From Bacteroidales bacterium (GTDB taxonomy: Bacteria > Bacteroidota > Bacteroidia > Bacteroidales > VadinHA17): a stretch of 64,000 nt of DNA. The notes under the pieces are model-generated. The model was given only the letters and a program-made list of their open reading frames with translations. It did no database searches and had not been told where the DNA came from. A program made the translations under genes and the position numbers. Positions 1 through 64,000 of this stretch are shown piece by piece; within the stretch, counting starts at the first letter, position 1; the number at the start of each line of letters is the position of its first letter. The DNA lies in contig JAOZPG010000008.1 of assembly GCA_029932855.1 (NCBI GenBank), forward strand, positions 25,332 through 89,331, given 5' to 3'.

Positions 1-1449
1 TCGGTAACCGGCGATGTGTCAGGAGATGCTATCATTCTTGCTGCACAGGGTGGAGCAGGAAGCACACATATACTTCGCTGGGTTGTAACCGGTGGTGTTG
101 CGGCACCTGCAGAACTACTTACACTGGCAGATATTACTTCTATGGAGAATTCTCCTAATGTTGTCCCATTCAGTGTCAGTACCGATGCAAATATGCTTAT
201 TTCTGGTAAGGGATTTGCTCCCACAATTATTGATAAGGATCTTAACACTGTTGCAGGCATTCCAAGAATTGATGATTACGGTGGACTTGGTGTTCAGGCG
301 AATTCGCCAAATGTCTTTTACCATAAAGGACGTACCCTGGCTGCCTTCTTCCAGGCACAGAGAGTACCCTCCGTGGGTGTAAGGATAGTAGTAGCCGATA
401 TCACCGAAGAACCATTCCAGGTTGTTGATTCATCGGAGTATGTATCAAGCTATACAGGATGGGACCATTATCTTGGTGAAGTACAGGTAACTACCGATAA
501 TGATTATTATTATGCTTATGTTCTGGCACCAAGGCATGCTATTGCAGCATACAAAGGAGAACTAAATGCCCCTGAGTTTGTATCGGGTATCACAAATCAT
601 ACAGGTGATACTGTGATGGTTGATTTTACCATGGCAATGAAAGCTATTGAAACAACAGATGCTGCACCCTGGACACTTACTTCAGGTGGTAGTGTATTAA
701 CGGTTGATTCTATCTTTAACATGGGAAGTGCATTATACTTCACCGGTCTTTCAACTGCTGTTGCCGAGGGTGATGCTGTTACAATAGCTTATGATGGGAC
801 TGGAAGCATTGCTGCATTTACCGGAATGCCTCTTGCTGCATTTGGCCCGTCAGATATTGAGAATATTGTAGGTGCAGAAGTACCTGTTGCTAGCGATGTT
901 GCTATTACAGGCGATCCTTATCCAACATCTGTATTGACAGGAGCTTATACTTTCACTGATCCTGACGGAGACCTTGAAGGGACCAGCATATATCAATGGT
1001 ATGAAGCAACAGATGATGCAGGTGCTAACGAGTTAAAGCTGCTTGGTGAAACTGGTGTAACTTATACTGTTGATGCCAGCATGACTGGTAAATACCTTGC
1101 CTTTGAAGTAACTCCGGTTTCTGCTACAGGCGGAGCTGATTACCTTGAAGGAGTGCCGGTTAAGTCAGTTTATATCCTGGTTAATCCTACCGGTATTGAT
1201 GATGATATGTTTGCCGGACTTGTTGTTTATCCTAACCCGGTTGTTAATACACTAACTATCGATAACTGTAATGATGTTCAAACAATAAGTATCATGAATG
1301 TTACAGGTAAGGTAATACAAACTATGGATACCAATTTCGAAAGCAGGCTAAGTATAAAGATGGGAGCTTATGAAAATGGTATTTACTTCCTGAAACTTAA
1401 TGCAGAGGATGGCTCAACAAGGGTTATCAGAATAGTAAAGGTTGATTAA
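1..1449 (+). CDS. Secreted multidomain protein with T9SS C-terminal sorting domain (5' partial)
   Basis: The reading frame is open from the first base of the window, so the N-terminus is missing; the GTG at 16 is an internal codon rather than a convincing start. About 482 residues are visible. The middle part (roughly residues 195-285) resembles a SwmB/Big-type Ig-like repeat, followed by a second Ig-like repeat (about 300-390) with the DPDGDLEG and YQWYEA signatures of bacterial surface repeat domains. The last 75 residues form a T9SS sorting domain: VVYPNPVVNTL, a central IMNVTGKV and a terminal NGIYFLKL strand. I infer an extracellular or surface-anchored protein exported through the outer membrane by the type IX system. 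No catalytic motif is visible, and the function is unknown. An intrinsic terminator follows, so it probably ends its own transcript. Confidence 0.75.
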   Translation, partial: SVTGDVSGDAIILAAQGGAGSTHILRWVVTGGVAAPAELLTLADITSMENSPNVVPFSVSTDANMLISGKGFAPTIIDKDLNTVAGIPRIDDYGGLGVQANSPNVFYHKGRTLAAFFQAQRVPSVGVRIVVADITEEPFQVVDSSEYVSSYTGWDHYLGEVQVTTDNDYYYAYVLAPRHAIAAYKGELNAPEFVSGITNHTGDTVMVDFTMAMKAIETTDAAPWTLTSGGSVLTVDSIFNMGSALYFTGLSTAVAEGDAVTIAYDGTGSIAAFTGMPLAAFGPSDIENIVGAEVPVASDVAITGDPYPTSVLTGAYTFTDPDGDLEGTSIYQWYEATDDAGANELKLLGETGVTYTVDASMTGKYLAFEVTPVSATGGADYLEGVPVKSVYILVNPTGIDDDMFAGLVVYPNPVVNTLTIDNCNDVQTISIMNVTGKVIQTMDTNFESRLSIKMGAYENGIYFLKLNAEDGSTRVIRIVKVD

Positions 1450-1472
1450 GTTTCATTTTGGGTATTAAACCT

Positions 1473-1506
1473 GAGGGCGGGTAGTCTCTGCCCGCCCTCT
1501 TTTTTA
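1473..1506 (+). terminator. Rho-independent terminator
   Basis: A perfect 9-bp stem, GAGGGCGGG (1473-1481) with CCCGCCCTC (1491-1499), encloses a 9-nt loop and is followed directly by a run of T. It lies 24 nt after the stop of the partial sorting-domain protein and separates it from the next gene. A TATATTTG (1505-1512) overlaps the T tract and could be a -7 promoter element for the following gene, but no -33 element was found. Confidence 0.9.
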
Positions 1507-1540
1507 TATTTGTTTAACTTCTTTTTGTAATCTTTTTATT

Positions 1541-2353
1541 GTGAAAAAAATATTATACTTCGTTGTTTTTACTTTACTTGCTGTTCCGTCTTATACACAA
1601 AGTTTAAAAGTCCGAAAACAAAAAAAACTTGCTCTGAGTCATGAAGCATGGTTTCCTTCATTCGGTAGTAATAGCCGGGAAGTACTGTTAACAGGCAAAA
1701 ATTATAAAGGACTTAGCCTGTATAATACCCGTACGAGGAAAGAAATTAAAATATCAGATGAACCGGGTGCCGGCTACAATGTTGTTGTTAAAAGCAATGA
1801 TGAGATCGTTTACAGAATCACAAGAGGGAGCAGAGGCAAGAGGGCAACTGAATATAAAACATACAGCAAAACTACTAATAGTAATGTTGTTACAAAAAGC
1901 AGCTTTGTACAAGATTTGCAGATCAAAGTAAATGGTAAGCAATTAGAACTAATTAAACCAGGTGAGGATATTAAAATATTAAAGCCTTTTGATGACAGGT
2001 ACTATGTATGGGTAAGCCTGTCACCGGATAATAAAAAAATTCTGTTTACCACAGTGGGAAAAGGAACCTACGTTTCCGACCTTGAAGGGAATGTCATTGC
2101 TGAGCTTGGTTACCTTAATGCACCTTCATGGATCAATAATCAATGGGTGCTTGGAATGGATGATAAAGATGACGGACATAATATCATTTCTTCAAAAATA
2201 CTTGCCCTTCATATTCCATCCGGGAAAAAGCAAATAATATCAGGAGGGAAGAATGAAATTGCAATGTATCCCAGGTCTTCTTTAAAAGGAGACAGAATAG
2301 TGTTTCATAACCAAAAAGGAGAGATTATTATAGTTAAGATAAGGATAAGGTAA
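1541..2353 (+). CDS. Exported beta-propeller-like (TolB/PD40-type) protein
   Basis: GTG start at 1541, 270 aa, chosen because it opens directly on a signal peptide (MKKILYFVVFTLLAVPSYTQ). The mature part has several short repeats of the TolB/WD40-like PD40 type, for example WFPSFGSNSREVLLTG, WVSLSPDNKKILFTT and PRSSLKGDRIVFHNQ, each a beta-strand set ending in an aspartate/asparagine-rich turn. This suggests a small periplasmic or surface beta-propeller that binds a protein or ligand, without visible catalytic residues. The stop codon is one base from the ATG of the amidase gene, so the two are almost certainly co-transcribed and the propeller may assist cell-wall recognition. The specific function is not known. 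Confidence 0.65.
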   Translation: MKKILYFVVFTLLAVPSYTQSLKVRKQKKLALSHEAWFPSFGSNSREVLLTGKNYKGLSLYNTRTRKEIKISDEPGAGYNVVVKSNDEIVYRITRGSRGKRATEYKTYSKTTNSNVVTKSSFVQDLQIKVNGKQLELIKPGEDIKILKPFDDRYYVWVSLSPDNKKILFTTVGKGTYVSDLEGNVIAELGYLNAPSWINNQWVLGMDDKDDGHNIISSKILALHIPSGKKQIISGGKNEIAMYPRSSLKGDRIVFHNQKGEIIIVKIRIR

Positions 2354-2354
2354 A

Positions 2355-4733
2355 ATGGAAAATAATTTATTTAGGCTCAAATATTTAGTGATAATAGCAT
2401 TACTTGGGTTTACCGTAGTACTGGGGGCACAGACCCCCGACTTTAGCGGGTTAAAAGTATGTATAGATCCGGGGCATGGTGGACACGAAGCAGATGACAG
2501 GGGCCCTTTTGACGGTTTCTGGGAATCTGAGAGTAACCTGACAAAAGGACTATGGCTGCGTGATCTTTTAGAAGCAAGGGGTGCGACGGTTTTTATAACA
2601 CGAACAGGCAACGATGGTATTCTGGATGATCCTTCCCTCTCACAGAGAAAAGCCATGGCCAACAACAATAATGTTCACCTTTTTATATCAATTCATTCAA
2701 ATGCTGGTAACCAGTCCATTAGTTATCCAATGACTATTTTTAACGGCCATAGTGATAGTCCAACCATCCCTGATGCCAAGGTATGGGCACAAATTCTTTG
2801 GGAGCACCTGAAAAGCAATGAAGCTACACACTTTACATCTCAGGGATACATTATCGGCGACCTGACACTTAACCCTTCATGGAATTGTGGTTATGGAGTA
2901 TTATGCGGTAATATAACACCCAGCATTATTTCAGAGGGCAGTATGCACGATTATAAACCCGAGCTGCACAGGTTGTTGAGCCTTGATTACAGGAGGGCAG
3001 AGGCATACCAGATGCTTTATGCCATGGAGGAGTATTTCGGATTACCGGGGCAGGAAGCCTATGGTAATATATCGGGTATTGTACGCGATTCACTCCTTGT
3101 TAAGGATAATATGCCTGTTTCAGCCGATATGTACAATGTAGTAAGCGGAACCCGTGTTGAATTGCAGGAAACAGGGGAGCTTTACTATATCGACTCAATT
3201 GAGATTGATCCTCTGGCTGAAGTGAAAAATACGGGTTTTTATATGTTCGATAGCCTGGTGCCAGGCACTTACCATCTTATTTTCTCAGCAGAAGATTATT
3301 ATTCAGACACTGTTGAAGTTAGTGTAAATGCCAACAGTTTTACTTATCATAACAACTGGCAAAGGGCTGATAAATCAATGGCTCCAAAGATCATTTCCCA
3401 TAGTCCTGCCGATGGAGAAACGGTTAAATGTAACGACCCTGTTGAATTTACTTTCAGCATGAACATGGATGCTGCTTCTTTCGATACAGCCTTTTCAATT
3501 ACGCCTGAAATAGAAGGGACAATCAGTTGGGATGAGGACTTTCTTAATGCTAGTTTTCAGCCGGATATCCCTTATGATATCAACACAGAGTATACTGTTA
3601 TAATAGATACCTCTGCTGCCCATCAGTGGGGAGTGTACCTGGATACAAGCCTGACTTTTAGTTTTACAACAGACAGCAGGAATCGTTACCTGCTTGAAAG
3701 CAGCTTCCCGGCAGAAGGTCAGAACGACATCAGCCCCTACCTGCAGTTCAGGCTTATTTTTGAAACAACAATAAGTAATAGCTCCCTGATAAATGCAGTA
3801 AGCATTATAAAGGAAGATGGAAGTGAAATATTTACAAAAGGAGCTAAAATAACAACTATTGATGGGAAAGGACATTATTATTTCGAGGCAGCCGGGGATC
3901 TTGAGTATAATACTAATTATACATTACAATTACTTGGTTCAATTAAAGATGTGGATAATATTCCACTTGTTGACACGGTAAAGATACCATTTACAACCGG
4001 AGAGGATCCCGGTATTTTGACGATACTGGATGAATTTGATAATATCAATAACTGGAACATAAATACCGGTGAGAGTACCGGCCTGGATGGCAGTTCATTC
4101 CTGTACCGGTGGACAAAAACCTATAGGTCGGGTTCTGCATCAACCTTACTAAGGTATAAGTTCAATACCGAAAATGCTATATGCATTGTTAATCCGGTAA
4201 ATCCTATAAGCCTGGCTTCTGATCTTGAGGATATTGGGATATGGGTATGGGGAGAGATGAGTGATAATTATATAAGCATAGGTTTTGACAATGGCACTGA
4301 AGTAAGACTTGATACAATTGATTTTGCAGGCTGGAATTACATTAAAGCAGATATCCCGGATGGAGCGGCCGCAATTAGTTACTATAAAGTTGAAAGAATA
4401 TCTGCTATTGGTGCAGATGGAGGAGATCTTTTGTTTGATGGTTTGAGTCAGCCTGGAGTAACTGCTATCCATGGTGTAAGTCAGGATATGAATATTAGGG
4501 TATTCCCAAATCCGGTAAATGGCTCAGAGTTGAAAATAAAAGGCCTGCCTGATGGAGAATCTTCCTATAAGATTTATAGCATAAGCGGTTACAAAATGCA
4601 GGAAGGGATAATAATGGATGGTTCTCCAGTCTTACATCTCAATAAAAATGTTAAAGCCCAATCTGTCTTTATCCTAAATATTACGAATAAGCAAAATAGT
4701 ATTTCCCTAATATTAACTAATTGGCCTGATTAG
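2355..4733 (+). CDS. Secreted N-acetylmuramoyl-L-alanine amidase (Amidase_3) with T9SS sorting domain
   Basis: 792 aa. Signal peptide (residues 1-25), then an Amidase_3 domain (about 33-228) that hydrolyses the amide between MurNAc and L-Ala of peptidoglycan. Zinc-site residues are visible: H41 in DPGHGGH, a glutamate at 57 or 59, H114 in SIHSN, and catalytic E194 in ISEGSMHDY. After it come a carboxypeptidase-regulatory/CnaB-like domain (about 238-335), two Big_5-type Ig domains (about 340-545), a jelly-roll-like segment (about 555-695) and a T9SS sorting tail (RVFPNPVNGSELKIKG onward). Typical cell-division amidases of this family are far shorter and periplasmic; the T9SS tail predicts surface or extracellular location, so foreign or shed peptidoglycan is a likely substrate. 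It is followed 30 bp later by SusC and is probably in the same operon. Confidence 0.85.
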   Translation: MENNLFRLKYLVIIALLGFTVVLGAQTPDFSGLKVCIDPGHGGHEADDRGPFDGFWESESNLTKGLWLRDLLEARGATVFITRTGNDGILDDPSLSQRKAMANNNNVHLFISIHSNAGNQSISYPMTIFNGHSDSPTIPDAKVWAQILWEHLKSNEATHFTSQGYIIGDLTLNPSWNCGYGVLCGNITPSIISEGSMHDYKPELHRLLSLDYRRAEAYQMLYAMEEYFGLPGQEAYGNISGIVRDSLLVKDNMPVSADMYNVVSGTRVELQETGELYYIDSIEIDPLAEVKNTGFYMFDSLVPGTYHLIFSAEDYYSDTVEVSVNANSFTYHNNWQRADKSMAPKIISHSPADGETVKCNDPVEFTFSMNMDAASFDTAFSITPEIEGTISWDEDFLNASFQPDIPYDINTEYTVIIDTSAAHQWGVYLDTSLTFSFTTDSRNRYLLESSFPAEGQNDISPYLQFRLIFETTISNSSLINAVSIIKEDGSEIFTKGAKITTIDGKGHYYFEAAGDLEYNTNYTLQLLGSIKDVDNIPLVDTVKIPFTTGEDPGILTILDEFDNINNWNINTGESTGLDGSSFLYRWTKTYRSGSASTLLRYKFNTENAICIVNPVNPISLASDLEDIGIWVWGEMSDNYISIGFDNGTEVRLDTIDFAGWNYIKADIPDGAAAISYYKVERISAIGADGGDLLFDGLSQPGVTAIHGVSQDMNIRVFPNPVNGSELKIKGLPDGESSYKIYSISGYKMQEGIIMDGSPVLHLNKNVKAQSVFILNITNKQNSISLILTNWPD

Positions 4734-4763
4734 CTAACAACTCCCAATAAAAAATCTTAGCAT

Positions 4764-7700
4764 ATGAATAAAATAATATTAACTCTCATTATGTTGTCTG
4801 TTACAGCAATGCTGTATGGGCAACAGAGGACGGTTACCGGGAAAGTAGTGGATGAGCAGGGTGAGGCATTAATGTATGCCACAGTGGTTGTTCAATCTAA
4901 AACCGGAGCTTCGCAAATTGGAATAACAACGGATCTGGACGGGAATTTTACATTGAATGTTCCTGAAGGATCAAACACCCTTCTCGCTTCATACATAGGA
5001 TATGAAAGTAAAACAGTAGATATTACAGGTCTTGATGAAATTAAGATTGTATTGAGGATGTCCTCTGTGCAGCTGGAAGATGTGGTAGTTACTGCTCTTG
5101 GGATAAAAAAGGAGAAAAAAGCATTAGGATATTCTTTTTCCGATGTTAAGGGAGATGAGCTTACCACTAACCGGGATGTGAATTTTATCAATTCCATAAG
5201 CAATAAAGTTGCAGGGGTAAATATTACTCAAACTGCCGGTGGTGCCGGTACCTCATCAAGAATTATTATACGGGGTATAAAATCACTCTCCACAGAAAGT
5301 CAGCCGCTAATTGTGGTTGATGGTGTTCCGCTTGATAATTCTTCGGATGGCGCAAGCTGGCTGGGGGGTGTGGACTATGGGAACAGTTTGATGGGTATTT
5401 CTCCGGATGATATTGAGACTATGTCTATCCTGAAAGGGCCTAATGCTGCTGCCCTGTATGGTTCAAGAGCAGCTACGGGAGTGATTCTTATTACTACTAA
5501 AAGCGCATCGGAGAAAGACCGGTTGAAGGTAACGGTAAATACAAACCTAATGATCGACCGGGCTTACATTCTTGCTGATTATCAAAATAAATATGGTGCC
5601 GGTTTTGGAGGGCGTATTCAGTACCAGGCACTTACCGAAAAGCAGCAGGAAGAACATGGTCGTGATTCTGCATACTTTGCTTATGGTCCCGGTAGCTGGG
5701 GGCCCGAACTGGATGGAAGCAGGGAAGTATTGAACTGGAATAATAAATTTACTTACCTGGAACCACAGCCTGATAATGTAAAGGACTACTTTGAAACCGG
5801 GTATACCCTGACTAATTCTGTTGCCCTGGAGAATGGAAATGAAGACCTGAACTGGCGATTTTCTGCAGGATCACTTAATAACAGTGGACTGAAACCTAAT
5901 AGTACATATGACAGGAAGAATGTTAATTTTAATATTAACGCAAAGCTGAATGATGTTTTCGGCTTTAGCTTTAAAGCTAATTATATACGTGAGGATGCTT
6001 TTAACAGAGTTGGGCAGGGAGACTCGCGAACAGGTGCAAGAACCTTTATATGGATGCCCAGGAGCATTAATATCAACACATTGAAAGATGATCGTATGGG
6101 AAGCAATGGCAACGAACAAAATTGGTACTTTTCTGATTCATGGCATACCAATCCATATTGGGAAGCCTATGAAAATTACAATAATGATCGCAAAGACCAG
6201 TTTATCGGTTTTGCGAAAGTTGATATAAACATTACCCCATGGCTGAGAGGATTTGTTAGAACCAGCATGGATACTTACTTATCGAAAAGATTTTTAAGAA
6301 TTGCCAACAATGCCCTGAGAGCCAATGGGAAAGGTTCGTATACTGAACGATGGGTGAATTACAGGTCACTGAATCATGACTTTCTGCTGACAGCTGATAA
6401 ATCATTCGGAGATGACTGGAGCATAAATGTAAATGCCGGGGGGAATTATTATAATTACTTTGTTGATTATCAATCTACAACTATTCCGGGTCTGGCAGTC
6501 CCCAATTATTTTTCACTTAATAATCCGAAATATCCTGCAGAAACCTCTGTGGGTTCCTCCAGGCGTGAAAAAGTTATTCAATCGGTTTATGGATCAGCCC
6601 AGTTGGTTTACAGATCATGGTTATATATGGAAATGACAGCACGTAATGACTGGTCTTCCAGCTTGCCGATAGACAATAATTCGTATTTTTATCCATCTGT
6701 CAATACAAGTTTTGTTTTTACAAAAGCCCTTGGAATAGATAAGAAGTATTTGAGTTTTGGTAAGATCAGGTTCTCTTATGCATATGTTGGGAATGATACC
6801 TCTCCTCATATGCTATCCTATGAATTTATCAATCAGAAATACGGGGACGTTCCTGCTGTATTTTTGAGTAACAGTGGATTTAATCCTGACCTGAAACCGG
6901 AAAGGACAGGTTCGTGGGAAATAGGGACTGACCTGCGGTTTTTTATGAACCGCCTGAACTTAGATATGACCTACTATAATGAAACAACTTTTGATCAAAT
7001 TGTAACGGCAGAAATTTGTAAAGCTTCAGGCTTCAGTCATATCCTTACAAATGGCGGAGAAATCTCGAACAAAGGAATTGAGATACAGTTAAGTGGTATC
7101 CCTATTCAAAGGGATGATTTTAACTGGGATATTAGTCTGAACTTTGCTAAAAACAAAAATGAAGTAGTATCACTGCTTGGCGGACTATCGCAATTGACGA
7201 TCACAAATACAAGTCAAATTGATATTGTTGCAATACCTGGTCGTCCATATGGAGAAATTATAGGAACCCGCTACAAGCGTTATTCCGGGAGTAAGGAAGA
7301 TCCCAATAATGGTCGTGCCCTGATAAGTGAAGATGGATATTATATCCTTGAAGAGCGTGGTGTTATAGGAAATATTACCCCGGACTGGGCAGGTGGTATA
7401 AGCAATAATCTTCGTTACAAGAACCTTTCACTCGCTTTTTCTGTAGGTTTTCAGATAGGTGGTGATATATTCTCAAAAACCAATAAATACGGATCAGATA
7501 ACGGGCAATTTGTTGAAACGCTTGAAGGACGTGAGTCGTGGTACAACGCTACTGAAGAAGAAAAACTGGCAGGCACAGTTGGTATGGTTGCAGATGGAGT
7601 GCTGGCAGATGGTAGTGAAAACACTCGTGGCATTGATCCCCAGTTTTACTGGCACCAGCATAAATGGGGAGGGATAGCCGAACTGGATATTTATGATGCA

Positions 7701-7943
7701 TCTTATATAAAGTTAAGGGATGTGACTCTTAACTACAACCTGCCTTCACATTGGTTCGAAAATAATATCATCAGCCGTATGTCACTGTCACTTGTCGGTA
7801 AGAACCTGTGGTTAATATATAGTGGTGTACCAAATATTGATCCTGAGTCTTCTTTTACTTCAAATAACAATGGTCTCGGACAGGAGTATGCAGCAATGCC
7901 TCCTACCCGCTCCCTTGGATTTAACCTGAGAATTGAGTTCTAA
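4764..7943 (+). CDS. SusC/RagA-family TonB-dependent outer-membrane transporter
   Basis: 1059 aa. Signal peptide (MNKIILTLIMLSVTAMLYGQ), carboxypeptidase-D-regulatory-like domain (about 22-95), then the plug with the SusC-family signature (RIIIRGIKSL and QPLIVVDGVPLDN) and a long beta-barrel ending in an aromatic residue (SLGFNLRIEF). SusC proteins import oligosaccharides, glycopeptides or peptides across the outer membrane with TonB-ExbBD energy and are capped by the SusD lipoprotein, which is encoded immediately downstream. The substrate cannot be read from the sequence. The flanking amidase and GHL10 glycosidase suggest cell-wall fragments. Confidence 0.93.
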   Translation: MNKIILTLIMLSVTAMLYGQQRTVTGKVVDEQGEALMYATVVVQSKTGASQIGITTDLDGNFTLNVPEGSNTLLASYIGYESKTVDITGLDEIKIVLRMSSVQLEDVVVTALGIKKEKKALGYSFSDVKGDELTTNRDVNFINSISNKVAGVNITQTAGGAGTSSRIIIRGIKSLSTESQPLIVVDGVPLDNSSDGASWLGGVDYGNSLMGISPDDIETMSILKGPNAAALYGSRAATGVILITTKSASEKDRLKVTVNTNLMIDRAYILADYQNKYGAGFGGRIQYQALTEKQQEEHGRDSAYFAYGPGSWGPELDGSREVLNWNNKFTYLEPQPDNVKDYFETGYTLTNSVALENGNEDLNWRFSAGSLNNSGLKPNSTYDRKNVNFNINAKLNDVFGFSFKANYIREDAFNRVGQGDSRTGARTFIWMPRSININTLKDDRMGSNGNEQNWYFSDSWHTNPYWEAYENYNNDRKDQFIGFAKVDINITPWLRGFVRTSMDTYLSKRFLRIANNALRANGKGSYTERWVNYRSLNHDFLLTADKSFGDDWSINVNAGGNYYNYFVDYQSTTIPGLAVPNYFSLNNPKYPAETSVGSSRREKVIQSVYGSAQLVYRSWLYMEMTARNDWSSSLPIDNNSYFYPSVNTSFVFTKALGIDKKYLSFGKIRFSYAYVGNDTSPHMLSYEFINQKYGDVPAVFLSNSGFNPDLKPERTGSWEIGTDLRFFMNRLNLDMTYYNETTFDQIVTAEICKASGFSHILTNGGEISNKGIEIQLSGIPIQRDDFNWDISLNFAKNKNEVVSLLGGLSQLTITNTSQIDIVAIPGRPYGEIIGTRYKRYSGSKEDPNNGRALISEDGYYILEERGVIGNITPDWAGGISNNLRYKNLSLAFSVGFQIGGDIFSKTNKYGSDNGQFVETLEGRESWYNATEEEKLAGTVGMVADGVLADGSENTRGIDPQFYWHQHKWGGIAELDIYDASYIKLRDVTLNYNLPSHWFENNIISRMSLSLVGKNLWLIYSGVPNIDPESSFTSNNNGLGQEYAAMPPTRSLGFNLRIEF

Positions 7944-7959
7944 TAGAAATTATAATATT

Positions 7960-9525
7960 ATGAAACGAAAATATATATTTATTATCCTCATGTCAGGTGT
8001 AATCCTGTTTTCTTGTACCAAGAAATTTGAGGAGATCAATACCAATCCAAACAATCCATCAACAAGTGATGAGAATTACATCTTCAACTATATTATTAAG
8101 GAAGGAGCCGGAGAATATGGTGGGTCCGGCCAGGGCCGGATATATTCAAATTATAACTATAGCTATGTTCAGCGCTGGATAATGCAAACAGCTGCAGTAT
8201 GGGGGAATTCAACAATGCCTCCTTATACCTTGTTTGACCAGTACAGGATACAGAATCTATGGCAATATTTTTATTCAAGTCTGTTATTAAATTGCACTAT
8301 CCTGGAAAAAGTAACAGCAGATAATCCTGATGATATTAATAAATACGAGGTGGCACGAATATGGAAAACCTATTGTTTCCACAGGGTTACTGATTTATGG
8401 GGCGATGTGCCTTATTCTGAAGCCTTTCAGTTGCTTGATGACTATAACTCAGGGAGTATTACACCTAAATACGACACACAGGAAGAGATATATACAGATA
8501 TGTTGGATGTACTTAAGGATGCTGCTTCATCAATTGACATATCCAAAGGCTTCTATGCCAATGACATGATCTTTGACGGTGACCTTGACCTGTGGATTAA
8601 GTTTGCAAATTCTTTACGATTAAGACTTGCTGTAAGAAGTGGTAACCAGGCAGTTGTTGGGGAGATACTTGCCGAAGGGAACCTTATTTCAGATAATAGT
8701 GAAAGTGCACGATTTACTTACATTGAGGCTCAGGACTGGTGGAATCCTTATTATGAGCTGAATATCAGTTCGAAAAACCCAAGTAACCCTGAGCTTACCG
8801 GAACAACTGTTCCAAAGATCAGTGACCTGATGAAACTGCAATTAGAACTGTCAGATGATCCCAGGCTGGCTATTTATGCACAACCGGTTGAGACCGCTCC
8901 TGATACTTACAGGGGTGTTCCCAACCTGATGGATGCATATAAAAAGGAAAACCAGGCACTGGGAATGGGTGTTTCCAGTACTTCTTATATTGGCCGGTAT
9001 TTTTCAGAAAATCCTGATTATTCAAACCAGATTTTGAGTTACGCCGAAGTTTGCTTCCTGAGGGCTGAAGCTGCACAAAGGACATGGACAGTAGAAGATG
9101 CCCAAACATGGTACGAGGAAGGTGTACGCAGTGCTATGGAATATTATGAGATACCTGATACCAGTATTACCAATTTCCTTACAAACGGAGGAGCGTTTGA
9201 TAACAGCCTGGAACAAATAATTACCCAGAAATGGATTGCTCTCTTTCTGAATGGGTGGGAAGCTTATGCTGAATACAGGAGGACGGGTTTTCCGCAGTTG
9301 AAGAAATACGATATTACTTTAAATGGTATAATAATTGTTAATATTGATACAGTAGATGTACCCAGGAATTATATTCCCGGAAGATTACCTTACCCGGATG
9401 ATGAAGAGGATTTAAATGAAGCTAACTACCTGAAAGCAGTTGATAATCAGGGTGGAGATTATTATAAGCAACAGCTATGGTGGTCAAAGTTATTTGGTAT
9501 AGTTGACTATGATAAGGAATATTAA
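7960..9525 (+). CDS. SusD-like surface lipoprotein (SusD_2 type)
   Basis: 521 aa from the ATG at 7960, which opens directly on a lipoprotein signal peptide with a lipobox ending FSC. An in-frame upstream TTG at 7933 would place nine polar residues before it and overlap the SusC gene. The mature N-terminus carries the family motif FEEINTNPNNPS, and the body has TPR-like helices (for example YAEVCFLRAEAAQR). SusD proteins sit on the SusC barrel and bind glycan or peptide ligand at the cell surface. The gene starts 16 bp after susC and belongs to the same unit. Confidence 0.92.
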   Translation: MKRKYIFIILMSGVILFSCTKKFEEINTNPNNPSTSDENYIFNYIIKEGAGEYGGSGQGRIYSNYNYSYVQRWIMQTAAVWGNSTMPPYTLFDQYRIQNLWQYFYSSLLLNCTILEKVTADNPDDINKYEVARIWKTYCFHRVTDLWGDVPYSEAFQLLDDYNSGSITPKYDTQEEIYTDMLDVLKDAASSIDISKGFYANDMIFDGDLDLWIKFANSLRLRLAVRSGNQAVVGEILAEGNLISDNSESARFTYIEAQDWWNPYYELNISSKNPSNPELTGTTVPKISDLMKLQLELSDDPRLAIYAQPVETAPDTYRGVPNLMDAYKKENQALGMGVSSTSYIGRYFSENPDYSNQILSYAEVCFLRAEAAQRTWTVEDAQTWYEEGVRSAMEYYEIPDTSITNFLTNGGAFDNSLEQIITQKWIALFLNGWEAYAEYRRTGFPQLKKYDITLNGIIIVNIDTVDVPRNYIPGRLPYPDDEEDLNEANYLKAVDNQGGDYYKQQLWWSKLFGIVDYDKEY

Positions 9526-9538
9526 TTTGTTTGATATT

Positions 9539-12500
9539 ATGATACACATCTTTGAGCATAAGTTTAAGCTGTCTTTGCTATTAATATTATTTGTATTTGG
9601 TTTTACCAGCATCAAGGCCCAGGAAGAACCTAAGCGTGAGCTCAGGAGCACCTGGATAGCTACAGTTGGAAACATTGACTGGCCTAAATATGCGGACAGG
9701 AACAATGCTGCTGCACAGCAGGCAGACCTTATAAATATGCTGGATCTTTATAAGGAAAGCAACCTGAATGCTGTATTTCTCCAGGTTAGAACGGAGTGTG
9801 ATGCATTATACCAGTCAGCCTATGAACCATGGTCGAGATATCTTACATGGGCACAGGGAACCGATCCGGGTTATGATCCCTTACAATTTGCTCTTGAAGA
9901 GGCTCATAAAAGAGGGATAGAGATGCATGTCTGGCTAAATCCTTATCGGATTAATGCATCTACCAGTGATGGAGGCAGTTATTACCATTCTACACATATA
10001 TATAAGGAGCATCCCGAATGGGCTATGGTGTATGCTTCGGGAAAGAAAATTCTGAATCCCGGGCGACCGGAAGTGATGTCTTATATTGGGGAAGTTGTCA
10101 GGGATATTGTTTCTAATTATTCAATTGACGGAGTTCATTTTGACGATTACTTCTATTCTTATGATGGGACTCCATCATCACTTGATGCTACGGAATATGC
10201 AGCTTACGGATCAGGAATGACTCTCGGAGACTGGAGAAGGGACAATGTTAACCGGATGATTGATACCGTGTGGGCTGTAATCCAGGAGACAAACCCGGAT
10301 GTAAGATTTGGGGTAAGTCCTTTTGGTATTTATAAAGATGGTGTCCCCCAGGGTATTCATGGCTTAAACGCCTACAGTACAATATATTGTGATCCTCTTG
10401 CCTGGCTTAGGGCAGGAAGTGTAGATTATATTACACCCCAGTTATACTGGCCCACAGGCGGAGGACAGGATTTTGAAACACTGGTAAACTGGTGGGCAGA
10501 TTCCTGTTATCACTATAACCGGCATCTTTATCCCGGTCAGGCAACATACAGGCTTTCTGTTAATCCCGGCTTAAAAGGAAGCATAGGAGAAGACAGCTTA
10601 TTACATGAATCAAAATACTATTTTGATTATCCTCCAACAACAGATAACCTATCAAATCTTGAGTCAGCCAGCCTTAAAGGAACAGGTGATCCGGTTGCAG
10701 CATGGACACTGGGACAAATTGGTTTGCAGATAGATTTAATTCGTTCTAATAAGGATAAAAATGGTTTGGGGAGTGTGTTTTTTAGTGCAAAAGATTTTGT
10801 TCGTGTACAAGACCTTGCGGATTATCTTACAGAAAAGAAATATACACATTCGGCGATTATTCCTGAAATGACATGGAAAACGGGTTCAACGCCAACTGCA
10901 CCTCAAAATTTAAGAGTTGAGATTATTGATAATAAATATACTCTGGTTTGGGATTATACCTTGAATTTAAATGATAGATTTGCTGTTTATTCAACCAGTG
11001 ACGACCTGACTCCCAATGAGATAATAAATGATCCCGGCAAGCTTCAGGGCATTAGCTTTGAACCCTTAATTTCACTTTCTGATCTTGTAATTTCAGAGAA
11101 CTCTTACATTGTTGTAACAACAGTTTCAGCTATTGGCAAAGAAAGTATACCAAGTTTAAGATATCAGCTGGATAGCAGTATTCCTTTTGTTGACCTGATA
11201 TTACCTGAGGATGGAGATACAATTGCATATGTCGATAGTCTTCTCTGGACATCAGACTTTAGCGATCCGATATACCAGGTACAGCTGGCTGCAAACAGCA
11301 CATTCAGTACTATTGTATATACTTCCGGCTGGATAACTGATACTATCTTTAACATAGAAAGTTTAAACCTTAATGGTGAAACAAATTATTATTGGCGTGT
11401 AAGGGCAAAAGATGGAGCTGAAGGTCCGTATTCAGGAGCAAGATCCTTTTTTACCGGTTTCCCGGCAGTTCCCGGATTAATTTCCCCGGCAAATCTTTCT
11501 CAGAATATTTCAACCAGTCCAAAGATTAAATGGAATGCTACAGTGTCAACGGAAAATATCAGGGTGCTCATCTCAGAATCCAACTCATTTATCCCTCTCG
11601 TTGCGGAAGAAGTTTTTTCGGCAGAGGGAGGAGAAGGAATCCTTTCTACAGAATTAAGTAAAAATACCTGGTATTATTTGAAAATCAATGGAGAAAATGC
11701 TTATGGAGCCAGTGAGTTTACAGCCTCATATGTTTTTAAGACAACTGCAGGTGAAATTCCTGATGTGTCATTAATATCACCTGAAAACAATGCTACAGTA
11801 GCATCTTTTGATATGCTTGACTGGGAAACATCAACTACAACAGGAACCATTAGTTATTATCTTGAAGTAGCCATTGATAATAACTTTTCTTCCATAATGT
11901 ATAATTCAGGCTGGATAAGCCAGGATGAGTTAATGGTATCAGAAACTAATCTGGAGGGTGGCCGGACTTATTACTGGAGGGTGAAAGCGAGAAGTGAATT
12001 TGGAGAGAGTGAATTTAGTAATTCCCGGGCTTTTATTGCGGCTTACCCTTCAAGGCCTTCAATTACTCAGCCTGTACATCTTTCTGATGGTAATAATACA
12101 AGGACAGTGATTGCCTGGATTGCAGATGCAGAAACCGATACGGTTTATATTGAGATTTCAAAAACAGGTAATTATTCTGTTATTGCTCATAGTGAGAAAT
12201 TTGAAGAGGATCCGGGGACAGGGCAATTATCATCTCCACTGGATCCTGAAACCTGGTATTTTATACATTTAAGGGCAGAGAATGAATATGGAGCAGGGGT
12301 GTTCAGTTCCAGTAAGTATTTCAAAACAGGTCTGGCATCAGCTGTGTATGACGGTAATAAACCGGATGCTGAATCAGTTGTGATATTCCCTAATGCTTTA
12401 AGTTCAGGTGAGTTTGTTGTAAGGTTGAAATTAGAGAGTTCAAGAGATATTGAAATCCGTATTTATGATGTTACAGGCAGAAATATTCTTAATATGGAGA

Positions 12501-12628
12501 ACATATCTGCTGAAGCCGGACAGAGTGATATTAGAATTAACAGTGAATTACTTAACGGGCCCGGTTTGTACTACCTGAAGCTTAGATCAGGTGGAAAATT
12601 TGTTGTAAAATCGATTGTTATATATTAG
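9539..12628 (+). CDS. Secreted GHL10 (DUF187/DigH-like) glycoside hydrolase with Fn3-like repeats and T9SS tail
   Basis: 1029 aa from the ATG at 9539, chosen because it precedes the signal peptide ending SIKAQ; the longer frame from 9503 overlaps susD. The catalytic TIM-barrel-like GHL10 domain spans about residues 33-345, with RSTWIATVGNIDWP, NPYRINA, DGVHFDDYFY (198-207), FGVSPFGIY and TPQLYWP; the acidic DD/D residues in the third motif are likely catalytic. Several Fn3-like repeats (about 455-930, each with YYWRV- or WYYLK-type strands) and a T9SS sorting tail follow. The family includes E. coli DigH (YddW), which cleaves peptidoglycan glycans stripped of peptides. Such a substrate is exactly what the amidase encoded upstream would produce. 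Last gene of the locus. Confidence 0.85.
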   Translation: MIHIFEHKFKLSLLLILFVFGFTSIKAQEEPKRELRSTWIATVGNIDWPKYADRNNAAAQQADLINMLDLYKESNLNAVFLQVRTECDALYQSAYEPWSRYLTWAQGTDPGYDPLQFALEEAHKRGIEMHVWLNPYRINASTSDGGSYYHSTHIYKEHPEWAMVYASGKKILNPGRPEVMSYIGEVVRDIVSNYSIDGVHFDDYFYSYDGTPSSLDATEYAAYGSGMTLGDWRRDNVNRMIDTVWAVIQETNPDVRFGVSPFGIYKDGVPQGIHGLNAYSTIYCDPLAWLRAGSVDYITPQLYWPTGGGQDFETLVNWWADSCYHYNRHLYPGQATYRLSVNPGLKGSIGEDSLLHESKYYFDYPPTTDNLSNLESASLKGTGDPVAAWTLGQIGLQIDLIRSNKDKNGLGSVFFSAKDFVRVQDLADYLTEKKYTHSAIIPEMTWKTGSTPTAPQNLRVEIIDNKYTLVWDYTLNLNDRFAVYSTSDDLTPNEIINDPGKLQGISFEPLISLSDLVISENSYIVVTTVSAIGKESIPSLRYQLDSSIPFVDLILPEDGDTIAYVDSLLWTSDFSDPIYQVQLAANSTFSTIVYTSGWITDTIFNIESLNLNGETNYYWRVRAKDGAEGPYSGARSFFTGFPAVPGLISPANLSQNISTSPKIKWNATVSTENIRVLISESNSFIPLVAEEVFSAEGGEGILSTELSKNTWYYLKINGENAYGASEFTASYVFKTTAGEIPDVSLISPENNATVASFDMLDWETSTTTGTISYYLEVAIDNNFSSIMYNSGWISQDELMVSETNLEGGRTYYWRVKARSEFGESEFSNSRAFIAAYPSRPSITQPVHLSDGNNTRTVIAWIADAETDTVYIEISKTGNYSVIAHSEKFEEDPGTGQLSSPLDPETWYFIHLRAENEYGAGVFSSSKYFKTGLASAVYDGNKPDAESVVIFPNALSSGEFVVRLKLESSRDIEIRIYDVTGRNILNMENISAEAGQSDIRINSELLNGPGLYYLKLRSGGKFVVKSIVIY

Positions 12629-12888
12629 AATAATTGAGTCCTGACTGCAGGATTTATATGATTATAAGCATATCCGGAATAGCAGGTGACAACTATGTCT
12701 CTTCGGGTTTGAATATCTAGCACAGCTTGTGCTATGAATCGAATTAAACCTCCAGTCCGGTGGTTTCAAAACAGGTTAATTATAGAGGAGAGTTCTATGG
12801 AAATGGAATATTGAAATGCGAAGTTAATTTAAGCCAGAGAGGTAAAATCTTGTCAGACTCATTCAGCTTTAAATGTATTCTTTGCTTT

Positions 12889-15708
12889 TTAAAGAGTTCT
12901 CTTGAATTCTGTTTCCACGTAGGCCTCAATGATATCGCTAACCTTTATGTCATTGTAGTTCTCAACATTTAGTCCGCACTCAAGTCCGCTTACAACTTCC
13001 TTTGCATCTTCTTTGAATCTCTTAAGTGACCCAAGTTCACCGGTATAAACAACAATACCATCGCGGATCACCCTTACCTTATTGTCGCGTTTGATCTTTC
13101 CGTCTTTAACCATACAACCGGCAACAGTTCCTACCTTCTCTATTTTAAATATTTCCATTACCTCTACAGTGGCAACTATCTCTTCCTTCACTTCAGGAGA
13201 GAGCATACCTTCCATTGCCGACCTGATCTCTTCAATGGCATCGTATATAATAGAATAGATACGTATGTCTATTTGCTCTTTTTCTGCCAGTTTCCGGGCT
13301 CCCATGGAAGGTCGTACCTGGAAGCCAAGAACTATGGCATCTGATGCCAGTGCCAGCATTATATCGGATTCGGATATTTGTCCTACCGCTTTATGTATTA
13401 CATTAAGCTGAATCTCTTCAGTTGTAAGTTTAAGCAATGAATCGGCCAAAGCTTCAACAGAACCATCAACATCTCCTTTTATAACAACATTAAGCTCCTG
13501 GAAGTTGCCAATGGCAATTCTCCGTCCAAGCTCATCAAGCGTAATATGTTTCTTTGTACGAAGGCCCTGTTCACGCTGGAGCTGTTCTCTTTTGTTGGCG
13601 ATATTTTTAGCTTCACGGTCGCTGTTCATTACATTAAATGCATCCCCGGCCTTTGGAGCGCCATCAAGTCCGAGCATAATTATCGGTGTTGATGGTCCTG
13701 CTTTTGTAATAATATTACCTCTTTCATTGAACATAGCCTTGGTATGCCCGAAATAACTTCCGGCAAGACCTATATCTCCGATATTAAGAGTTCCTTCACT
13801 TATCAGGAGTGTGGTAACAAAACCTTTTCCTTTATCCAGGGTGGATTCAAGAACAATGCCTTTAGCTTTTTTATCAGGATTGGCTTTTAATTCAAGTAAT
13901 TCGGACTCAAGTAAAACTTTTTCAAGAAGTTCATCAATGTTAAGACCGCTTTTTGCAGATATTTCCTGTGACTGGTATTTGCCACCCCAATCTTCTACAA
14001 GGATATTCATGTTTGAAAGCTCTTCCTTAACTTTTTCGGGGTTAGATGTTGGTTTGTCAATTTTGTTTATAGCAAAGACTATAGGAACGCCGGCAGCCTG
14101 TGCATGGTTTATCGCTTCAACAGTTTGTGGCTTTACACCATCATCGGCGGCAACTACAATAATTACCACGTCGGTCACCTGGGCACCCCGTGCACGCATG
14201 GCTGTAAAAGCTTCGTGACCCGGAGTATCAAGGAAAGTGATCATGCGGGATTCGCTTAGTTCAACGCTGTATGCACCAATATGCTGCGTGATGCCTCCTG
14301 CCTCTCCGGCAACTACGTTGGCTTTCCTTATGTAGTCAAGTAGCTTGGTTTTCCCATGGTCCACATGACCCATAACAGTAACAATAGGAGGCCTGGGTTT
14401 CAGATCATCTTCAGTATCTTCAGTATCTGTATCTATAGCTTCAATAAGTTCAGCACTTATAAATTCTATTTTATAGCCAAATTCATCAGCTACTATGCTC
14501 ATTGTTTCTGCATCAAGGCGCTGGTTTATTGATACCATAACTCCCAGATTCATGCATACAGAGATGATATCATTTACATGGGTATCCATCATGCTGGCCA
14601 GTTCGGCAACGGACACAAACTCTGTAACCTTAAGGGTGCTTTTTCTCTGTTCGGTCTGTTCAGTTTTCTCATGCTCTTTCTGGCTGATCGCATCACGTTT
14701 TTCCCTCCTGTATTTTGCTCCCTTAGATTTGCCTCGTGCATTTAACTGGCTCAGGGTTTCCTTGATTTTCTTTTGAACATCTTCTTCACTTACCTCCGGC
14801 CTGAAGGATCTTTTCTTTTTAGATCTCTTGTCATCTTTTGTTTTTGACTGAGCACCATTTCTGGTTGTTTGCTGAGTGGGACTTTGTATCCTTTTTCTTT
14901 TCTTCTTCCTTGCTTCAGTATCACTTGAAGAAGCAACAGGTTTCTTTTTAGGTGCTCTTTCCGGGAGTTTGATTTTTCCTACAACAGTAGGTCCGGTAAG
15001 TTTTTCAAATTTTGTCTTTATTACTTCTTCTTTCTTTTCTGCGGGAGCAATTTTCTTTTCTTCTTTTTCTATTTTATCGTCAGCTTTACCGGCTGATTCT
15101 GGTTTTTTAGTTTCTTCAACTATTTTTTCCTGTTTTTCGGCAGACTTCGTTTCAGGAGACTCAACAGTCTTTTCTGACTCTTTTGTACTTTTTGTTTTCT
15201 TCTTGGGTTTTTCAAGATCTATCTTACCGACAACTTTGATCTTATTTGTTTTAGACGATTCTTTCTCAGTTTCTTTCTTAGTTTTTTTCTCCTCCGCTTT
15301 TTCTTCTTTCTTTATAGAAGGTTTTTTAACTGTTTCTTCATCTTTCTTAGCTGTGTCTTTTTCATCTCTACTGTCGGCAGGCAATTCTTTTTCAGTTGAA
15401 GTACCACTTACATCTTTAATAAAAACTTCTTCAGAGCTTTTTGTTTCAGTTTTAGTATTTACATTTTCAATGGAAATACTTTCATGTACTTCCTGGAGAT
15501 TTTTTCTGCTTAGCTCTTCAGACTTTTTCTTAATGGAAAGATCTGAGCTGTATTCTTCTGCCAGGAGCTCAAATGTTTCAGCATCAATCTTAGTATTCGG
15601 ACTGGAATCAATCTCGATTCCCTTTTTTGCAAGGAAATCCATTATAGTGGAAATCCCTACATTAAACATGCGGGCTGCTTTACTTAATCTTGTTGATTTA
15701 TTCTCCAT
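12889..15708 (-). CDS. infB: Translation initiation factor IF-2
   Basis: 939 aa. IF2_N helix domain at the N-terminus ([22 protein letters not shown]), then about 270 residues of low-complexity Lys/Glu/Ser sequence, a second IF2_N ([10 protein letters not shown]), and the GTPase domain from about residue 440 with G1 [26 protein letters not shown] and NKIDK. Domains II to IV follow ([30 protein letters not shown]). IF-2 positions fMet-tRNA on the 30S subunit and promotes subunit joining. It is the last gene of rimP-nusA-infB, 66 bp after nusA. The Lys/Glu-rich linker produces a long Ser/Phe-rich antisense open frame, which is not a gene. Confidence 0.98.
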
Positions 15709-15774
15709 TCGTTTCCTCTATGAATTCTTTATAAAAATATCCAAATACTGCTAAATTAAATACATTGAATTGAT

Positions 15775-17016
15775 TTATTCAAATTCTGCTTTTAAAATAT
15801 TAATAACGTTTTGAATAGTCTCTTCTTCCAAATCTGTACGTTTAACCAGGTCTTTTACAGGAAGTTCAAGTACAGACTTTGCTGTATCACATCCAATTGA
15901 TTTTAATTCGTTTAGAACCCAGTCTTCAATCTCATCAGTAAATTCTTCCAGTTTAACATCTTCATCGTCGTCTTCTTCTTCGGTATCACGGTAAACATCT
16001 ATCTCGTACTCTGTGAGTTGACTTGCAAGACGTATATTAAGGCCCCCTTTCCCTATTGCCAGGGAAACTTCATCCGGTGACAGGAATACATCAGCCTTCA
16101 TTTCTTCAGAGTTTAATTTAATAGAGGTGATTTTGGCGGGACTTAGAGATCGCTGTATAAACAACTGTATATTATTTGTAAAGTTGATTACGTCTATATT
16201 TTCATTCTTTAGCTCCCTTACAATCCCATGTATCCTCGATCCCTTCATTCCCACACAGGCTCCAACCGGGTCAACTCTTTCATCATAAGATTCAACGGCA
16301 ACTTTAGCTCTCTCGCCGGGAATCCTAACAATTTTCTTTATTGTTATCAGACCATCAAAGATCTCCGGAACCTCAAGTTCAAATAAACGCTCGAGAAAAA
16401 CCGGGGATGTACGTGATAAGATGATGACCGGTGTATTATTTCTCATTTCAACCTGAACAACAACAGCCCTTATCATATCGCCTTTATGGAAATAGTCGGA
16501 TGGTATCTGTTCCTGCTTTGGCAAAAGCAATTCATTTCCTTCATCATCGAGGATGAGGATTTCACGTTTCCAGACCTGGTAAACTTCACCCGTTATTATT
16601 TCTCCTATCCTGTCTTTATATTTATTATATACATTGTTTTTTTCCAGGTCCAGAATGCGAGATGTAAGGTTTTGTCTTACAGACAGAACTGCTCTGCGGC
16701 CAAAATCTATCAGTTTTACTTCATCGCTAACCTCTTCACCAACTTCGTAGTCTTCATCTATTTTTTTTGCATCAGTCAGTGATATTTGCAAATTTGAATC
16801 TTCCAGCTCACTGTCTTTAACCACTTCACGATTTCTCCATATTTCGAAGTCACCCTTATCGATATTTATAATGATATCGAAATTTTCATCACTGCCGTAT
16901 TTTTTCAGCAACATGCTTTTAAATACATCCTCCAGCACGCTCATCATTGTTGTTCTATCGATATTCTTCAGCTCTTTAAACTCTGAAAAAGTATCAGTCA
17001 GATTAACATTTTCCAT
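15775..17016 (-). CDS. nusA: Transcription termination/antitermination factor NusA
   Basis: 413 aa. N-terminal RNA-polymerase-binding domain (about 1-125, FSEFKELKNIDR onward), S1 domain (GEIITGEVYQVWKREIL), then two KH domains (GACVGMKGSRIHGIVREL and EVSLAIGKGGLNIRLASQL). The tail is acidic (EEEDDDEDVKLEEF) and ends with one helix-hairpin-helix-like segment (ELKSIGCDTAKSVLELP). It lacks the two long acidic repeats of the E. coli protein, as expected outside Proteobacteria. NusA modulates pausing, termination and antitermination. The central position between rimP and infB is conserved across bacteria. Confidence 0.97.
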   Translation of the reverse strand: MENVNLTDTFSEFKELKNIDRTTMMSVLEDVFKSMLLKKYGSDENFDIIINIDKGDFEIWRNREVVKDSELEDSNLQISLTDAKKIDEDYEVGEEVSDEVKLIDFGRRAVLSVRQNLTSRILDLEKNNVYNKYKDRIGEIITGEVYQVWKREILILDDEGNELLLPKQEQIPSDYFHKGDMIRAVVVQVEMRNNTPVIILSRTSPVFLERLFELEVPEIFDGLITIKKIVRIPGERAKVAVESYDERVDPVGACVGMKGSRIHGIVRELKNENIDVINFTNNIQLFIQRSLSPAKITSIKLNSEEMKADVFLSPDEVSLAIGKGGLNIRLASQLTEYEIDVYRDTEEEDDDEDVKLEEFTDEIEDWVLNELKSIGCDTAKSVLELPVKDLVKRTDLEEETIQNVINILKAEFE

Positions 17017-17067
17017 TTTTCTTAAAATCCTGTTTAAGTGAACTATACTTTATAATATTTTCATGAT

Positions 17068-17108
17068 CATCGTAAATGCAAATGAACCAAACTTGCGGGT
17101 TCACGATG
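17068..17108 (-). promoter_or_regulatory. Structured intercistronic region between rimP and nusA
   Basis: On the plus strand CATCGT (17068-17073) and GAACC (17084-17088) are separated by 10 nt, and both pair with the continuous GGTTCACGATG (17098-17108). The RNA could form an 11-bp stem with a 10-nt one-sided bulge and a 9-nt apical loop, 52 nt before the nusA start. No T tract follows, so it is not a terminator. Its role (processing site, protein-binding element or none) is unknown. Confidence 0.4.
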
Positions 17109-17152
17109 GTAAAATATTATGTTGTCAAGTTGCACCTGTCTGTTTTATTAAC

Positions 17153-17635
17153 TTATTTATTTCCCAATGAGATCAATATTTTAGTCGATTTAATATGATC
17201 CATTAATATCTTGTAGTCTGTTTGCGGGTCTTTTTCCTGATTTGGCTTTCTGCTTTTTTTTGTTTTTCCCTCAGCCTCTTTTCTTATAGTCAGGCTTTTA
17301 TCATCATAAGCCAGGAGCACCCCTTTACGTTTTTCTCCGCTAATCTCAACTATTTCAATTTTATTACCTATGTTCTTTTTATACTGTTCCTGCACCTTAA
17401 GGGGCATATCAAGTCCGGGAGATGAAACTTCCAGCGAAAAATCCAGATCTTCAGAAAGTAATTTTTCTTCTACGAACCTGGATACTTTAACACATTCTCC
17501 AATAGAAACACCTTTTTCTTTGTCTATGTATATTTTTATATTATTATTTAAATTAATAAGAACATCCACAACAAAGAAGTCTTTCTCAAGTTTGTAGTCC
17601 TTTAGAATTGCAAGTATTTTTTCTTTAGTTATCAT
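17153..17635 (-). CDS. rimP: Ribosome maturation factor RimP
   Basis: 160 aa, with the RimP alpha/beta N-terminal domain (FVVDVLINLNNNIKIYID; SIGECVKVSRFVEEKL) containing the signature LEVSSPGLDMPLK, and a C-terminal SH3-like domain (GNKIEIVEISGEKRKGVLL). RimP is needed for maturation of the 30S subunit. It is first gene of the rimP-nusA-infB operon; promoter and leader hairpin lie just upstream. A lysine-rich insertion (GKTKKSRKPNQEKD) sits in the C-terminal domain. Confidence 0.93.
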   Translation of the reverse strand: MITKEKILAILKDYKLEKDFFVVDVLINLNNNIKIYIDKEKGVSIGECVKVSRFVEEKLLSEDLDFSLEVSSPGLDMPLKVQEQYKKNIGNKIEIVEISGEKRKGVLLAYDDKSLTIRKEAEGKTKKSRKPNQEKDPQTDYKILMDHIKSTKILISLGNK

Positions 17636-17649
17636 CAGTTCAGAATATT

Positions 17650-17673
17650 AAAATAGGGGACTCCCGTCCCCTA
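17650..17673 (-). promoter_or_regulatory. Leader hairpin with U tract (possible attenuator) before rimP
   Basis: Read in the transcription direction, TAGGGGAC pairs perfectly with GTCCCCTA around a GGGA (GNRA-type) tetraloop (17654-17673) and is followed by TTTT. It lies between the predicted promoter (17693-17724) and the rimP ATG at 17635. The gene upstream is divergent, so this cannot be an upstream gene's terminator. It has the form of an intrinsic terminator inside the leader of an operon that encodes NusA. Confidence 0.55.
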
Positions 17674-17692
17674 GCATCATCCATCCTTGCCG

Positions 17693-17724
17693 CAAAGATA
17701 TAATATTATCATTGATTTAACAAA
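17693..17724 (-). promoter_or_regulatory. Bacteroidota-type promoter for rimP-nusA-infB
   Basis: On the minus strand TTTG (17724-17721), exactly 20 nt, then TATCTTTG (17700-17693). This matches the Bacteroidota primary sigma consensus TTTG-N19-21-TAnnTTTG. Transcription should start near 17687, giving a leader of about 50 nt that contains the hairpin at 17654-17673. Confidence 0.75.
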
Positions 17725-17773
17725 ACTTTGTATGATTGTTGTTTAGCGGAGATTTCCGTATTACAGACTATTT

Positions 17774-17781
17774 TATGTTTG
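17774..17781 (+). promoter_or_regulatory. Candidate -7 element for the HD phosphohydrolase gene
   Basis: TATGTTTG fits TAnnTTTG, about 97 nt before the ATG at 17878. No -33 TTTG is present at the expected spacing, so this is a weak candidate. Confidence 0.25.
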
Positions 17782-17877
17782 TTAACGAAAAAAATTGATT
17801 GGAAAGATCCCTTTTTCAGTGTAAAATTGAATAAGTAGTATGCAAATTGTTCATTAACAATACTTACCTTTATCCAC

Positions 17878-19134
17878 ATGGTGAAAGGCAAAATAAGCAA
17901 AATAGTTAATGATCCTGTATATGGTTTTATACATATTCCGTCTCCATTGATATTTCAGCTTATTGAGCATCCTTATTTTCAAAGATTGAGGCGTATAAGG
18001 CAATTAGGCCTTACTCACCTGGTATATCCCGGGGCACAGCATACCAGGTTTCAGCATTCACTTGGCACCATGCATCTGATGAGTTCGGCAATTTCCGTGT
18101 TGAGAGACAAAGACATTGAGATTACAGATGGTGAGGCAGAAGCGGTATCTATTGCAATTTTACTTCATGATATCGGGCACGGGCCATTTTCACATACCCT
18201 GGAGCATAGCCTGATGGAGAAAATTAGTCACGAGGAACTGTCACTGCTTTTTATGCAGTCTCTGAACAAAGAGTTCCCGGGGAAACTGGATCTTGCCATA
18301 GAAATATTTAAAAACCGTTATAAAAAGAAATTCCTCTATCAGCTTGTTTCAGGGCAGTTAGATATGGACAGGCTTGATTACCTGCGAAGAGACAGTTTCT
18401 TTACCGGTGTTACCGAGGGGACAATAGGTCTTGACAGGATAATTGAGATGTTGAATGTAAAAAATGACAAACTGGTGGTTGATGAAAAGGGGATATATTC
18501 AATAGAGAAATTCCTGATAGCCCGCAGGCTGATGTACTGGCAGGTATATCATCATAAGACAGTCCTTTCTGCCGAATTTCTTCTTATGAATATCCTGAAA
18601 AGGGCAAAAGAGCTGACTGGTAGAGGTGTGGATTTGTTTGCAAGTTCGGCTATGAATTATTTTCTTTCAAAGGAAATTAAGTACAGGGAGATATTTAATG
18701 AAAAATCTGGCCATGTACAGGAATTACTCTTAAAGAATTTTGCGGCTCTTGATGATAATGATATAATTATTTCAGCTAAAATGTGGGCTAATGGAAAGGA
18801 TAAAGTGCTTTCACTTTTATGCAAAAGACTGCTTAACAGGGACTTGTTCAGGGCAAGGTTGCAAAGGGAAGAGTTTGATAACATCAGGCTAAGAAACCTG
18901 AAAGACAGGCTTGCAAACTTATATGATCTGCAGCCCGGTGAGACTTCATACTTTGTATTTACAGAAATGATAAGTAATTATGCATATGATCCGGATGATC
19001 ATAACATAGAAATATTATATAAAAACGGAGACCTGAAGGAGATAAGTCAGGCCTCAGATATTTTAAATACTGCAGTCCTGTCAAAAAGGGTAAAAAAACA
19101 TTGTTTATGCTATCCTAAAGAGTTAGAAAAATAA
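17878..19134 (+). CDS. HD-domain phosphohydrolase (dNTPase/SAMHD-like family)
   Basis: 418 aa, ATG at 17878. The HD domain starts near residue 30: FQRLRRIRQLGL, YPGAQHTRFQHSLG (H60), HDIGHGPFSH (H97-D98) and QLDMDRLDYLRRDSF, which together supply the H...HD...D metal site. Proteins of this family hydrolyse phosphate esters, often dNTPs, but the natural substrate of this Bacteroidota branch is not established. It precedes lpxD by 94 bp, a common arrangement in Bacteroidota, so it may be co-expressed with lipid A genes without being a pathway enzyme. Diverges from rimP. Confidence 0.88.
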   Translation: MVKGKISKIVNDPVYGFIHIPSPLIFQLIEHPYFQRLRRIRQLGLTHLVYPGAQHTRFQHSLGTMHLMSSAISVLRDKDIEITDGEAEAVSIAILLHDIGHGPFSHTLEHSLMEKISHEELSLLFMQSLNKEFPGKLDLAIEIFKNRYKKKFLYQLVSGQLDMDRLDYLRRDSFFTGVTEGTIGLDRIIEMLNVKNDKLVVDEKGIYSIEKFLIARRLMYWQVYHHKTVLSAEFLLMNILKRAKELTGRGVDLFASSAMNYFLSKEIKYREIFNEKSGHVQELLLKNFAALDDNDIIISAKMWANGKDKVLSLLCKRLLNRDLFRARLQREEFDNIRLRNLKDRLANLYDLQPGETSYFVFTEMISNYAYDPDDHNIEILYKNGDLKEISQASDILNTAVLSKRVKKHCLCYPKELEK

Positions 19135-19228
19135 TAAATAACTATCTCACGGGCAGCATAATGCTGAGAATTATGGCTTGCACAAGTTTTATTAATTTAT
19201 TATTAAGTAATTATAAAAATCCAAACGC

Positions 19229-20272
19229 GTGAAATTTACTGCTAAAACTATTGCTGAATTTTTAAAAGGTGAGGTTCTTGGGAATCCTGAACTTGTTATT
19301 ACTGATGTTTCCAGGATAGAAGAAGGCAAACCGGGTACTCTCAGTTTCCTGGCAAACCCTAAATATACCGAGTATATATATACTACGGGTGCATCTGTAG
19401 TGATTGTTAATAAAGACTTTAGACCCAAACACGAATTGCAGCTTACCCTTATTAAGGTTGATGATGCATACCAGGCTATTGCTTCCCTGCTTCAATTAAA
19501 GGAGTCAATGAAACCAAGAAAAACCGGGATTCACGAGAGATCGGTGATGGAAGAATCCTCATCTGCAGGGAAAGACTTATACCTGGGAGCCTTTGCTTAT
19601 GTAGGTGAAGATTGTGTTATCGGAGATAATGTTAAGATATATCCGCATGCTTATATCGGAGATAATGTTAAAATCGGGGATAACAGTATAATTTTTGCCG
19701 GTGTTAAGATATATCATGAGTGTGTAATAGGAAATGATTGCATTCTGCATGCCGGTGTGGTAATCGGGGCTGATGGTTTTGGTTTTGCTCCCGATACCAA
19801 AAAAGATTATAAGAAAGTGCCACAGGTAGGAAATGTTATTCTCAAAGACAGGGTAGAGTTGGGGGCCAACACAACTATCGACAGGGCAATGATGGGTTCC
19901 ACAATAATTGGGAAAGGTGTAAAGATAGACAATCTTGTTCAGGTGGCCCATAATGTTGCTATTGGCGAAAACACTGTAATAGCTGCCCTGACAGGGATAG
20001 CCGGATCTGCCAGGATTGGCAAGGAATGCATGATGGGGGGACAAGTAGGTATAGTGGGACATAGTAAAATAGCCGATAAGGTGATGATAGGTGCCCAGGC
20101 TGGAGTTTCTTCAGATGTAAAGAAGGAAGGAGAGATATTGCTGGGGTCTCCTACCATGCCAATAAGAGATTATAATAAGTCCTATGTTTATTTCAGGAAA
20201 CTTCCATCACTGGCAATCAGGATAGGAGAGCTGGAAAAAAAAATAAGGGAGCTGGAAGGGAATGATAATTAG
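19229..20272 (+). CDS. lpxD: UDP-3-O-(3-hydroxyacyl)glucosamine N-acyltransferase
   Basis: 347 aa, GTG start at 19229 ([18 protein letters not shown]), the usual LpxD N-terminus. An N-terminal uridine-binding domain (about 1-105) is followed by a left-handed beta-helix of hexapeptide repeats (about 110-325, such as IGDNVK repeated) and a C-terminal helix (LEKKIRELE). The catalytic histidine is H241 in QVAHNVAIG. LpxD transfers a 3-hydroxyacyl chain from ACP to the 2-amino group in the third step of lipid A synthesis at the cytoplasmic side of the inner membrane. Followed by lpxC/fabZ and lpxA. Confidence 0.97.
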
Positions 20273-20359
20273 ACTGATATTGCTATAATGCATGAATAAG
20301 TGATTTGTTGTTTTTTTGTATCTTGCGCAGATTAATAATATTGAACGAGAATTGTAGAA

Positions 20360-21757
20360 ATGACTACACAGCAAAAGACAATAAAGTCTGAGATCAGTCT
20401 CACAGGAAAAGGTTTACATTCAGGTGTTGATGTACAGATTACTTTTAAGCCGGCTCCTGCGAATCATGGTTTTATTTTTGTAAGGACCGATTTGCCAAAT
20501 GCTCCTGTAATAAGGGCACTGGCAGAAAATGTCGTTGACACCTCAAGGGGAACAAGCCTGGAGGAGAATGGGGTCAGGGTAGCAACCATTGAACATGTGC
20601 TGGCCGCATTTTCGGGAATGGGAATTGATAATGCCATTATTGAAATAAAGGGGCCTGAAGCTCCTATTATGGGAGGGAGCTCTCAAAAGTTTGTTGAAGC
20701 GATCAGGAAGGCAGGGATACAGGAATTAAAAGCTGCAAGGAACTTTTTTAAGATCAAGGAGAAGATAGTTTTTTCTGACGAAGAAAACCATGTTGACCTT
20801 ATCATCTATCCGGATGATCATCTTAGCCTGAATGTTTTAATTGATTATAATTCAAATGTCCTGGGTAATCAGTATGCTATACTGGATCATATTGATGATT
20901 TTGAAAAAGAGATATCAATGAGCAGGACCTTCGTGTTCTTTCATGAGCTTGAATATCTTGCCAGCAAAGGCCTGATAAAAGGAGGTGATATAAATAATGC
21001 CATTATTATTATGGACAGGGTGGTGGCACAGGAGGAGGTTGACAGGGTAGCTGATCTTTTTGAGAAACCTCATATCAAGGTTAATTCAGAGGGGATATTA
21101 AATAATGTTGATCTGCATTTCCCAAATGAGCCTGCCCGGCATAAACTGCTTGACCTGCTTGGAGACCTGGCCCTTGTGGGACAACCCATACTTGGTAAGA
21201 TAGTTGCTACGCGTCCGGGACATTATGCCAATACACGCCTGGCAAAAGAACTAAGGCAGGAAATTAAAAAGAAAGCCTCAAGGAAGGCAGCACCTGAATA
21301 TGATCCTAATAAGCCGCCAGTATATAGTATTGAGGATCTTAAGAAGATGCTTCCACACAGGTATCCCTTTTTGATGGTGGATAAGATAATTCACATTGAT
21401 GAGAACTGTGTTGTTGGTATTAAGAATTTGTCATTTAATGAATTATTTTTTCAGGGTCATTTTCCTACCGAGCATGTTATGCCCGGTGTATTACAGATTG
21501 AGGCCCTGGCTCAGGTAGGTGGGATCCTGGTATTGAGTGCAGTTGATGAACCCGAGAAATATTCAACCTATTTTATAAAGATTGATAAGGTAAAATTCAA
21601 ACATAAGGTAGTGCCTGGTGATACACTTATCCTGAAGATGGAACAAATTGCCCTTATGAGAAGAGGTATTATTACTATGTACGGACAGGGCTTTGTTGGT
21701 GATAAACTGGTAGTAGAAGGAGAACTTATGGCCCAGGTAGTTAAGAATAAAGAATAA
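20360..21757 (+). CDS. lpxC-fabZ: Bifunctional LpxC deacetylase / FabZ dehydratase fusion
   Basis: 465 aa. Residues 1-305 are LpxC, the zinc UDP-3-O-acyl-GlcNAc deacetylase that commits to lipid A: E78-H79 in TIEHVLAAF, H261 and D265 in RHKLLDLLGD, and H288 in RPGHYANTR. Residues 322-465 are FabZ, the 3-hydroxyacyl-ACP dehydratase of fatty-acid elongation: LPHRYPFLMVDK, H368 in QGHFPTEHVMPG and E381 in QIEALAQ. The fusion is known and typical of Bacteroidota; it couples the two enzymes that compete for 3-hydroxyacyl-ACP. Gene spacing to lpxA is 4 bp. Confidence 0.97.
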   Translation: MTTQQKTIKSEISLTGKGLHSGVDVQITFKPAPANHGFIFVRTDLPNAPVIRALAENVVDTSRGTSLEENGVRVATIEHVLAAFSGMGIDNAIIEIKGPEAPIMGGSSQKFVEAIRKAGIQELKAARNFFKIKEKIVFSDEENHVDLIIYPDDHLSLNVLIDYNSNVLGNQYAILDHIDDFEKEISMSRTFVFFHELEYLASKGLIKGGDINNAIIIMDRVVAQEEVDRVADLFEKPHIKVNSEGILNNVDLHFPNEPARHKLLDLLGDLALVGQPILGKIVATRPGHYANTRLAKELRQEIKKKASRKAAPEYDPNKPPVYSIEDLKKMLPHRYPFLMVDKIIHIDENCVVGIKNLSFNELFFQGHFPTEHVMPGVLQIEALAQVGGILVLSAVDEPEKYSTYFIKIDKVKFKHKVVPGDTLILKMEQIALMRRGIITMYGQGFVGDKLVVEGELMAQVVKNKE

Positions 21758-21761
21758 ACAT

Positions 21762-22541
21762 ATGATACATAAGTTAGCATATGTGCATCCTGATGCCAGG
21801 ATTGGTAAAGATGTAACTATTGAGCCATTCGTTACTATTGCTGCCGATGTGGAGATCGGAGACGGAACATGGATAGGTCCCAATACGACTATTATGGATG
21901 GGGCAAGGATAGGAAAGAATTGTAAGCTGTTTCCCGGGGCCGTGATTTCGGCAATACCCCAGGATAAGAAGTTTCAGGGAGAAATAACAACTGCCGAGAT
22001 AGGTGATAATACCACTATCAGGGAATGTGTAACGGTAAACAGGGGAACCATTGCTGCAGGAAAAACGATTATAGGTAATAATAACCTCTTAATGGCCTAT
22101 GTGCATGTGGCACACGACTGTATTATTGCTAATAACTGCATACTTGTTAATAATGTTGGTCTTGCCGGGGAAGTTGTTGTTGGCGACTGGGCAATAATAG
22201 CAGGGGCAACAGTCGTACACCAGTTTGTACATATTGGTAAACATTCCATAATAGGAGGAGGCTCTAAGGTAAGAATTGATGTTCCGCCATATATTACAGC
22301 CGACAGGGACCCATTGTCTTATGTTGGTATTAACTCAGTGGGCCTCAGGAGAAGGGCATTCACAAATGAAAAAATAAATGAGATACAGGATATATACAGA
22401 ACTTTGTATTTAAAGAGCTTAAACAATAGCCAGGCACTTGAGGAAGTTGAAAAAAAATTTCCCGAGTCTGTTGAGCGTGATGAAATAATCAGTTTTTTTA
22501 AGGATTCTTCAAGAGGAGTAATAAGATCTTCTGTAAAGTGA
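21762..22541 (+). CDS. lpxA: UDP-N-acetylglucosamine O-acyltransferase
   Basis: 259 aa, all hexapeptide-repeat beta-helix followed by a C-terminal helical domain (INEIQDIYRTLYLKSLNN). Catalytic histidine H118 in VHVAHDC and the typical VHPDARIGKDV start identify LpxA, the first acyltransferase of lipid A synthesis (3-hydroxyacyl-ACP plus UDP-GlcNAc). It ends 19 bp from the convergent oxidoreductase gene. Confidence 0.96.
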   Translation: MIHKLAYVHPDARIGKDVTIEPFVTIAADVEIGDGTWIGPNTTIMDGARIGKNCKLFPGAVISAIPQDKKFQGEITTAEIGDNTTIRECVTVNRGTIAAGKTIIGNNNLLMAYVHVAHDCIIANNCILVNNVGLAGEVVVGDWAIIAGATVVHQFVHIGKHSIIGGGSKVRIDVPPYITADRDPLSYVGINSVGLRRRAFTNEKINEIQDIYRTLYLKSLNNSQALEEVEKKFPESVERDEIISFFKDSSRGVIRSSVK

Positions 22542-22560
22542 TGATACCGCAAAATCCTGA

Positions 22561-23538
22561 TTAGGCTTCAAGCGTATCCATTTTTTTCATAATATCAAAA
22601 GCCAGCTTCAGGGCCTGGTAAGCATCATCTATAGTTACTACAGGAGTGCTGTTATTCACAATAGAGTTATAAAAGCTGTTTAGTTCATCAAGCAGTGCAT
22701 TGCTGCTTTTTACTTCAGGCTTTTCAAAGTAAACCTGTTTTTTAGATTTCCCATTTCCCATATCCATAACCATGGCAAAGGGATCATCCGGCATCTTTTC
22801 AATATTTTTTATTCTGACTATTTCCGATTCTTTCTCAAGAAAATCTATGGTCAGGTATGCACTGGACTGGAACAGCCTTAATTTCCTCATTTGTTTAAGA
22901 CTGATCCTGCTTGCTGTGAAGTTCACAACGCAGCCATTCTCAAATTCAACCCGGGCATTTGTTATATCAGGGGTGTCACTGATAATGGGAACTCCACTGG
23001 AAAGTATGAGCTTAACCCTGGATGAGACAAGCTTGAGAACTATGTCTATATCATGTATCATCAGGTCGAGAACAACGGGGACATCCTTGTTTCTGGGATG
23101 AAATTGGCCCAGGCGGTGCAGCTCAATGAATTTTGGATCTTTAACTTGTCCGGCAATACTCAGGTAAGCAGGATTGAATCTTTCAATATGTCCTACCTGT
23201 ATCTTTACATTATTTTCCCCGGCAAGTTTTTTTAATTCCAATGCTTCTTCAGGACTTGATGTTACAGGCTTTTCAATAAATACATGCTTTCCGGCAAGAA
23301 TTGCTTTCCTGGCAATATTGAAATGCTCCCTGGTGGGTACCACCACATCTATCATGTCAACTTCTTTAAGCAGGGCATCGTATGAAGGGAAGCCGGTAAT
23401 GCCGAACTCCTGTTCTATTTTCTCAGAAACTTTATTATCTATATCATAAAATCCGATCAGTTTGAACTTACTGTCTTTATGACATTTTACATGATTCTTC
23501 CCGAAATGGCCAACACCCAGAATGCCAACTTTTAACAT
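22561..23538 (-). CDS. Gfo/Idh/MocA-family NAD(P)-dependent oxidoreductase
   Basis: 325 aa. N-terminal Rossmann fold with GILGVGHFGKNH and the family motif FIEKPVTSSPEEA, followed by the Gfo/Idh C-terminal alpha/beta domain (HIERFNPAYL; LDLMIHDIDIVLKLV, which carries the usual catalytic region D-x-x-x-H-D). Members oxidise or reduce sugars, inositols or UDP-sugars; the substrate cannot be read here. It follows the outer-membrane-like gene by one base on the same strand, and lies end-to-end with the lipid A genes, so a role in nucleotide-sugar or LPS sugar metabolism is possible but unproven. Confidence 0.85.
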   Translation of the reverse strand: MLKVGILGVGHFGKNHVKCHKDSKFKLIGFYDIDNKVSEKIEQEFGITGFPSYDALLKEVDMIDVVVPTREHFNIARKAILAGKHVFIEKPVTSSPEEALELKKLAGENNVKIQVGHIERFNPAYLSIAGQVKDPKFIELHRLGQFHPRNKDVPVVLDLMIHDIDIVLKLVSSRVKLILSSGVPIISDTPDITNARVEFENGCVVNFTASRISLKQMRKLRLFQSSAYLTIDFLEKESEIVRIKNIEKMPDDPFAMVMDMGNGKSKKQVYFEKPEVKSSNALLDELNSFYNSIVNNSTPVVTIDDAYQALKLAFDIMKKMDTLEA

Positions 23539-23539
23539 A

Positions 23540-24691
23540 TTAATAAGTTTTTCGGTGTTTTAATAAAGAGTAACTATTGTCAAAGCTAATGTAAAAACTG
23601 TAAGAATAATTAAATTCACTTTTGTTTTTAGTCCTGAAACCTGTTCCCAGTATATCGTAATAAGCATCAAACATTGCTCCAAGTGAGATGCCTTCTGCAA
23701 TTTTGTGGTGTAGGTTCAGCCTGGCCAGGAATAATTGTCTTTCGGGAAATACCATGGAATAATCCAGATCAGAAACAGAAGTGAATAAGGTCTCTCCAAA
23801 TGGGGCCATAAATTCGTTAGCCCACCAGTAGGCTATACAAATATCTGCCCATTTGCCATATGCATATAATGAGGGATATATTCCTTTCCCTGCCTGAAAT
23901 GGCAGGAGCTTATTTTTTGAAATATCCCTGTATGAAAAAAATAATATCCTGCCCCCGTATTCTTCAATAAAATTGTTTGCCTTTTTGCTAAAACCCAGGC
24001 CGGTTGCAAAATTCATAAGGGATTGGTCGGGTCCCAATGTGTCTGTCTGGCTTCCTGTATGCCTGGCAAGCAGTTGTACAGGGATATATAGCTCAGACTG
24101 CCTGCCGGGAGCGCTAAGCCTTAGCCTGCCGGTCCAGCCAATGCTAAATTGTTCTTTTTCCGAAAGTTCATACCGGCCTATGTAATGCATCCAGTTTAAA
24201 TACAGGTCAGATTTTATTCTTTCAGATTTATAAAGCAGTTGGAGTCCTGTTTCGGGAGGGTCTTCCATAAAGTTCTCAAACTTGTAAATGGGTTCAAACA
24301 GTTCGTGATTATGACCAGAGTAGATCGTACCCATTACCAGGCTGAGATTTTTTCCTGCAAAATATTGAAACCTGAACAGGGGGGATAGACGACTCAGTTT
24401 CTGCAGGCCATAATTCATCAGCATGTGGACACCGGCTTCAATTTTTACGTTATCCACGGGGTAAAAAAGCAGGGTGGTGTTGAGAGATGAAGCTGCAAAA
24501 GTATATCCACTTGTAATATTGCTGAAGTATTCATTGTTCTTCATCAGGTTATGGTTATACAGCCTGATATATAAATTTCCACAGGCCGAGCTGTCGGCCG
24601 TGGTATTTTCCTGAAAAGCAGATTTTCTCACCTGCCCATGGCAAAGCAGGGGAAATGAAAAGACAAGGATGATTATGTATCTGATCAGCAT
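23540..24691 (-). CDS. Putative outer-membrane beta-barrel protein, unknown function
   Basis: 383 aa. Signal peptide (MLIRYIIILVFSFPLLCHGQ), then many alternating hydrophobic/polar strands rich in Tyr, Phe and Trp (for example YIGRYELSEKEQFSIGWTGRLRL; FNYSYSFYISFDNSYSLL), the pattern of an outer-membrane beta-barrel. No known domain is recognised. Tandem with the Gfo/Idh gene (one base between stop and start), so the two form a small operon. A long inverted repeat lies 47-83 bp upstream. Confidence 0.6.
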   Translation of the reverse strand: MLIRYIIILVFSFPLLCHGQVRKSAFQENTTADSSACGNLYIRLYNHNLMKNNEYFSNITSGYTFAASSLNTTLLFYPVDNVKIEAGVHMLMNYGLQKLSRLSPLFRFQYFAGKNLSLVMGTIYSGHNHELFEPIYKFENFMEDPPETGLQLLYKSERIKSDLYLNWMHYIGRYELSEKEQFSIGWTGRLRLSAPGRQSELYIPVQLLARHTGSQTDTLGPDQSLMNFATGLGFSKKANNFIEEYGGRILFFSYRDISKNKLLPFQAGKGIYPSLYAYGKWADICIAYWWANEFMAPFGETLFTSVSDLDYSMVFPERQLFLARLNLHHKIAEGISLGAMFDAYYDILGTGFRTKNKSEFNYSYSFYISFDNSYSLLKHRKTY

Positions 24692-24737
24692 AATCTTAAA
24701 TAGTTTAGTTAAATTCGGATTCGTTGCCAGCCCGTCT

Positions 24738-24774
24738 TCTTGTATAATTAATACTCCGGATTAATTATACAAGA
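24738..24774. repeat. Perfect 15-bp inverted repeat in a divergent promoter region
   Basis: TCTTGTATAATTAAT (24738-24752) and its exact reverse complement (24760-24774) flank the 7-nt loop ACTCCGG. It sits in the 305-bp region (24692-24996) between the divergent outer-membrane-like gene and lpxB. It cannot end either gene, because both are transcribed away from it. It could be an operator or a leader hairpin of the minus-strand gene. Apart from the candidate promoter elements, nothing else was seen in this region. Confidence 0.7.
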
Positions 24775-24815
24775 CACTTTCCCTGCCCTGAGTTATATTT
24801 AAGTGCTTTATTAGA

Positions 24816-24823
24816 CAAAAATA
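24816..24823 (-). promoter_or_regulatory. Candidate -7 element for the outer-membrane-like gene
   Basis: On the minus strand TATTTTTG fits TAnnTTTG. A CAAA (TTTG on the minus strand) occurs at 24838-24841, only 14 nt away, shorter than the usual 19-21. If used, the inverted repeat at 24738-24774 would lie in the transcribed leader. Confidence 0.3.
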
Positions 24824-24971
24824 GAAGTTTTATAAAGCAAAGTACATAAAGTTAATAATGAAAAGCTTAGATGGGCTTTTTAATGTCCCGGGTCTTATAA
24901 AAGCAAGGATGAAAAAGCTCCAACAGTGGAAAAATAATGCTTATTAAAGACTAAACTTTATAATTATCATT

Positions 24972-24979
24972 TAAATTTG
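24972..24979 (+). promoter_or_regulatory. Candidate -7 element for lpxB
   Basis: TAAATTTG fits TAnnTTTG and ends 17 nt before the lpxB ATG, which would give a very short leader. No TTG is present at the expected -33 spacing. Confidence 0.35.
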
Positions 24980-24996
24980 CTTAAAACCACAAGCTA

Positions 24997-26124
24997 ATGA
25001 AGTATTACATAATTGCCGGTGAAGCTTCAGGAGACCTGCATGGGTCTAATCTGATAAAGGCCCTGAAAAAGGAAGATAGCAGTGCCTTGTTCAGGGTTTG
25101 GGGAGGGGATAAGATGGGCAGGGCAAGTGGTGAGCTGGTAATGCATTACAGGAATCATTCTTTTATGGGTTTGTTCCCGGTATTATGGAATTTGCAGACT
25201 ATCAGGAAAAACTTCCGCATGGTTAAGAAAGATATTATCGACTATAAGCCGGATGCACTTATACTCATTGATTATTCCGGTTTTAACCTTAGGGTGGCAA
25301 AGATGCTGAAATCGGAAAGCTTAAAGATCTATTATTATATATCTCCACAGGTTTGGGCATGGAGGAAAAACAGGGTGAAACTTATTAAAAAGGTTATTGA
25401 CAGGTTGTTTTCAATACTTCCTTTCGAAAAAGAGTTTTATAACAGATATGATTTTAATGTTGATTATGTTGGTCATCCGTTGCTTGATGCAATAGAGGAT
25501 TACAGATCAGAAGATATTGTGGAAAAAGATGTTTTTATTTCAAAAAACAGACTTTCCGGGAAGCCTTTAATAGCACTTCTGCCGGGAAGCCGTTCCCAGG
25601 AGATAAATGCACAGCTGCCATGTATGGCAGAGATTAGCACAAAGTTCGGTGAGTATGAGTTTGTTATTGCTGCTGCACCTTCCATGAATGAGGAGATTTA
25701 CAGTCCCTTCGTTGCAAAATACCCTGTAAAGCTTATTAAAGACCAGACATACGATCTCTTAAGATTTTCAAAGGCTGCAATTGTAACAAGCGGCACGGCT
25801 ACACTCGAAACGGCCCTGTTTAAAGTTCCACAGGTAGTTTGTTATAAGGCAGGATCTTTGTCGTATTTTATAGTTAAGAATCTTGTGAATATCAGTTTTA
25901 TATCAATTGTCAACCTGATTATGGGAGAGCAGGTAATAAAGGAGCTAATACAGAAAGACATGAACAAAAAGATGCTTGAGACAGAATTGAATCTTATCTT
26001 ACATGACGATTCTTACCGTGACAGGATGACAGGGAACTATAATAAACTGGAAAGTATGCTTGGTGGCCCCGGGGCTTCAGCGCGTACAGCAAAAGGGATG
26101 TATACCGACCTGCTGGGTTTATAA
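24997..26124 (+). CDS. lpxB: Lipid-A-disaccharide synthase
   Basis: 375 aa. N-terminal MKYYIIAGEASGDLHGSNL is the LpxB signature; YYISPQVWAWRKNRV, VDYVGHPLLD, LLPGSRSQEI and TSGTATLETALF follow in the GT-B fold order. LpxB condenses 2,3-diacyl-GlcN-1-phosphate with UDP-2,3-diacyl-GlcN at the inner membrane, the step after lpxD and UDP-sugar hydrolysis. It is separated from the lpxD-lpxC-lpxA cluster by two minus-strand genes and has no surE next to it, unlike many relatives. Its stop codon overlaps that of thiL. Confidence 0.96.
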   Translation: MKYYIIAGEASGDLHGSNLIKALKKEDSSALFRVWGGDKMGRASGELVMHYRNHSFMGLFPVLWNLQTIRKNFRMVKKDIIDYKPDALILIDYSGFNLRVAKMLKSESLKIYYYISPQVWAWRKNRVKLIKKVIDRLFSILPFEKEFYNRYDFNVDYVGHPLLDAIEDYRSEDIVEKDVFISKNRLSGKPLIALLPGSRSQEINAQLPCMAEISTKFGEYEFVIAAAPSMNEEIYSPFVAKYPVKLIKDQTYDLLRFSKAAIVTSGTATLETALFKVPQVVCYKAGSLSYFIVKNLVNISFISIVNLIMGEQVIKELIQKDMNKKMLETELNLILHDDSYRDRMTGNYNKLESMLGGPGASARTAKGMYTDLLGL

Positions 26125-27156
26125 ATGGTTCCAGCCCTGGGCCTTGATCTCAATTCCTGTTCCATCGGGGCTAATCATAAGGCTGCCTTTTTCTTTTTTC
26201 ACTATATGCCCGATAATACTTATATCATTAAGTTGTTTTATTTTATCATGCAGATTAAGCCCGACGGTGAACAGTAATTCATAATCTTCCCCTCCATTCA
26301 GGGCGGCAGTTAAAGGATCCATATTAAATTCATCAGCTGCTTCTGCCGATTCCTTAGCTACGGGGATCTTGTCTGAGTATATATGGCATCCACAATCTGA
26401 AGATTTACTTATGTGCAGCAGTTCAGAGGCAAGACCGTCGGAAATATCTATCATGGAAGTGGGCACAATATTATTATTATGTAATGCCTCAACAATATCT
26501 TTCCTTGCTTCGGGTTTCAGTTGTCGTCCTATTATATATTCATATCCGTCAAGCCGGGGAGATGTACCATCTTCTCCCTCAAAGAGTTTCCTTTCCCTTT
26601 CCAGTACCTGCAGACCAAGATAGGCAGCTCCCAGGTTTCCTGATACGCATATCAGGTCGTTCTCAAGAGCGGAGTTACGATAAACGGGCTCATCACTCAG
26701 GGCTTCTCCCAGAACGGTAATACTTATGGTTAATCCGGTAAGCGAGGTGGATGTATCTCCACCAACCAGGTCAACGCCATATGTTTTACAGGCAAGTTTT
26801 AATCCCTGGTAAAAAGTTTCAATATCCTCTAGTTTGAGTTTAGAGGATATTCCAATAGAAACAGTTATCTGTTTTGGCCTGCCATTCATGGCATAAATAT
26901 CTGAGAAGTTTACAATTGCAGCCTTATAACCAAGGTGTTTCAGGGGAGTATAAACAAGGTTGAAATGTACACCTTCCAGCAAAAGATCTGTGCTTACCAG
27001 CACATCTTTATCCCTGTATCTTAAAACAGCCGCGTCGTCTCCTACACCATACCTGCTGCTGCTGTTTATATTTTCCAGGTCCCTGGTAAGTCTTTCAATC
27101 AGTCCGAATTCTCCTATTTCAGATAGCCTGGTTTTATCCTTTTTTGCTTGATTCAT
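26119..27156 (-). CDS. thiL: Thiamine-monophosphate kinase
   Basis: 345 aa. GEFGLIERLTRD at the start, GVGDDAAVL (metal/ATP-binding aspartates), STDLLLEGVHFN, GGDTSTS, MIDISDGLASEL and NGGEDYELLF match ThiL in order. It phosphorylates thiamine monophosphate to the cofactor diphosphate in the cytosol. Diverges from the suf operon and runs tail-to-tail into lpxB; both stop codons lie in the hexamer TTATAA (26119-26124). No other thiamine synthesis gene is adjacent; yjbQ, in a family reported to make thiamine phosphate, lies 7 kb away. Confidence 0.96.
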   Translation of the reverse strand: MNQAKKDKTRLSEIGEFGLIERLTRDLENINSSSRYGVGDDAAVLRYRDKDVLVSTDLLLEGVHFNLVYTPLKHLGYKAAIVNFSDIYAMNGRPKQITVSIGISSKLKLEDIETFYQGLKLACKTYGVDLVGGDTSTSLTGLTISITVLGEALSDEPVYRNSALENDLICVSGNLGAAYLGLQVLERERKLFEGEDGTSPRLDGYEYIIGRQLKPEARKDIVEALHNNNIVPTSMIDISDGLASELLHISKSSDCGCHIYSDKIPVAKESAEAADEFNMDPLTAALNGGEDYELLFTVGLNLHDKIKQLNDISIIGHIVKKEKGSLMISPDGTGIEIKAQGWNHL

Positions 27157-27248
27157 TTTTTATGGATTAGTTATTTTTCTACTTTAGCCGGCATAATTTA
27201 CAAACTGAACTCATAAATAGTTCAGTCAGGAACTTTTGTTTGAAACGT

Positions 27249-27283
27249 GACTTACTAAAATATAAACTTATAGTCAGTAAGTC
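27249..27283. repeat. Inverted repeat in the thiL-suf intergenic region
   Basis: GACTTACT (27249-27256) and AGTAAGTC (27276-27283) are exact reverse complements 19 nt apart; a nested pair ACTTA/TAAGT (27266-27270, 27278-27282) overlaps the right arm. It lies in the 307-bp gap (27157-27463) between divergent thiL and sufB, about 50 bp upstream of a candidate suf promoter, a plausible place for a regulator of Fe-S genes. The binding protein is unknown. Confidence 0.4.
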
Positions 27284-27326
27284 TTATAATGTAAGCTGAT
27301 ACATGGTCTTATCTTTAAAAAAAATG

Positions 27327-27334
27327 TATCTTTG
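27327..27334 (+). promoter_or_regulatory. Candidate promoter -7 element for the suf operon
   Basis: TATCTTTG, identical to the rimP -7 element, lies 129 nt before the sufB ATG. No TTG is found at the -33 spacing, so initiation may depend on an activator or the call may be wrong. Confidence 0.4.
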
Positions 27335-27463
27335 TCCTTATTTAGATTAAATACCAATAAGCGTACTCTTTATTTTTATAACAATCTAAGTTAATATGCC
27401 GGTCTGAATTTGTTATTGAAGCAGAGTAAATTCTTATTTTTTTAAGTTGCCCGATGCAAAAAT

Positions 27464-28912
27464 ATGGAAAAAGAGCAAGATAAAATATTAAATGAAATAA
27501 CCCAGGGTGATTATAAATATGGTTTCTATACGAATATTGAAATGGAGACCTTCCCAAAAGGGCTGAACGAGGATGTTGTGCGTATGATCTCGGCAAAAAA
27601 GAAAGAACCTGAATTTTTGCTGGAGTTTCGTCTGAAAGCATTCAGACACTGGAAAAAAATGAAAATGCCAGACTGGGCGCAACTTAATATCCCGGAGATA
27701 GATTACCAGAATATTATTTATTATGCTGCTCCAAAGAAAAAGCCTGAGCTGGAAAGTCTTGATGAGGTAGATCCTGAGCTAAGGGAGACTTTTGATAAGT
27801 TGGGGATAGCTCTTGATGAACAAAAAAGGCTTACCGGTGTTGCTGTGGATGCTGTGATAGACAGTGTATCGGTAAAAACCACTTTTAAAGAAACACTTGC
27901 CGAACTTGGGATAATATTCAGCTCTTTCAGTGAGGCTGTCAGGGAACATCCCGACCTGGTAAGAAAATACCTGGGATCTGTGGTTCCCTATTCCGATAAT
28001 TTCTTTGCGGCCCTCAACTCAGCAGTTTTCAGTGACGGTTCATTTTGTTATATTCCCAAAGGTGTTCGCTGCCCTATGGAACTCTCTACATATTTCAGGA
28101 TAAATGCTGCAAATACCGGCCAGTTTGAAAGGACCCTTATTGTTGCAGATGAAAGTTCATATGTAAGTTACCTGGAGGGTTGTACTGCTCCTCAAAGAGA
28201 TGAGAATCAGTTGCATGCTGCCATAGTTGAGATCATTGCACATGAAAGTGCTGAGGTAAAATATTCCACAGTTCAAAACTGGTATCCTGGTGATAAAAAC
28301 GGATTGGGTGGTATTTTTAATTTTGTTACCAAGAGGGGGATATGCAAGGGAGATAATTCAAAAATATCATGGACACAGGTTGAGACCGGATCGGCAATTA
28401 CCTGGAAGTACCCGAGCTGCATACTTAAAGGGAATAATTCGTCTGCCGAGTTTTATTCGGTTGCTGTTACCAACAACCATCAACAGGCAGATACAGGCAC
28501 AAAAATGATACATATAGGAAAAAATACCAGGAGCCTGATAGTATCGAAAGGAATATCTGCAGGAAATAGTCAGAACAGTTACAGGGGCCTGGTAAAAGTT
28601 TTAAAGAATGCTGATAATGCAAGGAACTTTTCCCAGTGTGACTCGTTGCTCCTGGGTGATAAATGCGGGGCACATACATTTCCATATATTGAGGCTAATA
28701 ATTCCAGCTCTGTGGTTGAACATGAGGCTACAACCTCGAAAATTGGTGAAGATCAGATATTTTATTGTAACCAAAGAGGTATATCTACAGAAGATGCAAT
28801 AGGCCTGATAGTTAATGGTTATACTAAAGAGGTATTGAACAAGCTTCCCATGGAATTTGCTGTGGAAGCCCAAAAACTGTTACAGATAAGCCTTGAGGGA
28901 AGTGTAGGCTAA
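27464..28912 (+). CDS. sufB: Fe-S cluster assembly scaffold protein SufB
   Basis: 482 aa. The SufB beta-helix core is recognised from [68 protein letters not shown]-like ([12 protein letters not shown]) and [19 protein letters not shown]; the conserved Cys-Asp in the last motif is part of the cluster/sulfur-handling site in the family. SufB with SufC and SufD forms the SufBC2D scaffold that builds Fe-S clusters in the cytosol. First gene of the operon; the next gene begins 106 bp downstream, the largest gap within the unit. Confidence 0.98.
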
Positions 28913-29018
28913 GCAGGAGGCAGGATATAATATACCGGAACAGCCGACATGTTTAATTTGGGAAGGCCCCCGGTACTGAAATTTATAAATTAAAGACTTA
29001 ATAGTTAAAAGAGTTTAT

Positions 29019-29774
29019 ATGTTAATTATAAAAGACTTACATGCCGAGATTGATGGTAAGGAAATACTAAAAGGAATAAACCTCGAATTAAAGGCAGGGG
29101 AGGTTCATGCCATAATGGGTCCCAACGGATCGGGCAAATCCACTCTTGCTTCGGTAATATCGGGCAGGGATCTGGTTAAAGTTACAAAGGGGAAGGTGAT
29201 TTATAAGGGGAACAATCTTCTTGATATGAGTCCCGAAGCAAGATCACACGCAGGGATATTCCTGGGTTTTCAGTACCCGATAGAAATTCCCGGGGTTAGT
29301 ATAATAAATTTTATGAAAACAGCCCTGAATGAGCATCGTAAGGCCAGGGGAGAGGATGCTATCAGTCCCTCGGATTTTCTTAAGCTTATGAGGGAGAAAA
29401 AGGCTCTGGTGGAAATAGATTCATCTCTTGTTAACAGGTCGGTAAATGAAGGTTTTTCCGGTGGAGAGAAAAAACGTAATGAAATATTCCAGATGGCTAT
29501 GCTTGAGCCTGAACTGGCAATTCTTGATGAAACTGATTCGGGGCTTGATATTGATGCACTGAGGACTGTGGCCAATGGTGTGAATAAGCTGAAAACCCCG
29601 AAAAATGCTACCATAGTTATTACCCATTACCAGAGGTTACTGGATTATATTATACCCGACAGGGTACATGTACTGTATAAGGGAAGGATTGTTAAGTCGA
29701 GTGGCAGGGAGCTGGCAATGGAACTTGAGGAAAAAGGTTACGACTGGATAAAGAAAGAATTGGCAAATGATTAA
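29019..29774 (+). CDS. sufC: Fe-S cluster assembly ATPase SufC
   Basis: 251 aa ABC-type ATPase without membrane domain. Walker A GPNGSGKST (34-42), Q-loop GFQYPIEIPG, signature GFSGGEKKRNEI, Walker B LAILDETDSGLDID and switch histidine in VITHYQRLL. The FSGGEKKRNEI variant is diagnostic of SufC. It drives conformational change of the SufBC2D scaffold with ATP. Located between sufB and sufD. Confidence 0.98.
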   Translation: MLIIKDLHAEIDGKEILKGINLELKAGEVHAIMGPNGSGKSTLASVISGRDLVKVTKGKVIYKGNNLLDMSPEARSHAGIFLGFQYPIEIPGVSIINFMKTALNEHRKARGEDAISPSDFLKLMREKKALVEIDSSLVNRSVNEGFSGGEKKRNEIFQMAMLEPELAILDETDSGLDIDALRTVANGVNKLKTPKNATIVITHYQRLLDYIIPDRVHVLYKGRIVKSSGRELAMELEEKGYDWIKKELAND

Positions 29775-29804
29775 GTTAAACAGGAGGCAGAGACTGGAAA
29801 AATA

Positions 29805-31169
29805 ATGACAGAGGTTCTTACATATAAAGATAATAAGCTGGATTTTGAGGATATGTTCCGTAAGTCGGAAAAAACCAATGGTCATGTTGCATCTTTTTTA
29901 AGATCTTTCAGGGAGGAGGCAGCCGGCTCTTTTATAAAGTCGGGACTGCCGGGGCAGAATACAACAAAATACAAGTATCTTGACCTGGACGGGCTGTTTT
30001 CCAGAGAGTATTATTACAGGTTCCAGCAGGAGATAGTACATTTCGACATCAATCATGTGTTTAAGTGCGATATCCCCAATATGAATACAAAAATGCAAAT
30101 CCTTTTGAATGGATTTTATTACGGGGGACAGGACAGCCTGGTTGAGTTGCAGGGAGGAGTAAAATGTGGGAGCATGTTACAGGCAGCCCGCGAGATGCCG
30201 GATATATTTGAAAAGTATTATTCAAAAGCTGTGGGCAAGGCTAATGACGGCCTGGTTGATATGAATACTGCCTTGTGGCGTGATGGTTATTTCATATATG
30301 TTCCTAAGAATGGATCTCCCGGTGAGTCTCTTCAGGTAGTGAACCTGGTCTTATCAGAAAGAAATCTGTTCCTGCAGCCCCGGAATATGATAATCCTTGA
30401 GGAAGGAGCTGAGCTTAACCTGGTAGTTTGCGATCATGCCCTGTCAAGAAAGCTGTCATTGTCGAACTCTGTTAGTGAGATCTTTGTGGGAGCAAATGCA
30501 AAGTTCGATTACACTGTTCTTCAGAACGATCATAATTCCGCCTCACAGATAAATTACAATTTCATAGATCAGGGCAGGGACAGCCGGGTGGAGGGGAATA
30601 TTATTTCTTTGCATGGGGGACTCATAAGGAACAACCATATTGTGAAGCTAAGTGGCCGGGGTGCAGAAAATTACCTGGGGGGACTCAATCTTACAGATGG
30701 GGATCAGTATATTGATAATTACGTTTTTGTTGATCATGCTGTGCCTGATTGTTACAGCGAGCAGTTCTTTAAAGGAGTGCTTGATGACAAGGCCAGGGGA
30801 GTATTCAACGGAAGGATACTTGTGCAGCAGGATGCCCAGAAGACACAGGCATACCAGAAAAACAACAATATATTACTTACCGATCATGCCCGTATGAATA
30901 GCAATCCACAGCTTGAGATATATGCAGACGATGTTAAATGTACACATGGAGCTACCGTGGGCCAGATCGATGAGGAAGCAATGTTTTATCTCAGGTCGAG
31001 AGGTATCCCTGAGAATGAGGCAAGGATGATGATGATGTACGGTTTTGCCGAGGAGATAATAAAAAAGATTAAGATAGATTCTTTAAGAGAAAGAATAGAA
31101 GATTTTATTGCCAGGCGCCTGAGGGGTGAAATGACAAGATGCGAGAATTGTTCATTACTTGACAGATAG
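29805..31169 (+). CDS. sufD: Fe-S cluster assembly protein SufD
   Basis: 454 aa, a paralogue of SufB with a shared C-terminal beta-helix: DQYIDNYVFVDHAVPDCYSEQFFKGVLDDKARGVF region, NGRILVQQDAQKTQAYQ, DVKCTHGATVGQIDEEAMFYLRSRG. The conserved histidine in CTHGATVG and the YLRSRGI motif identify SufD. N-terminal helical domain about 1-150. Partner of SufB and SufC. 30 bp after sufC; sufS starts 17 bp after its stop. Confidence 0.96.
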   Translation: MTEVLTYKDNKLDFEDMFRKSEKTNGHVASFLRSFREEAAGSFIKSGLPGQNTTKYKYLDLDGLFSREYYYRFQQEIVHFDINHVFKCDIPNMNTKMQILLNGFYYGGQDSLVELQGGVKCGSMLQAAREMPDIFEKYYSKAVGKANDGLVDMNTALWRDGYFIYVPKNGSPGESLQVVNLVLSERNLFLQPRNMIILEEGAELNLVVCDHALSRKLSLSNSVSEIFVGANAKFDYTVLQNDHNSASQINYNFIDQGRDSRVEGNIISLHGGLIRNNHIVKLSGRGAENYLGGLNLTDGDQYIDNYVFVDHAVPDCYSEQFFKGVLDDKARGVFNGRILVQQDAQKTQAYQKNNNILLTDHARMNSNPQLEIYADDVKCTHGATVGQIDEEAMFYLRSRGIPENEARMMMMYGFAEEIIKKIKIDSLRERIEDFIARRLRGEMTRCENCSLLDR

Positions 31170-31185
31170 GCAGAAAATAAATAAT

Positions 31186-32403
31186 ATGCTTGATGTAAAA
31201 AAGATAAGAAATGATTTTCCGGCTCTTCACCAGGAGGTTCATGGCAGGGATCTTGTTTATTTTGATAATGCGGCCACAAGCATGAAGCCGGCTGAAGTTA
31301 TTGATACATTAAGAGAAGTTTACTCAAAGAGAAACTCCAATGTTCACAGGGGGATACATTATCTCAGCATGAGAATGACAGAAGAGTATGAAGCTGCCAG
31401 ACGCAGGGTGATGCGTTTTATCAATGCAAGCTCGGAAAGAGAAATAATATTTACCGGGGGCACTACGGCATCGATAAATACCATTGCTTATAGCTTTGGA
31501 GAAGAGTTTATTAAAAGTGGGGATGAGATAATTGTTTCAGCTATGGAGCATCATTCAAACCTGGTGCCATGGCAGCTTATTGCCAGGCGCAAGGGAGCAA
31601 AGCTCAGGGTGATTCCCATGAATGACCGGGGGGAGTTGCTGATACAATCGCTTGATGAGCTTATTAGCGACAAAACCAGGATAATTGCTGTTAACCATGT
31701 CTCCAATGCACTGGGAACTATCAATCCTGTTAAGGAAATAATTACAAAAGCTCATGACCGGGATATTCCTGTGTTGGTGGACGGGGCACAGGCAATACCT
31801 CACGGGAATGTTGATGTGCAGGAGCTTGATTGCGACTTTTATGCTTTTTCAGGACATAAGGTTTACGGGCCCAATGGGATTGGTGTTTTATATGGCAAGG
31901 AGGAATGGCTGGAGAAGTTGCCCCCATGGCAGGGAGGAGGTGATATGGTTAAGAGGGTTAGTTATGAAGAGACCAGTTATGCAGATCTCCCCCTTAAGTT
32001 TGAGGCAGGTACTGCCAATTACCCGGGGGCGATAGCTCTTGCAACAGCACTCGATTATATCAGCTCTTTGGGAATAGCTAATATTGCTGCATATGAGAAG
32101 GAATTACTGGATTATGCTAATCACAGGCTGGGAGAGATAGGGGGACTAAAAATTTATGGTGAAGCTGAAAACAAAATCAGCATTATTTCATTTCAGCTTG
32201 AGGGGATACATGAGTCTGATGCAGGAATGGTGTTGGATAAAATGGGGATAGCGCTAAGAACAGGAACACATTGTGCAGAACCTGTAATGACAGCTTTTGG
32301 GATTAAAGGGATCCTGAGGGCATCTATGGTTTTTTATAATAATATGGAAGAGATTGATCGCCTGGCAGATGCTTTGAAAAAGTTAAAGCAAATGTTTGGA
32401 TGA
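31186..32403 (+). CDS. sufS: Cysteine desulfurase SufS
   Basis: 405 aa from the ATG at 31186; an in-frame TTG at 31159 would overlap sufD and is not convincing. PLP enzyme that takes sulfur from cysteine as a persulfide. PLP lysine K225 in FSGHKVYGPNG; active-site C363 in RTGTHCAEP, the RxGxHCA form of group II (SufS-type) desulfurases, which depend on SufE. N-terminal DYFDNAATS-type motif is present as VYFDNAATSMKP. Followed by sufE. Confidence 0.97.
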   Translation: MLDVKKIRNDFPALHQEVHGRDLVYFDNAATSMKPAEVIDTLREVYSKRNSNVHRGIHYLSMRMTEEYEAARRRVMRFINASSEREIIFTGGTTASINTIAYSFGEEFIKSGDEIIVSAMEHHSNLVPWQLIARRKGAKLRVIPMNDRGELLIQSLDELISDKTRIIAVNHVSNALGTINPVKEIITKAHDRDIPVLVDGAQAIPHGNVDVQELDCDFYAFSGHKVYGPNGIGVLYGKEEWLEKLPPWQGGGDMVKRVSYEETSYADLPLKFEAGTANYPGAIALATALDYISSLGIANIAAYEKELLDYANHRLGEIGGLKIYGEAENKISIISFQLEGIHESDAGMVLDKMGIALRTGTHCAEPVMTAFGIKGILRASMVFYNNMEEIDRLADALKKLKQMFG

Positions 32404-32466
32404 TATGTTTAAGGCCCGCGGGGGCTAGTAGTCCGGCCGCAATTGCAAGAATTTTTTTTTAAAAAT

Positions 32467-32889
32467 ATGACTATTAAGGAAGCACAGGAACAGATAATAG
32501 AAGAATTTGAGGTTTATGAGGACTGGATGGACAGGTATAATTACCTTATTGAGCTGAGTGGAGAGATGGAAGCTATGGATGAGAAATTTAAGACCAATGA
32601 ATATTTGATTGAAGGATGCCAGTCAAGGCTATGGTTACATGCAGAAATGCAGGGAGAAAAGATCATTTTCACAGCCGACTCAGACGCGATAATTACCAGG
32701 GGAATAGTCGCTTTGCTTACAGGCCTGTTATCCGGCAGGACCCCGGAGGAAGTGAAGGATGCCGATCTGTTTTTTATAGACCGGATAGGTTTGAAAGAAA
32801 ACCTTAGTCCCACCAGGGCAAACGGACTGCTTGCAATAATAAAACAAATGAAGCTATATGCCCTGGCATATTATGCAAAACAACAGTAA
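32467..32889 (+). CDS. sufE: Sulfur acceptor protein SufE
   Basis: 140 aa from the ATG at 32467; an upstream in-frame TTG at 32443 adds eight residues including FFF and is less likely. Catalytic cysteine C51 in LIEGCQSRLWL accepts persulfide from SufS and passes it to SufB. The YEDWMDRYNYLIELSGEME start and ISRGIVALL-like segment (ITRGIVALLTGLLSG) match the family. 63 bp after sufS; that spacer has a GC-rich stretch without clear function. Confidence 0.95.
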   Translation: MTIKEAQEQIIEEFEVYEDWMDRYNYLIELSGEMEAMDEKFKTNEYLIEGCQSRLWLHAEMQGEKIIFTADSDAIITRGIVALLTGLLSGRTPEEVKDADLFFIDRIGLKENLSPTRANGLLAIIKQMKLYALAYYAKQQ

Positions 32890-32949
32890 ATCAAATGAGG
32901 ATAAGAAACGAGCTCAGCGAAGCTAATTAAATAACTAAATTATTTTCTT

Positions 32950-33252
32950 GTGAATTTAGAAAAGAATATTGTTGAAGTTCTTAAGAGCATCTACGACCCC
33001 GAGATCCCTGTTAATATATATGAGCTGGGACTTATTTATGAGATCAATATAGATGATGATAACAGGGTTCAGATTATCATGACCCTTACAGCACCTAACT
33101 GTCCTATGGCCGACGAGTTGCTTGGGGAGGTACATCAGAAGATAAGTGCATTGGAAGAAGTAAAGGAAGTTGACCTGAAACTTACATTCGATCCTCCCTG
33201 GGACCAGAGCATGCTTTCAGAAGAGGCTGCTCTCTCTCTTGGTTTGTTATAA
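32950..33252 (+). CDS. MIP18/DUF59-family Fe-S assembly protein (SufT/YitW-like)
   Basis: 100 aa, GTG start at 32950. Complete DUF59 domain: VLKSIYDPEIPVNIYELGLIY and the conserved cysteine in MTLTAPNCPMADELL. Related proteins (SufT, the eukaryotic MIP18/CIA2 subunit) assist Fe-S cluster maturation or transfer to targets in the cytosol. Placed 60 bp after sufE and 8 bp before queG, so it is the last dedicated suf gene of the unit. The exact step is not established for this subfamily. Confidence 0.9.
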   Translation: MNLEKNIVEVLKSIYDPEIPVNIYELGLIYEINIDDDNRVQIIMTLTAPNCPMADELLGEVHQKISALEEVKEVDLKLTFDPPWDQSMLSEEAALSLGLL

Positions 33253-33260
33253 ACATAGCT

Positions 33261-34226
33261 ATGGCTGGCAAAACCGCATATGCAGAGAAAATAAAATCTT
33301 TTGCTTTACAGCTGGGCTTTGATGATTGCGGCATTTCAAAAGCCGCCATACTGGCCGATGATTCCCGGAGGCTGGAGCGTTGGCTGGAGCAGGATATGCA
33401 TGCCGGGATGAAATATATGGAGAATCATTTCGTAAAAAGAACAGACCCCCGGGAGCTTGTTCCCGGGGCAAGGTCTGTGATTTCGGTATTACTTAATTAT
33501 TATCCCGGGAAAGTTCAGGAAAGAGAGAATACCCCACGAGTCTCGAAATATGCATATGGAAAGGATTATCACCAGCTAATAAAGGAGAAACTGAAAAAGC
33601 TTCTTCAGCTTATGCAATCGGAGTTTGGAAATATCAGAGGAAGAGCATTTGTTGATTCGGCCCCTGTGCTTGACAGGGCATGGGCTGCCAGGTCGGGCCT
33701 GGGGTGGATAGGAAAAAACTCTATGCTTATTTCCAAAAAATATGGCTCTTTTGTTTTTATAGGGGAGCTTATTACTGACCTGAACATAGCCACCCGGAAA
33801 AATTTGCCTGAAGGAAATACAGGAGACAATATTGAATCTGTGGCCAAGGATTATTGCGGTAGCTGTACCAGGTGCATAGATGCCTGTCCCACCGGTGCTA
33901 TCACCAGGCCATACCTGATTGACAGCAGGAAATGCATCTCCTATCTAAGCATAGAGGAGAAAGGAGATATCCCGGTTAGCTTTAAGGATAAACTGAATAA
34001 TTGGATATTTGGATGCGATATCTGTCAGGATGTGTGTCCATGGAACAATAAGGCAGTAATACACAGTACGGAAGAATTTAGAACCGGGGCTGAGCTGCAG
34101 GATATGGATAAAGAAGACTGGCAGGGAATGAGCAGAGGAGAGTTTGATAAGCTATTTGCCGGTTCGGCACTGCAAAGAGCCGGTTATGATAAGATAAAGA
34201 GAAACCTGGACTTCCTTTATTCCTGA
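33261..34226 (+). CDS. queG: Epoxyqueuosine reductase
   Basis: 321 aa. N-terminal DUF1730 domain (FDDCGISKA), DSAPVLDRAWAARSGLGWIGKNS, then two 4Fe-4S motifs, CGSCTRCIDACPTGAI and CDICQDVCPWN. QueG uses cobalamin and the clusters to reduce epoxyqueuosine to queuosine in the tRNA wobble position. Position at the end of the suf operon fits its need for Fe-S clusters. It has no HEAT-repeat tail, as in the shorter members of the family. A hairpin terminator follows immediately. Confidence 0.95.
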   Translation: MAGKTAYAEKIKSFALQLGFDDCGISKAAILADDSRRLERWLEQDMHAGMKYMENHFVKRTDPRELVPGARSVISVLLNYYPGKVQERENTPRVSKYAYGKDYHQLIKEKLKKLLQLMQSEFGNIRGRAFVDSAPVLDRAWAARSGLGWIGKNSMLISKKYGSFVFIGELITDLNIATRKNLPEGNTGDNIESVAKDYCGSCTRCIDACPTGAITRPYLIDSRKCISYLSIEEKGDIPVSFKDKLNNWIFGCDICQDVCPWNNKAVIHSTEEFRTGAELQDMDKEDWQGMSRGEFDKLFAGSALQRAGYDKIKRNLDFLYS

Positions 34227-34250
34227 AGACTGATGGTCAGTCTTGCTTTT
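34226..34250 (+). terminator. Probable terminator after queG
   Basis: AAGACTGA (34226-34233), a 3-nt loop and TCAGTCTT (34237-34244) form a perfect 8-bp hairpin that overlaps the last base of the queG stop codon; GCTTTT follows. The T tract is short and offset by two bases, so efficiency is uncertain. Confidence 0.6.
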
Positions 34251-34282
34251 CATGTGTAAATGCCCTGGCTGATGCTCAAAAA

Positions 34283-34693
34283 TCAGCTTTCAGAATCAAT
34301 GAGCGTTACAACTATTTCCCTGTTGCTTCTTGGTCCGTCGAACTCACAAAGGAATATATTTTGCCAGGTAGATAAACCCATCTTTCCGTTCATTACCGGA
34401 ATTGTCTCGGAAGGCCCAACCAGTCCGGCTTTCAGATGAGAATCCCCGTTCCCGTCCTGCTGATCGTGTTCCCATACGCCATGGGGGATAAGCTTTTTCA
34501 ACAGGCTTATTACATCATTTTGCACCGACTGGTCCCAGTTTTCCTGAATCATTATTGCAGCTGTGGCTCCCCTTACATAAACATTTATAAGGCCCTCCTT
34601 TATTCTGCTGGCAGAAACTATACTTTTTACCTTATGAGTAATATCGGTGAGGCCGTTATAGTGGGGAGTGCTTATTTGTATTACTTCATGCAT
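34283..34693 (-). CDS. YjbQ/UPF0047-family protein
   Basis: 136 aa single-domain protein. Conserved features: GLINVYVRGATAAIMIQEN, WEHDQQDGNGDSHLKAGLVGPSETIPVMNG and GLSTWQNIFLCEFDGPRSNREI. The H-x-x-x-x-x-x-N-x-x-x-H-like cluster (H118-type His in HDQQDGNGDSHLK) is the metal-binding signature of the family. Some members show thiamine-phosphate synthase activity, but the physiological role is unsettled. The gene is monocistronic, convergent with queG and divergent from the GSCFA gene. Confidence 0.88.
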   Translation of the reverse strand: MHEVIQISTPHYNGLTDITHKVKSIVSASRIKEGLINVYVRGATAAIMIQENWDQSVQNDVISLLKKLIPHGVWEHDQQDGNGDSHLKAGLVGPSETIPVMNGKMGLSTWQNIFLCEFDGPRSNREIVVTLIDSES

Positions 34694-34858
34694 TTCTATA
34701 CTTTTAGAATGATATTAAGTCTTTGAACAGAGAATAAATTACGGAATGATAAGTCCTTACCGCTATTTAAAGATATTATATCAGGCAGTAATTCTGAAAA
34801 AATTCCTATTATGTTTTTTTAAATATTTAATTTTCCGGATTTAATACCAGCTTTAAAC

Positions 34859-35842
34859 ATGAATAAATTCAGAACAGAGGTAGATATAGCGGGCTATGAT
34901 CCCGGTATTTCGTACCGGTCGAAAGTCTTGTTTATGGGCTCCTGCTTTACCAATCATATTGGAGGGAAGATGGATGAGCTGAAATTTGATGTGGAAATAA
35001 ATCCTTTTGGGATAACATATAACCCCATGTCTTTAAAGCAGGGTCTGGATATTTTGCTTGAGAGCTATGTTTTTACTGAAAAGGACCTGGGTTTTAACAA
35101 TGGCCTGTGGTATAGTTTTTATCATCACTCTGAGTTTTCTAATGCCGATAAGGGATTATGTATTGAGAATATAAATAAGCGTATAAGGGAGGCCTCTGAA
35201 TATCTGAAAGAGACAGACTTCCTCTTCCTGAGTTTTGGAACGGCCAGGGTTTATGAGCTGAAGGAAACAGGCAGGGTGGTATCCAACTGTCATAAACTGC
35301 CTGCAAGTCTTTTTAAGCATAACATGTTGGGTGCCGGGGAGATTGAGGAGCATTATGCAGTACTATTTGACAGTCTTTTTAAATATAATCCAAAATTGAA
35401 GATTATACTTACTCTTAGTCCCATCAGGCACTGGAAAGATGGGGCAGAGGGTAACCAGCTGAGCAAGGCAACACTTATGGTGGCAATACATAAGCTGGTT
35501 GACGGCTATAAGAGTCTTGAGTATTTTCCTTCATACGAAATAATGATGGATGACCTGAGGGATTACAGGTTCTATGCCGATGATATGATACATGTTTCGG
35601 ATGTGGCTGTTGACTATATCTGGAGAAAATTCAGGAATGCTTTTCTTGACAAAGAGGCACAAAGCCTGATCCGGGCAATTGAAAGAATATTAAAGGCAGT
35701 AGGGCACAGGCCTTTTGAACCTGCTTCACAGGTCCATAAGGATTTTCTTGCGGGAGTGCTTAAGAAGATTGAAGATATTGAGAAGAAGCATCCCGTTATT
35801 GATCTGGCCAAAGAAAAACTGCAGGTGATAAGGCAGTTATAA
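34859..35842 (+). CDS. GSCFA-domain protein
   Basis: 327 aa. The family-defining motif is present as FMGSCFTNHIGGKM (from residue 26), with LFLSFGTARVYEL, NCHKLPASLF, LTLSPIRHWKDGAEGN and YRFYADDMIHVSDVAVDYIW further on; the GSCF serine, the SPIRH block and the final D-x-x-H suggest an SGNH-hydrolase-like fold. The likely activity is ester or acyl hydrolysis/transfer, but no substrate is known for GSCFA proteins. No signal peptide, so cytosolic. Stands alone. Confidence 0.88.
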   Translation: MNKFRTEVDIAGYDPGISYRSKVLFMGSCFTNHIGGKMDELKFDVEINPFGITYNPMSLKQGLDILLESYVFTEKDLGFNNGLWYSFYHHSEFSNADKGLCIENINKRIREASEYLKETDFLFLSFGTARVYELKETGRVVSNCHKLPASLFKHNMLGAGEIEEHYAVLFDSLFKYNPKLKIILTLSPIRHWKDGAEGNQLSKATLMVAIHKLVDGYKSLEYFPSYEIMMDDLRDYRFYADDMIHVSDVAVDYIWRKFRNAFLDKEAQSLIRAIERILKAVGHRPFEPASQVHKDFLAGVLKKIEDIEKKHPVIDLAKEKLQVIRQL

Positions 35843-35890
35843 GCGTCAATATCCAGGGCGGGAGTACTTATAAGCTCTAACAAAACTCCT

Positions 35891-35920
35891 GCCGGTCCAC
35901 TTAATTTGCACCGGCCTTTT
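35891..35920 (+). terminator. Probable terminator after the GSCFA gene
   Basis: GCCGGT (35891-35896) pairs exactly with ACCGGC (35910-35915), followed by CTTTT. An overlapping alternative stem exists upstream, GGCGGGAGT (35857-35865) with ACTCCTGCC (35885-35893), sharing the GCC at 35891-35893, so the two structures exclude each other. Confidence 0.5.
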
Positions 35921-35964
35921 ATTCCCCATCACGGCAATTCAATATCCATGTAAATTATTATACT

Positions 35965-35972
35965 TAATTTTG
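35965..35972 (+). promoter_or_regulatory. Candidate -7 element for the DAK2-DegV gene
   Basis: TAATTTTG fits TAnnTTTG and ends 18 nt before the ATG at 35991. No -33 element at standard spacing. Confidence 0.35.
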
Positions 35973-35990
35973 TCCAATTTTTTAATTGAA

Positions 35991-37781
35991 ATGAAAGAAA
36001 CTAACAAGTTAGACGGGAAAAGCTTTTTTTACCTTTTTTATTCCGGGGCAAGAAAGATACTGGAGCATCAGCAGGAGATAAACAGGCTTAATGTTTTTCC
36101 TGTTCCTGATGCAGATACAGGTACCAACCTGGCATCAACCATAAGGTCGATAATTGAATCTGTAAAGCCGGCCAGTTCATATAAAGAAACTACTGGCTTT
36201 ATCGCTGAGGCAGCCCTTGTTGGTGCACGTGGAAATTCGGGAGTAATATTTGCACAGTTCCTAAACGGGCTTCACGAAGAAACATGCGATTGCATATCAA
36301 TAAACCTTGAAGAATTTGCTGAAGCCCTGAGAAGATCGATAAGGCATCTGTATGAGGCAATTGCAGCGCCTGTTGAGGGAACCATGCTTACAGTTATAAG
36401 GGAATGGTCGGAATATATGTATAAGCATAAGAAGTCTGACTCTGATTTTACTACAGTATTTATTAAATCGCTTGAAGCAGCAAAGCAATCATTAAAAGAT
36501 ACACCTAAGAAATTAAAAGTGCTGGCAAAAGCCGGGGTAGTTGATGCAGGAGGCAAAGGTTTTGTATTGTTCCTGGAGGGGATAATAGAATTTCTGAAGA
36601 CTAAGGATCTGAGACAACTTCTTTCATTTCATCAAAGCATAGAGATAGTTGAGGAAATACCTGAAATGAGTCACGAGACCTTTAACTACAGGTACTGTAC
36701 AGAAGCCCTTATCAAGGGAGAAAGGCTTGAAAGAGAAAGGCTGGAGGAGATAATAAAACCCTATGGTGATTCAGTGGTAATTGCCGGAACAGAAAAAATA
36801 AGGCGCATTCATGTGCATACCGATCAGCCTGCACAGCTTATGGATGATCTCATGCAGCTTGGAGATCTTACTTTTCAGAAGGCGGATGATATGCAGAAGC
36901 AATATATTGCAGCACATGAAAGGAAGTGGAACGTAGCGCTTGTTACCGATTCGGGATGCGACCTGCCTGAAGAACTTCTGGAGAAATACCAGGTACATAT
37001 GATCCCGGTCAGCCTGATAATAGGAAAGAACCAGTATCTTGATAAGCTTACTATTACGCCTGAACATTTTTACAATATTATTGAAAATAGCAAAGAGAAA
37101 ACAAGCACATCACAGCCAGGCACAAAAGCTTTTACCAATTTATATTCTAACCTGCTTACACATTACGATTCAATAATCTCTGTTCATTTTTCGAGTGGGC
37201 TTAGCGGTACATGGCAGGGAGCTCTTAATGCTGCTGAAAAAGTAATGACAGAAACCGGTAAACAGATAAGTGTTTTAGATTCCAGGACACTTTCGGGAGC
37301 CCTTGGATTGCTGGTATATCGTACAGGGATGGCTATTGAGCAGGGCAAAGCTCATACGGAGATCGTGGAAGAATTCTCAAATTGGGTAAATATGTCTGAG
37401 GTGCTGGTAAGCGTAAAGTCAATGAAAAAGATCGTTGAGAGTGGCAGGGTGAGCAAGCTGAAAGGATTTTTTGCCCAGGCACTTGGTATTAAGCCTGTTA
37501 TAGCTGTTAATAAGGAAGGAAAAACCTACCTTATGGATAAGACATTTACCCAGAAAGCCAATATGAAGAAAGTGCTTGCACATATGAAAGTGCTCATGAG
37601 AAGGGGGAAGGTGTGGAACTATATGGTGCTTCATGCCAATAACCCCGAAGGTGCCGAATGGTTCAGAAAGAACCTAATGGCATTTGCCGGAAAGGAACCC
37701 CTTTCCAGTATAAATGTATCCCCGGCCATTGGTATGCATGTAGGCAGCAAAACCGTTGCAATAACCTTACTTTATGAATAA
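35991..37781 (+). CDS. DAK2 (DhaL)-DegV fusion, fatty-acid kinase-like protein
   Basis: 596 aa from the ATG at 35991; an in-frame TTG at 35970 lies inside the predicted -7 element. Residues about 10-205 are a DhaL/DAK2 kinase domain with ATP-Mg site PDADTGTN (D40, D42) and GARGNSG. Residues about 220-305 match the middle domain of FakA (YCTEALIKG; VIAGTEKIRRIHVHTDQP). Residues about 312-596 are a DegV/FakB fatty-acid-binding domain (VTDSGCDLPEEL; SVHFSSGLSGTWQGA; MHVGSKTVAITL). In Firmicutes these are separate proteins, FakA and FakB, that make acyl-phosphate from exogenous fatty acids; here they are one chain lacking the FakA C-terminal part. Cytosolic. Confidence 0.85.
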   Translation: MKETNKLDGKSFFYLFYSGARKILEHQQEINRLNVFPVPDADTGTNLASTIRSIIESVKPASSYKETTGFIAEAALVGARGNSGVIFAQFLNGLHEETCDCISINLEEFAEALRRSIRHLYEAIAAPVEGTMLTVIREWSEYMYKHKKSDSDFTTVFIKSLEAAKQSLKDTPKKLKVLAKAGVVDAGGKGFVLFLEGIIEFLKTKDLRQLLSFHQSIEIVEEIPEMSHETFNYRYCTEALIKGERLERERLEEIIKPYGDSVVIAGTEKIRRIHVHTDQPAQLMDDLMQLGDLTFQKADDMQKQYIAAHERKWNVALVTDSGCDLPEELLEKYQVHMIPVSLIIGKNQYLDKLTITPEHFYNIIENSKEKTSTSQPGTKAFTNLYSNLLTHYDSIISVHFSSGLSGTWQGALNAAEKVMTETGKQISVLDSRTLSGALGLLVYRTGMAIEQGKAHTEIVEEFSNWVNMSEVLVSVKSMKKIVESGRVSKLKGFFAQALGIKPVIAVNKEGKTYLMDKTFTQKANMKKVLAHMKVLMRRGKVWNYMVLHANNPEGAEWFRKNLMAFAGKEPLSSINVSPAIGMHVGSKTVAITLLYE

Positions 37782-37811
37782 AAAAAACCGCCCGGTTTAT
37801 GCCGGGCGGTT
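37781..37811 (-). terminator. Intrinsic terminator of the endonuclease/TonB/lamin-tail operon
   Basis: AACCGCCCGG (37786-37795) and CCGGGCGGTT (37802-37811) form a perfect 10-bp stem with a 6-nt loop. On the minus strand the stem is followed by a continuous T tract, complementary to the A run at 37781-37787; on the plus strand no T run follows. It therefore serves the minus-strand operon, though the hairpin may also slow transcripts from the convergent DAK2-DegV gene, whose stop it touches. Confidence 0.88.
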
Positions 37812-37828
37812 GAATTCAATGATTGTTT

Positions 37829-40021
37829 TTAATCAACAATGAGTTTCTTAACATAATTTTTACCGGCATTGACCTTCACAATATATAATCCTTTTTGAAG
37901 GTCTGAGATATTTAGTTTAATAAAGTTGTTTCCCGGTTCCAGTATTTCACTGGTTGAGATCAGCAGCTTGCCGGTCATATTATAAATATCTATTTCAGCA
38001 TTTCCTGCCGTGAGAGTCTCAATATCAACATATAGTATGTTATTGGCCGGGTTGGGATGAATATTAAGCATATTCCCCTCAGACTGTGAAGGAATTTCTG
38101 TGGAGGTATATGTGAAATCAAAGCTATCGTTATCAGTTACATTCCCAACCAGGTCTTTAATGCCGCTGGCCGTAAGAGTATGAGTGCCGGAAGAAAGGCC
38201 TGAAATATTCAGACTTACATGGCTGTTCTCATAGAGATAAGCCCCCAGCACGCTTATGCCATTATTAATGCTGTAATTGGAAACTGTTTCGGCAGAGACT
38301 GTGTCAAGTTTTTCATTGAAGTCCACCATCAGCCATCCTTCGCTCTGAACTGTAATATCTGTTAGCTGTGGTCCCTGAACATCTTCACCGGCAGCAAGAT
38401 CATTTATATCCCTGGCCAGGATCTGGTAATCATCGTTGTGCTGGCTTACTATACCTGTTACATCTACTGTTCCCGAAGGAAGTTCATGACCTACAAGCCT
38501 TGAGCTATACTTTGAATACAGGTTTATTGTTCCCGTACCGTCTGAGAAGGCATAAGTTTCATTGCTTCCCGGGATTATAGTTCCACCGTTTGAGAACTGA
38601 GCATTCCGTATTGTTACCAGCATACCCTCATATGATTCATTTATCTGTGAGATGCTTATTTCAATTGCCTGGGGTTCACTGCTGCCCGTGTATACATATG
38701 CATAATCAGGGAAAACCAGTTCTGTAAGTCCGCTATATTCAGAAACTTTAGCAGTAAGTACTATGCTGTCACCTATCCTTCCTGCTGTTTTTGAGCCGAA
38801 GACAGCTATGCCGCTGTAAGGGTCATTGGAGTCTTGTATATAAAAGGTATTATCAAGATTGGCAGTAACTATCCCAGATGTTGCTACGGTCTGGTTAATA
38901 TAGGGACTGCTTGCTCCTGTTCCCTGAACCTCTTTAATTGTCATTAGGGCTCCAGAGGGGATATTATCATGTATTGTATAGCTTGCCCTAAGCGTTTCAG
39001 TATTACTGCCGTCTGTAGCTATAATTTTATAATAAACTGTCTCACCTGTCGAAAATCCGGAAAGACTAAGATTGCCCGAATAAGTATTGCCGGAAGCAGT
39101 CATTACAATATTGTTATTTTCAGAGTCATAAACGTCTCCCCAGTAAAGACTAACTCCTGTAAGAGTTTTTGATGATTGAACATTAAGGCTTATGTTTGTG
39201 GATTCGCCTGCATAAGGCAGGGCCGGTTCCATATTCATTTCTCCCAGGCTAATTGAAGGAGCTGCAGCTCCTCCCCATATAAGGTCGGCAAAGCCAGGAT
39301 TATCAATAAAGGGATTCCTGTTATTTTGATAACCGTACAGACGTTCATTCCTGCGGTATTCAAATGCAGTTGGCGGGAAATCCCTGTTCCATTGCAGCAA
39401 TGTACTTAGTTTGCCATGCGTTGGTGTAGGGTAAGTGTCAAGAGCATCAGCAGGTTCCAGGTCCATCTCTCCGTTTTCCCCTTCATACCTTGTGGCCATA
39501 TAGAAAATTATTCTTGCCACCTGGCCCTTTACTGCATCTGCTGGTTCCCACTGGTTAGAAGTATAATAGGTTCCGGGAGCTTCAGTTATTTCTGTCCCTG
39601 TGGTGGAGCATTCATCGAAGTCGAGATTGCTCCTTTGCATATTTACAGAAGCATCTGCGGGGCGCAGGTTAAAAGCATCACCATCCATTGGATTTTTCCC
39701 CGAGAAGTCACCATGTGATTTCGCCCATACATGTTCCCTGTTTATATAGTCGCCGCCAGAGCCGTAAGTGTCAGCATCCTGTGACCTCTGGGTATAGAAC
39801 AGAATTACCTTATCCGGGTTGGCAGGATCTGCATCCGACCAGTTTATCAGGTATTTTGCCTGTGAATATGAATAATCAATATGTCCCGATATAATATTAT
39901 TCAGGCTGTCTTTCAGTTCTTCTCCCGTCTTCCCCTCTGTACCATTGTAATAACCAGCTGGTTGTGCAGATATTGTTACTGCAGCAAACAGGAGGGATAA
40001 TGTAATAATCGTCTTTCTCAT
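37829..40021 (-). CDS. Secreted endonuclease I-family nuclease with T9SS tail
   Basis: 730 aa. Signal peptide (MRKTIITLSLLFAAVTISAQ), then an Endonuclease_1 (EndA/NucM-type) domain, about 22-255, with NREHVWAKSHG (H97) and DAFNLRPADASVNMQRSN, the His/Asn metal site of the beta-beta-alpha-metal fold. After it come an Ig-like domain (about 258-350), a DUF5689-like OB domain (about 355-545, TFYIQDSNDPYSGIAVFG), an Ig-like SwmB domain and a T9SS sorting tail (HPNPANNILYVDIETL). It should cut DNA or RNA at the cell surface or outside. Last gene of the operon with the TonB receptor and lamin-tail protein. Confidence 0.88.
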   Translation of the reverse strand: MRKTIITLSLLFAAVTISAQPAGYYNGTEGKTGEELKDSLNNIISGHIDYSYSQAKYLINWSDADPANPDKVILFYTQRSQDADTYGSGGDYINREHVWAKSHGDFSGKNPMDGDAFNLRPADASVNMQRSNLDFDECSTTGTEITEAPGTYYTSNQWEPADAVKGQVARIIFYMATRYEGENGEMDLEPADALDTYPTPTHGKLSTLLQWNRDFPPTAFEYRRNERLYGYQNNRNPFIDNPGFADLIWGGAAAPSISLGEMNMEPALPYAGESTNISLNVQSSKTLTGVSLYWGDVYDSENNNIVMTASGNTYSGNLSLSGFSTGETVYYKIIATDGSNTETLRASYTIHDNIPSGALMTIKEVQGTGASSPYINQTVATSGIVTANLDNTFYIQDSNDPYSGIAVFGSKTAGRIGDSIVLTAKVSEYSGLTELVFPDYAYVYTGSSEPQAIEISISQINESYEGMLVTIRNAQFSNGGTIIPGSNETYAFSDGTGTINLYSKYSSRLVGHELPSGTVDVTGIVSQHNDDYQILARDINDLAAGEDVQGPQLTDITVQSEGWLMVDFNEKLDTVSAETVSNYSINNGISVLGAYLYENSHVSLNISGLSSGTHTLTASGIKDLVGNVTDNDSFDFTYTSTEIPSQSEGNMLNIHPNPANNILYVDIETLTAGNAEIDIYNMTGKLLISTSEILEPGNNFIKLNISDLQKGLYIVKVNAGKNYVKKLIVD

Positions 40022-40035
40022 TATTTATTTAATCT

Positions 40036-42723
40036 TTAAAATTTAAATTGAACCGATAAATTAAACCTTCTTCCCAGTCCCATAAAAACGGCTGCCGACT
40101 TCGCATCATAGGAATTATATGTCTGCCCGTTATATGGATCATTATTCTGGGCGGTTGCTATATATGATTTATTAAAAATGTTAAGGAAATTTAGTCTTAA
40201 TTGTATTCTGTAGCCCGAGACATTGAAATAATATCCTGTGTGCAGGTCAAACAGTGTATAGGCAGGAATGATCCATGAGTCCCTGGGTGGGCCATGATCT
40301 CCTGTCACCTCGTCATACCATTCATATGAATCGGGTGAACCGTTAAGAGAAATGGGATCGAACTGGGAATAATATCTGCCGAAGTAAGTGAACTTGGGTT
40401 TTATATAAAATCCTTTTGCAGGCTCTATCCTCAGCTGGCCTGCAAACTGGGTCTGTGCAGAATTTCCCACATGAACTCCCTTGGCATCAAAGTACCTGCT
40501 TGCAACCAGCTGGTGGCTGTCATCATAGATTCTTACCGTATCTTCTGAATTCCATTTCCAGTCACCCAGAGACATCAGTCCCTGTATCTCTACTTTGCTG
40601 TTTAACTTATATGCAAAATCCAGTTCCACTCCCTTATGGAGGGCATCCATGCCGTTTATATTTACCGATTGTTCCTCAAATTCACCGGGAGATATCTCAA
40701 CCATTATCTTGGATGCCCTGTCAACCGGCTTATTTTCCCATATTGTATAGTAGGTGTTCAGGTTTACCGAGAATTGATTGCTTAACCAGGCAGCCCCAAG
40801 TTCAAGGGCTTTTACCTTCTCATTAAGTATCTCGCGGAACAACTTGTTATCGTAATCGAATACATTGTTAAACCTGGGAGCCTTGTTCAGGTAACCTGAG
40901 TTAATAAAGACATTAAAGTTTTCGCTCAGGTTATAGTTAAGTCCACCCTTAATGGTCATTCCCGGGTATGACATCCAGTCGGTCTCTGATTCAATTTTAA
41001 AATAGTCTATACGCTTATAATATGACATGGCTCCTGTTAAATTTATAAAGGAGCTAAGTTTTTCACTGCTGTATTCGGCCTGTAAGAATAACCCTCCCCA
41101 TCTTACCAAGCCGTCGTAATAGAAATTATTTTTATCCCCCTTGTACAACATATGCTGGCTGAAGTCTGTAATGTCCATGTTTTCATCGGTAAAATCGGAT
41201 ATGGCATAATCCCCGCCCATGAGGTCATACACAGACTCATAATGTGTACCCTTGTAGGATCTGAGGTCAATACCACCCGAGATATCAAGCGAGGGTAATG
41301 CCTGATATTTAAGGGTTGAAAGCAATCCCACCCAGAAATGCTCGTTATTAAGCTTTCTCAGGTAATTAGTGGCAGCATGCATAGAGTCGTCATATAAAGG
41401 GATGATTGTAAAGGGGCCGGTATTCCTGTCATATACTGCCTGGAATCCCTTTTGCCCCGTTGAATCTATTGATATGCTCCTTTTTTCCCTGATTCCCCCT
41501 CCGCGGCCAATTGACATATAGGCAATATTAGAAATATACATTCTGTCATTAACTTTCCAAAAATCCTTTAGTGTAAACTGTGGTTTATGGTACTGGTTTA
41601 ACCTTTCATTTAAAGCTTTGGATGAAGCATCGGGGTTGTTCCTGGTGCGGGCAAGGTAACCCCAGTGCTGGTTATAGCTACTTCCCCTTGCAGGTGTTAG
41701 GGCAATAACTGAATCTGGTACCCCGAGTTTACTAGCCAGATCAGAATTATAGTAATGAATGGGCAGCTTATAAGATCTCTGTCCGTGCTGCTGAGGAGCC
41801 CCATAAGCAGAGGCAGAGATAATATGAGCACCGATTTTTTTATCCACTTTCATGTAATAAAATAATCCTTGGGTCCAGGTACGGTCAACCCAACCATTTC
41901 CCTGTTTGTAAGATCCGGCAACAGAGTATCCCCATCCCCTTTCAGATTGTCCCGATGAATAGCCAAAAGAGGTCTTGAAAAGACCGGCAGTACCTACTTC
42001 CTGGCTTATACTGCCTCCTTTTTTTGCTTCCAGTCCCTTGGTAATTATGTTTATTGTTCCACCAACAGAAGGTAATGCAAGTTTGGATGCTCCAAGCCCC
42101 CTCTGAACCTGTATGGAACGGGTAACTGCATCAAGTCCAAACCAGTTAGACCAGTAAACGTGACCGTTTTCCATGTCGTTCACAGGTACCCCGTCAAGCA
42201 GAACACCTACATTACGACTACTGAAGCCTCTTATGGTTATCTGTGCGTCCCCGTCTCCACCTCCTTCCTGAGTTGCATATACCCCGGGAGTGGAATTCAG
42301 TACCATTGGTATATCCTGGGAGGCAATTTCCTCCTGCAGCTTAATTGGGCTAATGGTTGTAAATGCAACAGGGGTTTCCCTGGAACGGGCAATATCGGTA
42401 ACAATAACTACCTCCTGCAACATTTCTGTTTTCAGTCTGACAGACAGTTCTACAGGCTTGTCTGCCAGAGTTATTTCCCTGCTTTCGGTCTTAAAGCCCA
42501 CATATGAGAACTGGATATTGTAACTGCCCCGGGGAAGCTCAAGACTGTATGAGCCGTTAATATCCGTTACTGTACCCACACCCTGTGAGACAAGGATATT
42601 GACACCTATCAGTGGCTCATTATTATCATTGTCGCTTACAATGCCTGACACTGTAATGCTCTGTGCGGACAGTTGTGCGAACAGGCCCAGGGATAGAAGA
42701 AAGAAGGAAAAGATAAGCTTCAT
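40036..42723 (-). CDS. TonB-dependent outer-membrane receptor
   Basis: 895 aa. Signal peptide (MKLIFSFFLLSLGLFAQLSAQ), carboxypeptidase-regulatory-like domain (about 22-110, SGIVSDNDNNEPLIGVNILV), plug (QITIRGFSSRNVGVLLDGVPVND; GASKLALPSVGGTINIITKG) and a long beta-barrel ending in FNLSVQFKF. It lacks the SusC signature and has no SusD partner, so it is a classical receptor rather than a SusC. Ligand unknown. The gene lies 14 bp before the secreted nuclease and 27 bp after the lamin-tail protein, which suggests uptake of a product from extracellular nucleic acid. Confidence 0.92.
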   Translation of the reverse strand: MKLIFSFFLLSLGLFAQLSAQSITVSGIVSDNDNNEPLIGVNILVSQGVGTVTDINGSYSLELPRGSYNIQFSYVGFKTESREITLADKPVELSVRLKTEMLQEVVIVTDIARSRETPVAFTTISPIKLQEEIASQDIPMVLNSTPGVYATQEGGGDGDAQITIRGFSSRNVGVLLDGVPVNDMENGHVYWSNWFGLDAVTRSIQVQRGLGASKLALPSVGGTINIITKGLEAKKGGSISQEVGTAGLFKTSFGYSSGQSERGWGYSVAGSYKQGNGWVDRTWTQGLFYYMKVDKKIGAHIISASAYGAPQQHGQRSYKLPIHYYNSDLASKLGVPDSVIALTPARGSSYNQHWGYLARTRNNPDASSKALNERLNQYHKPQFTLKDFWKVNDRMYISNIAYMSIGRGGGIREKRSISIDSTGQKGFQAVYDRNTGPFTIIPLYDDSMHAATNYLRKLNNEHFWVGLLSTLKYQALPSLDISGGIDLRSYKGTHYESVYDLMGGDYAISDFTDENMDITDFSQHMLYKGDKNNFYYDGLVRWGGLFLQAEYSSEKLSSFINLTGAMSYYKRIDYFKIESETDWMSYPGMTIKGGLNYNLSENFNVFINSGYLNKAPRFNNVFDYDNKLFREILNEKVKALELGAAWLSNQFSVNLNTYYTIWENKPVDRASKIMVEISPGEFEEQSVNINGMDALHKGVELDFAYKLNSKVEIQGLMSLGDWKWNSEDTVRIYDDSHQLVASRYFDAKGVHVGNSAQTQFAGQLRIEPAKGFYIKPKFTYFGRYYSQFDPISLNGSPDSYEWYDEVTGDHGPPRDSWIIPAYTLFDLHTGYYFNVSGYRIQLRLNFLNIFNKSYIATAQNNDPYNGQTYNSYDAKSAAVFMGLGRRFNLSVQFKF

Positions 42724-42750
42724 AACATTCTAAACAATAAGGCTTTGTTA

Positions 42751-44328
42751 TTATCGGGACTGGTTTAAAATAATCTTTTTGTAGATATCTGTATGGTCTT
42801 CATGGCTTATTTTCATTATATAAATGCCTTTGTTCAGACTGGGCAGGGAAAGGTTCATTTCATCAGAGCTGCGCGTATTTGTTATTTTATACATCAGCCT
42901 GCCGTTAATATCAGAAATACTGATCGCAGAAATATTTACTGATGAAGAAACTGTAATCATATTTCCACTTACCGGGTTAGGATATATTTTGATATCTGAG
43001 TTCCCGTAATGATTAAAGATACCTACCTGGCCTGATATTGTGATCTGTATCTCACCGGACTCAATGCCTGAACCATCCTTTGAGATTGCCTTTACTGTAA
43101 CGGTCCCGTCCGAAACTGCAGTGAGCAGCCCGTTCCAGTCGATATCTGCACTTCCCGTACCATCTTTCACCGACCAGTAAACCGATTGAATACTGGCATT
43201 TGCAGGACTTATGGAGGCAGTAAACTGGAGGCTGCCGCCAGCTGTATTAATAATATCTGCTCCCCCTTCCGCTTCTATTGTAATAGAAGTAATATCAACT
43301 ATTGTTTCGTTGCTTACCCTTACCATAACGGTTGCCTGAGGTGTTTGTGAATAACCGTCATGTGCACTTATTTTAAGATAAAAGGTATCTCTTTCGGCTA
43401 TTATAAGAGCATTGGGATCAATAACTCTTATCTCTCCGCTTACAGCATCCATTTCAAAAGGGATGAGCCTGTTATCATTTATATAAACAAAATTGCCGGA
43501 GTTGATATAATATGTCAGTTTATCTTCTTCTGCATCTGTAGCTGTTGGTGTTCCGACAACTGTTCCTGCAGCTGCCTGTTCAGTTACAATATATTCATAA
43601 GAGTAAATTGGAAATTCAGGAGTAGCATTGGCAGGGGCGCCGTCAAACTTGTGCCACCCCAGATACTCAAATGTATTTGCCGGCAGACTGTCGTATTCGG
43701 CAAGAGGGTTGAAAACATCAGGGTTTACTGTAACTCCTGTGTTGATGTCTGATTTCCTTATAAGAGTATGATCGGCAGTAATGGCTTTTCCGGTTCCTGT
43801 AAAATAGGGATATTCATTTGTCCATGCATCTGCAGTCTTACCCCCGGGTAAGGCTGCAGCAGCCGGAGCCGGGGGCCCAAAGCGTGCAAAGAGATCAATC
43901 ATAGTCCCGTCTGTCTTCTCAAGTGCAACTCCATCATTACCGTTAAAATACATTGCCTTACTTACAGAATATACAGGGCAGAGAAATACATCAGCCCTTT
44001 GTTGTAGCTGTTCCCAGACAGGTGCTTCCTGTCCTTCACCATTGGGGTCCCTTTTGTCCAGGACTACCACATAGCTCCTGTATGGTGCCAGGTTATAGTC
44101 GGGAAGTGCAATAAACCAGTTGTCGGAGGCAGGAGGAATATCACTTCCGTTAGAATATCTTGTGATGCGATATCCGCTGAGATTAATTGCTGCATCTGTT
44201 GGATTATATATTTCCAAGGCCTTGTTAGTTGACCAGCCTTCAACATATTCAGATATAATAAGGTCTGTCTGGGAGAAAGAAATGATGGAATAAAACAGAG
44301 TTAATGAAAGGAGTAAAGATTTTTTCAT
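42751..44328 (-). CDS. Secreted lamin-tail-domain (LTD) protein with T9SS tail
   Basis: 525 aa. Signal peptide (MKKSLLLSLTLFYSIISFSQ), then a lamin-tail domain (about 21-150) with the typical LIISEYVEGWSTNKALEIYN and INLSGYRITRYSNG. A cadherin-like region (about 240-345), a Big_2-type Ig domain (about 347-432) and a T9SS sorting tail (IKIYPNPVSGNMITVSS) follow. Bacterial LTD proteins are extracellular and often found with nucleases, where the domain is thought to hold DNA or other polymers; that role is inferred here. First gene of the operon. Confidence 0.85.
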   Translation of the reverse strand: MKKSLLLSLTLFYSIISFSQTDLIISEYVEGWSTNKALEIYNPTDAAINLSGYRITRYSNGSDIPPASDNWFIALPDYNLAPYRSYVVVLDKRDPNGEGQEAPVWEQLQQRADVFLCPVYSVSKAMYFNGNDGVALEKTDGTMIDLFARFGPPAPAAAALPGGKTADAWTNEYPYFTGTGKAITADHTLIRKSDINTGVTVNPDVFNPLAEYDSLPANTFEYLGWHKFDGAPANATPEFPIYSYEYIVTEQAAAGTVVGTPTATDAEEDKLTYYINSGNFVYINDNRLIPFEMDAVSGEIRVIDPNALIIAERDTFYLKISAHDGYSQTPQATVMVRVSNETIVDITSITIEAEGGADIINTAGGSLQFTASISPANASIQSVYWSVKDGTGSADIDWNGLLTAVSDGTVTVKAISKDGSGIESGEIQITISGQVGIFNHYGNSDIKIYPNPVSGNMITVSSSVNISAISISDINGRLMYKITNTRSSDEMNLSLPSLNKGIYIMKISHEDHTDIYKKIILNQSR

Positions 44329-44471
44329 GTTCGGTTTTTTAATTAAAAAATGGGCTTAAAGTTAATAAAATGAAGCATAGGATATATTAAAAAGCATTAA
44401 CAATAAATAAGATTTGATTAAGAAATACTTTTGTTGAGTGATTGTTTCTGTAAGTAGGATAAATACGATAA

Positions 44472-45251
44472 TTATTGACTTACCGGGGGCAGCCGGAAAC
44501 TTTTTAACAGGCCCGCTTCTTTTATTTTTTCCAGGTCCTTAATATTATCCACCGAATATGCTTCAAGTTTAGTGATTGCTACCTTAATAATATATCCTGC
44601 TTCAAGCCATCTTAGTTGTTCCAGTGATTCTGCTTTCTCAAGAGATCCTTTTCCCAGTTTTGAGAGTGCAAGAAGAACATCCGACCTGTATGCATACATT
44701 CCGATATGTTTGTAAAATGTATGTTTTTCTAACCAGTTCTCCTTTTCTTCCTTCTGAATATAGGGGATTGGATTCCTGCTGAAATAGAGGGCCGAGCTGT
44801 CATTCCCAAAAACTACTTTGGGCTTGTTGGGATCAAAAAGTTCATCTGTTCCGCTAATCTTTTTGACCAGGGTAGCTATTTCTATCCCCGGCTTATCGAA
44901 TATCGCGCTTATTTCGTTTATCTGTGTGGGGTCAATAAAGGGCTCATCTCCTTGTACATTAATAACAATATCTATCTTTTTATTGTATTTATCCTGGTAA
45001 TTTAAAAGGGCTTCGGCACATCTGTCAGTTCCTGTTTGATGTTGCTCATCTGTCATGATTGCAATTCCCCCGAACGAGGTTACAGTTTTTGATATCCTTT
45101 CATCATCAGTGGCTATGATCACCCGGTTCGAGGCTTTTGATACTTGTTCCCACACCCTTTGTATCATGCTTTTGCCATCTATAATTACAAGGGGTTTACC
45201 CGGGAAGCGGGTTGACTGGTACCTGGCCGGAATAATAGCTAAAATATCCAC
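44472..45251 (-). CDS. kdsB: 3-deoxy-manno-octulosonate cytidylyltransferase
   Basis: 259 aa. IPARYQSTRFPGKPLVIIDGKSMIQRVWEQ at the N-terminus (read as two motifs, PARYQSTRFPGKPL and MIQRVWEQ), TDDERI, QGDEPFIDP, YFSRNPIPY and KHIGMYAYR are the KdsB signatures. It activates Kdo with CTP to CMP-Kdo for attachment to lipid A in the inner core of LPS. Monocistronic, divergent from the sigma-54 activator, and in keeping with the full lipid A set in this window. Confidence 0.97.
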   Translation of the reverse strand: MDILAIIPARYQSTRFPGKPLVIIDGKSMIQRVWEQVSKASNRVIIATDDERISKTVTSFGGIAIMTDEQHQTGTDRCAEALLNYQDKYNKKIDIVINVQGDEPFIDPTQINEISAIFDKPGIEIATLVKKISGTDELFDPNKPKVVFGNDSSALYFSRNPIPYIQKEEKENWLEKHTFYKHIGMYAYRSDVLLALSKLGKGSLEKAESLEQLRWLEAGYIIKVAITKLEAYSVDNIKDLEKIKEAGLLKSFRLPPVSQ

Positions 45252-45468
45252 TTGTCTGAAGTTTAAAAGTTACACAATTTAGTGATCTTTTTATATCTTA
45301 TGCCTTTCCCGGTTGAACCCGGTTGGAAATATATTGATTTTCCTTTTAGCAAATTTAAGAAGATCAGTGAGATAAAAAACCATGTTTCAAATGAAGCACA
45401 TAAGAAATGCGTTTCAAAATTCCTTAAAAATAGCTATTTTCGCAGTGATGATCTACTATTAAAATGAA

Positions 45469-46698
45469 ATGGAAGAAGTTCAGAAGATAAAACAAAGATT
45501 TGGGATTGTTGGAAACTATCCCGGATTGAACAGGGCGATCGATATAGCTATACAAGTAGCTTCAACCGATTTGTCTGTACTTATCATGGGTGAAAGCGGA
45601 ACGGGTAAAGAAGTGTTCCCACAGATAATACACCAGTATAGCTCACGTAAACATGGAAAATATATAGCTGTAAATTGTGGTGCTATTCCTGAGGGGACAA
45701 TAGATTCTGAATTGTTCGGTCACGAAAAAGGAGCATTTACAGGTGCCACGGATAGTCGTAAAGGTTATTTTGAAGTTGCTAACGGGGGAACAATATTCCT
45801 TGATGAAGTAGCCGAGCTTCCTCTCTCCACCCAGGTAAGGTTGTTGAGAGTGCTTGAAACAGGAGAATTTATCCGTGTGGGCTCATCAAGTGTACAGAAG
45901 GTAAATGTAAGGGTTATTGCTGCTACAAATGTAGATGTGCTTGACTCAATTCGTGAAGCTAAGTTTCGCGAAGACCTGTACTACAGGTTGAATACGGTGC
46001 CTATTAGTATTCCTTCACTGCGTGAAAGGGGAGAAGACATTGCTTTGTTGTTCAGGAAATTTGCAAGGGATTTTGCCGATAAATATCGTATGCCACCTAT
46101 TGGTCTGAAGCCTGATGCAGGTGCGGTCCTGGAAAATTATCGCTGGCCCGGTAATATCAGGCAGCTTAAAAATATAGCCGAACAGCTTTCAATAATTGAA
46201 CAAAGCAGAGAAATAGATAAGTTTGTACTGGAGAAATATCTTCCGGATTATCAAAATGTAAAACTCCCGGCATTAATAAGGAGAGAAGAACAGGCTTCTT
46301 TTTCTTCAGAGAGGGAGATACTGTATAAAGTGCTTTTTGACATGAAGAAAGATATGAACGATCTTAAGAAACTGGTCGCAGATTTGCTTAGGGATGGTTA
46401 TGATGAGACTGAAATACAGGGGAACCATGCCAATACTGTGAGGAAGCTATATCAGAGCATGGAAGAGACACGAGATGAGGTTCAACAGGATTTAAGTATG
46501 GAAAAGGAATCCCGTCATCCGGATATACAGGACACAGAGGAGGTAATTGAAGAATCCCTGTCGCTTGAAGAAAAAGAGATAGAAATGATAACTAAGGCTC
46601 TTGAGAAATATCATGGTAAGCGAAAACGGGCTGCTGTGGAGCTGGGGATATCTGAAAGAACATTATACAGGAAAATTAAGGAATACGGTTTAAGTTAA
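45469..46698 (+). CDS. Sigma-54-dependent transcriptional activator without sensor domain
   Basis: 409 aa. The AAA+ domain begins almost at the N-terminus: Walker A GESGTGKE (41-48), GAFTGA (88-93) that contacts sigma-54, Walker B TIFLDEVAEL and LRERGEDI sensor region. An acidic, coiled-coil-like linker (about 265-370) leads to a Fis-type HTH (KRKRAAVELGISERTLYRKIKEYG). There is no receiver, GAF or PAS domain, so activity must be set by expression level, a partner or the linker. Followed at 4 bp by lptE; the order sigma-54 activator, lptE, TPR, secG recurs in Bacteroidota. Targets unknown. Confidence 0.92.
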   Translation: MEEVQKIKQRFGIVGNYPGLNRAIDIAIQVASTDLSVLIMGESGTGKEVFPQIIHQYSSRKHGKYIAVNCGAIPEGTIDSELFGHEKGAFTGATDSRKGYFEVANGGTIFLDEVAELPLSTQVRLLRVLETGEFIRVGSSSVQKVNVRVIAATNVDVLDSIREAKFREDLYYRLNTVPISIPSLRERGEDIALLFRKFARDFADKYRMPPIGLKPDAGAVLENYRWPGNIRQLKNIAEQLSIIEQSREIDKFVLEKYLPDYQNVKLPALIRREEQASFSSEREILYKVLFDMKKDMNDLKKLVADLLRDGYDETEIQGNHANTVRKLYQSMEETRDEVQQDLSMEKESRHPDIQDTEEVIEESLSLEEKEIEMITKALEKYHGKRKRAAVELGISERTLYRKIKEYGLS

Positions 46699-46702
46699 TT
46701 AA

Positions 46703-47242
46703 ATGATCAAAATTATCAATGATCAGGTATCATTGCGGGCTAGCGGTTTTATATTGTTACTCGGTCTTGTGTTTATGGCCTCTATGGATGCCTGTAAGAT
46801 AAATTATTCTTTTTCGGGTGCATCAATTTCACCGGAAGTAAAAACTGTTTCTGTGCTGTATTTTCCTAACAGGGCAAGTATTATAAATCCTACCTTAAGT
46901 CAGGATTTTACCGATGCCTTGAAAGATATTATTAAGGGGCAAACTAATCTGGTCTTTATGTCGGGGTCGGCAGATGTTAGTTTTGAAGGGGAAATTCTTG
47001 AATACAGAACGAGTCCCCTGGCTATAACAGGCGACAGGGCAGCCATGAACAGGTTTACAATTGGTGTTAATGTAAAGTTTACCAATATGATAGATCCTGA
47101 GCAGGATTTTGAAAAACAGTTTAGCAGGTATCAGGATTATGATAGCTCAAAAGACCTTAGCAGTGTTGAGGCGACTCTTGTAGAAGCAATACTGAAACAA
47201 CTTACCGAGGATATTTTTAACCAGGCTTTTGTTAACTGGTAG
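46703..47242 (+). CDS. lptE: LptE-like LPS-assembly lipoprotein
   Basis: 179 aa. Hydrophobic N-terminal segment ending SMDAC, a weak lipobox in which the cysteine lies just before NYSFSGASI, the position where Bacteroidota LptE proteins are lipidated. The mature part (VKTVSVLYFPNRASI, FTDALKDIIKGQTNLVF, DVSFEGEILEYRTSPLAI) matches the LptE family fold. LptE plugs the LptD barrel that inserts LPS in the outer membrane. Overlaps none, 4 bp after the sigma-54 activator. Confidence 0.85.
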   Translation: MIKIINDQVSLRASGFILLLGLVFMASMDACKINYSFSGASISPEVKTVSVLYFPNRASIINPTLSQDFTDALKDIIKGQTNLVFMSGSADVSFEGEILEYRTSPLAITGDRAAMNRFTIGVNVKFTNMIDPEQDFEKQFSRYQDYDSSKDLSSVEATLVEAILKQLTEDIFNQAFVNW

Positions 47243-47265
47243 GAGATATTTTAAAAGTTTAATAC

Positions 47266-48612
47266 TTGAACCGAGAAGAATTCATATCCTATCTAAATGA
47301 TCCGTCAGGACTTGATAAAAACAGCCTGCCAGAGATTAATGAGTTGGTTGAGGAATTTCCATTTTTCCAGTCAAGTCATCTGCTGTTTCTTAAAAATTTG
47401 CATAATCTCGATCATATAAGGTTTGGCAGTCAGCTAAAGAGATCATCCCTTGTTATTGGAGACAGAGAGCTGCTTTACAAGTTTCTTTTTCCTGTTATTT
47501 CCGGATCTGAGACTAAAGATATAGAATCTGTTGCCACCGAATCTGAGATTAATAAGCAAGACCCTGTTGTTGCGGAACCTGAGATTGCAGAAAAAGATGT
47601 TGTCACCATGGATCAGGAAATTTCCGGTCCTGATAAGGAGGTCACTGCAGAAAATGAAACTGTTGCCAGGGATATGGGAACTGCTGCTGAAACAGACTCA
47701 GGGAAAAGCAGTGAAAGCACGGAAGCTGATCAGTCTATGGAGGAATTGAGGAGGCAGATACATGAACGGCTTGCAGAAATTAAGGCCGGGAAGAAAGCAG
47801 CAGATGAGGCACCGCAGAAGAAACAGCCTGCTGAAATAAAAGCCAAACCGGAAGAAGAGCCTGCAGAAGTAAAAGCCGCACAGGAACAGCATGAGGAACA
47901 AGCTGATGAAATAAAAGCCGGGCCAAAACAGCATGAAGAACAGCCTGCTGCCGGGGAGAAAAATATAGATACAGAAGAGTTCCATGGGGAAGATAAAGAT
48001 TTATTGTTACTTGGGAATGATGCAGAGGTGGAAGATAAGTTTTCCGGAGATGACCGGGATGAAGTGATTATTACAGAGACAGATTACAGTAGCCATGGGG
48101 TATTGCTGGACCTGGATTATCCGGCCGGGGAAGCAGATGATGAAGGAAAACAGGAATCAGAAGATGAAAGACTCCGGGATATAATAACAGAAGCACAGCC
48201 TTTTGAAACCTGGTTAAATTATTATTCAGCTCCCTTGGAAGAAGACCGAAACGAAGAAGCTGCCAGACCGGATAAAGAAGAAAAACATATTAATCCTGAC
48301 TTAGCCGGGGATACCGGAAACGATGAAGTTGCCGGTTCCGGCAAAGATGATCTTATAGACAGGTTTATTCGTAATAATCCCAGAATACAGCCAAATAAGG
48401 CGGATAGCTTTGATGAAATGGATATGTCGGTGGGAAGTATTGAGGAGAATAAGGACCTGTTTACAGAAACACTTGCCAATATTTATATTAAGCAGGGTTA
48501 CTATTCCAAAGCCATATTTTTCTATAAAGAATTAAGTTTGAAGTTTCCGGAAAAAAGTGCTTACTTTGCAGCTCGAATTGAGGGGATAGAGCAAAGAATT
48601 AAGAAACTATAA
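47266..48612 (+). CDS. TPR-containing protein with acidic low-complexity centre
   Basis: 448 aa with a TTG start at 47266 (MNREEFISYLNDPSGLD), accepted because the conserved N-terminal helices begin there and no ATG is close. Residues 1-75 form a helical domain (ELVEEFPFFQSSHLLFLKNL) seen in Bacteroidota homologues; about 80-340 is Glu/Lys/Ala-rich with repeated AEIKAxPEE-like units; the C-terminus (about 395-448) has one or two TPR-like helices (TETLANIYIKQGYYSKAIFFYKEL). No signal peptide. Function unknown; fixed position between lptE and secG suggests an envelope-biogenesis or scaffold role. Confidence 0.75.
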   Translation: MNREEFISYLNDPSGLDKNSLPEINELVEEFPFFQSSHLLFLKNLHNLDHIRFGSQLKRSSLVIGDRELLYKFLFPVISGSETKDIESVATESEINKQDPVVAEPEIAEKDVVTMDQEISGPDKEVTAENETVARDMGTAAETDSGKSSESTEADQSMEELRRQIHERLAEIKAGKKAADEAPQKKQPAEIKAKPEEEPAEVKAAQEQHEEQADEIKAGPKQHEEQPAAGEKNIDTEEFHGEDKDLLLLGNDAEVEDKFSGDDRDEVIITETDYSSHGVLLDLDYPAGEADDEGKQESEDERLRDIITEAQPFETWLNYYSAPLEEDRNEEAARPDKEEKHINPDLAGDTGNDEVAGSGKDDLIDRFIRNNPRIQPNKADSFDEMDMSVGSIEENKDLFTETLANIYIKQGYYSKAIFFYKELSLKFPEKSAYFAARIEGIEQRIKKL

Positions 48613-48623
48613 ATCAAGACACA

Positions 48624-48968
48624 ATGGGCTTATATACATTATTTTCAGTCTTAATAATAATTGTCAGTATACTGCTTATACTGGTAGTACTTGTTCAAAA
48701 CTCCAAAGGAGGAGGACTTGCAGCTAATTTTTCGGCTTCAAACCAGGTTATGGGTGTCAGAAAGACTACTGATTTTCTGGAAAAAGCCACATGGACACTT
48801 GCAATTAGTTTGTTGGTATTAAGTCTTATGGCCAGCGCCTCAATACCCAGGAACGCAGGTGAGCAGAAATCCAGGATACAGGAACAGATAGACAGGGCTA
48901 TAGATCCGTCACAGATACCTAACCTGCCTACTGCCCTTCCGAATGAAGGGAATACTAATCCTGAATAG
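48624..48968 (+). CDS. secG: Preprotein translocase subunit SecG
   Basis: 114 aa with two transmembrane helices (LYTLFSVLIIIVSILLILVV and WTLAISLLVLSLMAS) joined by the conserved loop VQNSKGGGLAANFSASNQVMG. SecG assists the SecYEG channel in protein export. The polar C-terminal tail is longer than in E. coli, as is usual in Bacteroidota. Ends the transcription unit: a strong terminator follows 41 nt later. Confidence 0.93.
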   Translation: MGLYTLFSVLIIIVSILLILVVLVQNSKGGGLAANFSASNQVMGVRKTTDFLEKATWTLAISLLVLSLMASASIPRNAGEQKSRIQEQIDRAIDPSQIPNLPTALPNEGNTNPE

Positions 48969-49009
48969 GGCAAGTCCTTTTAGGAAGAGACATTTTATAT
49001 AATATTAAT

Positions 49010-49044
49010 GTCAGTCTGTCAGAAAACAGGCTGACTTTTTTTTT
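49010..49044 (+). terminator. Rho-independent terminator after secG
   Basis: GTCAGTCTGT (49010-49019) pairs with ACAGGCTGAC (49026-49035), one G-T wobble, 6-nt loop, followed by nine T (49036-49044). Confidence 0.92.
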
Positions 49045-49068
49045 AACCTGTTATTATGTCTTTCAGAA

Positions 49069-49082
49069 GGCCTGATCAGGCC
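49069..49082. repeat. Perfect 14-bp palindrome upstream of groES
   Basis: GGCCTGATCAGGCC equals its own reverse complement. It lies between the secG terminator and groES, 77 bp before the groES ATG. No CIRCE element (TTAGCACTC-N9-GAGTGCTAA) is present, so this is a candidate heat-shock operator. It could alternatively fold as a small hairpin followed by CGGTTTTT. Confidence 0.4.
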
Positions 49083-49158
49083 CGGTTTTTAATTTGGCAT
49101 AAAATATGATAAGAGGATGAAGGAAATTTTAATGTATCATAAGTAAAATATATAAATT

Positions 49159-49437
49159 ATGAGTGAAATAAAAATTAAACCATTGGCTGACAGGGTTCTT
49201 GTTAAACCCATGGAGGCAGAGGAAAAAACATCCAGCGGGATAATTATTCCTGATTCAGCTCAGGAAAAGCCACAAAGCGGGACAGTTGTTGCCGTTGGTA
49301 CCGGAACTGCTGATCTTAAGATGGAAGTGAAGGTTGGAGATACAGTGCTTTATGGAAAATTTTCAGGAACAGAGATAAGTGTTGAAGGCGATGATTTTCT
49401 GATCATGAGCCAGGCGGATATACTTGCAGTCTTATAA
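49159..49437 (+). CDS. groES: Co-chaperonin GroES
   Basis: 92 aa. [28 protein letters not shown] and [15 protein letters not shown] are the GroES core and mobile-loop region ([12 protein letters not shown]). It caps the GroEL ring to close the folding chamber. 40 bp before groEL. Confidence 0.98.
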
Positions 49438-49474
49438 AAAATCAATAAAATAATAATAAATTTTAAAACCTTAA

Positions 49475-51118
<1,644 letters not shown>

Positions 51119-51146
51119 TGGGTGCACAAAATAAATAGTTAAGAGA

Positions 51147-51175
51147 AACCTGTCACTACAATGGCAGGTTTTTTT
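51147..51175 (+). terminator. Rho-independent terminator after groEL
   Basis: AACCTGTCA (51147-51155) pairs with TGGCAGGTT (51162-51170), one wobble, 6-nt loop, then a T run to 51175; 28 nt after the groEL stop. Confidence 0.88.
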
Positions 51176-51222
51176 AATATATATATTTTCAATATTTTTA
51201 GATTAATAAATAATTGAAACAG

Positions 51223-52017
51223 ATGAACCGAATCTATCCCTTTTTGCTCAGTTTATTATTACTGCTAACGGTTAATAATAGTCTTTTTGCCGGCTGGATA
51301 ATTTTTGAGAAAAATTATAATTCCACTTCAAAAGAACAGTTCAGGTATAAATATTATATAGAAGATCAGAAGCTTATGCTTGAAGCAGAAGCTTACCTTA
51401 GCATATTTGACCTGAAGGAACAAACTTTGAGTCTGGTGAATACAGGGACCGGGGTTTATTGGCATGGCAGTGTTGAAAGTTATATTAAGGAAACAGGTGA
51501 GTATTTTATGTCAGACCATTTTATGAATCTCAGGGGGAGATCGGCAGAAGAACAGGAGATGCTGAAGGCTACTTTTAAATATTATTTTGCAAGTGTCAAT
51601 GATAGTCTGGATAGCAGAAGAAAAACAAACAGGCTTGTCCTTGTTAACATGGGTGAGCATAAGAAGATTGCCGGTGTGCAGGCAGTGCGGTATGGCTTAT
51701 ATATAAATAAAAGCCTTAAAGAAGAAATATGGGGTAATACCGGAATAATACTGAATGATGAGATTAACATAAATAAGCTGGATGATATGCTTAACAAGAT
51801 GGGAATGGAATTACCAGGAGTGTTGAGCAGGCAACTTGATCCTAAGTATGCACATATAAGTGAGAAAGGACTTATGATGAAAATCGTTGAGTATGACATG
51901 GCTGAGGTATATACATCTGAAGTATATAAACTAAAACAAAAAGACCTTAAGGCGGGTCTGTTTGTTGTCCCGGCCGGCTTAAAGGAAGTAGAACTTGCTG
52001 ATCTGGGAATATTTTAA
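51223..52017 (+). CDS. Exported protein of unknown function (DUF4412-like)
   Basis: 264 aa from the ATG at 51223; an in-frame TTG at 51214 adds three residues only. Signal peptide (MNRIYPFLLSLLLLLTVNNSLFAG), then a beta-rich domain with IFEKNYNSTSKEQFRYKYYIEDQKLMLEA and a later segment VNMGEHKKIAGVQAVRYGLYINKSLKEEIW, which resembles periplasmic DUF4412-type proteins (lipoprotein-carrier-like fold). The assignment is by general pattern only. It lies alone between groEL and lepA. Confidence 0.55.
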   Translation: MNRIYPFLLSLLLLLTVNNSLFAGWIIFEKNYNSTSKEQFRYKYYIEDQKLMLEAEAYLSIFDLKEQTLSLVNTGTGVYWHGSVESYIKETGEYFMSDHFMNLRGRSAEEQEMLKATFKYYFASVNDSLDSRRKTNRLVLVNMGEHKKIAGVQAVRYGLYINKSLKEEIWGNTGIILNDEININKLDDMLNKMGMELPGVLSRQLDPKYAHISEKGLMMKIVEYDMAEVYTSEVYKLKQKDLKAGLFVVPAGLKEVELADLGIF

Positions 52018-52153
52018 TTTGCTTCTATTGTTTTTTCTGCGGGCTTTTAGCTAAAAAGCTTTATAGGATCTTTTATTTATACCCTGTTCTGAATTAAGAT
52101 TTTTTTTCTACCTTATTTATTAAGAATAAAAATTTAATAGTTGAAACATTATG

Positions 52154-52161
52154 TACTTTTG
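52154..52161 (+). promoter_or_regulatory. Candidate -7 element for lepA
   Basis: TACTTTTG fits TAnnTTTG, 37 nt before the lepA ATG. The nearest upstream TTG (52141-52143) is only 10 nt away, so the -33 element is not satisfied. Confidence 0.4.
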
Positions 52162-52198
52162 TAGGCTCTAATAAATATACCGGATAAATGCTCTTATA

Positions 52199-53986
52199 AT
52201 GGAGAGAACAAGGAATTTCTGCATAATAGCCCATATTGATCACGGGAAAAGTACTCTGGCCGATAGGTTGCTGCAGGAAACCGATACACTTAATAAACGA
52301 GATTTCCAGAACCAGGTTCTGGATAACATGGAGCTGGAAAGAGAAAGGGGCATAACCATTAAGAGTCACGCTGTACATATGGAATATGAGTCAGGCGGCG
52401 AAACATATTTCCTGAATCTTATTGATACCCCCGGACATGTTGATTTCTCGTATGAGGTTAGCAGGTCGATAGCTGCCTGCGAAGGAGCATTGTTGATAGT
52501 GGATGCTACCCAGGGAATTCAGGCACAGACAATATCAAACCTTTACAAGGCAATTGAGAATGATCTGGAGATTATTCCTGTCCTTAATAAAATGGATCTT
52601 GCCAATGCCATGCCGGAAGATGTAAAAGACCAGGTGGTAGATCTTATTGGTTGCGACAGGGATAGTATAATTGAAGCTTCAGGCAAGACAGGTATGGGGG
52701 TTAAGGAAATACTTAATGCAATAATAAAGGAAATACCTTCTCCTGTTGGTGATCCGGAGGCTCCTCTTCAGGCTCTTATTTTTGATTCTGTATATAATTC
52801 TTTCAGGGGGATATATGCTTATTTCAGGATAATTAACGGGACCATCAGGAAAGGTGATTCCGTAAAGTTCGTGTCTACCGGGAAAGAATATACTGCCGAA
52901 GAGGTTGGAGTGCTAAAGCTTAAAACGGATCCAAGAAAGAAATTAAGTGCTGGTGATGTGGGTTATATAATTTCAGGTATTAAGACTTCTACGGAGGTTA
53001 AGGTAGGAGATACGATAACTCATGTTAAAAGGCCTTGTGAGCATAGCATTGAAGGCTTTGAAGATGTTAAACCAATGGTCTTTGCAGGTGTCTATCCGGT
53101 TGATGCAGATGATTATGAGGAACTAAGGGCCTCGATGGAGAAACTGCAGTTGAATGATGCCTCACTTAGCTTTGTGCCGGAATCATCTGCAGCTCTTGGT
53201 TTTGGGTTCAGATGCGGTTTTCTCGGACTGCTCCATATGGAGATCATACAAGAGAGACTTGAGAGAGAGTTTGATATGAATGTTATCACTACTGTCCCTA
53301 ATGTTTCATATAATGTTTATACAACAAAGAAAAGCCTGATAGAGGTTCATAATCCCTCGGGACTGCCCGACCTGACAATAATAGATCATATTGATGAACC
53401 ATATATCAGTGCACAGGTAATATCCAAGAGTGAATACCTGGGGCAGGTGATGAACCTGTGCATAGATAAACGGGGGACATTAAAAAACCAGGTTTATCTT
53501 ACAAGTGATCGTGTAGAGCTAAGTTTTGAGATGCCCCTGGCAGAGATTGTTTTTGATTTCTACGACCGGTTAAAGAGTATTTCAAGGGGATATGCCTCTT
53601 TTGATTATTACCAGATCGGATATGAACAGGCCAGCCTTGTCAGGTTGGACGTATTGCTGAATGGTGAGATGGTGGATGCTCTTTCTACATTGATACATAA
53701 GGATAATGCCTATGATTTTGGCCGCAGGATGTGTGTTAAGCTGAAAGAGCTAATTCCAAGGCAACAATTTGATATAGCCATACAGGCTGCAATAGGTTCT
53801 AAAATAATCGCCCGGGAAACTGTAAAAGCACTTAGAAAGGATGTTACTGCAAAATGTTATGGTGGCGATATTACAAGAAAACGTAAACTGCTGGAGAAGC
53901 AAAAGAAGGGTAAAAAGCGTATGAGACAGGTGGGGAATGTTGAGGTCCCCCAACAGGCATTTTTGGCAGTATTAAAGCTTGACTAA
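52199..53986 (+). CDS. lepA: Elongation factor 4 (LepA)
   Basis: 595 aa. GTPase motifs [31 protein letters not shown] and NKMDL, then EF-G-like domains II, III and V, and the LepA-specific C-terminal domain ([37 protein letters not shown] region; motif [13 protein letters not shown]). It acts on stalled or mistranslocated ribosomes. Convergent with the redox operon; an imperfect GC hairpin without T tract lies between them (53996-54024). Confidence 0.98.
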
Positions 53987-54045
53987 TATTGTTATCCGGC
54001 ATAAACTGTTTTAGGACAGGCCGGACTAAAATGCAGGATGAATGA

Positions 54046-55092
54046 TCAGGCTTCCTTTACCTTCCTGAAATACATTGCAAATGAACGATAGAGAAAGTGA
54101 GTCCATTTCCCAAATGGAACGATAATTAATGCCCATTGTATCAGAATGATAAGGTGAATCAGGTAAATCCATAAATTAGAATCGAGTATCTGAAGATCAA
54201 TAAACAGCCGCACAACAAATGCAGAAAGACCCATCATAAAAAGCCAGACTACAAAAAGCCAGTCACTCGGATGGGAGTGTTTGCTGACCTCTTTGTTCCT
54301 GGTTATGCGGTCTGCCATAAAGAGTAATGTTATCACAAAGATTACTGCACTTTCAGCATAGCCCAGTAATATAATTACCTGGCTCCCGGTTGAAAACCAG
54401 TCCAGAAATACCGTAGTGAAAAGGAGGGTCAGATATCCAAAAACCAGTACCAGGTGTTCGAACCAACGAAGCTGACTGTCATCACAGCCCAGGGTTCTTT
54501 TTTGGGTAAACATATGAACCAGAAGCTCGCCTAATGCTTTAGCGTATACTTTTATTGGTATGTTTCCTTCAGCTTTGTAAACGCTTAGTCTCCACATCCG
54601 AAAAATATTGGGAAGCAGAATGATAAGCATGACTCCGGCGATGGCAATCATTTCAAAATAGTGACCGAAATGCATTAGTTGTTCAAGATTAAAATCATTC
54701 AATGCGGAAAAACCCAGAATTACTACAGCGAGTAATATGAAGGCAGTAAGGGATGCAGTAAGGGACTTATAAAGTAATCCTGATAATCCGGTCCAGTCAT
54801 ATTTTGAAGTGAGCCACCGCCTCAATGACATCATCAATTCTCCCGGTTCAGCTTCTCTGGGGCAGGTGCTGCTGCATTCACCACAGTAATAGCAAAGCCA
54901 GGGATCAAGTGACATCTGGATATCCTCCTCCAGTCCAAGTACGCTATATCTTACCATTGTCCTGGGAAAGGAGTTCTCCTGGTCGGAAAGGGTGCAGACG
55001 GCGGTACAGTTCCCGCAATTATAGCAGGCATTGGCATCAAATACACCATATTTTTTTAATTCGGTAGTGAAATCAGGATTTATTCGGGCCAT
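54046..55092 (-). CDS. QmoC-like membrane subunit: HdrC ferredoxin fused to cytochrome b-type domain
   Basis: 348 aa. Residues 20-80 hold two 4Fe-4S motifs: C23-x2-C26-x2-C29-x3-C33 (CYNCGNCTAVC) and C67-x2-C70-x2-C73-x3-C77 (CYYCGECSSTC). About six membrane helices follow (about 108-340), with histidines in RWFEHLVLVFGY, HFGHYFEMIAI and HLIILIQW that could hold haem b. The architecture is that of QmoC, the quinone-linked subunit of the Qmo complex in sulfate reducers, and of HdrC-HdrE type proteins. It would pass electrons between menaquinone and the cytosolic flavoproteins encoded upstream. Last gene of the operon; its start overlaps the preceding gene by 20 bp. Confidence 0.85.
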   Translation of the reverse strand: MARINPDFTTELKKYGVFDANACYNCGNCTAVCTLSDQENSFPRTMVRYSVLGLEEDIQMSLDPWLCYYCGECSSTCPREAEPGELMMSLRRWLTSKYDWTGLSGLLYKSLTASLTAFILLAVVILGFSALNDFNLEQLMHFGHYFEMIAIAGVMLIILLPNIFRMWRLSVYKAEGNIPIKVYAKALGELLVHMFTQKRTLGCDDSQLRWFEHLVLVFGYLTLLFTTVFLDWFSTGSQVIILLGYAESAVIFVITLLFMADRITRNKEVSKHSHPSDWLFVVWLFMMGLSAFVVRLFIDLQILDSNLWIYLIHLIILIQWALIIVPFGKWTHFLYRSFAMYFRKVKEA

Positions 55093-55369
55093 TATTTGTT
55101 AGTTTATAATAAAAATATTCATCCATATCATCTATGTCCCCGCTTTCCACCAGACCATATTTTAGCAGGGTCATCAGTTGAAATAATATCTTATCCGCAG
55201 GAAGGTCCAGTTCCTTAGCCAACTGGGGGATAGTCTTTTCTTTCTCTTTCAGAGCATTTATGAGATTTTTTTTTGCCTTCGTAAAGTCCTTCAATTGTTG
55301 TGTTACCTCTTTGGGAATCGGATGTTTTTCTTTCAGGTACTTTGCGGTTTTACCTTTTTCAACTTTCAT
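55073..55369 (-). CDS. Small winged-helix-like protein inside the redox operon
   Basis: 98 aa, basic N-terminus (MKVEKGKTAKYLKEKHPIP), then helices ALKEKEKTIPQLAKELDLPADKILFQLMTLLKYGLVESG and a short wing (DMDEYFYYKLT), the pattern of an ArsR/MarR-like winged HTH. The gene lies between hdrA (10 bp away) and the qmoC-like gene, which it overlaps, so it is translated with them. It could be an operon regulator or a structural partner that has kept the wHTH fold. The exact family is not recognised. Confidence 0.65.
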   Translation of the reverse strand: MKVEKGKTAKYLKEKHPIPKEVTQQLKDFTKAKKNLINALKEKEKTIPQLAKELDLPADKILFQLMTLLKYGLVESGDIDDMDEYFYYKLTNNGPNKS

Positions 55370-55379
55370 TTCTGTTCTT

Positions 55380-57314
55380 TTACGGGTTTGGAATTAAAGC
55401 ATCTATCATATGTTCAATTTCTTTATTGGAATAAGCGGTAAGTTCAATGGCATCAACAGGACAGACCGGCAAGCACATTCCGCAGCCTTTGCATATGGAT
55501 TTATTGACCTGCGCCACAGTTTTTCCTTCTACATCCAGTTTTGAAAACGCATTATAAGGACATGCTGCTTCGCATTTCCCACACCATTCGCAAATTTGCT
55601 TGTCTACTTTGGCTACAATAGGTTCCAGTGCAAGTTCCCCGGAATTAATTAGGGAAAATGATTTGGCCGCTGCAGCAAGAGCAGAATTCATGGATTCCAT
55701 AATGTTTTTCGGGCCCTGGCTTGCTCCTGCAATGGTCACTCCGTCGATAACCGTTTCCACTGGCCGTAATTTCATGTGTATCTCATTGAAGAACTTATCC
55801 CTGCCCCGAGGAATTTTCAGCAATTCTCCTGTTGCATTATCCTTCCGGGGAACCATACCGGTAACAAGCACCACCAGGTCGGCCACCATTTCCAGGGACT
55901 TGTGCCCGGTCAATATATCATTGATTTTTACCATGGTCTTTCCATCCTGATATGTTACCACAGGCGGGTCATCTTCAAAAGATTGTAAATAAATATCACC
56001 CAGCTTTGAAGATTCTTCGTAAAGGACCTCTTGCTTGCCGTAAGTTCGTATGCCCCGGTTAAAATGATAATTATGTATTGTTTTATATTTCTTCTTTACT
56101 GTAATGGCGGTGTAAATATTGGAAGTACAACAATATCGGGAGCAATACTTGTTCTCTCCATCAAGCTGCCTGCTTCCCACACAATAGATATAAGCAATAT
56201 TCTCTATTTTCTTCCCATTATACACCAGGTTGTTGTCACAGTAATGTACAATACGCTTGAATTGTTGTAGTGTAACCACATTTTTAATTGTGCCGTAGCC
56301 GAATTCTCCTTCAGATGGTTCATAGGGGTCAAAACCTGTTGCAAGCAGGATGGAACCTACTGTCAAATCCACCTGTTTTATTTTTTGACTAAAATCGATG
56401 TGCGAGCATACTTTCTCACATTTTCCGCATCTTGTACAGTTATTCATATCTATGGCCGGGAGATGGGGGTATTCACTGGGATAATTATGATAGATGGCCT
56501 TACGGCGTGTAATGCCGAAATTAAACTCATCCGGAACCTCCACAGGACAGACGTCTATGGCTTTTTGTAATTCTTCTTCAGTACAATTAAATCTGATATA
56601 CCGGGGGCGTAGTGTAAGCTCAAGCTTAAAATTACCCACACTGCCGGAATGTTTCACTACTTCAGCTCCTGTATATAGTGTAATATTCCGGTGCTTCATC
56701 AACTCGTTATATAGTCTTGTAACCAGTTCTTTACCTGTTTCATCTGTCATGCAGAGGGTATCCCACTGAGATACTCTTCCGCCAACAAAATGCTCTTTTT
56801 CAATTAAATACACATCCGACCCGGCTTCAGCAAGTTCAATAGCTGCCCTGAGTCCCGCCACTCCTCCCCCAATGACTGCAACCGCTTTTGTAGCTTTTAT
56901 CTTCAGGGGTTCCAACGATTCGGCTTCCCGAACTTTTGCTATGGCTGCCTTAACAATGCGAATTGCCTTATCAGTAGCTCCCGCCTTATTGTCTGAATGG
57001 GCCCATGATACCTGTTCCCGAATATTAGCATGTACATAATTATATTTATTTAATCCTGCTCTTTCAACTACAGCCCTGAATGTAATAAGATGTAGCATGG
57101 GAGAACAAGAGGCTACTACTACACCGTCCAGCTTCTGAGCAAGAATATCATCTACCATTTCTTTTTGGTTAGAGTCGGCACAGGCGAACATGGTTGTTTT
57201 TGCCAGACATATTCCCTCATCATTTTCAATAGCAGTGCGAACTTTTTCAACATCTACATAATCAGAAATGTTACCACCACAATGACATACATATACTCCT
57301 ATTTTCTTATTCAT
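55380..57314 (-). CDS. hdrA: HdrA-like FAD/Fe-S flavoprotein (heterodisulfide reductase subunit A family)
   Basis: 644 aa, the size of methanogen HdrA. Residues 1-135 form the HdrA N-terminal domain (VCHCGGNISDYVDVEKV; FACADSNQ; VVASCSPMLHLITFR). FAD motif GGGVAGLRAAIE (149-160) and FVGGRVSQWDTLC follow, with one 4Fe-4S cluster inserted at about 290-310 (CTRCGKCEKVC) and two ferredoxin motifs at the C-terminus (CEWCGKCEAACPYNAF, CKGCGMCLPVCPVDAIEL). HdrA proteins are the bifurcating or electron-distributing centre of Hdr complexes. Overlaps the upstream qmoA-like gene by ATGA (57311-57314). There is no HdrB gene nearby. Confidence 0.88.
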   Translation of the reverse strand: MNKKIGVYVCHCGGNISDYVDVEKVRTAIENDEGICLAKTTMFACADSNQKEMVDDILAQKLDGVVVASCSPMLHLITFRAVVERAGLNKYNYVHANIREQVSWAHSDNKAGATDKAIRIVKAAIAKVREAESLEPLKIKATKAVAVIGGGVAGLRAAIELAEAGSDVYLIEKEHFVGGRVSQWDTLCMTDETGKELVTRLYNELMKHRNITLYTGAEVVKHSGSVGNFKLELTLRPRYIRFNCTEEELQKAIDVCPVEVPDEFNFGITRRKAIYHNYPSEYPHLPAIDMNNCTRCGKCEKVCSHIDFSQKIKQVDLTVGSILLATGFDPYEPSEGEFGYGTIKNVVTLQQFKRIVHYCDNNLVYNGKKIENIAYIYCVGSRQLDGENKYCSRYCCTSNIYTAITVKKKYKTIHNYHFNRGIRTYGKQEVLYEESSKLGDIYLQSFEDDPPVVTYQDGKTMVKINDILTGHKSLEMVADLVVLVTGMVPRKDNATGELLKIPRGRDKFFNEIHMKLRPVETVIDGVTIAGASQGPKNIMESMNSALAAAAKSFSLINSGELALEPIVAKVDKQICEWCGKCEAACPYNAFSKLDVEGKTVAQVNKSICKGCGMCLPVCPVDAIELTAYSNKEIEHMIDALIPNP

Positions 57315-58612
57315 TTTGTATCCCTCCTTAAATAACTGGTTGCTTCAGCTGATGCAGCTCCGCCCGACAATATCGAATCGGGGATATCCATCGGACCGGA
57401 TGCGGTTCCTGCAACAAAAACGCCATCTATACTGGTTTTTGCAGGACTGGCCATCATATCTGCCTGATCCACAAAATTGAAGGGATCAAGTGTCAGGGCT
57501 TCATTTTTAAAACTCTCAGAGAGGTCCATATTTGGAAGAATACCTACTGAAAGCACTACCATATCATGTTCAGCCTCCATGATTGTTCCTTTTTCAATAT
57601 TTTCAACTCTTAGCAGTAGATTCCCGTTTTCCTTTTCGGTAATATTACCTACTTTCCCTTTGATAAATTGGACATCCATATCCTGTGCCTGAGCATAAAA
57701 CTCATTGAATCCTTTACCAAAAGCCCTGATGTGTAAATAATAGATGGTGATATCGGCCATAGGTAAGGCTCCCATTAACAGCTGGGCCTGTTTGATAGAG
57801 TACATACAGCAGATCTGGGAACAGATAGGGTTGCCAACAGATTTGTCTCTGGACCCGGTACACAGAACATAGGCGATATTATCGGGCATCTTACCGTCTC
57901 CCGGCCTTAAGATAGTATTAAAAGGGCGGGTAGGGGCCAGTTGCCGTTCCATTTGCATTGAGGTAAGTACATTTTTGAATTTACCAAAGCCATAGCGTGG
58001 AATTTTTACGGGATCGAAAAGTTCAAAACCAGTGGCTACAACCACAGATTTTACCGACAGTAAAAGATGTTCTTCCTCCATGGTAAAATCAATGCAATTA
58101 GTTGGGCAAACTCGTTCACAGGCTCCACACAGTGTACAGTTTTCAATATCGATGGCAGCTGCCCTGGGACTGGCGATACTGAAAGGGACATATGCTGCTT
58201 TGCGACCTACCATACCATACTGGTATTCATCGGTTATGCTTACAGGACATGCTTCTTCGCACAACTGGCATCCCGTGCAATCATCGATATGAACATACCT
58301 GGGCTTTCTAACCAGCCTGACCTCAAAATTGTGATCATCCTTTCGGATAATACTGGAGGAACGGGTACTGGTATAAATAGTAATGTTTGGGTGCCTGGCA
58401 ATTTCAGATACCTTGGGAGTTGTGATACATGCTGCGCAATCCAGGGTTGGAAAAACTTTGCTTAACAAAATCATTTTCCCCCCTATGGATAATTCCTTTT
58501 CAATAAGCAGGACCTTGTATCCAAGCTTTGCCAGGTTCAGTGCTGATTCACAACCAGCAATACCACCACCCACCACAAGTACGTCATATACCAGTCTCTC
58601 ACGTTTCTCCAT
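57311..58612 (-). CDS. QmoA-like FAD/Fe-S flavoprotein
   Basis: 433 aa, short HdrA homologue without the N-terminal domain and C-terminal ferredoxins, as in QmoA. FAD motif VVGGGIAGCESALNLA at the N-terminus, LSIGGKM, the QmoA/HdrA motif TLDCAACITTPKVSE, and two 4Fe-4S motifs, CTGCQLCEEACP and CTLCGACERVCPTNCIDF. C-terminal FAD-binding VVLSVGILPNMD and GVFVAGTASGPMDIPDSI. It should pair with the HdrA next to it to form a two-flavoprotein core. Five bases separate it from the MvhD-like gene. Confidence 0.85.
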   Translation of the reverse strand: MEKRERLVYDVLVVGGGIAGCESALNLAKLGYKVLLIEKELSIGGKMILLSKVFPTLDCAACITTPKVSEIARHPNITIYTSTRSSSIIRKDDHNFEVRLVRKPRYVHIDDCTGCQLCEEACPVSITDEYQYGMVGRKAAYVPFSIASPRAAAIDIENCTLCGACERVCPTNCIDFTMEEEHLLLSVKSVVVATGFELFDPVKIPRYGFGKFKNVLTSMQMERQLAPTRPFNTILRPGDGKMPDNIAYVLCTGSRDKSVGNPICSQICCMYSIKQAQLLMGALPMADITIYYLHIRAFGKGFNEFYAQAQDMDVQFIKGKVGNITEKENGNLLLRVENIEKGTIMEAEHDMVVLSVGILPNMDLSESFKNEALTLDPFNFVDQADMMASPAKTSIDGVFVAGTASGPMDIPDSILSGGAASAEATSYLRRDTK

Positions 58613-58617
58613 ATCAA

Positions 58618-59025
58618 TCAGTTTGATGTTTTTAATAAATTCTCAGTAAAGCTTTTTACATGCTTCACAAAAGCTTCGCTGCAAACAGAACATATTGCGG
58701 CCATTTTAAGGCGGGAAGGATCCATGCCCTTCTCTTTCATCATCTCCTGTGTTACACGGGTTAACTCGCCTGTTTTCTCCGTACAGGATTCCCCATAGGG
58801 ACAATCAGTGCCATCAGCAGCTATAAATACCCCGTCAAATCCCTGCTCAAATGCATGTAATACCCATCTGGGCTTAATGGCACTTGAACAGGGTACGGCA
58901 ATGGTATAAACAGTAGGAGGATAATGTAATTTTAGCAAGCCTGCCATATCAATGGCCGGATCGGATATTTTTTCGGTGGAAAAAACCAATATCTTAGGAC
59001 CCTCATTTAGCTTTCCACTTGCCAT
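58618..59025 (-). CDS. MvhD-like [2Fe-2S] subunit, divergent cysteine pattern
   Basis: 135 aa. Overall MvhD fold pattern: hydrophobic strand KILVFSTEKI, YPPTVYTIAVPCSSAIKPRWVLHAFEQGFDGVFIA and a Cys pair near the end. In MvhD and FrhD proteins the first strand is followed by CNWCSY, but here that position reads STEKISDPA with no cysteine; the later CHPGDCHY motif appears as DGTDCPYGESC. Remaining cysteines are C46, C75, C81, C112 and C115. MvhD normally carries electrons between a hydrogenase and HdrA; no hydrogenase genes are here, so it probably links the TusA/DsrE side or another donor to HdrA. Located 3 bp after tusA. Confidence 0.75.
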   Translation of the reverse strand: MASGKLNEGPKILVFSTEKISDPAIDMAGLLKLHYPPTVYTIAVPCSSAIKPRWVLHAFEQGFDGVFIAADGTDCPYGESCTEKTGELTRVTQEMMKEKGMDPSRLKMAAICSVCSEAFVKHVKSFTENLLKTSN

Positions 59026-59027
59026 CT

Positions 59028-59276
59028 TTATTTCTTTAAAAGAATTTTAAAAAAGCCGGCTTCCTCAATAGTTCCAAGGTATTCAAATCCTTTTTTTGTA
59101 CACCATTTCGGAATATCACGTCTTGTTCCCTCATCGGCTGAAAGTACTTCCATGATCTGTCCCTTTTCAATTTCACCGATTGCCTTCTTTGCTGCCAGGA
59201 GTGGTCCCGGGCAGGAAGTTCCCCTTGCATCCACCACTTTATCAGCAGTAATATTTTCTAAATTTTCTGTGCTCAT
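59028..59276 (-). CDS. tusA: TusA-family sulfurtransferase
   Basis: 82 aa, single domain. Active-site cysteine C22 in GTSCPGPLL, and a second conserved-position cysteine C59 in IPKWCTKKG. TusA proteins carry sulfur as a persulfide to acceptors such as DsrE or, in sulfur oxidisers, sHdr enzymes. Placement between dsrE and the Hdr-type genes points to energy metabolism of sulfur rather than tRNA thiolation. Confidence 0.92.
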   Translation of the reverse strand: MSTENLENITADKVVDARGTSCPGPLLAAKKAIGEIEKGQIMEVLSADEGTRRDIPKWCTKKGFEYLGTIEEAGFFKILLKK

Positions 59277-59295
59277 TTTTGTTTTGATTTAAAGT

Positions 59296-59733
59296 TTAAA
59301 TAAACAGGTTGATATCAGCATCTTCAGCTGAAGACATATATTCACCAATACCGCAAATATCATCGGCCAGGTCAATAAAGTCATCCAGTTTTTCACCATG
59401 CCAGACTTTTCCCGCAAAACCACAAATGTGAATTTTTACATTGGTCATTTCCTTTGCTGTGCGAAATGCTTCAGTCCAGTGAGGAGCATTGAGTCTTTTC
59501 AGGGAAGCCAGGAAGTCATCTTTTTTGTCAGTGATTTCGGATACGCGATCATTGACCATTGCATTTTCCTTTTTAAACGCAAATGCTGCCTGCAGGAGTA
59601 CGTAAATTTCAACTTCCATTTCCTCGGCAGCGGCTCCGCCGAGGATTACACCGGCTGCGGTAAGTTTATCAACGCTGCCGGAAAAAAGTGCTAAGGTTAA
59701 TTTTTTTGCCATTTTTTTGTTTTTAAGATTCAT
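59296..59733 (-). CDS. DsrE-family sulfur carrier protein
   Basis: 145 aa if started at the ATG at 59733 (MNLKNKK), or 138 aa from MAKKL at 59712; longer upstream starts would run into the promoter. Pattern of the DsrE/DsrF-like fold: KKLTLALFSGSVDKLTAAGVI, a Rossmann-like first strand, and MTNVKIHICGFAGKVWHGE with C104 in the place of the catalytic cysteine of DsrE2/DsrE3 proteins (C-x-M-S-x-D-x-M-type motif). A second cysteine is C127. It probably exchanges persulfide with TusA in the cytosol. First gene of the operon, preceded by a good promoter. Confidence 0.8.
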   Translation of the reverse strand: MNLKNKKMAKKLTLALFSGSVDKLTAAGVILGGAAAEEMEVEIYVLLQAAFAFKKENAMVNDRVSEITDKKDDFLASLKRLNAPHWTEAFRTAKEMTNVKIHICGFAGKVWHGEKLDDFIDLADDICGIGEYMSSAEDADINLFI

Positions 59734-59772
59734 TGTTAAATGTTCCGAATTATTGTTAACTAATTCACAGTA

Positions 59773-59803
59773 CAAAACTATTGGAGTAATTACTTTGTTC
59801 CAA
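59773..59803 (-). promoter_or_regulatory. Bacteroidota-type promoter for the dsrE-tusA-hdr operon
   Basis: On the minus strand TTG (59803-59801), exactly 20 nt, then TAGTTTTG (59780-59773). Predicted start near 59767, about 34 nt before the dsrE ATG at 59733. Confidence 0.7.
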
Positions 59804-59834
59804 TTATCCTGGTGTGAGACTTGATATATAAAAA

Positions 59835-59850
59835 TGTGATTTGTATTACA
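59835..59850. promoter_or_regulatory. CRP-like operator between dsrE operon and crp-family gene
   Basis: TGTGATTTGTATTACA fits TGTGA-N6-TCACA with one mismatch in the right half; with flanks AATGTGAT and ATTACATT (59833-59852) the two arms agree at 7 of 8 positions. It is centred about 76 bp upstream of the predicted dsrE start and about 38 bp upstream of the predicted regulator start. The adjacent regulator has an R-E-x-V-x-R recognition helix, which in E. coli CRP reads TGTGA. Confidence 0.65.
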
Positions 59851-59866
59851 TTCATTTTCATTTTTA

Positions 59867-59874
59867 TACATTTG
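59867..59874 (+). promoter_or_regulatory. Candidate promoter -7 element for the Crp/Fnr gene
   Basis: TACATTTG fits TAnnTTTG, 28 nt before the ATG at 59903. A TTTG at 59840-59843, inside the CRP-like site, is 23 nt upstream, slightly longer than the usual spacing. The operator thus covers the -33 position, which suggests autoregulation. Confidence 0.5.
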
Positions 59875-59902
59875 TGATAATGAATTAATATAAAAGCTCA
59901 GA

Positions 59903-60586
59903 ATGGATAAAATGGATATATGTAAATTTTGTCAGACTAAGTCGGAAGCTACTAATAAGCTGGCTGAAAATGAGATTGAAGAGCTCGGACATAATTGTGT
60001 TTCCGTAGATTTTGAGAAGGGCGAAATTATTTTCAAGCAGGATGCCCTTTCTTCAAATGTGATTTATATCCGGGAAGGTTTAGTTAAGGTTCATATAAAA
60101 GGACCTGACAGAGATCAGATACTAAAAATAGCAAAGGGGCCCACCTATCTTGGTATACCTACGACCATTGGGGATAAGGTGAATAATTACTCTGCCACAG
60201 CCCTTAGCGGGACATCTGTATGCTTTGTTGACATTGCTACCTTTAAGCATTTAATTGAGAATAATAGCGGGTTTGCTTATGAGATCATACAGGATTTGTG
60301 TAAAAAGGAGCTCTCTCATTATCACCGTTGTGTAAAACAGCTTCAAAAGCATAGCGCCGGCCGGGTAGCTGATGCACTGCTGTTTTTTGCTGATGAAATT
60401 TTTCAGGATGATAATTTCTACCTGCCGCTCACGAGGAATGAACTGGGAGATCTTACGGGGAATTCCCGTGAAAATGTTTCCAGGATACTTGCTGATTTTA
60501 ATCAGCAAGAGATAATACAATTGAAAGGAAGATCTGTTAACATTGTGAACCGCAAGTTACTGGAAGAGATTGGGAAGAGAGGATAG
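59903..60586 (+). CDS. Crp/Fnr-family transcriptional regulator
   Basis: 227 aa. Cyclic-nucleotide-binding-like beta-roll (about 22-125), a dimerisation helix (about 127-160), and a Crp-type winged HTH (about 165-225) with recognition helix NSRENVSRIL: R189, E190 and R194 match the CRP residues that bind TGTGA. The N-terminus has C7-x2-C10 (ICKFCQTK), reminiscent of FNR cluster ligands, and other cysteines at 32, 107, 133 and 143; whether it holds a cluster is unknown. The roll lacks an obvious cAMP phosphate-cassette RxxxA-type signature. Divergent from the dsrE-hdr operon and its likely regulator. Confidence 0.88.
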   Translation: MDKMDICKFCQTKSEATNKLAENEIEELGHNCVSVDFEKGEIIFKQDALSSNVIYIREGLVKVHIKGPDRDQILKIAKGPTYLGIPTTIGDKVNNYSATALSGTSVCFVDIATFKHLIENNSGFAYEIIQDLCKKELSHYHRCVKQLQKHSAGRVADALLFFADEIFQDDNFYLPLTRNELGDLTGNSRENVSRILADFNQQEIIQLKGRSVNIVNRKLLEEIGKRG

Positions 60587-60682
60587 GAAACAGGCTTATA
60601 AACTCATGGATGCAGGGTTTAGTTTTTTCGATAAATGCGTAAAAAGTTCATGCTTTTTTAAATTTTTATTATTATATTAAAC

Positions 60683-60709
60683 AAGAATAAAAGGTCTGAA
60701 TTTATTCTT
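60683..60709. repeat. AT-rich inverted repeat between the regulator and the activase gene
   Basis: AAGAATAAA (60683-60691) and TTTATTCTT (60701-60709) are exact reverse complements with a 9-nt loop. It sits in the 183-bp gap after the Crp/Fnr stop, where no promoter or terminator of standard form was recognised. It might be a weak terminator or an operator. Confidence 0.3.
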
Positions 60710-60769
60710 ATAAATAATACTGATTTACCAGGTCTGTGAAAAATATAGTTATTTATTAATATTTTCATT

Positions 60770-63700
60770 ATGGACAGAAATCTTTATTTAGGTCTCGATC
60801 TGGGATCAATTTCAGTCAATACCGTAATTTTAAATGCCAAATGGGAAATAATTGAGAATCGTTATGATTATTGCCATGGCAAACCTTTCCACATTCTTAA
60901 GACTATACTTACAGATATTTATCAAAAATATCCGGCAAAGTATATCAGAGAAATTGCTATTACCGGCTCTGGTGGCGAGTTGGCAGCAGAACTCATAGGG
61001 GGACAATATGTTAATGAGATAATTGCCCAGTCCTCGTCGGTTGCAAGGCTATACCCGGGTGTAAAAACTGTGATAGAGATGGGTGGAGAGGACTCCAAGC
61101 TTATTTTTATGCAGGAGGGAGGGAACGGAAAGATCAGCCGTCTTTCAGACTTTACCTTAAATAATCTTTGTGCTGCAGGGACCGGTTCTTTCCTTGATCA
61201 GCAGGCAAAAAGAATAGGGATTTCAATTGAGAAAGAGTTTGGGGAACTTGCATTGAAATCGGAAGACCCACCACGAATAGCCGGGCGGTGCAGTGTATTT
61301 GCCAAATCAGACATGATCCATCTCCAGCAGATAGCTACGCCTGTACACGATATTGTGGCCGGATTATGTTTTGCGGTAGCCCGCAATTTCATAAGTAGCC
61401 TGGCTAAGGGTAAAAAACTTGAGTTTCCGGTTCTGTTCCAGGGAGGCGTAGCAGCAAATGCAGGTGTTGTGAGGGCATTCAAAGAGCTGCTAAAAGCCGG
61501 AGACGATAATCTCATTATTCCTGAGCATTATGCTTCAATGGGTGCAATTGGAGCGGTTTACCATATAGCAGGAAAAGAAGACAAGAAACATCTTCCATAT
61601 AAAGGTATAGAAAAGCTGCATGAATATCTTACAGGCGAGCATGAGAGGGGAAGCTGGCATGAAAAACTTATTAAATCGGATGCTGAATATAAAAAGAATG
61701 TTACTCCCATACCCAAAGCTGTGGATAAGCTTGAGGTTTACCTCGGACTTGATATAGGCTCGCTTAGCACCAACCTTGTCCTTATAGATAAAGATAATAA
61801 TGTAATTGCCAGGAGATATCTGCCTACTGCAAGTAAGCCCATTGAAGCCATAAGAAAGGGAATGCAGGAGATATATGAAGAGACAGGGAGCAGGGTAAAG
61901 GTTGCAGCTGCGGGAACAACAGGTTCTGGAAGGTATTTAACAGGGGATTTTATTGGTGCGGATGTTATTAGGAATGAAATAACTGCCCAGGCAACGGCAG
62001 CCATTGCTCATGACCCGGATGTTGATACAATATTTGAGATAGGAGGACAGGATTCGAAATATATTAGTATAAAAAATTCTGTAGTTGTGGACTTTGAGAT
62101 GAATAAGGTTTGTGCTGCGGGTACCGGTTCATTCCTTGAAGAACAGGCTGAGAAACTTGATATAAACATTCAAGAAGAATTCGGAAACCTGGCCCTGGGT
62201 GCAGAAAAGCCTGCAACCCTGGGTGACAGATGTACAGTTTTTATGGATTCGGACCTGAATTCCCAGCAGCAGAAAGGAGTTGAGAAGGATAACCTGGTAG
62301 CGGGACTGGCTTATTCCATAGTTCAAAACTATATTCAGAAAGTAGTAAGGAAGAAAAAGATAGGAGAAAAGATCTTTTTCCAGGGAGGAGTTACCAATAA
62401 TAAGGCTGTTGTTGCTGCTTTTGAAAAAATTACCGGGAAAAAGATAATTGTTCCCCCTCATTTCGATGTTACGGGAGCCATAGGTGCAGCTATACTGGCA
62501 AGGGAATCTATGACAGAGGGCAAGGAAACACGCTTTAAGGGTTTTGATATAAGCAAGATACCCTACAAGGTTGATAAGTTTACATGTAAGAGCTGTTCGA
62601 ATATGTGTGAGATACGCAGGCTAAGGATAGAGGGAGAAAAGAAGCCATTGTATTATGGCGGGAGATGTGAATTATGGGAAGTTGAGGAAAGGAAGGGCAG
62701 GGGTGAAGGAATAGCTAATTTGTTTGAAGAAAGGCTGAATTACCTGCTCGACGGCTTTGAGGAGCAGGAGAAAGATGATCGCATAAGTATTGGTATTCCA
62801 AGAGCATTAATGGTTTTCTATCAGCAGTTTCCTTTCTGGAGAACCTTCTTCGAGGAACTTGGATTCAGGGTAGTGTTATCGCCAGAATCGGATAACCAGC
62901 TCATTAAGAAAGCCCTGAGTATAATAGTTGCAGAAACTTGTTTTCCCGTAGAGCTTATGCATGGTCACATCCTGGATCTGCTGGAAACGGAAAATGTAGA
63001 TTATGTGTTTACTCCATTCATTATAAATGCCAGGGCTGAAGAGGGAAATCCTACTAATAATCCAAACTGTCCCTGGATACAGACATATCCCTTTATGGTA
63101 AAGGCGGTAATAAACGATAAGCAGATGAAAGACCGCTTGCTGGTGCCAAGCCTTAATTTCAGGTATTTTGGGAGAGTGCTTAACAAAGAACTTTCCGGTT
63201 TTATGAAGCAGAAGTTCGGTATAGATAAAAATAAAGTAATAAGAGCTATTGAAAAGGCAGACAGGAAGCAAATTGAGTTTGAGAATAAACTTGTGCTGAG
63301 GGGGCAGGAGGTGCTGGACAATCTTCCCGAAGACAAGGAAGCCCTGGTAATAGTAGGACGACCATACAACACAGGAGATCCGGCCCTGAACCTGAGTATG
63401 GTGGAAAAGCTTATCAGCCAGGATGTATTGCCAATACCCACCGATTACCTTCCTCTTGGCAGTGAACATATCTTTAAGGATTATCCGCAGATGTACTGGA
63501 CCAACGGGCAGAAAATACTTGCGGCTGCAAGGGTGGTGGCGAATGATACAAGGCTGCACGCTGTTTACATGGGAAATTTCAGGTGTGGTGCAGATTCATT
63601 CCTTGCACATTTCTTCCACGAGGAAATGAAGGGAAAACCATATCTGGAGCTGGAGATCGATGAACATAGTGCTGATGCGGGTATGATAACCAGGTATGAG

Positions 63701-64000
63701 GCATTTCTTGACAGTCTCAGGGGGTCAAGGTTAATTAAACAGAAGGGTGAGAAAATTTTCAAACCGGGAATAAATACATCATCTCCTATTTCGGGGAGGA
63801 CACTTTACTTTCCTTATATGTGCGACGGGGCATATGCTATAGCCGCTGCATCAAGAGCCTGTGGAATGGATGCTGCCGTCCTGCCTATGCAGAATGAGGA
63901 GGATATTGAGCTTGGGAGGGAACATACTTCAGCAAGGGAGTGCTTCCCTATGATATGTACAACCGGGAACTTTCTGAAGAAGTTATATGAGCCGGGAGTG
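60770..64000 (+). CDS. Large 2-hydroxyacyl-CoA dehydratase activase-type protein, two ASKHA domains (3' partial)
   Basis: ATG at 60770 (MDRNLYLGLDLGSISVNTVI); the frame stays open for 1077 codons to the window end, so the C-terminus is missing. Two BcrAD/BadFG-type ASKHA ATPase domains lie in tandem (about 1-270 and 325-585), each with CAAGTGSFL (C134, C448) and a second cysteine (C174 in GRCSVF, C488 in DRCTVF). In HgdC-type activases these cysteines hold the 4Fe-4S cluster that delivers electrons by ATP hydrolysis. After residue 600 come a DUF2229-like and HgdB-like region with CKSCSNMC, ETCFPVE, GNFRCGADSF and ECFPMICT. The substrate is unknown; separate dehydratase subunits are not seen here. 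Confidence 0.85.
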   Translation, partial: MDRNLYLGLDLGSISVNTVILNAKWEIIENRYDYCHGKPFHILKTILTDIYQKYPAKYIREIAITGSGGELAAELIGGQYVNEIIAQSSSVARLYPGVKTVIEMGGEDSKLIFMQEGGNGKISRLSDFTLNNLCAAGTGSFLDQQAKRIGISIEKEFGELALKSEDPPRIAGRCSVFAKSDMIHLQQIATPVHDIVAGLCFAVARNFISSLAKGKKLEFPVLFQGGVAANAGVVRAFKELLKAGDDNLIIPEHYASMGAIGAVYHIAGKEDKKHLPYKGIEKLHEYLTGEHERGSWHEKLIKSDAEYKKNVTPIPKAVDKLEVYLGLDIGSLSTNLVLIDKDNNVIARRYLPTASKPIEAIRKGMQEIYEETGSRVKVAAAGTTGSGRYLTGDFIGADVIRNEITAQATAAIAHDPDVDTIFEIGGQDSKYISIKNSVVVDFEMNKVCAAGTGSFLEEQAEKLDINIQEEFGNLALGAEKPATLGDRCTVFMDSDLNSQQQKGVEKDNLVAGLAYSIVQNYIQKVVRKKKIGEKIFFQGGVTNNKAVVAAFEKITGKKIIVPPHFDVTGAIGAAILARESMTEGKETRFKGFDISKIPYKVDKFTCKSCSNMCEIRRLRIEGEKKPLYYGGRCELWEVEERKGRGEGIANLFEERLNYLLDGFEEQEKDDRISIGIPRALMVFYQQFPFWRTFFEELGFRVVLSPESDNQLIKKALSIIVAETCFPVELMHGHILDLLETENVDYVFTPFIINARAEEGNPTNNPNCPWIQTYPFMVKAVINDKQMKDRLLVPSLNFRYFGRVLNKELSGFMKQKFGIDKNKVIRAIEKADRKQIEFENKLVLRGQEVLDNLPEDKEALVIVGRPYNTGDPALNLSMVEKLISQDVLPIPTDYLPLGSEHIFKDYPQMYWTNGQKILAAARVVANDTRLHAVYMGNFRCGADSFLAHFFHEEMKGKPYLELEIDEHSADAGMITRYEAFLDSLRGSRLIKQKGEKIFKPGINTSSPISGRTLYFPYMCDGAYAIAAASRACGMDAAVLPMQNEEDIELGREHTSARECFPMICTTGNFLKKLYEPGV

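Follow-up and report, generated by a model that had tools for sequence, protein, structure and literature searches.

Peptidoglycan of dead and living bacteria forms a large, slowly degraded pool, and the genes responsible for its breakdown are unclear. In Bacillus subtilis, murQRP-amiE-nagZ-namZ provides an amidase, glycosidases and MurQ, while ykfABCD provides an LD-carboxypeptidase, an epimerase and an NlpC/P60 enzyme for murein peptides. To our knowledge, B. subtilis has no outer membrane, SusCD or T9SS, and no GHL10 protein is encoded in either of these operons. Among anaerobic enrichments fed only peptidoglycan, uncultured Bacteroidetes dominate (PMC7511781). According to the portions of the published accounts available to us, Tannerella forsythia is without MurA and MurB and grows on foreign peptidoglycan; the genes described include xanthan lyase, glycosyltransferases, lytB, ampG, ybbC/NamZ and murTKQ, and scavenging is assigned to the ampG operon Tanf_08345-08370 together with murTKQ and to NamZ1/2 (PMC5388701, PMC5790795, PMC7670621). 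Of the GHL10 enzymes, DigH (YddW) of E. coli hydrolyses denuded glycan (PMC12288456), and for Cwp19 of C. difficile a lytic transglycosylase activity has been described (PMC6016235).

Herein, we describe an operon at positions 1541-12628 of the window, that is, the whole stretch of 64,000 nucleotides of Bacteroidales DNA that was analysed. We consider it reasonably probable, though well short of certain, that this operon serves to scavenge peptidoglycan at the cell surface, in a bacterium that is probably unable to make its own MurNAc.

Gene order and domains of the operon

All five genes lie on the forward strand. The first encodes a secreted beta-propeller-like protein of 270 aa with a GTG start (1541..2353), the conserved partner of the amidase. 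It is followed by the Amidase_3 protein (2355..4733, 792 aa; PF01520, E 5.9e-17), the SusC/RagA TonB-dependent outer-membrane transporter (4764..7943, 1059 aa), the SusD-like surface lipoprotein (7960..9525, ATG start; PF12771, E 7.5e-74) and the GHL10 glycosidase protein (9539..12628, ATG start; PF02638, E 4.6e-67), which ends in a T9SS type A tail. The gaps between the genes are, from 5' to 3', 1, 30, 16 and 13 bp. The original prediction of an amidase and a GHL10 enzyme with a SusC/SusD pair between them was confirmed, every gene lying where it had been placed. Upstream, on the same strand, lies the 3' part of a gene for a T9SS-tailed surface protein (1..1449; Por_Secre_tail, 49 bits), and equivalents are also found upstream in the genomes G248, L100 and L133. 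No regulator, neither HTCS nor ECF, was seen adjoining the operon.

The same five genes follow one another in this order in a congeneric genome, with identities of 73, 84, 92, 91 and 80%, and in two more distant MAGs, whose amidases are 53-54% identical; thus the arrangement is not due to chance. In L100, the order propeller-amidase-SusC-SusD-GHL10 continues 9 bp downstream into a gene for a 555 aa protein in which a kinase-like N-terminal part is joined to a MurQ domain (NF003915, 352.8 bits against a cut-off of 168). A cluster in L122 (Neomarinimicrobiota) holds NlpC/P60, an MR_MLE epimerase, two amidases, the propeller, NamZ and GHL10. The propeller adjoins or is fused to the amidase in 77 out of 79 loci from several phyla, and GHL10 lies near the pair in 18 loci, where about 0.8 genes would be expected by chance. 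The AlphaFold model of the propeller has a pLDDT of 92.8, and its Foldseek matches are beta-propellers. NAGPA (PF09992) genes recur beside the module (24/79 loci), with none in the window; a teichoic-acid role for these neighbours was dropped, since no supporting paper was found and the window is without NAGPA.

The amidase comprises a catalytic domain (aa 35-216), two Big_5 domains, a CBM-like beta-sandwich (aa 553-702) and a weak T9SS tail. Its Amidase_3 match reached 62.7 bits against the Pfam cut-off of 27, and the zinc and catalytic residues H41, E57, H114 and E194 are invariant among 16 relatives. The modelled domain aligns with 4rn7 (VIA Z 24.8, rmsd 2.1, 181 aligned) and resembles AmiC, CwlV and Ami1 in fold (Z 22.8-23.8). 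By profile, residues and model, then, the protein qualifies as a member of its family, from which cleavage of the MurNAc-L-Ala bond is inferred as its putative activity.

The GHL10 domain (aa 34-340, alongside Ig/Fn3-like domains) scored 226.8 bits against a cut-off of 27.9, and is 35% identical to DigH and 45% to Cwp19, whose structure (5oq2) it matches with E 7e-82. The putative active-site residues W39, Q82, W132, R137, D202, D203, Y204, S260, Q301 and Y303 correspond to W36, Q77, W127, R132, D195, D196, Y197, S250, Q295 and Y297 of Cwp19, and are invariant across the window protein, DigH and Cwp19. With both domain and putative residues in place, the protein can be assigned to the family. 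Specificity for peptide-free glycan strands may be inferred from gene fusions within the same bacterial family. GHL10 is fused to NamZ, an exo-N-acetylmuramidase, in L067 and also in L073, where the fusion adjoins a gene for Amidase_3; in L068 it is fused to Amidase_3 itself.

Both enzymes had been predicted to carry T9SS tails, and only that of GHL10 exceeded the cut-offs. Its C-terminal sorting domain lies above both cut-offs (PF18962, 30.0 against 27; TIGR04183, 34.9 against 23), which places the enzyme outside the outer membrane, away from the cell's own sacculus. The amidase tail did not reach the PF18962 cut-off (13.3 bits against 27), and the better tail of the L133 amidase is still below threshold (21.6 bits). 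A degenerate T9SS domain remains possible, supported at the family level by a PNP motif that is invariant in 16 relatives. The structural comparison does not bear on it: among the matches listed, coverage falls mainly on residues 30-231, 343-550 and 553-702 and leaves the tail uncovered. T9SS machinery is present, with SprA about 10 kb upstream; the surface location of the amidase is inferred.

SusC matched TIGR04056 with 637.9 bits (cut-off 368) and SusD matched PF12771 with 249.5 bits (cut-off 27) and has an SC lipobox. As judged from these profiles, the adjacent transporter and lipoprotein genes meet the definition of a SusCD-type outer-membrane importer.

Salvage genes, and absence of MurA and MurB from three genomes

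MurA was below the cut-off in all three genomes of the genus (the window's own, G000, and G247 and G248), and MurB was absent from the same three. In each of them the MurA search met only an AroA paralogue, whose identity as AroA was established for G000. MurC, MurD, MurE, MurF, MurG and MraY were above a cut-off in the window's genome, and Mur ligases were found also in the other two. The same search found full-length MurA above the cut-off in 52 out of 60 genomes, while its only match in the window's genome was AroA (359.6 bits), located beside chorismate synthase-like and AroB-like genes; on these grounds, a MurA overlooked through divergence was rejected. Loss through incomplete assembly is unlikely, since both genes are missing from three genomes with completeness of 96, 89 and 76%. 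From its gene content, the genus is therefore predicted to be auxotrophic for MurNAc in the manner of Tannerella forsythia, and its dependence on external MurNAc or peptidoglycan is an inference. With both genes for MurNAc synthesis apparently lost, the genus may need to take MurNAc from others for its own wall. The L100 and L133 genomes carry the operon and retain MurB, so the operon is not dependent on auxotrophy.

In G264, which is another species within this bacterial family, murB-murA appear to have been lost exactly beside GHL10-NamZ and amidase genes; MurNAc dependence may thus have arisen more than once.

Salvage genes were found elsewhere in the window's genome, which has three NamZ genes and MurQ. 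Contig C37 carries a MurNAc-salvage cluster of a golvesin/amidase-like protein, a glycosyltransferase, SpoIID, an AmpG-like protein, NamZ and MurQ. Contig C28 carries a murein-peptide locus with NlpC/P60, an epimerase, a second SusCD and an LD-carboxypeptidase; in three other genomes this arrangement was not found next to their SusD. Matches to MurU (133 against 250) and AmgK (65.8 against 550) fell below the NCBIfam cut-offs. A separate small Amidase_3 on C33 and a short GHL10 on C44 are also present.

Probable target of the operon and cargo of SusCD

That peptidoglycan is the target, as originally proposed, is well supported by comparative evidence: the GHL10-NamZ and GHL10-Amidase_3 fusions, the kinase-like/MurQ gene of L100, the L122 cluster, the putative active-site residues that are invariant between the window protein, Cwp19 and DigH, and the genome's set of MurNAc and murein-peptide salvage genes. 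The substrate itself is inferred, without experiment. An operon whose GHL10 and SusCD act on another polysaccharide, with the amidase an unrelated neighbour, could be argued from DogH, a distantly related member of GHL10 for which release of maltose from starch is reported (PMC9967864), and from SusD, whose closest solved relatives bind mixed-linkage glucan and whose nearest sampled relative belongs to a GH31/GlcNAc_2-epim locus beside divergent GHL10 genes. We find this highly improbable given the fusions, the recurrence of the GHL10/propeller/amidase cluster in several phyla, and a catalytic domain that retains every putative active-site residue and is 40-48% identical to peptidoglycan-linked relatives. 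Remodelling or turnover of the cell's own wall, such as DigH-like septum splitting, is improbable as well. DigH and amidases do act at the septum in E. coli (PMC12288456), and the propeller, with its plain signal peptide, may be periplasmic; however, the GHL10 tail points beyond the outer membrane, the small Amidase_3 and short GHL10 encoded elsewhere could do that job, and the operon holds SusCD and, in L100, MurQ.

What SusCD imports is harder to decide. It is unlikely, yet cannot be set aside, that the enzymes and propeller degrade peptidoglycan while SusCD imports only stem peptides or something unrelated, and MurNAc enters otherwise. The best solved relative of SusC is BT_2264 (413 bits, against 184 for RagA), whose complex holds peptide ligands. 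Among the genomes sampled, just four (the window's, G248, L100 and L133) have SusCD joined to the module, and amidase-propeller-GHL10 clusters elsewhere are mostly without it, as is the GHL10-propeller-amidase cluster L102 of the cultured relative Mariniphaga anaerophila DSM 26910; the nearest sampled relatives of SusD lie in a locus not linked to peptidoglycan. In the SusD tree, the window type did not group with the SusD of the C28 locus of the same genome, and transfer of a substrate from this phylogeny has no support. On the other hand, the genome already has that separate SusCD beside murein-peptide enzymes, and in L100 the operon continues into sugar metabolism; this MurQ linkage favours import of peptidoglycan fragments by SusCD, which remains an inference. 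No report of a SusCD importing peptidoglycan was found in the literature searched.

Under the scavenging interpretation, the exported amidase, probably T9SS-anchored and bearing a carbohydrate-binding-like module, would remove the stem peptides from sacculi of foreign or dead cells. The T9SS-anchored GHL10 enzyme would then act like E. coli DigH and cut the glycan that has been freed of peptides, and the SusD-capped SusC would pass oligosaccharides (or peptides) into the periplasm. NamZ and the AmpG-like permease of C37 might complete the breakdown and carry the sugars inside, where MurQ would convert MurNAc-6-P to GlcNAc-6-P. AmgK/MurU-like enzymes might turn MurNAc back into UDP-MurNAc, which would feed the intact MurC-F pathway in place of the missing MurA and MurB. 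That flux runs in this direction, and that it feeds the synthesis of the cell's own wall, is inferred. A bolder version we put forward only tentatively, at somewhat less than even confidence: that the operon is the obligatory entry of MurNAc in a genus without MurA and MurB, whose own wall is made solely out of the walls of other bacteria, with SusCD a dedicated outer-membrane transporter of glycan-strand fragments.

Comparison with known systems

Should the genus truly have lost MurA and MurB, it would be a second bacterium that depends on MurNAc, its resistance to isolation would be explained, and a simple cultivation recipe would suggest itself: the addition of MurNAc or peptidoglycan. The locus offers a concrete gene set, namely an exported amidase, a surface enzyme for denuded glycan and an outer-membrane importer, with functions inferred. 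Its GHL10 enzyme belongs to the same family as DigH and Cwp19 and has the putative active-site residues in common with them; those two serve in separation or autolysis and belong to the envelope or cell wall, whereas the window protein is T9SS-tailed and encoded in a SusCD operon. As in Bacteroidota polysaccharide utilization loci, a SusC/SusD pair adjoins a surface glycosidase, but here the glycosidase is accompanied by an exported amidase, and no HTCS or ECF regulator was seen alongside. The logic of the B. subtilis operons is the same, and the C28 locus may be compared with ykfABCD. The C37 cluster has members matching those of T. forsythia. In what we could consult of the accounts of that species, only the inner-membrane transporters AmpG and MurT are named, and no SusCD; relative to this partial picture, the window operon goes further, with an exported amidase, a GHL10 enzyme at the surface and a dedicated SusCD, a candidate for the outer-membrane step.

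Operon layout and the two enzymes

Five closely packed genes occupy the + strand at 1541-12628, separated by gaps of 1, 30, 16 and 13 bp: one for a protein of 270 aa, then those for an Amidase_3 protein, SusC, SusD and a GHL10 protein. The gene content and position of the predicted Amidase_3-SusC-SusD-GHL10 locus were thereby confirmed. SusD probably starts at 7960 and GHL10 at 9539, rather than at TTG codons further upstream. On the 3' side, infB and nusA-like genes occupy the opposite strand; on the 5' side are genes for two T9SS-tailed proteins, a GcvH-like gene and that for SprA, the last being a nearby component of a type IX secretion system. The original prediction assigned T9SS tails to both enzymes. 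This held for GHL10, whose tail exceeded both cut-offs, but not for the amidase (13.3 bits vs. 27); despite its sub-cut-off tail, the PNP motif found at the start of such tails was invariant in 16 relatives.

The amidase retains H41, E57, H114 and E194. Residues 30-231 of its model matched Amidase_3 structures (Z 24.8, rmsd 2.1, 181 aligned), while residues 553-702 resembled carbohydrate-binding beta-sandwiches (Z ~13.5-14 against xanthanase and mannanase modules). The sole solved relative of the GHL10 domain was C. difficile Cwp19 (E 7e-82), whose proposed active-site residues (PMC5765458) showed no substitution when the window protein and its relatives were aligned with E. coli DigH and Cwp19. 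Cwp19 was reported to be a lytic transglycosylase (PMC6016235); the window enzyme could be either a hydrolase or a transglycosylase. The family also holds a counter-example, DogH, for which starch hydrolysis was reported (PMC9967864).

The propeller-amidase module and its links to peptidoglycan

The 270 aa protein was modeled as a beta-propeller (pLDDT 92.8) with WD40-like Foldseek matches. Its relatives precede, or are fused to, full-length amidase relatives in 77 of 79 loci from Bacteroidota, Ignavibacteria, Neomarinimicrobiota, Calditrichota and others; within the order, all nine such loci have the partner, including the window genome's own paralogue. GHL10 occurred at 18 of the 79 loci, while ~0.8 genes would be expected, assuming two per 3.3 Mb; the loci are not independent. 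Only four loci had SusC and SusD directly after the amidase: that of the window, that of its congener G248, and L100 and L133 from two more distant MAGs. Since the propeller-amidase pair is near-universal, GHL10 less frequent and SusCD restricted to four loci, the module in its ancestral form consists of propeller and amidase, often accompanied by GHL10, and SusCD was added in one group.

In Paludibacteraceae-type genomes, propeller and amidase form a single protein of ~1000 aa (L144, L146, L152, L159, L161, L162, L172, L173). NAGPA (phosphodiester glycosidase) proteins, found at 24/79 amidase loci and often T9SS-tailed, recur beside propeller-amidase-GHL10 (L033, L034, L036, L102, L115, L124 and others); they might act on a phosphodiester link of wall polymers, e.g., teichoic acid.

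Peptidoglycan as the target, also part of the original prediction, is well supported by fusions to NamZ and Amidase_3, a MurQ gene and a gene cluster. Genomes of the same family encode GHL10 fusions with both NamZ domains (loci L073 and L067), the next gene in L073 encoding an Amidase_3 protein, and a 1375 aa protein at L068:9755-13879 joins a GHL10 N-terminus to an Amidase_3 C-terminus. At L100, the five-gene operon is followed after 9 bp by a gene for a two-part protein of 555 aa: MurQ makes up its C-terminal portion (NF003915, 352.8 bits, cut-off 168), and its N-terminal portion is similar to the BadF-type kinase located 3' of the amidase in genome G109. BadF-type genes were present at 15/89 amidase loci and 0/17 other loci, a small, non-random control. 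One stretch of Neomarinimicrobiota locus L122 encodes NlpC/P60, an MR_MLE epimerase, two amidases, a propeller, NamZ and GHL10.

Specificity of the SusC/SusD pair

SusCD specificity is the weakest link of the proposed mechanism. Solved relatives diverge: SusC points to peptides through BT_2264, whose complex holds peptide ligands, whereas SusD points to glucans. The second SusCD pair of the window genome lies on contig C28 (L093:5047-14836) with NlpC/P60, MR_MLE epimerase, LD-carboxypeptidase S66 and S13 carboxypeptidase genes, likely a locus for the use of murein peptides that has an importer of its own. The operon SusD does not group with its C28 counterpart; its nearest sampled relatives are at a locus that also encodes GH31 and GlcNAc_2-epim proteins. 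At L099:9474-19026 (G275:C7), a SusCD pair akin to that of the window precedes two divergent GHL10 genes, a GlcNAc_2-epim family protein and GH31.

Salvage genes and the absence of MurA and MurB

The window genome has three NamZ genes. Its contig C37 carries a salvage cluster with MurU-like, AmgK-like, NagX-like, MurQ and beta-lactamase-like proteins, together with a glycosyltransferase, SpoIID, an AmpG-like permease (assigned by eye), NamZ and a golvesin/amidase-like protein. In the proposed mechanism, the amidase would act first and GHL10 second outside the cell, SusCD would import the products, and NamZ and AmpG-like steps would act inside; MurQ would route product to energy metabolism, and AmgK/MurU-like enzymes would return it to UDP-MurNAc. 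The genes for these steps were identified in the sequence, while substrate, transported species and flux are inferred.

MurA was above cut-off in 52 of 60 genomes searched, but fell short of it in both congeners and in the window genome (69.5 vs. 392.7 bits for the latter), and MurB had no match in any of these three. The MurA-search match in the window genome was AroA (359.6 bits, cut-off 287), flanked by chorismate synthase-like and AroB-like genes. With completeness of 96, 89 and 76%, chance absence of both genes from all three congeneric genomes is unlikely. With this genus-wide lack, the operon may be a lifeline rather than merely a source of nutrients. MurB was found in G249, G255, G271, G112 and the genomes of L100, L133, L102 and L107; because the L100 and L133 genomes keep it, the operon arose before, or independently of, the MurA/MurB loss.

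In G264, a more distant species, murA and murB are both absent, with neither elsewhere in the genome. The regions flanking murB-murA in G271, where the pair neighbors the amidase and GHL10-NamZ, have matches in the G264 contig, but unrelated sequence takes the place of the pair. Comparison of L074 (G264:C11) with L073:3828-6258 placed this gap next to GHL10-NamZ and the amidase, and a duplicate of the amidase end, 115 bases long, lies at the scar.

MurC, MurD, MurE, MurF, MurG and MraY were each over a cut-off in the window genome. This pattern, with MurA and MurB missing and later Mur enzymes kept, is that of T. forsythia, which lacks murA and murB and requires external MurNAc (PMC5790795, PMC7670621). 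The C37 cluster likewise parallels the T. forsythia ampG-murTKQ region (PMC5388701).
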